Shown one piece after another: positions 1-37,456 of a DNA stretch of 37,456 bases. A program made the position numbers and the translations under genes. The stretch lies in contig JAQSWM010000015.1 of NCBI GenBank assembly GCA_029266635.1, forward strand, positions 1 through 37,456, in the 5' to 3' direction. The notes under the pieces are model-generated. The model ran no database searches, was not told the origin of the DNA, and saw only the letters and a list, made by a program, of their open reading frames with translations. This DNA is from Sphingobacteriaceae bacterium. GTDB taxonomy: Bacteria > Bacteroidota > Bacteroidia > Sphingobacteriales > Sphingobacteriaceae. Every line of letters starts with the position of its first letter. Position 1 is the first letter of the stretch.

Positions 1-63
1 AAGATACGTGCAATAAATGAATTGGTTTGCGAGATGTGGGACTGTGTAACAACAAGAAGGGTG

Positions 64-723
64 TTAGGACAACTTCATCTCCGGCACTTCCCCTTCCACA
101 ACCAGCTTCCCTGCCGTTGCATTTTTGATTTCCTCCACCGATACTCCCGGCGCACGCTCCAGCAACCTGAACCCACCCTCCGGCAGAATATCCAGAACGG
201 CCATTTCAGTAACTATTTTCTTTACGCATTTCACACCCGTTAGTGGCAGCGAACATTTTGGCAACAGCTTGCTCTCGCCTGCTTTGTTTACATGTTGCAT
301 GGCGACAATGATATTCTTTGCCGAAGCCACCAAATCCATCGCTCCGCCCATTCCCTTCACCATCTTTCCGGGGATTTTCCAGTTGGCGATGTCGCCGTTC
401 TCAGAAACTTCCATGGCGCCCAAAATAGTGAGCCCTACTTTTTGCGAGCGTATCATCCCAAAGCTCAAAGCCGAATCAAATATCGCGGAGCCCGGAAGCG
501 TAGTAACCGTTTGCTTGCCCGCGTTTATCAAATCAGCATCTTCTTCGCCATCGAACGGGAAAGGACCCATGCCCAACAAGCCGTTTTCCGACTGCAGCAC
601 AACATTAAACCCTTCCGGGATGTAATTTGCCACAAGCGTGGGAATACCGATGCCAAGATTCACATACGATCCGTCTTGTATTTCCTGCGCAATTCGCTTT
701 GCGATTCCGTTTTTATCAAGCAT
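64..723 (-). CDS. scoB: Succinyl-CoA:3-ketoacid CoA-transferase, subunit B
   Basis: Subunit B of a 3-oxoacid CoA-transferase (SCOT), which moves CoA between succinyl-CoA and acetoacetate or a similar 3-oxoacid in the cytoplasm. The 219-residue length is normal for the B subunit. The [10 protein letters not shown] stretch near residues 45-54 holds the expected catalytic glutamate (E46), which forms the enzyme-CoA thioester in this family; an N-terminal GIGIPTL segment is also typical. The start overlaps the 3' end of scoA by 8 bases, so the two are translationally coupled and should form a heteromer. The neighbouring divergent sucD encodes a succinyl-CoA enzyme, which fits a role in feeding acetoacetate or related acids into central metabolism. 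The exact substrate (acetoacetate or another 3-oxoacid) cannot be told from sequence. Confidence 0.93.
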
Positions 724-1429
724 GCTGTTCGGATTTGGTGCGGGTGGTACGTTGTTCTATTCTCTTCTCGTAATTCTCCCCCTGGAAAATGCGGTGGACG
801 TATATTCCGGGAGTGTGGATTTGGTCGGGGTCAAGTTCGCCGGGCTCCACCAGATGTTCAACTTCTGCGATGGTAATTTTTCCAGCCATCGCCATTACGG
901 GATTAAAGTTGCGGGCGGTTGAGCGATAGATGAGATTTCCGGCGGTATCGCCTTGCCAGGCTTTCACGATCGCGAAATCCGCATCAAAAGCGTGTTCCAG
1001 CAAATAGTCTTTGCCGTTAAAATTCCTTATTTCCTTGCCTTCTGCTACTTCGGTGCCTACGCCGGCAGGAGTGAAGATTGCGGGCATACCGTATCCGGCA
1101 GCCATGCATCGCGTAGCCAAAGTACCTTGCGGTACTAACTCAACTTCCAGTTCGCCGCTTAACAATTGCCGCTCAAACTCAGCATTTTCGCCCACGTACG
1201 AAGCTATCATCTTTTTCAGCTGCCGTTTTTGCAGCATCAGCCCGATTCCGAAATCATCCACACCGGCATTGTTGGAAATGCAGGTTAATTCCTTCACTCC
1301 TTTTTTAACAAGTGCATTGATGCAATTCTCCGGAATCCCGCAAAGGCCAAAGCCTCCCAGCATCAGAGTCATGCCATTTTCAATATCGCGAATAGCTTCT
1401 TCAGCATTTTTTACTGTTTTGTTGATCAT
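716..1429 (-). CDS. scoA: Succinyl-CoA:3-ketoacid CoA-transferase, subunit A
   Basis: Subunit A of the same CoA-transferase. The protein has the glycine-rich [10 protein letters not shown] segment near the N terminus, the NNAG motif and the TPAGVGT stretch, all typical of family I CoA-transferase A subunits. I chose the start giving [13 protein letters not shown] (237 residues). A start seven codons further upstream is open, but the extra residues do not look like the family. The gene is first in a two-gene operon with scoB and overlaps it by 8 bases. It diverges from sucD; about 170 bases separate the two starts, and the sucD promoter lies in that gap. I could not identify a clear scoA promoter. 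Confidence 0.93.
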
Positions 1430-1550
1430 ACAATTGGCTAAGCGTAACAAGAACTGCCGGCAAGTTCAGCAGATAATTTTGGAACAGCAACATAGCTAAA
1501 ATTGTTTAGTGGCTAAACGGCGACTGCTTAAAGCGGCTTGCATTATTCTG

Positions 1551-1581
1551 TTTGCCTTTTACGCCTATTCTTTTAGCTTTG
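1551..1581 (+). promoter_or_regulatory. Promoter of sucD, Bacteroidota type
   Basis: A TTTG element at 1551-1554 is followed by a 19-base spacer and TAGCTTTG at 1574-1581. This matches the known Bacteroidota sigma-A consensus (TTG near -33 and TAnnTTTG near -7, spaced about 19 bases). Transcription would begin about seven bases further on, giving a leader of roughly 14 bases before the ATG at 1602. Confidence 0.6.
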
Positions 1582-1601
1582 CCGTACGAAAAAAACCAGC
1601 A

Positions 1602-2480
1602 ATGAGTGTACTAGTCAACAAGAATTCTAAGGTTATTGTGCAGGGCTTTACAGGCAACGAAGGCACTTACCATGCATCGCAAATGATTGAATACGGAACC
1701 CAGGTAGTGGGCGGCGTAACTCCGGGAAAAGGCGGGCAGCAACACCTCGACAGGCCGGTGTTCAACACTGTAAAAGAGGCGGTAGAAAAAACCGGGGCTG
1801 ATGTTTCCATCATTTTTGTTCCGCCTGCATTTGCTGCAGATGCCATTATGGAAGCTGCAGAAGCTGGAATTAAAGTTATTGTTTGTATCACGGAAGGTAT
1901 CCCGACCAAGGATATGATCCAGGTGAAAGAATATATCAGCGACCGCGATTGCCGTTTGATCGGGCCGAATTGCCCGGGCATCATCACTGCCGACGAAGCT
2001 AAAATTGGTATCATGCCAGGCTTTATTTTCAAAAAGGGCAATGTGGGTGTGGTTTCAAAATCTGGAACTTTGACTTACGAAGCTGTTGACCAGGTTGTAA
2101 AAGCCGGTTTAGGAATTACTACCGCGATAGGCATCGGCGGCGATCCGATCATCGGGACTCCGACTAAAGAAGCTGTTGAGCTTTTGATGAACGATCCCGA
2201 AACTAAAGGCATTATCATGATCGGCGAGATTGGCGGAGGTATGGAAGCCGAAGCTGCACACTGGATTAAAGAAAATGGTACCAAGCCAGTGGTTGGATTT
2301 ATCGCGGGCCAAACTGCTCCTCCTGGACGGCGCATGGGCCACGCAGGTGCAATTGTTGGCGGTGCGGATGATACCGCTGCTGCCAAAATGAAGATTATGC
2401 GTGAGTGTGGGATCCGTGTGGTAGAATCTCCTGCCGAAATTGGCGAAGCGATGGCTGAAGAACTGGCGAAGCTGGGGTAA
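1602..2480 (+). CDS. sucD: Succinyl-CoA synthetase (ADP/GDP-forming) alpha subunit
   Basis: Alpha subunit of succinyl-CoA synthetase, a TCA-cycle enzyme that makes ATP or GTP from succinyl-CoA. The 292-residue protein has the CoA-binding Rossmann segment [11 protein letters not shown] near residues 15-25, the GPNCPG motif near 121-126, and the active-site histidine region [13 protein letters not shown], with H247 the residue expected to be phosphorylated. The reading frame stays open upstream to a GTG at 1509, but I prefer ATG 1602: it gives the family's usual length and N terminus ([10 protein letters not shown]), and a good promoter lies inside the upstream extension. The beta subunit gene (sucC) is not in this window, as is common in Bacteroidota. 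A strong terminator follows at 2602. Confidence 0.95.
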
Positions 2481-2489
2481 GTTAGTTAG

Positions 2490-2575
2490 TAGTCTGGAAG
2501 ACGGGAAGTCTCTGTGCAGAAGGATTGAAGAAAGAGAAAGGACAAAGGACGGAAAGACTAACGCCTAAGAAGAAT
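2490..2575 (+). repeat. Purine-rich low-complexity intergenic tract
   Basis: The spacer after sucD is strongly purine-biased on the plus strand and holds short degenerate repeats: GGAAGACGGGAAG, then AAAGGAC twice in quick succession, then ACGGAAAGAC. There is no coding signal. It resembles the decaying short-period tracts seen between genes in many Sphingobacteriia, but I cannot compare copies elsewhere in this genome. Confidence 0.4.
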
Positions 2576-2601
2576 AGAATTATTAGATAAGGGGCATAAA
2601 A

Positions 2602-2638
2602 AAAACTCCCGGCCGTATAGCCGGGAGTTTTCGTTTTT
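2602..2638. terminator. Bidirectional intrinsic terminator between sucD and the DUF2892 gene
   Basis: A 12-base perfect stem (2602-2613 with 2620-2631) encloses a six-base loop. It is preceded by an A tract and followed by a T tract, so it can end transcription from both strands. It lies between the convergent sucD (plus) and the DUF2892 gene (minus). Confidence 0.9.
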
Positions 2639-2646
2639 TATAGGTA

Positions 2647-3132
2647 TTAAATGCCTGAAGAAGAGCCGGAGTTGTTGCCCATACCAGAACTGCCGGAACC
2701 CATATCAGTGCCGAAAGAACCTGCCGAAGATGAATTCCCTGAACCCATTCCTGAAGAAGAGCTTCCCGAACCCATCCCTGAAGAAGAATTTCCTGAATTC
2801 ATACTTCCTGAAGAAGCATCAGAACCCAAATCAGTTGAATACTCTGTAGTACTAATGAAGATTGCATCCGGTGCCTGCATCGGAGTTCCTTCTGCCATCT
2901 GTTTAACAGCACAATGTCCGGTTACGCCTCTGTGAACCAGCATCCCCCCTACAATCAACTCGCCTAATGCAAGCGTTGGGTGTGAAAACAAGTTTCCAAT
3001 TCCTTTAATAAACACGAAACTACCAGCCGCCAGCGATAAAATGCGCTCTGACTGTTCCACGTTTGCGTTTTCATTATCCTGTAGCAACGATTCCTTCAAG
3101 GTACCAGTTAGCTCGGTGAGTGATTCCATCAT
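2647..3132 (-). CDS. DUF2892 membrane protein with a repetitive Gly/Ser/Met tail
   Basis: A 161-residue protein in two parts. The first half carries a DUF2892 (YgaP-like) segment: SERILSLAAGSFVFIKGIG, then a second hydrophobic stretch ending in LVHRGVTGHC, the usual end of this small membrane domain. The second half is almost only Gly, Ser, Met and Asn, with a nine-residue repeat close to SSSGMGSGN. I start it at the second of several in-frame ATG codons (MMESLTELTG); a longer form from 3177 is possible but adds residues unlike the family. DUF2892 proteins have no firm function. The low-complexity tail is probably disordered. It is convergent with sucD and divergent from the PAP2 gene. Confidence 0.7.
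   Translation of the reverse strand: MMESLTELTGTLKESLLQDNENANVEQSERILSLAAGSFVFIKGIGNLFSHPTLALGELIVGGMLVHRGVTGHCAVKQMAEGTPMQAPDAIFISTTEYSTDLGSDASSGSMNSGNSSSGMGSGSSSSGMGSGNSSSAGSFGTDMGSGSSGMGNNSGSSSGI
2738..2818. repeat. Three-copy 27-base tandem repeat inside the DUF2892 gene
   Basis: Three consecutive 27-base units (2738-2764, 2765-2791, 2792-2818) share a CTGAAGAAGA core. The first two units are nearly identical and the third has drifted. On the coding (minus) strand each unit encodes nine residues of the Ser/Gly/Met tail, so copy-number change would alter tail length without shifting frame. Confidence 0.75.
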
Positions 3133-3217
3133 AGATAAATATTTAAAGATTAATGTGTTTTCTCCTATTAAAACCATTTATACAATGCTATGTTTTCATA
3201 AAAAACTCAAACTGAAC

Positions 3218-4012
3218 ATGAAAGTACTGCCCTACATATTTATTCTTCTTGCAGGCACCGCGTCTGCCCAAACTGAGTCGCCGTATAAAACGAGTTTCAA
3301 AGTAGATGCGCCTGCAATTGCAGTTGGCGTTGGGCTCACCGCACTCGGAGTGTCGCAAATGAAAAACAAAACAGCGCTGACTGCTGCCGAGGCAAGCGCT
3401 CTCACCAAAAATGATGTGAACGGCTTTGACCGCGGCACTGCAGGAAACTATTCTGAAAGTGCCGACAATGCCAGTTACATTCCGTTTTATGCATCTTTCG
3501 CGATGCCGGTTGTCATGTTGCTGAACAAGAACGAAGGCAGCAAGGCTGGACAGATTATGGCGTTATACGTGGAAACCATGGCTGCCACAGGTGCCATTTA
3601 CACCCTTACCGCCGGAAACGTTTACCGAAACCGTCCGTTTGTCTATGGAACTGAAGCGCTGCTTTCCAAGCGCACCGACAAAGATGCCCGCCGTGCGTTT
3701 TTCGCGGGGCACACTGCCGCAACCGCTTCGGCTACGTTCTTTGCCGCAAAGGTTTTTCAGGATTTCAATCCCGATTCAAAAGCTCGTCCGTACGTGTGGG
3801 CTGCAGCGGCGGCTGTGCCGGCAGTTGTGGGATATTACCGGATGAAAGCCGGAATGCACTTTTTAAGCGACAACATAGTCGGCTATGCTGTTGGAGCGGG
3901 AGTGGGCGTGCTGGTGCCGCAACTGCATAAAAAAACTGTTAAAGGCGATTTCAGTGTTGTTCCTATGATGGCTCCTGGCTATCATGCTGCCGCACTTACT
4001 TATACCTTCTGA
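3218..4012 (+). CDS. PAP2-type (phosphatidic acid phosphatase-like) protein, exported
   Basis: A 264-residue PAP2-superfamily protein, probably a lipid- or isoprenoid-phosphate phosphatase at the inner membrane or periplasm. An N-terminal signal peptide (MKVLPYIFILLAGTASAQ) supports this start, although the frame stays open upstream. The three phosphatase motifs are present in altered form: YRNRP (R139, P140), FAGH in place of PSGH (H165), and R208-x5-H214-x3-D218. The lysine that normally opens motif 1 is missing and the serine and proline of motif 2 are replaced. The key histidines and aspartate remain, so activity is possible but not certain. The next gene starts two bases after its stop. 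Confidence 0.8.
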   Translation: MKVLPYIFILLAGTASAQTESPYKTSFKVDAPAIAVGVGLTALGVSQMKNKTALTAAEASALTKNDVNGFDRGTAGNYSESADNASYIPFYASFAMPVVMLLNKNEGSKAGQIMALYVETMAATGAIYTLTAGNVYRNRPFVYGTEALLSKRTDKDARRAFFAGHTAATASATFFAAKVFQDFNPDSKARPYVWAAAAAVPAVVGYYRMKAGMHFLSDNIVGYAVGAGVGVLVPQLHKKTVKGDFSVVPMMAPGYHAAALTYTF

Positions 4013-4013
4013 C

Positions 4014-4595
4014 ATGGAGGAGCAAAGGATAATTTCCGGAACGAGCGAAGATGAGATCTGGCTACAGGTTGAAGCCGGCATGAGCGATGCCAGCTTGCTG
4101 GAGTATGAAACTGTTATTGAGCAAGGCGGACATCGTGTGCGGATAAACATCGACATTGATCCGGGAGGAGGCTTTGAGGGAGGCTATGAGCTGACTACGA
4201 TAACGGCAGCTCTTATGAATGAACGCGACTTCCGCTTTGCCATTCATCATGAGTCTTTTCTGGATGAGATTGGAAAGTTCTTAGGAATGCAGGATGTGGA
4301 GATCGGCTACCCCGAGTTCGACAAGCAGCTTATCGTAAAAACCAACAACGAGCAGCTAGCTAAGTACATCTTCGCGGATGAAAACACCCGCAGAACCTTC
4401 CAGGCTTTAACAGACTTCTCGTTCGGAATCACTCATCACCGCTCTGGAGACGAGGGAGAAAAAGTACCTTTTCTTGAGCTGGAAATAGATCGCGGTATCA
4501 CCGACTCCACAGAATTGCGCCAGTTGTATCATGCATTTTTCAGCGTATTAACCAAGCTTGCAGATACCGCACCCGGGATAGTTTCTGCGAGTTAA
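4014..4595 (+). CDS. Hypothetical protein, about 193 residues
   Basis: I do not recognise this family. The protein is acidic and soluble-looking, with no signal peptide or clear membrane span. It has a glycine-rich GGGFEGGYEL stretch near the middle of the N-terminal half, and later the segment EIGYPEFDKQLIVKTNN, which recalls a motif found in several uncharacterised bacterial proteins where a FD(K/R) pair precedes a strand. The start ATG at 4014 lies two bases after the PAP2 stop, which suggests coupling; a start at 3984 inside the PAP2 gene is open but unlikely. It is probably cotranscribed with the phosphatase. Confidence 0.65.
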   Translation: MEEQRIISGTSEDEIWLQVEAGMSDASLLEYETVIEQGGHRVRINIDIDPGGGFEGGYELTTITAALMNERDFRFAIHHESFLDEIGKFLGMQDVEIGYPEFDKQLIVKTNNEQLAKYIFADENTRRTFQALTDFSFGITHHRSGDEGEKVPFLELEIDRGITDSTELRQLYHAFFSVLTKLADTAPGIVSAS

Positions 4596-4633
4596 ATCAG
4601 CGTTCCTTTCGGAGATTTCTGCTAATTTTACAC

Positions 4634-5032
4634 ATGCACGTGTATAGAATTGCCTTATTGACCGTGGTGGCGGCATTGTTTACCGCCTGTGGAGTTTCTC
4701 TAAAGCCGGAAGAACTTTATGGAAAATGGAAGTATGTGAAGGTTGAAAAACTGAACACCAATCCTCCCGAACTACTCCCCGACTACGAGCTTTCATCGCA
4801 ATCGCCATACATTGAGTTTTCTAAGGATAGCAATTTAAAGATTGTATGGGGCGGGGATATTCTTTCTTCAGGCACATTCCGCATTGATGGAAATAAGATC
4901 ATGTTTAAGGAGGACCTTCCGGGAGGAAAAACGCGGGAATTTCCATTCCTGGTTAGCAGCTTAGAAGGCAGGAATATAGTTTTCGAGACCACCACTCAAG
5001 GCGGCTCGCGGGTGACGGCTATAAAAGAATAG
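4634..5032 (+). CDS. Small lipoprotein with a lipocalin-like domain
   Basis: A 132-residue lipoprotein. The N terminus is a signal peptide ending in the lipobox LFTAC, with C19 the lipidated residue. The mature part begins KPEELYGKWKYVKVE, a pattern found at the start of lipocalin-like domains common in Bacteroidota, followed by alternating strands (YIEFSKDSNLKIVWGG, GTFRIDGNKIMF). No function is known for most of these proteins. The stop lies two bases before the start of the BamA-like gene, so the two are very likely cotranscribed. Confidence 0.75.
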   Translation: MHVYRIALLTVVAALFTACGVSLKPEELYGKWKYVKVEKLNTNPPELLPDYELSSQSPYIEFSKDSNLKIVWGGDILSSGTFRIDGNKIMFKEDLPGGKTREFPFLVSSLEGRNIVFETTTQGGSRVTAIKE

Positions 5033-5034
5033 CC

Positions 5035-6789
5035 ATGCGGCATTGGGCAAAAACCCTTCTTTCTGGTTCGCTCCTCGGCTTTTTCATGGTCTTGCAACAC
5101 TCTCTTCTGTTTGCACAATCGGGCTATACTTTACAAATACACGTTGAACCGAATACTGAAGCTCTCCCCCAAAAGCTTAAATCAACAGAAAGTTACCCCG
5201 ACAGCTTATCAGTAACAACGGCAATAAGCCGGTTGGTATCAGAAGCACAGTCGGAGGGTTATCTTTTGGCTGAAATCCAGGGGGTAAAATGGCAGGATAA
5301 ACACGCATCTGCTACCATACAACTCAACAAACAATACCACCTTCTTAAACTTGAGAATGGCAATATAGATCCGGAAGTGTTGCAAGAGTCGGGTTTCAGA
5401 GAACGGCTTTACAGCGATGTGTCCTTCAGCCTAGCACAATTGAAAAAACTTTTCAGTAACGTGCTCTCTGTTTACGAAAACAACGGTTTTCCCTTCGTCA
5501 GCATTTGGCTCGACAGCGTGCAAATTGCTGATGAAAATATTTCAGCGAAAATATTTTCCGATAAAAAAGAGCACTTCACATTCGACACCATAGTGATTGC
5601 CGGCGATGCTGCTATTTCGAAATCGTTCCTGCAGGCATATCTCGGAATGCAAGTGGGCTTGCCTTACAGCGAAGCTAACCTGCGCAACGCAGAAAAGCGA
5701 ATAATGGAACTCGGCTTTGCAACATCTGTAAAAAGCCCTGAGGTGACATTCGCAGGAGGAAAAGCCACAACAACCTTATTCCTTGCAAAAAAGAATGCTA
5801 ACCAGTTCGACGGCTTTCTTGGCTTTATGCCTAACAGCGATAATGGCAAGCTGCAATTGACAGGCGATTTGAAGTTAAACCTGCAAAACGCCTTTAAACA
5901 CGCTGAAGCCCTTGGGCTAAATTTTAAGGGCTTGCCAAAGCAAAGCCGCGAGTTAAATATTTCGGCAAGCTTGCCCGCGATACTTTCCGGCTCCTTAGGC
6001 GTAATTGCTCACCTGGATTTATTCAAACAAGACACAAGCTATCAGAATGTTAGCCTCAAAGCAGGGCTGAGCTATCGGCTAAATGCGCTCGGCAGTATTG
6101 AATTTTTCGTGGATCGCCAAAACAAAAATTCATTAGGACAGGAGCAAAAGAATGCTACTGCGCTGCCTGCCTTTGCCGACCTTAGCACCACCCTATTCGG
6201 CTTCGGAGTGAAGCTTGAAAACCTGGATTACTCATTCAATCCCACCAACGGGTTCAGGCTCTCGGCAGATGTGTCCGCCGGGCGCAAAACAGTAATCCAA
6301 AATTCGTCTTCAAACCCGAACCTTTATAAAAATATAGACCCCAATCCGGCACAGTACCGCTTACAGAGCCGGGCAGACGTATTCATCCCGGTAGGTAAAG
6401 TTTCTACAATCAATATAGCCAACCAGACGGCTATATTGATCGGGAAGAACTTGTTTGATAACGAACTCTATCGTTTGGGCGGTTTTAACAGTCTTCGCGG
6501 CTTTGATGAACAGTCAATACTAGGCAGCGCTTACAGCTTTGTGAATGTGGAGTACCGCTATCTGCTGGAGCAAAATTCATTTCTATTCCTGTTTGCCACT
6601 CAGGCTTATGTGCGCCGGGATACTATTTTAAACAAGAGCCAAAGCTACCCATTGGGCTTAGGCACAGGAATTGATTTTGAAACAAGAGCGGGGATCGTGT
6701 CATTAAGCTATGCGGTAGGAAAGCAGAGCGATACTTCGTTGATTATGCGAAACGGAAAAATTCATTTCGGTATAATTGCATTGTTTTGA
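5035..6789 (+). CDS. BamA/TamA-family outer membrane protein (POTRA plus surface-antigen barrel)
   Basis: A 584-residue Omp85-superfamily protein. It starts with a signal peptide (about 28 residues ending LLFAQ). The first half holds POTRA-like regions, for example near residues 195-250 where a LPYSEANLRNAEKRI helix is followed by strands. The second half is a beta-barrel, with the conserved lid-loop motif as FNSLRGF near residue 487. Omp85 proteins insert or export other proteins or lipids at the outer membrane. At 584 residues it has too few POTRA domains for a main BamA, so a TamA-like or accessory role is more likely. Its last base overlaps the ATG of the DUF4271 gene (TGATG), indicating coupling. 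Confidence 0.85.
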   Translation: MRHWAKTLLSGSLLGFFMVLQHSLLFAQSGYTLQIHVEPNTEALPQKLKSTESYPDSLSVTTAISRLVSEAQSEGYLLAEIQGVKWQDKHASATIQLNKQYHLLKLENGNIDPEVLQESGFRERLYSDVSFSLAQLKKLFSNVLSVYENNGFPFVSIWLDSVQIADENISAKIFSDKKEHFTFDTIVIAGDAAISKSFLQAYLGMQVGLPYSEANLRNAEKRIMELGFATSVKSPEVTFAGGKATTTLFLAKKNANQFDGFLGFMPNSDNGKLQLTGDLKLNLQNAFKHAEALGLNFKGLPKQSRELNISASLPAILSGSLGVIAHLDLFKQDTSYQNVSLKAGLSYRLNALGSIEFFVDRQNKNSLGQEQKNATALPAFADLSTTLFGFGVKLENLDYSFNPTNGFRLSADVSAGRKTVIQNSSSNPNLYKNIDPNPAQYRLQSRADVFIPVGKVSTINIANQTAILIGKNLFDNELYRLGGFNSLRGFDEQSILGSAYSFVNVEYRYLLEQNSFLFLFATQAYVRRDTILNKSQSYPLGLGTGIDFETRAGIVSLSYAVGKQSDTSLIMRNGKIHFGIIALF

Positions 6790-7775
6790 TGGGCAGATTA
6801 TTTACAATCGTTTTTTCGGCAATCCTGCTAATGGCTGTTGATGCTTTTAGCCAAACGGATAGTGCTGTGGTTGAGCAGCCAAGGCCAGTGAGGCAATACC
6901 GCTACCGCGATTCGGCAACTCTGGCTCGATTTTATTTCCGCCGGGACTCGATCAAGGCGGCGAAAGACTCTATCGCAGCAAGGCAAGACTCAATAAAAAA
7001 GGTTTACGTAACACCACTTCCAGCAGGCAGCCGCAACCGATTCCTTGATAGCCTAATAGAAACATATACAGTAAAAGATCTGGATTTTGCAGGCTGGTCT
7101 AAAAAGTTTCAGAAGCAAAAAGCCACGCACTTTAACATGGGGAACCTAAGAGCTAAAGGCGAAAGGTGGACCTTCTTTCTCATAGTGGCTTTGATCCTGG
7201 CGTTTGCCATTGTCAATCGGGCTTTCTCGAAGGAAATCAGTACAATCATGCTGGCTTTCTACAGTAATAAAATACGAGAAGATAGCCTTTTTAACTCTTG
7301 GCCTTTCCTGATACTTTACGTAATATTCGCATTTACGGTAGGAATGTTTCTTTACCTGTGTGCGAAACACTATGAATTAACATTTAATTACACGGGCATA
7401 CAAGCATTCCTGGCTCTTTCCATAGCCATACTCATTCTATTCACAGCTAAGATTATCGTGCTTAAAGCCTTGGGGTTCTTGTTTGATATACAGCCAATGG
7501 TAAAGGAATATATCTCTATTTTATACCTTGCCTATTTTAATGCCGCACTGCTTTTTTTACCAATAGTTGTAGCTTTTAGCCTCACTCCGGCAAGGCTTAC
7601 CAACATCTATATTTATTTGTCTGTGATGGTATTAGCGGTGATTTTTGCTGTGCAACTGTACCGCATTGTAATCAATATCTTAACACAGTTTAAATTTTCT
7701 AAAACTTATTTATTTATCTATCTTTGCGCCCTCGAAGTTTGCCCCTTATTACTTGTGATAAAGGCAGTTAGATAA
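6789..7775 (+). CDS. DUF4271 membrane protein
   Basis: A 328-residue protein with an N-terminal signal-like segment, a charged Arg/Asp-rich region (many RDS and KDS repeats around residues 40-75) and about six or seven hydrophobic spans in the C-terminal two thirds. The pattern, together with its position just before hemD, matches the DUF4271 family that is confined to Bacteroidota. Its function is unknown. I start it at ATG 6789, which overlaps the stop of the previous gene; a TTG one codon upstream is also open. The last codons contain a good -7 promoter element for hemD. Confidence 0.8.
   Translation: MGRLFTIVFSAILLMAVDAFSQTDSAVVEQPRPVRQYRYRDSATLARFYFRRDSIKAAKDSIAARQDSIKKVYVTPLPAGSRNRFLDSLIETYTVKDLDFAGWSKKFQKQKATHFNMGNLRAKGERWTFFLIVALILAFAIVNRAFSKEISTIMLAFYSNKIREDSLFNSWPFLILYVIFAFTVGMFLYLCAKHYELTFNYTGIQAFLALSIAILILFTAKIIVLKALGFLFDIQPMVKEYISILYLAYFNAALLFLPIVVAFSLTPARLTNIYIYLSVMVLAVIFAVQLYRIVINILTQFKFSKTYLFIYLCALEVCPLLLVIKAVR
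7696..7726 (+). promoter_or_regulatory. Candidate internal promoter for hemD
   Basis: TATCTTTG at 7719-7726 is a perfect TAnnTTTG -7 element, and TTTC at 7696-7699 sits exactly 19 bases upstream as a one-mismatch -33 element. Both lie within the last codons of the DUF4271 gene. Transcription would start near 7733, about 60 bases before the hemD ATG. Confidence 0.4.
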
Positions 7776-7792
7776 GATTCACATACGATACT

Positions 7793-8563
7793 ATGCAAGC
7801 ACAGTTAGACGAAAGGAAAAGGAAGGTAAAGAGCGTCCTGGTAACATTGCCAAAGCCGGAATCCGACAAATCCCCCTACTTCGATTTAGCTAAAAAGTAC
7901 AACCTTAAGGTGGACTTCCGATCATTTATTCATGTGGAAGGAGTGCCTGCCAAAGATGTTCGCAAGGATAAAATTACCCTTTCTGAGTTTACAGCTGTAA
8001 TTTTTACAAGCAAAAATGCGGTTGATCATTTCTTTAGAGTGTGCGAAGAAATGCGTTTTGAAGTGCCCACCGAAATGAAATACTTCTGTATTTCAGAAAC
8101 CATAGCACTGTATCTTCAAAAGTATATTCAGTATAGAAAAAGGAAAATATTTTTCGGCAAACAAACCGCCTCCGACCTTGCTGAAGTACTGAAGAAGCAT
8201 ACGAGTGAGAAATTTTTATACCCTTGTTCGGATGTTGCAGCAGAGGAAACGCAGAAATTTCTTCAGGATAACGGATACGACTACAAGTCGGCAGTGCTCT
8301 TTCGAACTGTCTGCAGCGACCTGTCTGACCTGGCAGAAGTATTCTACGACATTATCGCGTTTTTTAGCCCATCGAGCATCCAATCACTCTACAAAAATTT
8401 TCCCGATTTCAAACAAAATAATACCCGCATCGCCGCGTTTGGAACAAGTACTCACAAAGCAGTTATAGAAAGAGGCTTAATATTAGATATTCCTGCACCC
8501 ACCCCAAACGCCCCAAGCATGACTATGGCGATTGAGCAATACGTGAAACAGGCTAATAAGTGA
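7793..8563 (+). CDS. hemD: Uroporphyrinogen-III synthase
   Basis: A 256-residue HemD, which closes and isomerises hydroxymethylbilane to uroporphyrinogen III in heme biosynthesis. The family is poorly conserved, but the expected pieces are present: an N-terminal VLVTLPKPESDKSPYF segment, FTAVIFTSKNAVDHFF near residues 75-90, the FLYPCSDVAAEE stretch near 143-154, and the C-terminal IIAFFSPSSIQSLY plus IAAFGTSTHKAV. The start follows the DUF4271 stop by 17 bases. The DUF4271-hemD pairing is common in Bacteroidota, and hemD often precedes the gld/por secretion genes. A 258-base gap separates it from gldK. Confidence 0.88.
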   Translation: MQAQLDERKRKVKSVLVTLPKPESDKSPYFDLAKKYNLKVDFRSFIHVEGVPAKDVRKDKITLSEFTAVIFTSKNAVDHFFRVCEEMRFEVPTEMKYFCISETIALYLQKYIQYRKRKIFFGKQTASDLAEVLKKHTSEKFLYPCSDVAAEETQKFLQDNGYDYKSAVLFRTVCSDLSDLAEVFYDIIAFFSPSSIQSLYKNFPDFKQNNTRIAAFGTSTHKAVIERGLILDIPAPTPNAPSMTMAIEQYVKQANK

Positions 8564-8725
8564 TAAGCTATAAAGGGGAAGCTTTGTTTGTTTGATGAGA
8601 ATTTAAATTAACGTAACTCAATAGAGCAGTTTCGCGTATTACGATGACTTTTGTATTTGCATAGGCAATAGGCCTGATTTAACAAATACCAAGTTTCGGG
8701 TATATTTTACTGTTTATGAGACTTA

Positions 8726-8733
8726 TATATTTG
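8726..8733 (+). promoter_or_regulatory. Candidate -7 element upstream of gldK
   Basis: TATATTTG matches the Bacteroidota -7 consensus TAnnTTTG and lies 89 bases before the gldK ATG, in the longest gap of this region. No good -33 TTTG is found 19-21 bases upstream, so the match is partial. Confidence 0.3.
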
Positions 8734-8821
8734 CCAGAATAGTTTTTTGTAATCGCTATGAAAATTCTTTTCTATATATTCGGGACAATTTTGAATGCTT
8801 TACAGCCTGAGAAAAATTAAA

Positions 8822-10141
8822 ATGAAAAAAATCTACTTTATCGCTCTTCTGGGTTTATCAGCTATATGGAGTAGCTGTGGCCGAAGCGCTGGTGGCGAGC
8901 TCGTTGGTGTGAGGTCGAAGAAACTTAAAACCCAACACATTCCTCTCGGAATGGTGTACATACCTGCCGGCACCTTTGTAATGGGCCAAACTGATCAGGA
9001 CATTACATTTGCCCAGATTGCGCAGAACAAGCAGGTTACTGTTCAAGCTTTCTACATGGACCAGACTGAGATCACAAATAGCGAATACAGGCAGTTTGTG
9101 AATTGGGTGCGTGACTCGATTGCAATTACCAACTACCTGAACATGGATCCGCAGTTTATTATGAAGACTAAGGGAGCCACAACGGCAGGTGCACCAAAGT
9201 ATATTGACTGGAAAAAAGTTGGAAACGGATCTAAAATCTGGTCTAACAAAAAAGGAGGACAGGCAACTGCTAACAAGTTGCAGGGCATGTACTACCAGGG
9301 CGATGATAAAATATTTGACCGCAACGAGGTTGACGTAAGATTACTCAAATACAACTTCGCGATCATGAACCTGCGTGAAGCAGCTAATGCTCGTGGCGAT
9401 ATGAGCAGAAAACGTTCTGATGCGATTCTTAGAGACACTGTAGCAATTTATCCTGACACCTTGGTTTGGCTTGCTGATTTTGCATATGCTCAGAATGAGC
9501 CAATGACTCAAGGATATTTCTCCCACCCTGCATTCGATAATTATCCTGTTGTAGGTGTTACCTGGCGTCAGGCACGTGCGTTTACAGTATGGCGCACACG
9601 TTTCTATGAAGGATATGCCCAAGCTCGCAAGATGCCGGTGAACTCACGTCTCCCTTATCAGTTGCCAACAGAGGCACAGTTTGAATATGCTGCTCGTGGC
9701 GGAAGGGTCGGAAATGATTATCCGTGGGGAGGACCTTACATCCGCAATGCGAAGGGCTGTCTGCTTGCCAACTTCAAACCAGGACGAGGAAATTATATCG
9801 ACGACGGCGGAGCTTTCACAGTGAATGTAAAGTCTTATTTCCCTAACGATTACGGCTTATATAACATGGCTGGGAACGTGGCAGAGTGGACATCATCATC
9901 ATTTGATGAATCAGCTTCCACTTTTGTTCACGATATGAATCCAACCTTTAATTATGAAGCTAAATCTAATGATCCCGAAGTGCTTAAACGTAAAACTGTA
10001 CGTGGCGGCTCTTGGAAGGACATCGGATATTTTCTGCAAAACTCAACACGGGCATTTGAATATCAGGACACTGCAAAATCTTACATCGGGTTTCGTTGTA
10101 TAACAGTTTTCCCTGGCCGAGATATCAAAGACAAAGGCTAA
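8822..10141 (+). CDS. gldK: Type IX secretion / gliding lipoprotein GldK (PorK)
   Basis: GldK is the outer-membrane lipoprotein that, with GldN (PorN), forms the periplasmic ring of the type IX secretion system. The 439-residue protein has a lipoprotein signal ending IWSSC, with C19 the lipid site. The rest is a formylglycine-generating-enzyme-like (FGE-sulfatase) fold: PAGTFVMGQTDQD near the start, FYMDQTEITNSEYRQF, VVGVTWRQARAFTVW, RLPYQLPTEAQFEYAARGG, and the C-terminal VRGGSWKDIG and YIGFRCI. These are the hallmarks of the family. I start at the ATG immediately before the lipobox signal, not at the open ATG nine codons upstream. It opens a gldKLMN operon. Confidence 0.95.
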   Translation: MKKIYFIALLGLSAIWSSCGRSAGGELVGVRSKKLKTQHIPLGMVYIPAGTFVMGQTDQDITFAQIAQNKQVTVQAFYMDQTEITNSEYRQFVNWVRDSIAITNYLNMDPQFIMKTKGATTAGAPKYIDWKKVGNGSKIWSNKKGGQATANKLQGMYYQGDDKIFDRNEVDVRLLKYNFAIMNLREAANARGDMSRKRSDAILRDTVAIYPDTLVWLADFAYAQNEPMTQGYFSHPAFDNYPVVGVTWRQARAFTVWRTRFYEGYAQARKMPVNSRLPYQLPTEAQFEYAARGGRVGNDYPWGGPYIRNAKGCLLANFKPGRGNYIDDGGAFTVNVKSYFPNDYGLYNMAGNVAEWTSSSFDESASTFVHDMNPTFNYEAKSNDPEVLKRKTVRGGSWKDIGYFLQNSTRAFEYQDTAKSYIGFRCITVFPGRDIKDKG

Positions 10142-10153
10142 ACTTTACTACTT

Positions 10154-10174
10154 TTATTACTTATTACTTATTAC
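10154..10174 (+). repeat. Tandem heptamer TTATTAC x3 between gldK and gldL
   Basis: Three perfect copies of TTATTAC follow one another, then a decayed TTACTT. They occupy the middle of the 68-base gldK-gldL spacer. Slippage here could change the spacing within the operon, but no regulatory role is shown. Confidence 0.7.
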
Positions 10175-10209
10175 TTACTTAATCAAATCTTTTAGAGAAC
10201 AGAACTTTT

Positions 10210-11019
10210 ATGGCTGGAAAGAAAAAACGTTTCGACTGGTTGCACACCGCTATTTCATGGGGTGCCAGTGTGGTTATTATTGGTGCATTATTTAAAATCC
10301 TTCACTTAGGTGGTGTGTACGGAAACTATGCCATTGGAGCTGGATTGGGAGTTGAAGCATTTCTATTCTTCCTTACCGGATTTTTCCCACCTCCAAAAGA
10401 CGTTCCATGGCACAAAGTCCACCCTGAATTAGCTGAAGATTATGAAGGCGAGATAGGCACAACTAAGCACCATACTCACCATACAGCTACAGCTCCGGTA
10501 ACAGCAGGCTTAGACAAAATGCTAACAGATGCTCAAATCAGCCCTGACCTAATTGGAAAATTAGGCGATGGACTGCGCACTTTCGGAGACAAAGTTGCTA
10601 CCATCTCAAATGTTGCTGATGCTTCAACAGCTACTTCAGAATTTACTACCAAGGTCAAAACAGCTTCACAAAGCTTTGATAACCTGAGCACCGCTTTTGA
10701 AAAAGCGTCTGAGAATCTGGTAGAAATGGCTAATACAAACATCGACTCAAAAGCTTACCACGAGCAGGTAAGCAACCTGTCTAAAAATCTTTCTGCTTTA
10801 AACGCAGTGTACGAATTAGAACTTCAAGATTCAAGCACTCACTTAAAGTCAATGAACAAGTTCTACCAGAACCTTTCTTTAACTATGCAGAACTTCAACG
10901 AGTCTCTGGAAGATTCCAAACAGTTTAAAGAAGAGGTTAACAGGTTGGCAAAGAACATGTCTTCATTGAATGCAGTTTACGGCAACATGCTGTCTGCTAT
11001 GAACCAACCGCGTGCATAA
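10210..11019 (+). CDS. gldL: Type IX secretion / gliding inner-membrane protein GldL (PorL)
   Basis: GldL is the inner-membrane half of the type IX secretion motor; with GldM it uses the proton gradient to drive secretion and gliding. The 269-residue protein shows two N-terminal transmembrane helices (about residues 11-30 and 36-58) and the signature FKILHLGGVYGN between them. After GFFPPPKDVPWHKVHPEL comes a long cytoplasmic tail predicted to be mostly helical and coiled-coil, including the repeated (L/M)SxLNAVY element (NLSALNAVYELEL and NMSSLNAVYGNML). It lies 68 bases after gldK and 46 before gldM. Confidence 0.95.
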   Translation: MAGKKKRFDWLHTAISWGASVVIIGALFKILHLGGVYGNYAIGAGLGVEAFLFFLTGFFPPPKDVPWHKVHPELAEDYEGEIGTTKHHTHHTATAPVTAGLDKMLTDAQISPDLIGKLGDGLRTFGDKVATISNVADASTATSEFTTKVKTASQSFDNLSTAFEKASENLVEMANTNIDSKAYHEQVSNLSKNLSALNAVYELELQDSSTHLKSMNKFYQNLSLTMQNFNESLEDSKQFKEEVNRLAKNMSSLNAVYGNMLSAMNQPRA

Positions 11020-11065
11020 TTAGGTTTACAAATTAACATTTTAAGAAAAAAACAGACTATAGCAC

Positions 11066-12592
11066 ATGGCTGGAGGTAAAGAAACGGCAAGGCAGAAGAT
11101 GATCAATATCATGTATTTGGTATTGCTCGCTATGCTTGCTCTAAACGTTTCCGACAAAATTTTAGAAGCTTTCAAGGTTCTGAATGACAGTTTGGAGACT
11201 GCAAAAACAAATGTTGGAACCAGCGTAGACCAGCTGTTTCTCTCATTTGAGAAAACAAAGCTAAAAGACGAGCCTGAGCGGGCTAAGCCTATTTACGAAC
11301 GGGCAAAGCAAGCCAGAGCTGCCGGCGAAGAGCTTAACGACTATGTAGAAAAAATAAAGAAAGAGTTTGCAACAGCCGGTGGCGGATATGATCCAGAATC
11401 TGGTGACTTGGTGGAAAGGGCGAACCTTGATATCGCGGTGGGTAGGATGATTAACCAGGGTGAAGGTGAAAAACTCAAGAAAAAGATCAACGAGACACGG
11501 CAAAAATTAATTGCCATGCTAGATCCGCAAGACCGGGCGAACGTCAGTTTCTCTCTGGAAGCGAAAGACCCTGAGAAGCCGGGTGCTGACAAAAAAACTT
11601 GGGAGGACATCAACTTTGGTGAAGGAACTCCGTTGACAGCTGCAATGACTATCCTTACAAAGATTCAGGCAGACGTGAAGAATGCTGAATCTGAAGTAGT
11701 GAAAAAGATCTTCGGTAAAATGGATCAGGCGGTGGTTACCTTAGACCAGTTTGCTGCAGTAGCTGTTGCCCCCACATCGTATGTGATACAAGGACAGCCC
11801 TATACAGCGGAAGTATTTTTAACTGCGTACGATTCCAAATCTAATCCGAGCATCTCGGTAAACGGCTCTCCGCTTTCGGTTAAAGACGGAAAAGGTACTT
11901 ATACCGCCAATAACGGAGAAGGAATGTATACCTGGGTTGGTACCGTGCGGGTTAAAGGCACAGATGGAAGCATTAAAACGTACACTACCCCTCCTCAGAA
12001 ATATCAAGTAGCAAGACCATCTGCTACCGTGTCTGCTGATAAGATGAACGTGTTCTATATTGGCGTGGACAATCCGGTATCAGTTTCTGCTCCAGGGGTT
12101 CCAAAGGAGAGCCTTAGCGTTAGTATGTCGAATGGCAGAATTTCAGGTTCAAATGGAAAATATACTGTACGGGTTAGCTCACCTGGCGATGCCATGGTCA
12201 ACGTTTCTGCCAATGTTAACGGTAAAACTCAGAATGTCGGAAGTATGAAGTTCCGCGTAAAACGGATTCCAAACCCAGTTGCGAAATTTGCTGGCAAAAC
12301 AAGCGGTAAAATGGCTTCAGCTATTATCAGAGGTCAGGATTATATTGCTGCTGTTCTTGAAAACTTTGATTTTGCCGCTGAATTTAAGGTAACACGTTAT
12401 ACATTGATCATTGCGAAACCAAGAGCAGATGCAGTTATACTAAGTGGTAGTGGAAATGCGTTAAGTGGACCTGTTAAGAGTGCTTTAAATAGTGTATCGC
12501 CTGGAACTAGTGTGATTTTCACTGACATCATTGCGGTTGGGCCCGATGGTTCACAACGCGGATTAGATGCAATTGCTCTTACTGCAAATTAA
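11066..12592 (+). CDS. gldM: Type IX secretion / gliding inner-membrane protein GldM (PorM)
   Basis: GldM crosses the inner membrane once and spans the periplasm, linking the GldL motor to the GldK/GldN ring. The 508-residue protein starts with the family signature MAGGKETARQKMINIMYLVL and has a single membrane helix at about residues 13-31. The large periplasmic part begins with helices rich in Lys and Glu, then several beta-rich domains of the kind seen in GldM crystal structures (for example VIQGQPYTAEVFLTAYDSKS near residues 235-255). The protein ends in a domain with the YTLIIAKPRADAVILSG segment. gldN starts eight bases after its stop. Confidence 0.95.
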   Translation: MAGGKETARQKMINIMYLVLLAMLALNVSDKILEAFKVLNDSLETAKTNVGTSVDQLFLSFEKTKLKDEPERAKPIYERAKQARAAGEELNDYVEKIKKEFATAGGGYDPESGDLVERANLDIAVGRMINQGEGEKLKKKINETRQKLIAMLDPQDRANVSFSLEAKDPEKPGADKKTWEDINFGEGTPLTAAMTILTKIQADVKNAESEVVKKIFGKMDQAVVTLDQFAAVAVAPTSYVIQGQPYTAEVFLTAYDSKSNPSISVNGSPLSVKDGKGTYTANNGEGMYTWVGTVRVKGTDGSIKTYTTPPQKYQVARPSATVSADKMNVFYIGVDNPVSVSAPGVPKESLSVSMSNGRISGSNGKYTVRVSSPGDAMVNVSANVNGKTQNVGSMKFRVKRIPNPVAKFAGKTSGKMASAIIRGQDYIAAVLENFDFAAEFKVTRYTLIIAKPRADAVILSGSGNALSGPVKSALNSVSPGTSVIFTDIIAVGPDGSQRGLDAIALTAN

Positions 12593-12599
12593 CATAACT

Positions 12600-13484
12600 A
12601 TGAAAAAGGCTATATTTTCGTCGATTTTTGTGCTCGGAGGTTTGTGCTTGACTTTACAGTCATCGGCTCAAGTTAAGCCGGATTTGAACAACAGCACGAC
12701 CCCAAGCCACGAGAAGCCGGTTGACGGATATTACAAAAAAAGCAATATCCTTGATGCAAAGGTTACGCCCTATGCTAACCTGAGAGAGGCTGATGTAATG
12801 TTTTCGAAACGTATTTGGCGTGAGATTGACTTGCGTGATAAAATGAATCGGGCTTATGCGTCGCCAAAAGGTAGATTGATCGATGTAATCACGGAGGCAG
12901 TTCAGGCAGGCGAATTGACAGCTTATGACGCTTCGCAGTCTAAGGAAGACCCAAATGGGGATGAATTTAACACCATTTTAAAGCCGGAAGCGGCAATGGC
13001 AAAGTTCGCTGATAGCACTTTTGTTGAAAAGTACAATGAGAAAGGCGAAGTGATCCCTAATAGTGGGCACATGGAGGCAGGATCATTTAACCCTGATAGT
13101 ATCGTCAAGTTCCGTATCAAAGAAGATTGGGTATTTGACAAGCAGCGTTCTATCTGGGAACCCAGGATTGTCGGGATTGCGCCATTGATGAAAATTCAAA
13201 AAGCAGGTTTTCAGGGTGATTTTCAGCCAGCATTCTGGATATACTTTCCTGAAGCACGCCAGGTATTTGTCACCAAAGAGGTTATCAATAGAAACAACGA
13301 TGCGACCGGCTTGAGCTACGACGACATCTTTATGAAAAGGCTATTTGCAAGCTATATAGTTAAGGAGTCTAACCCCGAAGACCAACGGATCAAAGATTAT
13401 GCGCAAGGTATCGATAAGCTTTACGAATCTGAACGTATCAAAAAAGAACTACTTGATACAGAACACGACTTGTGGTCTTATTAA
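12600..13484 (+). CDS. gldN: Type IX secretion / gliding protein GldN (PorN)
   Basis: GldN is a periplasmic protein that partners GldK in the outer-membrane-associated ring of the type IX secretion system. The 294-residue protein has a cleavable signal peptide (ends LTLQSSAQ at about residue 24). Family segments include DVMFSKRIWREIDLRDKMN, VFDKQRSIWEPRIVGIAP and PAFWIYFPEARQVFVTKEV. I start at the ATG just before the signal peptide; a start 11 codons upstream overlaps gldM and is less likely. A strong terminator follows 13 bases after its stop and closes the gldKLMN operon. No porP/sprF-like gene is next to it. Confidence 0.94.
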   Translation: MKKAIFSSIFVLGGLCLTLQSSAQVKPDLNNSTTPSHEKPVDGYYKKSNILDAKVTPYANLREADVMFSKRIWREIDLRDKMNRAYASPKGRLIDVITEAVQAGELTAYDASQSKEDPNGDEFNTILKPEAAMAKFADSTFVEKYNEKGEVIPNSGHMEAGSFNPDSIVKFRIKEDWVFDKQRSIWEPRIVGIAPLMKIQKAGFQGDFQPAFWIYFPEARQVFVTKEVINRNNDATGLSYDDIFMKRLFASYIVKESNPEDQRIKDYAQGIDKLYESERIKKELLDTEHDLWSY

Positions 13485-13497
13485 AATAGAATTTCAC

Positions 13498-13529
13498 AAA
13501 AAAGCCCGACTTTTCAGTCGGGCTTTTTT
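13498..13529 (+). terminator. Intrinsic terminator after gldN
   Basis: A perfect 10-base stem (13501-13510 with 13517-13526, extended by A-T pairs) surrounds a six-base loop and ends in a T tract. It also has an A tract in front, so it may stop the convergent aminotransferase transcript as well. Confidence 0.92.
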
Positions 13530-13552
13530 GTTTCTTATAAATTGAAATTGCT

Positions 13553-14809
13553 CTACCGAAGCTCTCTCAGCGCTTCTTCCACTCGACCCAACATTTCGGA
13601 AATCTCTTGTAAAGAACATCCCCCAACAGAAGCTCTGAACCAGTTAACCTCTGCTCCGGTTCCGAAAGCAGAAAATGGCACAAAGGCAGCTTTAGCATTT
13701 TTGATCAGATAAAAGTTAATGTCGGTACTATCCTTAAGTACAGTGCCGTCGGGAGTAGTTTTACCAGTGTAATTAATTTTAATGGTGAGATAAATAGCTC
13801 CCATCGGCTCAATTGCATCCACATCTAAGCCGCTCTCCTTCATCTTTTTGAAACCTGTATAAAGACAGTTCAAACTTTCCTGGATCTTTCGCTTCAGATC
13901 GGCTAAATAACCATCCACACTGGCTTTATCCATTAAGAATTTAGCCATGGCAACCTGCTCGGCCTTAGGAGCCCATGCACCCATATGCCCTACAATTGAA
14001 CGCATTTTATTAATGATATTCTGCGGTCCAAATCCCCACCCTACCCGAACACCAGTCGCAGCAAAACACTTGGATGCTCCGTCAATAAAAACGACATAAT
14101 CCTTCAGCTCGGACCTCAGTGAAACAGGATCAACATGCCGGTGCTCTCCGAAAGTAAGCATCGAATAGATTTGATCATATAAAATATACAAAGGCTTCTC
14201 ACCCTCTCCCCTGCTTCGGTTTTCCTCAATTACAAGATCGCAAATCTCCTCCAGTGCCTGCTTCGAGAACATCGTCCCGGTAGGATTTAAGGGAGAACAT
14301 AGTGCAAGTAGCGTGGCACCTTTAATATGTGGCTTTAATTCTGCCGCTGTAGGCATGAAGTTATTTTCAGGCAGAGTAGGCACAGCTACAGCATTCGCTC
14401 CCGTAAGATCACAATAATGATTGTTATTCCAGGATGGTGCCGGAAAAACTACTGTATCGCCGGGATCAACAAGAGCCAGAAAAGTTGCGTAAATAATTGG
14501 CCGAGACCCGCTTGAGATCAGTATCTGATTACTATCCAACTCCAATCCATGGCGCTGCTGCATAAAACCAGCCACGCTCTCACGCAAGGCCAACAGCCCA
14601 TCGGCAGGCGGATAGTTGGTTTGATGCGCATCGTACGCCGCCTTTATCTCGTTTGTTAGTGCATCAGGAATCGGATAAATAGCCGAATCAAAATCGCCAA
14701 TTGTCAAATTCGCTACCTGCTGCCCCTTGCGCTTAAGCTCGTTGACTTCGCCGGCTATTTTAATTATCTCAGACCCTTTTAGTTTTTGTGCTAATGCGGA
14801 AACGCTCAT
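13553..14809 (-). CDS. Class I pyridoxal-phosphate aminotransferase (AspC-like)
   Basis: A 418-residue fold-type I aminotransferase. It has the SSGSRPIIY segment that grips the cofactor phosphate (about residues 99-107), the CSPLNPTGT loop (171-179), YDQIYSMLTF (211-220) and the PLP lysine K247 in DGASKCFAATGVRVGW. A late RASVGG provides the expected arginine that binds the substrate carboxylate. I start at MSVSALAQKL; a longer open form overlaps argH. It begins 11 bases after the argH stop, so it is probably the third gene of an arg operon. The substrate (aspartate, tyrosine or another amino acid) cannot be assigned; an acetylornithine aminotransferase would be class III and look different. 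Confidence 0.88.
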   Translation of the reverse strand: MSVSALAQKLKGSEIIKIAGEVNELKRKGQQVANLTIGDFDSAIYPIPDALTNEIKAAYDAHQTNYPPADGLLALRESVAGFMQQRHGLELDSNQILISSGSRPIIYATFLALVDPGDTVVFPAPSWNNNHYCDLTGANAVAVPTLPENNFMPTAAELKPHIKGATLLALCSPLNPTGTMFSKQALEEICDLVIEENRSRGEGEKPLYILYDQIYSMLTFGEHRHVDPVSLRSELKDYVVFIDGASKCFAATGVRVGWGFGPQNIINKMRSIVGHMGAWAPKAEQVAMAKFLMDKASVDGYLADLKRKIQESLNCLYTGFKKMKESGLDVDAIEPMGAIYLTIKINYTGKTTPDGTVLKDSTDINFYLIKNAKAAFVPFSAFGTGAEVNWFRASVGGCSLQEISEMLGRVEEALRELR

Positions 14810-14820
14810 CTTGTTAATAT

Positions 14821-16155
14821 TTATTCTGCAAGCAGAGCCGATATGGCCTGCTCTACTTTTATAAAGTTGAAGGAACTTAATATGTTTTTGAAAGAAGCCG
14901 CAATTTCCTCGTTGCACAGATTGCCTATGCTGCCTTCGTGCGTGTGGTTCACAGCGGCTGGCGCCTTAAATTCGCCTTTTTCAATCTGCAAACCTACTTT
15001 TTTATAGGCTTCCCGGAATGGCACTCCCTTCAACACTTCCTCGTTGACCGCCTCTACACTAAAAAGGTAAAGGTATTTCGGATCTTTCAGGATATCATCC
15101 TTTACTGAAATATTCTGAAGCATGAAACAAGCTATTTCCAAACACTCGTTCAAAGAAGTAAATGCCGGAAATAGGCTTTCTTTTAGCAATTGCAAGTCGC
15201 GGTGATAGCCGGACGGCAGATTGGCTGTCATTAAGGCTACTTCGTTTGGAAGCGCCTGAATTTTGTTGCAGCGTGACCGGATTAGCTCAAAAACGTCGGG
15301 GTTTTTTTTGTGAGGCATGATGCTCGAGCCAGTGGTAAGTTCGTCGGGAAAGCTGATGAAGCCGAAGTTTTGGTTGATGAACAGGCATACGTCCATAGCC
15401 AGTTTTGCGAGCGTTGCGGCAATTGACGACATCGCCTGAGCCAGAATACGCTCGGATTTCCCACGCCCCATTTGCGCATACACCACATTATAATTCAGCG
15501 ATTCAAATCCGAGCAACTCAGTTGTCAGAGTACGATTTAAAGGAAAGGATGAGCCATAGCCCGCGGCAGAGCCGAGCGGATTTTTGTTGCAGACTTTCCA
15601 GGCGGCGAGCATCAGTTCGAGATCATCGGCCAGGCTCTCGGCGTAAGCCCCAAACCACAATCCGAATGATGATGGCATTGCAATTTGGAGATGCGTATAT
15701 CCCGGAAGGAGTTTGTCTTTATGTTCTTCGCTTAATGAAATGAGTTGATTGAACAACTGTTCTGTGTTTCCTACTATTTCTTCAATCTGGTGTCTGAAAA
15801 ACAGTTTCAGATCAACCAAGACCTGATCATTCCGTGAACGTCCGCTATGAATTTTCTTTCCAGCCTCGCCAATTCTTTTTGTAAGCATCAGCTCAACCTG
15901 AGAATGAACGTCTTCGATTCCTTCTTCAATACGGAATTTACCTTCTTCTATTTCTTTGTAAATAGCCTTTAATTCCTGTTGTATTAATACAAGATCTTCA
16001 GAGCCAAGAAGTCCTATGCTCTCCAACATTTGCGTATGTGCGAGCGAGCCCACCACATCAAATGCAGCCATATGCTCATCCAGCTCACGATCCTTCCCGA
16101 CAGTGAAGGTTTCAACTAACTGGGATGTCTCCTTATCTTTTTGCCACAACTTCAT
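14821..16155 (-). CDS. argH: Argininosuccinate lyase
   Basis: ArgH splits argininosuccinate into arginine and fumarate, the last step of arginine biosynthesis. The 444-residue protein has the three conserved regions of the fumarase/aspartase superfamily: SGRSRNDQ (104-111), GYTHLQ (152-157) and the signature GSSIMPHKKNPDVFELIR (276-293) with its catalytic serine loop. The ATG overlaps the stop of the argE-type gene by four bases (ATGA), so the two are coupled. Length is slightly short of the usual 455-470 residues but all active-site regions are present. Confidence 0.96.
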   Translation of the reverse strand: MKLWQKDKETSQLVETFTVGKDRELDEHMAAFDVVGSLAHTQMLESIGLLGSEDLVLIQQELKAIYKEIEEGKFRIEEGIEDVHSQVELMLTKRIGEAGKKIHSGRSRNDQVLVDLKLFFRHQIEEIVGNTEQLFNQLISLSEEHKDKLLPGYTHLQIAMPSSFGLWFGAYAESLADDLELMLAAWKVCNKNPLGSAAGYGSSFPLNRTLTTELLGFESLNYNVVYAQMGRGKSERILAQAMSSIAATLAKLAMDVCLFINQNFGFISFPDELTTGSSIMPHKKNPDVFELIRSRCNKIQALPNEVALMTANLPSGYHRDLQLLKESLFPAFTSLNECLEIACFMLQNISVKDDILKDPKYLYLFSVEAVNEEVLKGVPFREAYKKVGLQIEKGEFKAPAAVNHTHEGSIGNLCNEEIAASFKNILSSFNFIKVEQAISALLAE

Positions 16156-17219
16156 GATAGCAACGGTTCTAAAATTTTCACGTACAATTCAATTCCTTCC
16201 CTGATTTCGTCCACATAAATAAACTCGTCGGCGATATGGGAACGGGCGGAATCACCAGGACCGAGCTTGAGTGACGGAATGTCTAATAATGATTGATCAG
16301 AGGTTGTAGGCGATCCATAAGTATTTCGTCCCAACGCTACACCCGATCTCACGATAGGATGGCTTTTATCTATTGAAGATGGCTTCAGGCGAATGGATCG
16401 CGGCTTTACTTCACAATTTACATGTTCCCTGATAATCTCAAGCACCTCCTCATTTCTATAGGAATCTGTCACACGCACATCAACTGTAAAAGTGCAGTTG
16501 GCAGGCACTACATTATGCTGCGAGCCTGCGTTGATAATTGTTACCGACATCTTCACAGGTCCAAACACATCCGATTCTTTTGGAAAACGATAGTTCCTGA
16601 ACCACTCTATATCCGCCAGAGCTTTGTAGATTGCATTCTCGCCCTCTTCCCGTGCTGCATGCCCGGCTTTGCCATAACTGGTACAGTCTAAAACCATCAG
16701 CCCTTTTTCTGCAATAGCCAAATGCATTTGCGTCGGCTCGCCAACAATCCCGAAATCAAGTTTCCCAAGCTCGGGAACAATGAGTTCAAGCCCGTTTTGC
16801 CCCGATATTTCTTCCTCGGCCGTTGTAGCGAGGCATAAGTTATATGTTAGATCTTTCTTTTCGTAGAAGTAGAGGAAAGTTGCGATAAGCGACACCAGGC
16901 AACCTCCAGCATCATTGCTTCCCAACCCGTATAGCTTTCCATCTTCAATTTTCGCATCGTGCGGATCGCGTGAATAGCCGGAATTTGGCTTCACAGTATC
17001 ATGATGGGAGTTTAGAAGTATGGTGGGTTTGGCAGCGTCGAAATGTTTATTCCATGCCCAGAGATTATTCAGCTTCCGGTGAGGTGTTATGCCACGTTCC
17101 GTCAAAAAGCTATTAATCACTTCGGCAGTTTTATCTTCTTCCTTACTAAATGAAGGAATGGAAATAAGCTTTTGCAATAACTGAAGTGCTTGCTCGAACA
17201 GAATATTGGTATCTGACAT
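16152..17219 (-). CDS. argE: M20-family N-acylornithine/N-acylcitrulline deacylase (ArgE-type)
   Basis: A 355-residue zinc-dependent M20 deacylase. Metal ligands are visible: H72 and D74 (HHDTVKP), D103 (GSNDAGG), the catalytic and ligand glutamates in TTAEEE (133-137), E161 (GEPTQ) and a C-terminal histidine in the RSHIADEF segment. In Bacteroidota, arginine is made through acylated citrulline, and the enzyme sitting beside argH removes an acetyl or succinyl group from citrulline instead of from ornithine. I infer that here from the lineage and the coupled argH; the exact acyl group is not readable. It is the first gene of the minus-strand operon and its start diverges from gcvH. Confidence 0.88.
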   Translation of the reverse strand: MSDTNILFEQALQLLQKLISIPSFSKEEDKTAEVINSFLTERGITPHRKLNNLWAWNKHFDAAKPTILLNSHHDTVKPNSGYSRDPHDAKIEDGKLYGLGSNDAGGCLVSLIATFLYFYEKKDLTYNLCLATTAEEEISGQNGLELIVPELGKLDFGIVGEPTQMHLAIAEKGLMVLDCTSYGKAGHAAREEGENAIYKALADIEWFRNYRFPKESDVFGPVKMSVTIINAGSQHNVVPANCTFTVDVRVTDSYRNEEVLEIIREHVNCEVKPRSIRLKPSSIDKSHPIVRSGVALGRNTYGSPTTSDQSLLDIPSLKLGPGDSARSHIADEFIYVDEIREGIELYVKILEPLLS

Positions 17220-17253
17220 ACATTTTCCCCGAATAGGGGCTTTTTATTGTGGC

Positions 17254-17261
17254 CAAAAATA
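17254..17261 (-). promoter_or_regulatory. Candidate -7 element of the argE-argH operon
   Basis: On the minus strand this reads TATTTTTG, a perfect TAnnTTTG. A TTTG lies only 14 bases upstream, shorter than the usual 19-21, so only the -7 half is convincing. It sits 35 bases before the argE start. Confidence 0.3.
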
Positions 17262-17329
17262 GTGTTTTGTTTTTGCAAAAGGCTGATGCAGGCTCGGCAG
17301 ATACTACACATCCACTACCAAAGGAAGGC

Positions 17330-17360
17330 TTTGCTTTTCGACTGCTAAAATGTACTTTTG
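17330..17360 (+). promoter_or_regulatory. Promoter of gcvH, Bacteroidota type
   Basis: TTTG at 17330-17333, a 19-base spacer and TACTTTTG at 17353-17360 make a full match to the Bacteroidota consensus. The expected start of transcription is about 12 bases before the gcvH ATG, so the leader is very short. Confidence 0.6.
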
Positions 17361-17378
17361 ACCACCAAATATAAGCGC

Positions 17379-17759
17379 ATGAATTTTCCAGCAGAACTTA
17401 AGTACACCAAAGACCATGAGTGGGTTAAAGTTGAAGGCAGTGAAGCAACAGTTGGCATAACAGAATTTGCTCAACGCGAGCTAGGCGACATTGTGTATGT
17501 AGACATTAATACTGTGGGCAGTGAAGTGGCTATGGAGGAAGTGTTTGGCACCGTTGAGGCAGTCAAAACCGTTTCAGATCTTTTCATGCCTGTTACAGGA
17601 GAAGTGACTGAGTTCAACAAAAAGCTTGACGCTAATCCCGAGTTGGTTAATTCAGATCCTTACGGCGAGGGTTGGATGGTAAAAATCAAAGTAAGCGATG
17701 CCTCTCAGCTTTCGTCGCTTTTATCTGCGGATGAATATGCAAAGCAGATTGGAGTTTAA
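17379..17759 (+). CDS. gcvH: Glycine cleavage system H protein
   Basis: GcvH carries the lipoyl group that shuttles the aminomethyl moiety between the P, T and L proteins of glycine cleavage. The 126-residue length and the N terminus ([15 protein letters not shown]) are typical. The lipoylation lysine is K63 in [15 protein letters not shown], and the C-terminal [14 protein letters not shown] is also conserved. I start at ATG 17379, because the open upstream TTG lies inside the promoter. gcvP and gcvT are not in the window, which is usual for Bacteroidota. The VanZ-like gene starts on the last base of its stop codon (TAATG). Confidence 0.95.
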
Positions 17760-18151
17760 TGTTCCGGACGCTTAAATATCAATATTTAGCAATTTTCTGG
17801 TCAATCTTCATCCTTATTATGTGTGATATTCCCATAGGAGGGGATGGCGTACCGACGTTTTTTGAAGGATTTGACAAGCTAACGCACACAGTATTTTTTT
17901 TCGTGCTATCAGTATTTTTATTTTACGGCAAGATCCTACAACAAAACAGCTATTCATACCGTTTTTTAACCATTGCAAAAATATTCCTGGTTACCGCTCT
18001 GATGGGCGGAGGAATAGAGTTGTTGCAGTGGAAAGTTTTTACCTATCGCTCTGCCGACTGGTGGGACTTTTTCTGTGATATTCTTGGAGTTTGCATGGGC
18101 ATTTTCAGTTATATATTGTTGCATAGACTTCGCTTTGAAAAAAACACTTAA
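17759..18151 (+). CDS. VanZ-like membrane protein
   Basis: A 130-residue protein with about four hydrophobic helices. It has the VanZ-family pattern: FDKLTHTVFFFVLS in the second helix (Asp, Lys and His conserved), GGGIELLQWKVFTYRSADWWDFFCDILG later, where the ExxQ and RxxDxxD elements are the family signature. VanZ was named for low-level teicoplanin resistance, but most members, including those next to gcvH in Bacteroidota, have no proven function. Its ATG overlaps the gcvH stop by one base, so it is cotranscribed with gcvH. Confidence 0.85.
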   Translation: MFRTLKYQYLAIFWSIFILIMCDIPIGGDGVPTFFEGFDKLTHTVFFFVLSVFLFYGKILQQNSYSYRFLTIAKIFLVTALMGGGIELLQWKVFTYRSADWWDFFCDILGVCMGIFSYILLHRLRFEKNT

Positions 18152-18263
18152 ACTTTTCAGCCTGGCTTTCATTGCTATGGTGCTTAGCTCCTGCGGGCTT
18201 TTTCAAAAAAAATGTAACTGCCCGCACTTCTATAAAGCTACCGCTCAGGCAACCGCCCGCTAA
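18135..18263 (+). CDS. Very small lipoprotein (42 residues) with a TTG start
   Basis: A 42-residue reading frame begins at TTG 18135, overlaps the end of the VanZ-like gene by 17 bases, and encodes a textbook lipoprotein signal: KKTLKLF, a hydrophobic core, then the lipobox LSSC followed by GLFQKKCNCPHF. The mature peptide is only about 23 residues and contains a CxCP motif. Similar tiny lipoproteins with a lysine-rich stretch followed by CxCP are, as far as I recall, widespread in Bacteroidota and of unknown function. The alternative is an ATG at 18177, which would destroy the signal peptide. I am fairly confident of the gene and less so of the TTG. Confidence 0.6.
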   Translation: MKKTLKLFSLAFIAMVLSSCGLFQKKCNCPHFYKATAQATAR

Positions 18264-18330
18264 TTCAGCGTGTGCATTTTTGCAAAAAAAAAGCCATAAT
18301 TCCCGACGTTCAACTATCCATATTCATCTA

Positions 18331-18362
18331 TTTGGATTTAATTTAAATAAGGTTTACATTTG
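18331..18362 (+). promoter_or_regulatory. Promoter of feoAB, Bacteroidota type
   Basis: TTTG at 18331-18334, a 20-base spacer and TACATTTG at 18355-18362 give a full match to the consensus. The feoA ATG follows 19 bases after the -7 element. The long A/T-rich stretch between the elements could hold an iron-responsive operator, but I see no clear Fur box. Confidence 0.6.
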
Positions 18363-18380
18363 TTCAGGTTTAGAAAAAAC

Positions 18381-18596
18381 ATGAAGCTATCACAATTAGA
18401 ACCAGGTCAGTCGGGCGTTATTAAAGAGTTCACTGATTTAGATATGTCGGTTAAGTTGATGGAAATGGGATGCCTCCCTGGCGAACCTATCGTTGTTGAA
18501 AGGCTTGCCCCGCTCGGCGATCCCATGGCAATTACAGTTTCTGGTTATCAGTTAAGCCTTCGGAAGCGTGAAGCTTCAACCATTATATTGCAATAG
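18381..18596 (+). CDS. feoA: Ferrous iron transport protein A
   Basis: A 71-residue SH3-like FeoA, a small cytoplasmic partner of FeoB. Typical features are the opening KLSQLEPGQSGVIKEF, the LMEMGCLPGEPIVVERLAPLGDPM core, and ISLRKREA-like end (here YQLSLRKREASTIIL). I start at ATG 18381, because the open upstream codon lies in the promoter's downstream edge. feoB follows 12 bases later. Confidence 0.94.
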   Translation: MKLSQLEPGQSGVIKEFTDLDMSVKLMEMGCLPGEPIVVERLAPLGDPMAITVSGYQLSLRKREASTIILQ

Positions 18597-18608
18597 TGAG
18601 GTGTGTAA

Positions 18609-20720
18609 GTGAATGATGAACTGAAAGTTGCATTAGTCGGAAATCCCAATACAGGAAAATCTACTCTTTTTAATGTTTTAACCGGCCTTCACCAGAAGGT
18701 TGGAAATTTCCCTGGCGTTACCGTCGATAAGAAAATTGGCTATTGCAAACTTCCCGACGGCCGCAGCGCCCAGATTATTGATCTTCCCGGCACGTATAGC
18801 CTGTACCCGAAAAGCAAGGACGAAACCATTGTTTTTGAAGTTCTCGCCGATAAAAGCAACCCAGCTCATCCTGACATTGTCGTTATTGTTGCCGACGCCT
18901 CAAATCTCAAGCGCAACCTGTTGCTTTATACGCAGGTAGCAGATCTCAAAATACCGGTAATCATTGCCCTCAACATGATGGATGTGGCCAGAAAAAATGG
19001 CACAGACATCAATATAGACGATCTTGCGGTCAAGCTCGGCGTTCGCATTGTCCCAATCTCTGCCCGTCAGGATGAAAATGTTAAGGAATTAAAAGAAGCT
19101 ATCGCTTACTCCTCTGTTCTGGCTTTGCAGGAAGATACCATAGAAGTTGAGGCTCTTGCTCCCGGGCTTATCGGGAAAATAAAAGAAGAACTGCAAATAG
19201 ACTTGCCCTATACAGCTCTGCAGCTCGCCCACCAGCACGAGAACCTCCGCTTTTTAACGCCGCAGCAGAGCGACCGCATTGAAGAACTGGAACAGGAATT
19301 CTCCTTCCACTCGTCCAAAGCTCAGGCCGCCGAGACCATTGCCCGCTACAACTTTATCAACGACGTTTTATTCGATACCGTAAAGCATAAAAGCCAGGCG
19401 TACGAAGAAACGATCAGTAACCGGATTGATAAAATACTAACCCACAAAGTCTGGGGCTTTATCATCTTCTTCGGAGTGCTCTTTGCCATTTTCCAAGGCA
19501 TTTTTGCATGGTCGGAATACCCGATGAGCCTCATTGAGCAGCTTTTTGTGTGGCTGGCTGATACCGCACACAGCATTTTGCCTGCAGGGGTTTTCACCGA
19601 TTTGCTTGTCGATGGCGTTTTGGCCGGGCTGAGCGGGGTATTAGTTTTTATCCCGCAAATAGCCATTTTATTCGCCTTCATTTCCGTTCTTGAAGATACC
19701 GGCTACATGGCCAGGGTTACGTTTATGATGGACAAGATCATGCGGAAAGTTGGCTTAAACGGCAAATCTGTTGTTCCGATGATCGGTGGTTTGGCTTGTG
19801 CGGTTCCCTCTATTATGAGTGCCCGCAACATTGAGAACTGGAAAGACCGGATGATCACCATCATGGTAACTCCGCTCATAAGTTGCTCGGCAAGGCTTCC
19901 GGTTTACACAATATTAATTTCGTTGGTAGTTCCCGAAAAGAGAGTTTGGGGCTTCATCAACATGCAAGGGATCGCTTTGATGAGCTTATACATACTAAGC
20001 ATAGTGAGCGCCATTGTGGTTGCCTGGGTGATGAAAAGCCTCATAAAGGCTCGTGACCGGGGATATTTCATCATGGAGCTTCCGGTTTACAGGCTACCGC
20101 GATGGGGGAATGTTGGGCTTACCGTCTTTCAGAAAGTAAAAGCTTTTTTATTCGAAGCCGGAAAAATCATTATTGCGATCTCTATTATTCTTTGGGTGAT
20201 GGCTTCTTACGGGCCACCTGCGAAACAGGCAGCCGCAGAACAGAAGTATAAATCTGCTGAATACCAGAGCTACAGCCCTGAAAAGCTGAAGCTTATTAAA
20301 GATGCAGACAAGCTTGAAAACTCTTATGCAGGTGTTTTAGGAAAAGCCATTGAACCGGCTATAAAACCTTTGGGTTACGACTGGAAGATCGGAATTGCAT
20401 TGATCACCTCCTTTGCTGCCCGCGAAGTTTTTGTTGGCACGATGGCGACCATTTATAGCGTAAACGGTGATGGCTCTAACAACGAATCTGTGCGTGAAAA
20501 AATGCAGAGCGCCCGAAATCCTGAAACGGGTGAACCGGTTTTTACTGTAGCCACATCCTTTTCGCTCATGATATTTTATTTATTTGCGATGCAATGTATG
20601 AGCACGCTTGCCATTGTTTATCGTGAAACAAAGAGCATCAAATGGCCGCTGATGCAATTTGCGTACATGAGTGTTTTGGCGTATTTGGCGAGCCTTATAG
20701 TTTTTCAGGTACTGAAATAA
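18609..20720 (+). CDS. feoB: Ferrous iron transporter B
   Basis: FeoB imports Fe(II) across the inner membrane. The 703-residue protein has the N-terminal G domain with G1 GNPNTGKST (11-19), G3 DLPG (58-61) and G4 NMMD (122-125). The membrane half includes the two gate-like repeats with the conserved cysteine motifs GGLACAVPSIMSARNI and the CSARLPVY region. The start is GTG 18609; nearby ATG codons are in other frames. Length is normal for an unfused FeoB. A toxin-antitoxin pair begins 16 bases after the stop. Confidence 0.97.
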   Translation: MNDELKVALVGNPNTGKSTLFNVLTGLHQKVGNFPGVTVDKKIGYCKLPDGRSAQIIDLPGTYSLYPKSKDETIVFEVLADKSNPAHPDIVVIVADASNLKRNLLLYTQVADLKIPVIIALNMMDVARKNGTDINIDDLAVKLGVRIVPISARQDENVKELKEAIAYSSVLALQEDTIEVEALAPGLIGKIKEELQIDLPYTALQLAHQHENLRFLTPQQSDRIEELEQEFSFHSSKAQAAETIARYNFINDVLFDTVKHKSQAYEETISNRIDKILTHKVWGFIIFFGVLFAIFQGIFAWSEYPMSLIEQLFVWLADTAHSILPAGVFTDLLVDGVLAGLSGVLVFIPQIAILFAFISVLEDTGYMARVTFMMDKIMRKVGLNGKSVVPMIGGLACAVPSIMSARNIENWKDRMITIMVTPLISCSARLPVYTILISLVVPEKRVWGFINMQGIALMSLYILSIVSAIVVAWVMKSLIKARDRGYFIMELPVYRLPRWGNVGLTVFQKVKAFLFEAGKIIIAISIILWVMASYGPPAKQAAAEQKYKSAEYQSYSPEKLKLIKDADKLENSYAGVLGKAIEPAIKPLGYDWKIGIALITSFAAREVFVGTMATIYSVNGDGSNNESVREKMQSARNPETGEPVFTVATSFSLMIFYLFAMQCMSTLAIVYRETKSIKWPLMQFAYMSVLAYLASLIVFQVLK

Positions 20721-20736
20721 AGCTTACCTTTATATT

Positions 20737-21039
20737 ATGACTGCTGATAACATATTGAACTATCTTCAATCTAATACTGCTGTATTAAAGAAATATAAAG
20801 TTAAAAAGATTGGGCTGTTTGGTTCATATGCTAAAGGTTGCCAATCTCAAGATAGCGATATAGACTTTCTGGTTGAATATTTGCCCGGACAAAAATCATT
20901 CGACAACTTCATCTACCTGATTGACCACCTTGAAGCAGGGCTAAACAAAAACGTCGAAGTTATTACCCCTGAATCTATTAGCGATTCTTTTCTAAACCAT
21001 ATCAGGTCCGATTTGAAGTATGTCCAAGTCCGCTATTGA
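20737..21039 (+). CDS. mntA: MntA-type nucleotidyltransferase antitoxin
   Basis: A 100-residue minimal nucleotidyltransferase (MNT). The motif GSx10DxD is exact: G29-S30 then D41 and D43 in GSYAKG...SDIDFLVEY. In the MntA/HepT family this enzyme adds AMP groups to the toxin's conserved tyrosine and so silences it. It overlaps hepT by 20 bases, the usual arrangement. It sits directly behind feoB and ahead of the SprT-like gene on the same strand. By eye its codons are more A/T-rich than those of feoB, consistent with recent arrival. Confidence 0.88.
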   Translation: MTADNILNYLQSNTAVLKKYKVKKIGLFGSYAKGCQSQDSDIDFLVEYLPGQKSFDNFIYLIDHLEAGLNKNVEVITPESISDSFLNHIRSDLKYVQVRY

Positions 21040-21361
21040 GTTCTTAAAGCACATACTTATAGAAGCTGATTACATAGTTCAATCATCAGAAAACAAGGGA
21101 TTCGATGATCTGATGAACGATGCTACGTGGCAAAGGGCAGTAGTTAGAAGCCTTGAAATAATTGGTGAAGCAGCTAAAAAGGTTGATGAAGATTTCCGGC
21201 TCACATATCCACAGGTTGAGTGGCGCTCATTGGCGAGGATGCGGGATAAACTAATTCACCACTATTTTGGTGTGGATTATGAAATAGTCTGGAACATCCT
21301 AATGAATAAAATTCCGGATTTGCAAGCTTCAGTTTCTTTGATAATTGATTCACTGGAGTAA
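21020..21361 (+). CDS. hepT: HepT-type HEPN RNase toxin (DUF86)
   Basis: A 113-residue HEPN-domain protein of the HepT/DUF86 family. The catalytic and target motif Rx4HxY is intact: R75, H80 and Y82 in MRDKLIHHYFGVD. The segment RAVVRSLEIIGEAAKKV is also typical. HepT toxins cleave RNA (tRNA in the studied case) and are neutralised when MntA AMPylates the motif tyrosine. The 20-base overlap with mntA ties their translation together. The intact motif suggests a working toxin. The SprT-like gene starts six bases after its stop. Confidence 0.88.
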   Translation: MSKSAIEFLKHILIEADYIVQSSENKGFDDLMNDATWQRAVVRSLEIIGEAAKKVDEDFRLTYPQVEWRSLARMRDKLIHHYFGVDYEIVWNILMNKIPDLQASVSLIIDSLE

Positions 21362-21367
21362 CTATCA

Positions 21368-21985
21368 GTGGATAAAATTGCCATTCTCTCCAAATACATT
21401 CCCGCTGAAGCTGCGCCAGTCATCGCCCGCTGGATCGACTACTTTCAATGTGATTTTAAGGTTTCACGAAACCGCAACACCAAATACGGAGACTACCGTC
21501 CACCCTACGGCGGGCAAGGACACCGCATCTCAGTAAACTACGACCTAAACCCTTATGCCTTCCTGGTCACAACCGTTCATGAGTTTGCCCACCTGCTCAC
21601 CTGGAACGAATACAAGCAAAAAGCCAAACCGCACGGCCAGGAGTGGAAATCGAACTTTAAAAAGATGATGAATCCATTTTTTGAGAAGGAGGTTTTTCCC
21701 GGCGATGTAAGAAGGGCGATTGTGAGCTATCTTCAAAATCCGTCAGCCTCAAGCTGCACAGACCTGAACCTCTTCCGCGTGCTCAGGGCTTACGACGTCA
21801 AGAAAAGCAATGCAGTTGCCGTGGAGAAGGTTCCGATGAACACCTTGTTCAGTATGAAAAACGGGCGTGTTTTCCGCAAAGAAGCGCTTATCAGAAAGCG
21901 GTACAAATGTACCGAAATAAAAACCGGTCGGGTGTATTTGTTCAATCCGATAGCTGAGGTTTACCCTATCGAGCCTAATAACTAA
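21368..21985 (+). CDS. SprT-like zinc metalloprotease-fold protein
   Basis: A 205-residue SprT-domain protein. The zinc motif HExxH is present (H71, E72, H75 in HEFAHLL), with a likely third ligand H89 in KPHGQEWKS. This is the fold of SPRTN-like proteases that digest DNA-protein crosslinks, although bacterial SprT proteins are barely studied. The zinc ribbon that often follows seems degenerate: the KRYKCTEIKTGRVYLFNP segment keeps one cysteine where two CxxC pairs would be expected. It starts at GTG 21368 and overlaps the convergent E1 gene by 11 bases. Confidence 0.82.
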   Translation: MDKIAILSKYIPAEAAPVIARWIDYFQCDFKVSRNRNTKYGDYRPPYGGQGHRISVNYDLNPYAFLVTTVHEFAHLLTWNEYKQKAKPHGQEWKSNFKKMMNPFFEKEVFPGDVRRAIVSYLQNPSASSCTDLNLFRVLRAYDVKKSNAVAVEKVPMNTLFSMKNGRVFRKEALIRKRYKCTEIKTGRVYLFNPIAEVYPIEPNN

Positions 21986-23951
21986 TTAGTTTTTGAATAC
22001 AATCATCCAGCCGGGATTTGGCAAGAAAATCCTCCTCAAGAGCCTTGTTCATCGGGATGGGCGTATCTAAACTTGCGCATCGCATTACCGGCGCATCTAG
22101 GTAATGGAAACAATGTTCAGCGATCCAGGCGGCAAGCTCACCACCGAAACCGCTTGTGAGCGTATCTTCATGCAGAATAAGCACCCGACTCGTTTTTTTC
22201 ACCGTTGCTTCAACCGCTTCCTGGTCCCAGGGCTGAAGGCTGCGCAGGTCCAATAGATCTGCAGAAACTTCCGGATGCTTGTTCAAATAGCTGAGCGCCC
22301 AATGAACTCCCAGTCCGTATGTAATAATACTCACTTGCTCGCCTTCTTTTATCAGCCGGGCTTTGCCGATCTCTGTAAAATACACCTCATCAGCAACTTG
22401 TTCAGTCAAAGCCCTGTACAGATATTTATGCTCAAAATACAACACCGGATTTGGATCTTCTATCGCCGCAAGCAACAAGCCTTTCGCATCTGAAGGAAAA
22501 GCCGGGCAAACAATTTTTAAACCTGGTGTTTTGGTAAACCAAGCCTCATTGCTTTGTGAGTGAAAAGGTCCTGCGCCCGTGCCCGCTCCGGTAGGCATAC
22601 GCACGACTACATCTGCCTTCTCGCCCCAGCGATAATGCGTTTTAGCGAGATTATTCACCACCTGGTTAAAGCCGCTACTTACAAAATCCGCAAACTGCAT
22701 TTCAACCACTGCCTTGTAGCCGTTTATGGATAAGCCCAGCCCTGCTCCTACAATAGCCGATTCGCAAATGGGCGTGTTCCGCACCCGCTCTTTGCCAAAC
22801 TCAGCAACAAACCCTTCCGTGATTTTGAAAGCACCGCCATACTCGGCGATATCCTGGCCCATAATCACAAGATTGCGGTGGCGCTGCATTCCCTGACGCA
22901 ACCCATCGCTGATAGCATCTAAAAACCGCTTTTCGGATGAGCTTTTTGCAACACCCATTGCCGGAAGGCTAAATGAGGCATAAACATCGCTCAACTCAGT
23001 TTCTGCATTAGCTATCGGCTCTTCTTCGGCGAAAGCCCGCTCTACATCTTTATCAATTTCATGCTTAAAAGCCGACTTAATTTCCTGAATCAGATTGTCG
23101 TTCAGTACCGCTTGCTCCAGCAGATATTCTTCAAATTTGCCGATCGGATCTTTCTTCGACCAATCATCGAGCAGTTCAGTAGGAACATACTTGATACCTG
23201 AAGCTTCCTCGTGCCCCCGCATCCTAAAGGTGGCGCATTCAACTAAGAACGGACGAGGGTTCCCGCGTATATCTTCAGCTATCTGATTAATGGTATGATA
23301 AACCTCCAAGATATTGTTGCCGTCAATCAGCTTACCTTCTATGCCGTAGCCTATCGCCCGATCCACCAAATTTCTGCATCGATACTGTTCATTCGTAGGC
23401 GTCGACAAGCCGTATCCATTGTTTTCGATGAGAAAGATAACCGGCAAATTCCACACTGCCGCTACATTCAACGCTTCGTGGAAATCGCCTTCGCTGGTTG
23501 CGCCTTCACCGGTAAAAACAAGGGTGGCTTTTTTTTCTTTACGAAGCACATCCGCAAGAGCGATCCCGTCCGCCAAAGCCATTTGCGGCCCGAGATGGGA
23601 AATCATTCCGATAATCTTGTACTCCTGAGTACCAAAATGAAAAGAGCGGTCGCGGCCTTTTGTGAAGCCAGTCATCTTTCCCTGCCATTGAGCCATGAGC
23701 CGCAACAGCGGGATTTTGCGTGTGGTAAAAACGCCGAGGTTGCGGTGCATCGGGAGGATGTATTCATCGGCTTTCATGGCTAGCGTGCTGCCCCCAGCGA
23801 TCGCCTCCTGGCCAATCCCCGAAAACCACTTCCCAATCCTGCCCTGCCTGAGCAGGATCAACATCTTTTCCTCTATCATCCTCGGCCAAAGCAGGCTTTT
23901 GTAAAAGTTCAGGAGTTCCTGATCGCTTAAGTGTTTCCGGTCGAAATTCAT
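21975..23951 (-). CDS. 2-oxoacid dehydrogenase E1, fused alpha and beta chains
   Basis: A 658-residue thiamine-diphosphate E1 in which alpha and beta chains are one polypeptide. The alpha part (about residues 1-325) has the TPP motif GEGATSEGDFHEALN through IENNGYG (148-181). The beta part (from about 340) has GQDIAEYGGAFKITEGF, EMQFADF and RMPTGAGTGAGPFHSQSNE. The best match is to branched-chain 2-oxoacid (2-oxoisovalerate) dehydrogenase, which is typical for such fusions in Bacteroidota, though pyruvate as substrate cannot be excluded. The E2 and E3 genes are not here. Confidence 0.92.
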   Translation of the reverse strand: MNFDRKHLSDQELLNFYKSLLWPRMIEEKMLILLRQGRIGKWFSGIGQEAIAGGSTLAMKADEYILPMHRNLGVFTTRKIPLLRLMAQWQGKMTGFTKGRDRSFHFGTQEYKIIGMISHLGPQMALADGIALADVLRKEKKATLVFTGEGATSEGDFHEALNVAAVWNLPVIFLIENNGYGLSTPTNEQYRCRNLVDRAIGYGIEGKLIDGNNILEVYHTINQIAEDIRGNPRPFLVECATFRMRGHEEASGIKYVPTELLDDWSKKDPIGKFEEYLLEQAVLNDNLIQEIKSAFKHEIDKDVERAFAEEEPIANAETELSDVYASFSLPAMGVAKSSSEKRFLDAISDGLRQGMQRHRNLVIMGQDIAEYGGAFKITEGFVAEFGKERVRNTPICESAIVGAGLGLSINGYKAVVEMQFADFVSSGFNQVVNNLAKTHYRWGEKADVVVRMPTGAGTGAGPFHSQSNEAWFTKTPGLKIVCPAFPSDAKGLLLAAIEDPNPVLYFEHKYLYRALTEQVADEVYFTEIGKARLIKEGEQVSIITYGLGVHWALSYLNKHPEVSADLLDLRSLQPWDQEAVEATVKKTSRVLILHEDTLTSGFGGELAAWIAEHCFHYLDAPVMRCASLDTPIPMNKALEEDFLAKSRLDDCIQKLISY

Positions 23952-24061
23952 TAGCTAAACTTACAGTTTTTTACAACTTCTATTCCGGCAGCTATTTAAA
24001 GCTAAAATTCCGCTGGGTGCAAAGAAGTAAAACAGCTTTCGGACGGCATTGTTATTCCAAA

Positions 24062-24820
24062 ATGGCAAAATGGCTACAAGCAGGAATGTGGGGGCTGGTC
24101 TCGGGATCGGCTCTTATAATTGGATCTCTGCTGGGATATTACTTGCGGATTTCCCAAAAAACCGTCGCGATGATCATGGGCTTTGGCGCAGGCGTGCTGA
24201 TTTCGGCATTATCATTCGAGCTGATGGACGAAGCGTACAAGCAGGGCGGCTTTTATGCTACATCGCTGGGATTTATTAGCGGTGGGGTTATCTATTCGGT
24301 TGCAAATTACTTTGTTGCGCATAAAGGCGCTAAACACCGCAAACGCTCAGAGGATCAGCAGCCCTCAGAAGACAAAGACCCCGGCAGCGGACTGGCACTG
24401 GCAATGGGCGCATTGCTCGACGGCATTCCCGAAGCAATTGCTATCGGGATCAGCATGATTGCAGGCGGAGTAGTGAGCCTTGCTACGGTGGCGGCCATTT
24501 TCATTTCCAATATCCCTGAAGGGCTTTCGAGTTCTGCGGGGATGAAAAAGGCAGGCCGCTCCAGGTTGTTTATTTTTGGCGTGTGGGGTTTTATTGCATT
24601 TGTCACCAGCCTTGCCTCTATCCTGGGCTATTCAGTGTTTAGCCACCTCTCACCGAACATTATTTCCGCCACAATGGCGGTAGCAGCAGGAGCTATTTTA
24701 ACCATGCTTTCTGACACCATGATGCCTGAAGCATTTGAAAAGGGGCACAACCTCATTGGGATTATAACTGTGGTAGGATTTCTAAGTGCTTTTATGTTGT
24801 CGAAGCTGGCGGAGCAATAG
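24062..24820 (+). CDS. ZIP-family metal transporter
   Basis: A 252-residue membrane protein with about eight helices. The ZIP signature appears as DGIPEAIAIG in one helix and SNIPEGLSSS in the next, where the His of the usual HN(L/I)PEG is replaced by Ser. A charged, variable loop (HRKRSEDQQPSEDKDPG) lies between helices 3 and 4, as in other ZIP proteins. Family members move zinc, iron or similar divalent metals into the cytoplasm; the substrate cannot be given here. I start at ATG 24062 (MAKWLQAGMWG); a GTG 45 bases upstream is open but adds no membrane segment. Confidence 0.85.
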   Translation: MAKWLQAGMWGLVSGSALIIGSLLGYYLRISQKTVAMIMGFGAGVLISALSFELMDEAYKQGGFYATSLGFISGGVIYSVANYFVAHKGAKHRKRSEDQQPSEDKDPGSGLALAMGALLDGIPEAIAIGISMIAGGVVSLATVAAIFISNIPEGLSSSAGMKKAGRSRLFIFGVWGFIAFVTSLASILGYSVFSHLSPNIISATMAVAAGAILTMLSDTMMPEAFEKGHNLIGIITVVGFLSAFMLSKLAEQ

Positions 24821-24822
24821 CC

Positions 24823-26202
24823 CTATTCCGGATTGCTTTCAGTCCACTGTCTACTGAATGACTTTTGCGCCACCTCAGGCATTTCGCGGTGCTTGCCCCA
24901 GCTCTTCCGGAAGAAGTTTTTCATTATCCAATTCTTCATTTTTCCGCCAACCATATCCATTTTACTGCGCTTCAGCATTCCGGTCTTCCACCCTTTCCAG
25001 CCAATCCTTTCCGATGTTGTAGTTAATCCCTCTTTCACCGAATCACGGCGGTTCAAGAGCAGCATTTTGTGGATGTCAATTTTAACAGGGCACACTTCAG
25101 AGCATTTGCCGCAGAGGCTGGAGGCATAGCTCAAATGCTTAAATTCTTCCATCCCACGCAGGTGCGGCGTGATAATCGAGCCAATCGGGCCACTGTACGT
25201 GGTTTCATATGTATGCCCGCCGATGTTTTTGTAAATAGGGCAGGCGTTCAGGCAAGCGCCGCAGCGGATGCAGTACAAACCCTGTCGTAGGTCTTTTTGA
25301 GCCAAAAGATTTGTGCGGCCGTTGTCTAAGAGGATCACGTACATTTCTTCCGGGCCATCAGTTTCGCCTTCCTGCCGCGGCCCGCTCATAATGGTATTGT
25401 AAACGGTAAGGTTTTGGCCTGTGCCGTGGGTGGAGAGCAAAGGCCAGAAAAGGTCCAGGTCGGCAATAGACGGGATCATCTTTTCAATGCCCGCTATTGC
25501 GATGTGGATTTTCGGGAATGTGGTGCAAAGCCGTGCGTTGCCCTCGTTTTCGGTAACGGCGATACTTCCGCTGTCGGCGATCAAAAAATTTGCGCCAGTA
25601 ATGCCGACATCGGCTTTGGTATATTTTTCACGCAGAAGTTCGCGGGCTTTCAAGGTAATCTGCTCCGGCGTTGAGTTGATGTCCATACCAAACTTCTCAT
25701 GGAAAAGCTTTGCGATGTCCTCCTTGCTCAGGTGCATTGCCGGAGTAACAATGTGATATGGCCTTTGCCCAAGCAATTGCACGATATACTCGCCCAAATC
25801 GCTCTCCAGCGACTCAATGCCATGTTCTTCCAGGAAACTGTTCAAATGCAGCTCCTCTGTGGTCATGGATTTAGCTTTTATAACCGTTTTTGCGTTTGCC
25901 TTGCGAATGATGTTCAGGATTTCACGACGGGCTTCTTCAGCATCATTCGCCCAGATCACTTTGCCACCACGCCGCTGAAAATTAGCCTCAAACTCTGGAA
26001 GAAACTTGTCGAGGTTTTCCATCACCTTCCATTTCACCACATGAGCCTTGCGTTTAGAGTTTTCCAGGTTCGCGAAAGGTGATAAGCCGCGTTTTACCGC
26101 CGTATCATACCTCCCGATATTAAAATTAATAATCCGGCGATGGTTCAGATCAAATGCTTTTTCTTCAGAAACTACCTGGAATTCTTCGGCAAGTTTTGTC
26201 AT
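24823..26202 (-). CDS. lutB: L-lactate utilisation iron-sulfur protein LutB
   Basis: LutB carries electrons during L-lactate oxidation as part of the LutABC complex. The 459-residue protein has the LUD-type N-terminal domain (TGANFLIADSGSIAVTENEGN, about residues 202-222) and two 4Fe-4S motifs: CIRCGACLNACP (C311, C314, C317, C321) and CGKCSEVCP (C364, C367, C371). The C-terminal part (ERIGWKGW...) is as in LutB. lutA and lutC are not adjacent here; the flanking genes are unrelated. Its 3' end sits two bases from the convergent ZIP gene. Confidence 0.9.
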   Translation of the reverse strand: MTKLAEEFQVVSEEKAFDLNHRRIINFNIGRYDTAVKRGLSPFANLENSKRKAHVVKWKVMENLDKFLPEFEANFQRRGGKVIWANDAEEARREILNIIRKANAKTVIKAKSMTTEELHLNSFLEEHGIESLESDLGEYIVQLLGQRPYHIVTPAMHLSKEDIAKLFHEKFGMDINSTPEQITLKARELLREKYTKADVGITGANFLIADSGSIAVTENEGNARLCTTFPKIHIAIAGIEKMIPSIADLDLFWPLLSTHGTGQNLTVYNTIMSGPRQEGETDGPEEMYVILLDNGRTNLLAQKDLRQGLYCIRCGACLNACPIYKNIGGHTYETTYSGPIGSIITPHLRGMEEFKHLSYASSLCGKCSEVCPVKIDIHKMLLLNRRDSVKEGLTTTSERIGWKGWKTGMLKRSKMDMVGGKMKNWIMKNFFRKSWGKHREMPEVAQKSFSRQWTESNPE

Positions 26203-26305
26203 ACCGCGAAGTTAGGGATTAAGCCCAAAGCGAGTAGCCATCGCGGCGTGAAAAAAAATAAAATTCCTTGTAACCAATCCGCCTGGAGCAGCGTCTTTCA
26301 AGTAG

Positions 26306-26325
26306 AGGTGCTAGCAACAGCACCT
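26306..26325 (+). other. Perfect hairpin upstream of a lipoprotein gene
   Basis: A seven-base perfect stem (26306-26312 with 26319-26325) encloses a six-base loop and lies 28 bases before the ATG of the lipoprotein. No T tract follows, so it is not a normal terminator. It could be an operator or mRNA structure; no function is shown. Confidence 0.5.
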
Positions 26326-26352
26326 GAACCGATCACAATTAATTTTAATTTT

Positions 26353-27057
26353 ATGAAGAAGTACTTAGTTTATTCAGCACTCGCAGCTTGCTTGTTGCAA
26401 GCATGCTCATCTCAGGTTTACAACAATCAGGGTTTTGTTTCAAGTCATAATCTCACAGGAAAAAAAGTTGCCATACTTCCGGTTGAGGTAGAATTTACAG
26501 GCAATCTCCCAAAAGGATATTCTATTGGCGATAAAATGGCTGCCGAGGAAACCGAAAGCACAGCCATCCAAAACCTCATTTACAGCGAATATCTTTATAA
26601 AGCTGGTTCTGGCAGCAAGAAACGCCATGCGGTAGAGTTGATCAACACCGATCAAATCAACAGCCGATTACGCGAGAAAGGGATTGATGTGCGGGAAGCC
26701 TGGAGTATGAATCCGGATAGCCTGGGCAAAATGGTTGGAGCAGACATGGTGCTGAAAGTACATGTCAAAAAGAATCGGATCATGTCTGAATCTGCCGCAT
26801 TCGGCATTGACGTAGCTACCAATGTAATTGGCGGACTGCTGAGCAAAGGCACTAACAATAGTACTTCGGTAAGCCCCGGCAATACCAAAACATACACCAT
26901 CAACATAGATGCGACACTATCTGACGTGAACAGCAGCACCGTTATTACCAAGTTCTCCCGTCAGGGCGACGCAAGCTGGAGCCAATCGCCGGAAAGCGTG
27001 GTTAAATCGACCGGTAAAAAGATTGTTAGAAAAGGAGTTGTGTACGCACAAGAATAG
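26353..27057 (+). CDS. Lipoprotein of unknown function, CsgG/GNA1162-like opening
   Basis: A 234-residue lipoprotein. The signal peptide ends in the lipobox LLQAC followed by SSQ. The mature protein opens with GKKVAILPVEVEFTG, a pattern that begins the nucleotide-like fold of CsgG, GNA1162 and LpoB-type lipoproteins; later it has VGADMVLKVHVKKN and a Ser/Thr-rich strand region. The similarity is suggestive, not proof. The open frame upstream to 26140 is not real. A good terminator follows, so the gene is probably transcribed alone. Confidence 0.75.
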   Translation: MKKYLVYSALAACLLQACSSQVYNNQGFVSSHNLTGKKVAILPVEVEFTGNLPKGYSIGDKMAAEETESTAIQNLIYSEYLYKAGSGSKKRHAVELINTDQINSRLREKGIDVREAWSMNPDSLGKMVGADMVLKVHVKKNRIMSESAAFGIDVATNVIGGLLSKGTNNSTSVSPGNTKTYTINIDATLSDVNSSTVITKFSRQGDASWSQSPESVVKSTGKKIVRKGVVYAQE

Positions 27058-27079
27058 CTTTTACTGGTGCTTACATCAG

Positions 27080-27107
27080 AAAAGGAGCTTTCAGGCTCCT
27101 TTTTTTG
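27080..27107 (+). terminator. Intrinsic terminator after the lipoprotein gene
   Basis: An eight-base stem (27081-27088 with 27095-27102), six-base loop and T tract to 27106. It separates the lipoprotein from the acetate operon. Confidence 0.88.
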
Positions 27108-27153
27108 TTACGGGTTTGTTGCACCAATCTACTCAGAATTGCTTCGTTCTTTT

Positions 27154-27161
27154 TATGTTTG
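27154..27161 (+). promoter_or_regulatory. Candidate -7 element of the acetate operon
   Basis: TATGTTTG is a perfect TAnnTTTG, 35 bases before the first ATG of the operon. No TTTG or TTG is present 19-21 bases upstream, so it may need an activator or may be a chance match. Confidence 0.3.
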
Positions 27162-27196
27162 AGTTCAAGTTCACTAACCTAAAAACCTCAAACTAA

Positions 27197-27481
27197 ATGC
27201 TTCATAAACCCGCCATTGAGTCCGGCATTGACAATGCCGCAAAAAGGAAAGCCAGATTAGGAGTCTGGTTCTTTTTCATTTACCTGTTTTTTTATGGGGG
27301 ATTTGTGGCGATAGGAGTCTTAAACTACGAGTTATTGGCTACTCAGGTAACGCTGGGAGTAAACCTTGCGGTATTTTACGGGATGGGCCTCATCCTTTTT
27401 GCTGTGTTGCTCGGAATCTTGTACAACTTCTTATGCTCCAGGTATGAAGACGAAATGAATGAAGGGGAGGCGAAGTCATGA
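27197..27481 (+). CDS. DUF485 (YjcH-like) membrane protein
   Basis: A 94-residue protein with two transmembrane helices (about 22-45 and 55-78) of the DUF485/YjcH family. In E. coli yjcH lies between acs and actP; here it precedes actP and acs. It is thought to assist the acetate symporter, but its role is not settled. Its stop overlaps the actP start by four bases (ATGA). Confidence 0.88.
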   Translation: MLHKPAIESGIDNAAKRKARLGVWFFFIYLFFYGGFVAIGVLNYELLATQVTLGVNLAVFYGMGLILFAVLLGILYNFLCSRYEDEMNEGEAKS

Positions 27482-29400
27482 TCTACGGTATTTCCTACAT
27501 CGCATTAATTTTTTTCGTGCTTTTTGTCGGGGTAGTTCTTGGGCTCTCATTTTATTTCGCTCGTAAAACTAGTTCCGCTTCCTCATACTACGCAGCGGGC
27601 GGACAAATCCACTGGGCAGTTAACGGCATCGCTTTCGCGGGAGATTATCTTTCAGCTGCCTCTTTTCTGGGTATTTGCGGGATGATTGCCACAGCCGGGT
27701 ACGATGGATTCCTATATTCTATTGGCTTCCTTGCGGGATGGATCGTAGCACTTTTCCTGATCGCCGAACCTATGAAAAGACTCGGCAAATACACATTTAC
27801 TGATGCACTGAACTCCACCTTTAAATCGCGGGCCATTACGCTCACGGCAGCGATAAGCACTTTAATAGTTTCAATTTTCTACCTCATTCCCCAAATGGTG
27901 GGTGCAGGCGATCTGGTAACACCACTACTCGGGCTGCCGCATTGGGTCGGCGTTGTACTGGTTGGAATTGTGGTAATCGTCATTGTTGCCAGTGCGGGCA
28001 TGACCTCCACAACCTATGTCCAGTTTATAAAAGGCGGGTTGTTGCTGATCCTTTCCACCATTCTGACCGTCTACATCCTTAAAAACGGATTAAACCTTCA
28101 GCCCGACCACACCGGACAGCCGTATCATCGGTTCATGTCGCTCAGCCCGACAATGTCTGATACTACTGTAGTTTCTGCCGGAGATTGGAAGGTGGTTTCG
28201 CAACAAGATGTAAAAGGAAAGGATTTTGTGAAACTAGAAAAAGACGGCGTTGCAAGATGGTTCCGGCTTAGCCAGAAAGATTCGGCTTACACACTGGCTG
28301 AAGCGCTTTCCATCAGCGAAGGCGAAAACGGTCAAACCTTCTATAACGGCAAGCCGAAAGCACAAGCTAAGTTCTTTCAGGTGGGGCACATGAGCAAGAT
28401 CATTGTAGATGGAAAAGAGGTTAGCAAAACTGGTGCTTTAGGTCCGTTTGAATATCTTTCTACCATCGAAAAGAGTGAAGTCGTTCGCTTTTCCGAAGCC
28501 AAGTTTACCGATAATGGCAAGAAAGTGTCGGTCTATTACCAGGCTAAAACTCCTGGAAAAGACTTCATGCTGCCCGGCTTGAAATACAAAATTGGTAAGG
28601 GTGCAAGCATCTGGAGCCGCCTTGATTTTATCTCGCTAATGCTCGCTTTGTTCCTCGGAACTGCCGCTTTGCCCCACATCCTGATAAGGTATTACACGGT
28701 AAAATCGCAACGTGATGCCCGCAAATCCACCATTCTGGCTATAGCCGCAATCGGCGCCTTTTATGTGCTCACGCTTTTTATGGGATTAGGCGCAGCGGTA
28801 AACGGAGTAATGGATGTGGAATCGAGCAATATGGCTGCGCCGCTTTTGGCCAAGGCTTTCGGTGTTGTGTTATTCTCTATCATATCCGCGGTAGCGTTTG
28901 CAACAATATTGGGAACTGTTTCAGGTCTGATCATCGCTTCTTCCGGCGCAATTGCTCACGACTTGATGGACAATTACTTCAAAGTAAATTTCAACGATGA
29001 CAAGAAAGTGCGGGCTGGGAAAATGGCGGCTTTCGGCGTGGGAATCTTCGCGATAGCTTTGGGAATTTTGTTCAAAGGAATGAACGTTTCTTTCCTTGTG
29101 GGATGGGCATTTTCCATCGCCGCATCGGCAAACCTGCCCGCGATATTATTCCTACTGTTTTGGAAAAGAACTACTGCAAAAGGAATTTCCTGGTCTATCG
29201 TAACAGGCATTGTCAGTTCACTGGCAATCATCCTCACCTCTCCTACCATGTGGGACAGATACGGGCTTGATGCCTCAACCGCCATCCATAAATTGGAAAA
29301 TCCGGCCATTATTTCTTTTCCCTTAGCTATACTTGCAGTATGGTTAGGATCGCTGGCTTCGCAGGATAAAAATGCGGCTGTGCAGCGAACCGAAGCCTAA
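27478..29400 (+). CDS. actP: ActP-like sodium/acetate symporter with an enlarged loop
   Basis: A 640-residue sodium:solute symporter of the ActP group, which imports acetate. The membrane core matches: SSYYAAGGQIHWAVNGIAFAGDYLSAASFLG near the N terminus, FYLIPQMVGAGDLVTPLLG, TSTTYVQFIKG, and after the loop LGTAALPHILIRYYTVKSQRDARKS. E. coli ActP is about 550 residues. The excess lies between residues about 205 and 378, where a hydrophilic region of about 170 residues (rich in Lys, Asp, Ser and Thr) replaces a much shorter loop of about 40. Six helices precede it, so if the N terminus is outside, as is usual in this family, the insert is periplasmic. The operon context with acs supports acetate or a similar short acid as substrate. 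Confidence 0.9.
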   Translation: MIYGISYIALIFFVLFVGVVLGLSFYFARKTSSASSYYAAGGQIHWAVNGIAFAGDYLSAASFLGICGMIATAGYDGFLYSIGFLAGWIVALFLIAEPMKRLGKYTFTDALNSTFKSRAITLTAAISTLIVSIFYLIPQMVGAGDLVTPLLGLPHWVGVVLVGIVVIVIVASAGMTSTTYVQFIKGGLLLILSTILTVYILKNGLNLQPDHTGQPYHRFMSLSPTMSDTTVVSAGDWKVVSQQDVKGKDFVKLEKDGVARWFRLSQKDSAYTLAEALSISEGENGQTFYNGKPKAQAKFFQVGHMSKIIVDGKEVSKTGALGPFEYLSTIEKSEVVRFSEAKFTDNGKKVSVYYQAKTPGKDFMLPGLKYKIGKGASIWSRLDFISLMLALFLGTAALPHILIRYYTVKSQRDARKSTILAIAAIGAFYVLTLFMGLGAAVNGVMDVESSNMAAPLLAKAFGVVLFSIISAVAFATILGTVSGLIIASSGAIAHDLMDNYFKVNFNDDKKVRAGKMAAFGVGIFAIALGILFKGMNVSFLVGWAFSIAASANLPAILFLLFWKRTTAKGISWSIVTGIVSSLAIILTSPTMWDRYGLDASTAIHKLENPAIISFPLAILAVWLGSLASQDKNAAVQRTEA

Positions 29401-29412
29401 ACGCATTCGATT

Positions 29413-31320
29413 ATGGATTTACAGATCAACTCCTTTGAAGATTATAAACGGGTTTACGAATACAGTGTAGCAGAGCCTGAAAAATTTTGGGCGGGCATAG
29501 CTGACACGTTTACCTGGCGCAAAAAGTGGGATAAAGTTCTCAACTGGAATTTCACTGAGCCAAATATCCGATGGTTTGAAGGAGCTAAGCTAAACATTAC
29601 AGAAAACTGTCTCGACAGGCATCTAGAAACGCTCGGCAATCAGCCTGCTATCATTTGGGAGCCCAATGATCCCGAAGAAGATCATCGCGTTTTAACTTAT
29701 AAGCAGTTACACGATAAAGTTTGCCAATTCGCTAACGTACTGAAAAACAATGGCGCACAAAAAGGCGATCGCATTTGCATTTACATGCCAATGGTGCCCG
29801 AGCTGGCCATCGCAGTTCTGGCGTGTGCCCGCATTGGAGCAATCCACTCGGTGGTTTTCGGTGGTTTCTCCGCACAGTCCATCGCCGACAGGATACAGGA
29901 CGCAAGTTGTTCGCTGGTAATTACTTCCGATGGCGCATTCCGCGGCGGCAAAGAAATCCCAATGAAGTCAGTGATTGACGATGCCCTCGTGCGTTGCCCA
30001 TCCGTAAAGAAAGTGATTGTCCTCACCCGCAGCCGTACACCTGTTTCGATGATAAAAGGCCGCGACGCCTGGTGGGAAGATGAGGTCAAAAAGGTTGAAA
30101 CAATGGGCAATCCAGACTGCCCAGCAGAAGAAATGGATGCGGAAGACATGCTCTTCATCCTCTATACTTCCGGCTCTACTGGCAAGCCCAAAGGCGTGGT
30201 ACATACCTGCGGCGGATATATGGTTTATACCGGCTACACTTTCGCAAACGTTTTTCAATATCAGCCAGGCGAAGTTTATTTCTGCACAGCCGATATTGGC
30301 TGGATAACCGGGCATTCATACATTGTTTACGGCCCTCTTTCACAAGGCGCCACCAGCCTAATGTTTGAAGGTATTCCGACTTGGCCGGATGCTGGCCGGC
30401 TCTGGAACATCGTTCAGATACACAAAGCAAATATCCTCTACACCGCTCCTACCGCTCTTCGCTCGCTGATGGGTTTCGGCCTGGATCCGGTGATCGGCAA
30501 AGACCTCAGCTCTTTAAAAAAGCTGGGATCTGTAGGCGAGCCGATAAACGAAGAAGCCTGGCATTGGTTCGACGATCACATCGGGCATAACAAATGCCCC
30601 ATTGTAGATACGTGGTGGCAAACGGAAACTGGAGGGATCATGATATCGCCAATTGCAGGCGTCACCCCTACCAAGCCTGGTTACGCAACCTTGCCACTGC
30701 CGGGCATTCAACCTATTCTGGTTGACGAAAATGGGAAAGAAATTGAGGGGAACGACGTAAGCGGGAATTTGTGTATCAGGTATCCGTGGCCGGGAATGCT
30801 TCGCACCACATACGGTGATCATGAACGCTGCCGCACCACGTATTTCGCTACATACGAAAATCTCTATTTTACCGGCGATGGCTGCCTCCGCGATGCGGAT
30901 GGCTATTACAAGATAACAGGCCGGGTGGATGATGTGCTAAACGTATCCGGTCACAGGCTTGGGACTGCAGAGGTAGAAAACGCCATCAACATGCACGCAA
31001 ATGTGATAGAATCGGCAGTGGTGGGCTATCCGCACGATATAAAAGGCCAGGGCGTTTACGCATTTGTGGTTTGCCCTGAAAAGCATGGAACCGACGAATC
31101 TACCCGCAAGGACATCGTGATGACGGTTTCCCGGATCATCGGGCCAATCGCCAAACCAGATAAAATTCAGTTTGTATCCGGCTTGCCGAAAACACGTTCC
31201 GGAAAGATTATGCGCAGGATTTTGAGGAAAATCGCTGAAGGTGATACCTCGAATCTTGGCGATACATCAACTTTGCTTGACCCGGCAGTGGTAACCGAAA
31301 TAAAGGAAGGAAGAATTTAA
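29413..31320 (+). CDS. acs: Acetyl-CoA synthetase
   Basis: Acs makes acetyl-CoA from acetate, ATP and CoA. The 635-residue protein has the P-loop-like YTSGSTGKPKG (251-261), the acetate-binding region WWQTETGGIMISP, the hinge and C-terminal segment ITGRVDDVLNVSGHRLGTAEVE, and the conserved lysine K598 in RSGKIMRR that is acetylated to regulate the enzyme. It starts 12 bases after actP, completing a DUF485-actP-acs operon for acetate uptake and activation. Length and motifs match AMP-forming Acs rather than propionyl-CoA synthetase, though the two are close. Confidence 0.96.
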   Translation: MDLQINSFEDYKRVYEYSVAEPEKFWAGIADTFTWRKKWDKVLNWNFTEPNIRWFEGAKLNITENCLDRHLETLGNQPAIIWEPNDPEEDHRVLTYKQLHDKVCQFANVLKNNGAQKGDRICIYMPMVPELAIAVLACARIGAIHSVVFGGFSAQSIADRIQDASCSLVITSDGAFRGGKEIPMKSVIDDALVRCPSVKKVIVLTRSRTPVSMIKGRDAWWEDEVKKVETMGNPDCPAEEMDAEDMLFILYTSGSTGKPKGVVHTCGGYMVYTGYTFANVFQYQPGEVYFCTADIGWITGHSYIVYGPLSQGATSLMFEGIPTWPDAGRLWNIVQIHKANILYTAPTALRSLMGFGLDPVIGKDLSSLKKLGSVGEPINEEAWHWFDDHIGHNKCPIVDTWWQTETGGIMISPIAGVTPTKPGYATLPLPGIQPILVDENGKEIEGNDVSGNLCIRYPWPGMLRTTYGDHERCRTTYFATYENLYFTGDGCLRDADGYYKITGRVDDVLNVSGHRLGTAEVENAINMHANVIESAVVGYPHDIKGQGVYAFVVCPEKHGTDESTRKDIVMTVSRIIGPIAKPDKIQFVSGLPKTRSGKIMRRILRKIAEGDTSNLGDTSTLLDPAVVTEIKEGRI

Positions 31321-31382
31321 GCTTCTTTGATCCGGCATAAACCTTTTCCCAATGTAGATGTTGATTTAAAAAACATACTACT

Positions 31383-31568
31383 ATGGACAGATTAGAATTA
31401 AAAGGCTCATGGAATGAGCTGAAAGGCAAGGTTAAACAAGCCTACGGCGATTTAACCGACGACGACCTGAGATATGAAGACGGCAAAGACGATGAACTTT
31501 ATGGCCGCCTTCAACAAAAGACCGGCAAAACCCGCGACGATCTTATCAGCTGGTTAAGAAGCCTGTAA
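31383..31568 (+). CDS. CsbD-family stress protein
   Basis: A 61-residue CsbD-like protein. The family pattern is clear: [24 protein letters not shown], then [23 protein letters not shown]. Such small, charged, helical proteins are induced by general stress in many bacteria; their action is unknown. It is flanked by acs upstream and a strong terminator downstream, and is probably transcribed on its own. Confidence 0.92.
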
Positions 31569-31574
31569 ATATTC

Positions 31575-31603
31575 AGCCCCGGATTTCTCCGGGGCTTTTT
31601 TTT
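31575..31603 (+). terminator. Intrinsic terminator after the csbD gene
   Basis: A nine-base perfect stem (31575-31583 with 31588-31596), four-base loop and an eight-T tract. It ends the csbD transcript before surE. Confidence 0.93.
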
Positions 31604-31658
31604 GCTCTGTCAATTCGGGTTCGCGATTTTACTTGAGCCGTTTTCGTAATTTCGCTGA

Positions 31659-32441
31659 ATGAAGAAATCTAAACCGGTTATCCTGGTTGTAAATGACGAT
31701 GGCATCACCGCTCCGGGCATAAAAGTGCTCATTGAGGTGATGAAAGACATGGGAGAGGTTGTGGTGGTTGCTCCCGACAGCCCGCAGTCGGGAATGGGGC
31801 ACGCTATTACCATTGGCAAACCGCTGCGCCTCGACAAAGTGGAGTTATACGAAGGTGTTGAGATGTACAAATGCTCAGGCACTCCTGTCGACTGCGTGAA
31901 GCTCGCCGTGAACAAAATCTTCAAAGGCAAAAAACCGGATTTGTGCGTTTCGGGTATTAATCATGGGCTGAACCATTCTATTAATGTGATTTATTCCGGC
32001 ACTATGTCGGCGGCTGTGGAAGGGGCAATTGAAAAAATCCCGTCTATCGGCTTTTCTTTCGACGATTTTACTGAAGGTGCCGATTTCTCCAGATGCCGTC
32101 CATTCATAAAGGCAATCGCCGCTCAGGTTCTGGACCACGGTCTTGCAGAAGGAACTTTGCTAAATGTGAACTTCCCAAATGTTCCCACCATCAAAGGCAT
32201 CAAAATCTGCCGACAGGCACAGGCAAAGTGGGCAGAGGAATTCGACGAGCGCCTGGATCCGCATAAGCGAAATTATTACTGGCTTACTGGTGTTTTTCAA
32301 CTGAATGATCAGGGCGAAGACACCGATGTTTGGGCGTTAAGCAACCATTACGCTTCTGTGGTGCCAATCCAGTTTGACATGACTGCTCATCACGCAATTA
32401 CCACCTTAAACACCTGGAAGTTCGATGTTCAAAAAGGATAA
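31659..32441 (+). CDS. surE: 5'/3'-nucleotidase SurE
   Basis: SurE removes phosphate from nucleoside monophosphates and helps stationary-phase survival. The 260-residue protein has the metal-binding DDG motif near its N terminus (VNDDGI, D13 and D14), PDSPQSGMGHAIT, GTPVDCVKLA and SGINHGLN, all conserved. The small membrane protein downstream begins inside its last codons (17-base overlap), and lpxB follows, a grouping I associate with Bacteroidota. Confidence 0.95.
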   Translation: MKKSKPVILVVNDDGITAPGIKVLIEVMKDMGEVVVVAPDSPQSGMGHAITIGKPLRLDKVELYEGVEMYKCSGTPVDCVKLAVNKIFKGKKPDLCVSGINHGLNHSINVIYSGTMSAAVEGAIEKIPSIGFSFDDFTEGADFSRCRPFIKAIAAQVLDHGLAEGTLLNVNFPNVPTIKGIKICRQAQAKWAEEFDERLDPHKRNYYWLTGVFQLNDQGEDTDVWALSNHYASVVPIQFDMTAHHAITTLNTWKFDVQKG

Positions 32442-32685
32442 TGTTTTTATAGGCGTAGCGCTTGGGCTTGTGTTGCCCGGCATAGCATGGTTCTTCGTAG
32501 AGATATTGAAGAAAAACGTACGTTTCTTCGAAAAAGACGATCTGCTTTATATTGGCTGTATCGCCCTCAATCTCATTGCCGTACGTTATTTTTTTAAGTA
32601 CGATAAAGAAAACACAGCAAGAGGAATTGTTGCTTCTACTTTCGTTTGCGCATTCATTTTCTTCTTTTACAAAGTGCGGCAGTAA
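32425..32685 (+). CDS. Small three-helix membrane protein between surE and lpxB
   Basis: An 86-residue protein with three hydrophobic helices (about residues 7-25, 41-57 and 66-83) and no recognised family. Its ATG lies 17 bases inside surE, which suggests translational coupling, and lpxB begins 66 bases after its stop. A role tied to the envelope is plausible from position only. Confidence 0.7.
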   Translation: MFKKDNVFIGVALGLVLPGIAWFFVEILKKNVRFFEKDDLLYIGCIALNLIAVRYFFKYDKENTARGIVASTFVCAFIFFFYKVRQ

Positions 32686-32696
32686 TTAGCAAACAA

Positions 32697-32751
32697 TGTT
32701 AGCGACACCTTACACCTCTTACCCTACGCCTTCCACCCTCAAGCCCTAACC
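32697..32751 (+). repeat. Pyrimidine-rich low-complexity tract upstream of lpxB
   Basis: The spacer before lpxB is a run of short CCTTAC/CCCTAC-like units with few purines on the plus strand. It holds no clear promoter or ribosome-binding site. Like the purine-rich tract after sucD, it looks like a decayed short-period repeat. Confidence 0.35.
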
Positions 32752-33861
32752 ATGCGCTACTACCTCCTTGCCGGCGAAGCTTCAGGCGATCTGCACGGCG
32801 CAAACCTGATGAAGGCGCTCAAAGCCGAAGATGCAAATGCCAGCTTCAGGTTTTTTGGGGGAGATCTGATGCAGGCTGAAGGAGGCGAACTGGCGAAGCA
32901 CATTTCCGATCTCGCGTTTATGGGCTTTGTGGAAGTGGTGGCAAACCTGCGCACTATTTTCAGGAACATGAGATTTGCGAAGGAAGATATTCTGGCTTTT
33001 CAGCCGGATGCGTTAATCCTGATCGACTTTCCCGGTTTTAACCTGAAGATTGCAGAATTCGCGAAAGCAAGAGGAATAAAAGTATTTTATTACATCTCGC
33101 CAAAGGTGTGGGCATGGAACCAAAAACGGGTACTGAAGATCAAAAAAGTTGTTGACCGGATGTTTTGCATCCTCCCTTTTGAAGTAGATTTTTACAGGGA
33201 ATGGGGCATGGAAGTGGATTACATCGGGAATCCGCTGCTGGATTCAGTCGCAGCATTCTCGCCCGATGAAGAATTTCTCGCAAAACACAAGCTTCGGGAC
33301 AAACCCCTGATTGCGCTTCTTCCCGGCAGCCGTAAACAGGAAATTAGCCGCTTGCTGCCCGACATGGCTGAGGTGGCAAGTCGCTTTAGCGAATACACCT
33401 TTGTAATTGCAGGAGCCCCGAATTTTGATGAAACTTATTACGGGCAGTTCCTGAATGGCAACAACATTCCTGTTCTTTTCAACCAAACTTACAATCTGCT
33501 TCACCATGCCTCTGCAGCCATAGTGGCTTCAGGTACAGCGACGCTCGAAACCGCCTTGTTCACCGTGCCACAAGTTGTGGTTTATAAAGGGAATCCGGTG
33601 AGCATAGGCATCGCCAGGGCTTTGGTAAAAATTCGGTTCATCTCCCTGGTGAATCTCATCATGGACAAAGCGGTGGTGAAAGAGCTTATCCAAAGCGATT
33701 GCAACCCGGCGCAAATATCCACCGAGCTCAACTTGTTGCTTAATAATAATGACTATCGTAGCAATATGCTTGAAAACTACCGACAGCTTCGCAATAAAAT
33801 GGGCGAGCCTGGCGCATCCCAAAAAGCCGCAAAGCTGATGTACAAATACGCTGCAAGCTAA
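32752..33861 (+). CDS. lpxB: Lipid-A-disaccharide synthase
   Basis: LpxB joins lipid X and UDP-diacylglucosamine into the lipid A disaccharide at the inner membrane. The 369-residue protein has the conserved opening YYLLAGEASGDLHGANL, LAFMGFVEVV, LIDFPGFNLKIAEFAK, YYISPKVWAWNQKRV, LLPGSRKQEI and the late ASGTATLETAL segment. It confirms a lipid A-bearing outer membrane. Its stop overlaps the convergent small protein gene by four bases. Confidence 0.95.
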   Translation: MRYYLLAGEASGDLHGANLMKALKAEDANASFRFFGGDLMQAEGGELAKHISDLAFMGFVEVVANLRTIFRNMRFAKEDILAFQPDALILIDFPGFNLKIAEFAKARGIKVFYYISPKVWAWNQKRVLKIKKVVDRMFCILPFEVDFYREWGMEVDYIGNPLLDSVAAFSPDEEFLAKHKLRDKPLIALLPGSRKQEISRLLPDMAEVASRFSEYTFVIAGAPNFDETYYGQFLNGNNIPVLFNQTYNLLHHASAAIVASGTATLETALFTVPQVVVYKGNPVSIGIARALVKIRFISLVNLIMDKAVVKELIQSDCNPAQISTELNLLLNNNDYRSNMLENYRQLRNKMGEPGASQKAAKLMYKYAAS

Positions 33862-34085
33862 ACTATGCGGCGGCGCTTCCGGCGGTAGGCGATGAAAATT
33901 ATAAACAAGATCAGTATCCCGAGAAGGGCAAAAGGCATCCAACCCTCACGCCAGTTCTTGTTTGTGCCTGCCCGATTGCTCATGTCGCTGTCGGCAGCGT
34001 CCTGGGCTATCGCCGAAAGGCAAGTACAAATAAGCAAGCTGAACATCAGCATCGCCTTGTTCCGAATTATAGCTATACGTTTCAT
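33858..34085 (-). CDS. Small exported membrane-anchored protein, 75 residues
   Basis: I do not recognise a family. The protein has an N-terminal signal peptide (ends CLSAIAQ at about residue 28), a short hydrophilic stretch, one transmembrane helix (about residues 50-66) and an Arg/Lys-rich tail (YRRKRRRIV). The topology is that of a small periplasmic anchor with a positively charged cytoplasmic end. The start ATG 34085 is the only one giving the signal peptide. It is convergent with lpxB. Confidence 0.6.
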   Translation of the reverse strand: MKRIAIIRNKAMLMFSLLICTCLSAIAQDAADSDMSNRAGTNKNWREGWMPFALLGILILFIIFIAYRRKRRRIV

Positions 34086-34091
34086 GGTTCT

Positions 34092-34106
34092 GTTTAACCA
34101 TTAAAC
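34092..34106. other. Palindrome directly upstream of the 75-residue protein gene
   Basis: GTTTAACCATTAAAC is a perfect inverted repeat (6-base arms, 3-base centre) that ends six bases before the start codon of the minus-strand gene. It could be an operator or a leader hairpin; nothing else supports a role. Confidence 0.35.
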
Positions 34107-34246
34107 AAAATTCATGCGTATTTGATTAAAGAAAATTCCTGTTGCTGAAAAGCTGCCTGCACCGGCTTTTAAGTGATTGAAACCCTCAAACTTCCAAACA
34201 ATACAAACCACTGTTGTGTTGTTTTCAAAAAAAAAATCACACGGCC

Positions 34247-34477
34247 ATGGGACAGATTTTTACTATCAACATCAATCAGTCGAATTATGAATTTCAGATT
34301 CTAAAATTAAAACAGGAAAACCGCCACGTAGAATCCCAAATACTGTTTGGCGGATCTGAGCTCACCTTGTTCAGGGATGCGGGGCAAAACTGGGAACAAA
34401 AAGATGCCTCTAACCAAATAATGAATGACTTGATCAGAGGCATCGGAAATGCTATATCGCTAAGGTACCGGGTGTAG
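34247..34477 (+). CDS. Hypothetical protein, 76 residues
   Basis: I do not recognise a family. The protein begins MGQIFTININQSNYEFQILK and is composed of alternating hydrophobic residues suggesting beta strands, then a short helical end (NQIMNDLIRGIGNAI). There is no signal peptide or membrane helix. I start at ATG 34247; an ATG 11 codons upstream is open but lies in a poly-A region. It is probably a small soluble protein. Confidence 0.55.
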   Translation: MGQIFTININQSNYEFQILKLKQENRHVESQILFGGSELTLFRDAGQNWEQKDASNQIMNDLIRGIGNAISLRYRV

Positions 34478-34492
34478 TGTTTTGAACACTAC
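34474..34492. other. Perfect hairpin between two convergent small genes
   Basis: An eight-base perfect stem (34474-34481 with 34485-34492) with a three-base loop covers the stop codon of the plus-strand gene and sits next to the stop of the minus-strand gene. It lacks a T tract on either side, so it is at most a weak terminator. Confidence 0.45.
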
Positions 34493-34497
34493 CCGTC

Positions 34498-34671
34498 CTA
34501 CAAAATACTGTACAGTACAGAGGCAAGCATCAGCACGAATAAAATCATTACTGTTGCTATCCTGTCGTATCTCACCCTTTCAGTATAATTTAAAGGTGTT
34601 TTTCTTGCGTAAAGTTCGGTATCTTGGGCTTGTCTGTAAGCTGAAAGATCGGGGTGCAATTTAACTAACAT
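34498..34671 (-). CDS. Very small membrane protein, 57 residues
   Basis: A 57-residue frame reads MLVKLHPDLSAYRQAQDTEL, then a charged stretch ending ERVRYDRIA, and finishes with a hydrophobic helix (TVMILFVLMLASVLYSIL). A single C-terminal membrane helix after a basic segment is a sensible small membrane protein with the positive charges on the cytoplasmic side. I recognise no family. It is convergent with the 76-residue protein and lies downstream of the lipoprotein gene on the same strand. Confidence 0.5.
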   Translation of the reverse strand: MLVKLHPDLSAYRQAQDTELYARKTPLNYTERVRYDRIATVMILFVLMLASVLYSIL

Positions 34672-34730
34672 AGGTAAGTGATTTATTGCTGTTTATGTTG
34701 CAAATTGCTTGCCAAACTTTTAAACCTCCG

Positions 34731-35243
34731 TCACTCCACTGTATATTCAAGGCTCAGAATGCCGTCAGTAATATTAACTATCTCCTGTTTCTCAGCATTA
34801 AAGGCCCGATAATTAAAAGTGGCCTCCACAGTTTTTGCCTGGTAATCTATACTGGCAATTGTGAACGACCCCTCGTATCCACCTGCTGTAACGTAGTTGC
34901 CGCCGCTCTTCCCCTTATCATAATATGCGCTGTTCCCGTTACTATTCAGGATATAAGTTCCGGCTTTGATTTGAGTGCCGCCATTTGCCACCGAGATTCC
35001 AACTTCACTGTGCGTCTTTGAATCAAATGCCTTTATTTCCAGGTGTCCATCGCTCATCAATCTGCACGTGGTGGGCTTAACTGCAATATTATCCGACAAT
35101 GGCCACCAACTCTTCCCGTTTATCGTACATGTAAATCCCGCTTGCTCAACATATTCCTCTTCTTTGCACGAATACACCATAAAAATTACCGTGGATACGA
35201 GCAGCAGCAGGACGGTTGCCCTAATATTTCGTAAATAGTTCAT
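34731..35243 (-). CDS. Lipoprotein, DUF6252-like
   Basis: A 170-residue lipoprotein. The signal peptide ends in the lipobox MVYSC, followed by KEEEYVEQAGFTCTINGKSWWP. The mature protein is beta-rich and ends with VNITDGILSLEYTV. The opening TINGKSW and the ending I-x-I-T-D-G-x-L/F are the pattern of DUF6252-type lipoproteins common in Bacteroidota and of unknown function. It diverges from the Xre regulator gene; 208 bases separate them. Confidence 0.75.
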   Translation of the reverse strand: MNYLRNIRATVLLLLVSTVIFMVYSCKEEEYVEQAGFTCTINGKSWWPLSDNIAVKPTTCRLMSDGHLEIKAFDSKTHSEVGISVANGGTQIKAGTYILNSNGNSAYYDKGKSGGNYVTAGGYEGSFTIASIDYQAKTVEATFNYRAFNAEKQEIVNITDGILSLEYTVE

Positions 35244-35451
35244 ATTATACCTCTTTTTTACTTACCTATTTTCTGGAGATAGCTCGTTGCAACGTGAAAA
35301 ACAATTGTTGGAAATCTGACTGATAAGAGTATCGCTTTGTGATATAAACCTAAAGAGAGAAGCTACAACATTGGACAAAAACAACCCTAAGAAATAATTA
35401 GGGGTCTCCCTTGCAATCGATTATTATTTTTGGCTATCTTGTATAAAGTTT

Positions 35452-35814
35452 ATGAAAACCGAACTCGGACATGTGATTGCAGCATGTAGAAAGGCTTGCT
35501 CTTATAAGCAGGACTATATGGCTTACCGCCTGGGTATTACTACTCATGCTTATGCGAATATGGAGCGTGGGCGGTGCGATATTTCATCTTCAAAGCTTAA
35601 GGCAATTGCCGACATTTTCCTGCTTAAGCCCTTCCAGCTTATAGTGCTTGCAGAAGAGATCATCGAAGTAGGCCATGATGAATGGCTCTACAGTGTTATT
35701 CGCGGAATGCTTCGTTTAACAAGCCCGCAGCAATCCTTTTCAAGCCCATCTGCTGAGGATCTGTTTCTTCAAACAATAGAAAAAAGCTTAACAAAAGCTG
35801 TGAGCCACCCGTAG
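35452..35814 (+). CDS. Xre-family HTH transcriptional regulator
   Basis: A 120-residue protein with an N-terminal helix-turn-helix of the Xre/HTH_3 type at about residues 6-62: VIAACRKACSYKQDYMAYRL, ITTHAYANMERGRCDISSSKLKAIADIF. The C-terminal half is helical, without a known ligand domain. Many Bacteroidota carry several such short regulators. It diverges from the lipoprotein gene, and its target is not evident. Confidence 0.82.
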   Translation: MKTELGHVIAACRKACSYKQDYMAYRLGITTHAYANMERGRCDISSSKLKAIADIFLLKPFQLIVLAEEIIEVGHDEWLYSVIRGMLRLTSPQQSFSSPSAEDLFLQTIEKSLTKAVSHP

Positions 35815-35984
35815 GTTAGAACAGCGGACCTGATGAAATCGGGGCAAAACCACCCGGCAGCTGCCTCAAATCTGTTGATTAGCATGCATCCACCAAGTAC
35901 TAACCATATCTTGCCGCAATAATCTGTCTTTATTTTCCTTGCATATTGAATTTTAAATCCCGAAAATTGTGCCTCTCACAAAGA

Positions 35985-36058
<74 letters not shown>

Positions 36059-36062
36059 CACG

Positions 36063-36097
36063 AAAAACGCCCTTCTGCTTGGAAGGGCGTTTCTTTT
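36063..36097. terminator. Terminator between tRNA-Ala and the nitric oxide reductase gene
   Basis: An 11-base stem (36065-36075 with 36082-36092) with a six-base loop. An A tract precedes it and a T-rich tract follows, so it can stop both the tRNA transcript (plus) and the convergent reductase transcript (minus). Confidence 0.88.
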
Positions 36098-36113
36098 TAT
36101 ACTCTCACTCGTG

Positions 36114-37456
36114 CTACGGCTTTGAAGCATCATTCTGATTTAGGTCAAACTTGCCCTTCTCATAGCTCCAGCCTGTTTTAAGGCCGATAACAAATAAAGC
36201 CAGCCCGATTGTCCCGAAGGCGAAGATCGTATCGCCGATAACCCGCAGCCACCGCAACGTATTCATAAGTGGCTGCTGCATAAACTCGGCAGACCGGGCG
36301 TACCACATTCCGTGGTTTACACTTGCAACCGTTTGCAGCAAACCAATTGGCAGCACACTGATCAGCACCATCAGCAGCAAACCGATATTAATAGACCAGA
36401 ATGAGAACGATATCAGCTTATCTTTCCACACGTTCTGCCTGTACAAGCCTTTCAGTACAAACAGCATCAACCCGATACCTAAAATCCCGTACACACCGAA
36501 CAGCGCAGTGTGGCCATGTACCGGAGTTGTATTCAGCCCTTGCATGTAGTACAAAGCGATTGGCGGATTGATGATGAAGCCAAATATCCCCGCACCCAAA
36601 AAGTTCCAGAATGCAACTGCTACCAAACAGTAGATTGGCCATTTGTAAGCCTTCACCCATGGCTGAAGTTTGCTGATCTGGTAATTATGCCAGGCTTCTG
36701 TGCCGATGATCACCAACGGCACAACCTCCAGGGCGCTGAAAGTGGAACCGAGCGCAAGCACTGCTGTAGGCGTACCTGAAAAATACAGGTGGTGAAACGT
36801 GCCGATTATCCCTCCCGAAAGGAAGATAACCGTAGAGAACAACACATTAAGAGTAGCAACCCGCTCATTCAGCAACTGCATTCGTGTGAACAAAAACGCG
36901 GCAACTACAGTGGCAAAAACTTCGAAGAAACCTTCTACCCAAAGATGCACCACCCACCAGCGCCAGTACTCTCCAATAGCCAGGTTTGTCCGCCTTCCCC
37001 ACATCAGCCCCGCTCCGTAAAACATCGCGATAGCAACAGACGAAACGATGAACATGATGAGCAAATGCCGGCTGGACGATCTCTTTACCAGCGCAGGCCA
37101 CAATGCCCGAAGCATCAGCCCCAGCCACAGGAACAATCCCACAAGCAGGAATATCTGCCAAAATCTACCCAAATCGACATACTCATATCCCTGGTGGCCG
37201 AACCAAAAGTTTTCTACAAAACCCAGCCGCTGCATAATGGCATACCATTGGCCCACCATAGAACCTGCTACGATAATGAGCAATGCAATGAACAGGAAGT
37301 TCACGCCCAACCTTTGAAATTTAGGCTCGTGGCCTGATACAGCCGGAGCGATGTAAAGCCCTGTTGCCAACCAGGAAGTGGCGATCCAGAAGATGGCGAT
37401 CTGCACGTGCCAGGTGCGGCTGAGCGAATAAGGAAGGAATTTATCGAGTGGAATGC
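36114..37456 (-). CDS. norB: Quinol-dependent nitric oxide reductase (qNor), C-terminal part, cut by the window
   Basis: This is the large membrane subunit of a nitric oxide reductase, which reduces two NO to N2O. At least 446 residues are present and the frame runs off the right edge, so the N terminus is missing. Heme and metal ligands are visible: H in SRTWHVQIAIFW, the HLWVEG set (FeB histidine plus the glutamate special to NOR), FHHLYFSG (two more FeB histidines) and VHGHTALFG (heme histidines). The opening SLSRTWHVQ resembles the qNor (NorZ) form, where the N-terminal domain is fused, but the part that would prove this lies outside. A GTG at 37406 could be mistaken for its start. Confidence 0.9.
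   Translation of the reverse strand, partial: IPLDKFLPYSLSRTWHVQIAIFWIATSWLATGLYIAPAVSGHEPKFQRLGVNFLFIALLIIVAGSMVGQWYAIMQRLGFVENFWFGHQGYEYVDLGRFWQIFLLVGLFLWLGLMLRALWPALVKRSSSRHLLIMFIVSSVAIAMFYGAGLMWGRRTNLAIGEYWRWWVVHLWVEGFFEVFATVVAAFLFTRMQLLNERVATLNVLFSTVIFLSGGIIGTFHHLYFSGTPTAVLALGSTFSALEVVPLVIIGTEAWHNYQISKLQPWVKAYKWPIYCLVAVAFWNFLGAGIFGFIINPPIALYYMQGLNTTPVHGHTALFGVYGILGIGLMLFVLKGLYRQNVWKDKLISFSFWSINIGLLLMVLISVLPIGLLQTVASVNHGMWYARSAEFMQQPLMNTLRWLRVIGDTIFAFGTIGLALFVIGLKTGWSYEKGKFDLNQNDASKP

Follow-up and report, generated by a model that had tools for sequence, protein, structure and literature searches.

The stretch of DNA that we analysed (the window: 37,456 nt, forward strand of contig JAQSWM010000015.1 in assembly GCA_029266635.1, from a Sphingobacteriaceae bacterium) encodes, on the plus strand at 27478-29400, a 640-residue ActP-like sodium/solute symporter of a type that we call long. 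The protein matches the SSF profile (PF00474) at E 6e-69 and 233.3 bits, well above the gathering score of 22.8, with the match split into two stretches. PMC7918813 defines the SSS family (TC 2.A.21) by 13-15 helices, an N terminus outside and a LeuT-type core, and the symporter belongs to this family by its profile score, helix count and N-out charge pattern. In the best AlphaFold2 model, built from 60 of the 79 aligned sequences (pLDDT 86.5, pTM 0.87; pLDDT 76.9-79.2 in the remaining four), we read 13 predicted membrane helices, and SSS structures rank first in the fold search. Four NCBIfam models score below their cut-offs: MctC (NF058657), which gives the top score (460.3 bits against 670, in two stretches), the ActP models TIGR02711 (350.3 against 1099.25) and PRK09395 (415), and the VC_2705 family TIGR03648 (240.9 against 320.75), so that the protein is assigned to neither the MctC nor the ActP equivalog. 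Its own genome (3.6 Mb, 18 contigs) holds one such symporter, the three other matches being remote (E 7e-5 to 8e-4).

The start of the symporter gene overlaps by 4 bases the gene of a 94-residue DUF485 membrane protein (27197-27481, plus strand; PF04341, E 9.6e-9), and the next gene after it (29413-31320, plus strand) encodes acetate--CoA ligase, Acs (TIGR02188, 939 bits, above the cut-off of 724.95). The E. coli K-12 order acs-yjcH-actP brings together the same three partners, with DUF485 again beside actP; BLASTP gave no alignment between the window's DUF485 protein and YjcH, and membership is taken from the Pfam match for the former and from the record name for the latter. According to PMC5715377, the CrbS/R acetate regulon of Pseudomonas fluorescens includes a DUF485 protein, ActP and a CBS/nucleotidyltransferase protein, and deleting the gene of any of the three had a negligible effect on growth on acetate. 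Further upstream of the symporter, on the minus strand at 24823-26202, lies a LutB/LldF-type L-lactate oxidation iron-sulfur protein (TIGR00273, above the cut-off), with two ORFs between them; besides acetate, the symporter could take lactate or pyruvate. The ORF between LutB and DUF485 (26140-27057, plus strand) matches nothing in Pfam or NCBIfam at E 1, and its true start is probably later, since an inner Met opens a lipoprotein-like signal, MKKYLVYSALAACLLQACSS.

What sets the symporter apart is a stretch of 174 residues (204-377; 28087-28608, plus strand), delimited by the AlphaFold2 model, between helix 6 (residues 175-203; 28000-28086, plus strand) and helix 7 (residues 378-407, broken at 398; 28609-28698, plus strand). 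The earlier note had drawn it, almost identically, as a hydrophilic extra loop of about 170 residues at 205-378. By our reading of the model, helix 6 would correspond to TM5 and helix 7 to TM6a/6b in the LeuT core, and the insert would occupy EL3, the loop between TM5 and TM6. It is indeed hydrophilic, with no membrane-like segment (highest 19-residue Kyte-Doolittle mean 0.32), and holds 25 K/R and 19 D/E (net +6) and no Cys, a residue found in the insert of only 6 of 79 members (the window protein and relatives from the best 80 of at least 538). The inner loops of the symporter have 9 K/R and 2 D/E in 55 residues; the outer loops have 8 K/R in 89 residues, K/R being counted over only 30 end residues of the insert, and 24 D/E, 19 of them from the whole insert. 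This pattern fits, although not overwhelmingly, the N-out topology and periplasmic position that had been proposed. In E. coli K-12 ActP, 41% identical, 34 residues, counted by eye, align to residues 204-383 of the window protein (180 residues), close to the figure of about 40 given before. Across an 82-row alignment the same region measures 31-67 residues in the 25 short rows and 162-281 in the 57 long rows, with none between.

Modelled alone on all 79 sequences (residues 205-377), the insert reaches pLDDT 90.3 and pTM 0.83 (pLDDT 88.9-90.3 over five models). The model is mostly beta, in agreement with the folded module suggested from the letters, with 11 strands of at least 3 residues and two helices, of 10 and 4 residues. 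A run of strands is predicted to be followed by a short hairpin, the longer helix (piece residues 119-128) and finally a pair of long strands, the last residues, which return to the membrane, being weakly modelled. Among the 79 insert members, a Pfam scan gave 19 families at E 0.1, each matching one member and none common to members, and an NCBIfam scan gave 2 families at 0.01, each in one member. Foldseek returned nothing at E 0.001 or better from the PDB (best 0.053) and nothing at 0.001 from BFVD. Searched by insert profile, the PDB sequences yielded only two Large subunit GTPase 1 sequences (E 0.58 and 0.62), which we reject as an identification; the top VIA-align result among Foldseek's 1000, an SSU processome chain with Z 6.0 across 46 residues, is rejected too, and a Z under 8 may reflect a common arrangement only. 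The fold matches are weak and partial and lead to no identification, and the predicted fold could still be a known one.

In the DNA searched, the insert also keeps to its carrier. Within the window's phylum (395 genomes) its profile had 4 matches below 1e-3, all long ActPs; within the phylum of genome G455 (145 genomes) it had 9, all ActP-like proteins on reading; an insert-only search of the window's own genome found no match outside the symporter, and tblastn against 72,556 plasmid records found none at 1e-3. A literature search of CC0, CC BY and CC BY-SA papers found no paper on it. The insert is a real, widespread domain with no family name in Pfam or NCBIfam, in a known kind of carrier.

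One likeness deserves separate mention. Five weaker insert-profile matches in the G455 phylum (L214, L215, L216, L218 and L219; E 0.004-0.07) lie within alanyl-tRNA synthetase and centre on VGxFSKExCGGxHxxxTGxLGxF, the NCBIfam alanine--tRNA ligase model is matched by one insert member (0.0059), and hhalign of the insert alignment against five synthetases, templates chosen because they already matched the insert profile, gave a probability of 90% and, as a single comparison, E 1.4e-6 over 71 columns (reversed control 0.1%). The Pfam synthetase domain is listed for none of the 79 members, and among the six resolved of 16 loci with weak hits in the window's phylum no synthetase was recognised. 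Alanyl-tRNA synthetase has strands where the insert model has its helix 119-128. Because of the pre-selected templates, the lack of Pfam support and the helix set against strands, we do not accept kinship; the likeness is probably due to chance, although this is not settled.

A scan of named genomes with a ten-sequence alignment found at least 538 relatives, and of the best 80 all 78 with a frame read are long (L131 and L137, with frames of 639 and 641 aa, were left out by a motif filter); since it was ordered by similarity to the query, this set is silent on how frequent long forms are. Record titles place the best 80 of at least 538 in Bacteroidota, Ignavibacteria, Acidobacteria, Aminicenantes, two Desulfobacter isolates, Spirochaetes, Lentisphaerae and others, and single phylum labels may be wrong because many records are metagenome bins. 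The proportion of long forms can be taken from two phylum samples. Among the 395 genomes of the window's phylum, with at most 3 candidates scored per genome, 13 match at E 1e-30 or better, of which four are long (the window's own, G346, G231 and G439), eight measured short, and one (G399) cut near a contig end; the insert alone, or its profile, retrieves the identical four. In the phylum of Desulfobacter latus (G445), with at most 5 candidates per genome, 30 of 247 genomes match and nine of these carry a one-piece long form. Long forms are thus a minority in both samples, and a loop of the same length in most ActPs, which the earlier note had named as counting against its claim, is not what we find (E. 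coli's is short; long in 4/13 and 9/30 genomes). In a further set of 60 relatives' genomes including the window's own, the long form occurs in 7 and a clear short form, of 520 aa, in G047. Loci L043, L155, L172, L173, L176, L178 and L185, with no readable frame, were left out of the loop measurement. The insert that was to be sought in other Bacteroidota ActPs does occur there, but it is peculiar neither to the window protein nor to Bacteroidota: it marks an ActP-like subfamily present in several phyla and is not a species oddity. G455 carries two long-type symporters (L143/L206 and L152/L220), one standard and one with a highly divergent EL3 region of 231 residues.

In a core-only tree of 57 long and 25 short rows, with the insert columns removed, the long forms make one clade (support 100/99), and each of 200 bootstrap trees (100%) has a single long/short change. 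These 82 rows include one in three of L058-L137 and seven divergent long forms, L207-L213 (L210 trimmed at an inner Met), and leave out L154, L186 and L138-L151, the last from the same genomes as earlier loci; long branches remain at L153, L213, L152, L038, L046, L012 and L045. A quick core-only tree of 97 of 118 rows, a set that overlaps the first, shows the same single split with support 99, under long-branch warnings (L154, L186 and others). We define the long-type clade, for this analysis only, by an EL3 of about 160-280 residues together with placement among the long forms that group as one clade in the core tree; with 180 EL3 residues and a place in that clade (100/99), the symporter is a member of this clade of ActP-like SSS monocarboxylate symporters. 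The simplest reading of the tree is that the insert was gained once, on the stem of the long clade; its loss in the short forms seems less likely because of the root used (L046 and L153). The nearest short form, L038, itself a long branch, has a 506-aa frame with 52% and 59% identity in its two pieces. Its short loop terminates in FMAPGMKFKDPLDF, to which the long forms retain a likeness as FMLPGLKYK, and the insert therefore appears to have been placed just before an older motif. In the basal long forms L152, L210, L212 and L213, of the G455 phylum, the YNG/QVGH motifs are missing or changed, and the EL3 region spans 165-281 residues.

TM6a moves during transport in the LeuT fold. Because the domain runs straight into TM6a, we consider a gate-linked cap its most likely role. 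Our best explanation, which we hold tentatively and at somewhat less than an even chance, is that the long-type clade once acquired a folded beta domain, facing the periplasm, in EL3, where the two inverted repeats of the LeuT fold meet; that the domain would pack as a cap over part of the outer vestibule and move with the outer gate; and that it would alter access or affinity for the substrate or cation, as proposed for the EL3/EL4 domain of KCC4. A tight, universal contact with the gate fits poorly, because L152, L210, L212 and L213 vary in motif and length.

Another possibility, which we regard as unlikely, is that the insert is a periplasmic ligand-binding or sensing domain for substrate, cation or a small ligand, feeding or modulating the transporter, much like the substrate-binding or regulatory role raised in the earlier note. 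It would make sense of a block of invariant or nearly invariant polar residues and glycines (YNG, QVGH, DGxEV, TG) within a domain that evolves faster than the rest of the protein. The first half of the insert is variable, and the conserved run falls in the second half, with LYNG, FYQVGH, DGxEV, TGxxGPF and RF; the best-conserved core of the 79-row alignment covers residues 288-324 (28339-28449, plus strand; FYNGKPKAQAKFFQVGHMSKIIVDGKEVSKTGALGPF), in which N290, G291, F299, V302, G303 and G312 are invariant and positions 288, 289, 301, 304, 314, 315, 318, 319 and 323 nearly so. The basic make-up of the insert would also suit carboxylates. Against this, neither Pfam, the PDB profile search, Foldseek nor VIA-align revealed a likeness to known binding proteins by sequence or fold, the motifs are lost or altered in the divergent long forms, and structural turns would be just as likely to give conserved glycine-rich motifs.

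The gene neighbourhood bears on the idea that the insert is a docking platform for an envelope protein, be it the DUF485 partner, an outer-membrane channel or a sensor, which also seems unlikely to us. Among the long loci from the best 80 of at least 538 relatives, all 72 whose upstream DNA exceeds 700 nt have DUF485 as the immediate upstream gene; with shorter flanks included the count is 76 of 78, and the two loci without it offer 15 and 71 nt. Yet DUF485, sought with a profile made from the window and the long loci, also turns up in the flanking DNA retrieved for 17 of 31 loci of short type or with a split match (14 of the 25 with a measured loop), and it lies beside E. coli actP as well. 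Since long and short forms share gene company, DUF485 is unlikely to be the reason for the insert, and the suggestion that the loop is a partner site for DUF485 is weakened. Two more families could supply a docking partner. One, grouped by single-linkage BLASTP and with a representative carrying sCache_2, PAS, CBS and DUF294, occurs at 32 of 78 long loci from the best 80 of at least 538, up- or downstream of the symporter (1342 nt downstream in L082), but a DUF294 protein adjoins the short-type L041 too. The other, about 410-435 aa long, looks porin-like, is matched by no Pfam family at 0.001 and occurs at 24 of these 78, including L068. By eye, a porin-like-looking protein is also seen near the short-type L040, L041, L044 and L046. 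A regulator that by eye resembles CRP/FNR is divergent at 14 of 78 long loci from the best 80 of at least 538, including L083, on the opposite strand and, in 13 of the 14, about 340-440 nt upstream. No neighbour specific to the long form emerged from the clustering, which covered the neighbours of long forms only. Because some neighbours are common to long forms and short ActPs, a like solute class may be expected for both, and the window protein probably transports acetate or a comparable short monocarboxylate; acetate itself is not secured, because Acs lies within 1.5 kb downstream in just 4 of 67 long loci with room (best 80 of at least 538).

It seems quite unlikely that the insert is a structural passenger, stabilising or protective, gained once and with no specific role in transport. 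Such a passenger would agree with its pace of change and with the wide variation in basal members: median dN/dS is 0.104 in the insert and 0.028 in the rest of the symporter, about 3.7 times faster (17 close pairs with both dS between 0 and 2.5, among 40 computed of 61), values that are rough because dS is near saturation. Identity to the window protein is 36-70% in the insert (209-362) and 72-91% in the core over the 78 relatives from the best 80 of at least 538. The insert is nevertheless under purifying selection, and a passenger accords poorly with its invariant residues, with the absence of any domain loss within the long clade among the 82 tree rows, and with a length that is nearly constant across phyla: the region aligned to 205-377 spans 157-184 aa over the same 78 relatives, 72 of which fall within 170-174. 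A mis-assembly, wrong translation or disordered linker is extremely improbable given a single open frame in the window and in these 78 relatives, the confident model and a dN/dS of about 0.1; disorder with no conserved residues, which had been named as the finding that would speak against a folded module, is the opposite of what we see.

To our knowledge, LeuT-fold carriers are mostly regarded as bare membrane cores. The natural set of long and short ActPs, which are separated by one event on the tree and have some neighbours in common, would allow a domain-swap test of a large external domain on a LeuT-fold symporter. Because the domain matched no named family here, its structure could add one.

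Among known systems, E. coli ActP (YjcG), an acetate/glycolate:cation symporter of the SSS family, is alike in sequence (41% identical) and in its company of DUF485 and Acs; it differs in that just 34 of its residues align to the region of 180 in the window protein. This short ActP transports without the insert (PMC7918813), a point against the cap. The MctC-type model (NF058657) has 527 positions against 640 residues. CHT1, SGLT2-MAP17, SGLT1-MAP17, NIS and SMCT1 are alike in the fold of the transmembrane core (best CHT1 9bim, E 7.1e-13, TM 0.65 by query) and differ in sequence, at 11-14% identity; MAP17 is a small membrane partner of an SSS protein, and DUF485 might be likewise. The nearest parallel to the insert itself is KCC4, an SLC12 and not an SSS protein, in which the same LeuT-fold loop, EL3 between TM5 and TM6, also holds a large domain and leads to TM6A (PMC7200160). 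As described there, EL3 and EL4 form a domain that covers about two thirds of the outer face, is poised to regulate transport through the outer gate and may be coupled to TM6A; N312Q, at a glycosylation site of the domain, and mutants of gate contacts on EL4 and TM1 cut transport, whereas K485A did not, and the gate contacts cited lie on EL4 and TM1, not on EL3 (PMC7200160). The KCC loop has predicted disulfides (PMC7200160), while the window insert has no Cys; none of the KCC chains in the PDB was matched by the insert profile with E allowed up to 5, and the 50 fold matches listed for the insert contain no KCC protein. As these searches gave no link in sequence or fold, we take the parallel as one of position, with kinship unsupported so far. 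It is possible, if doubtful, that the insert represents an undescribed domain family confined to one SSS clade, a gate-coupled EL3 cap that would have arisen in independent parallel to that of the KCCs and would tune affinity or rectification in a cation-coupled carboxylate carrier.
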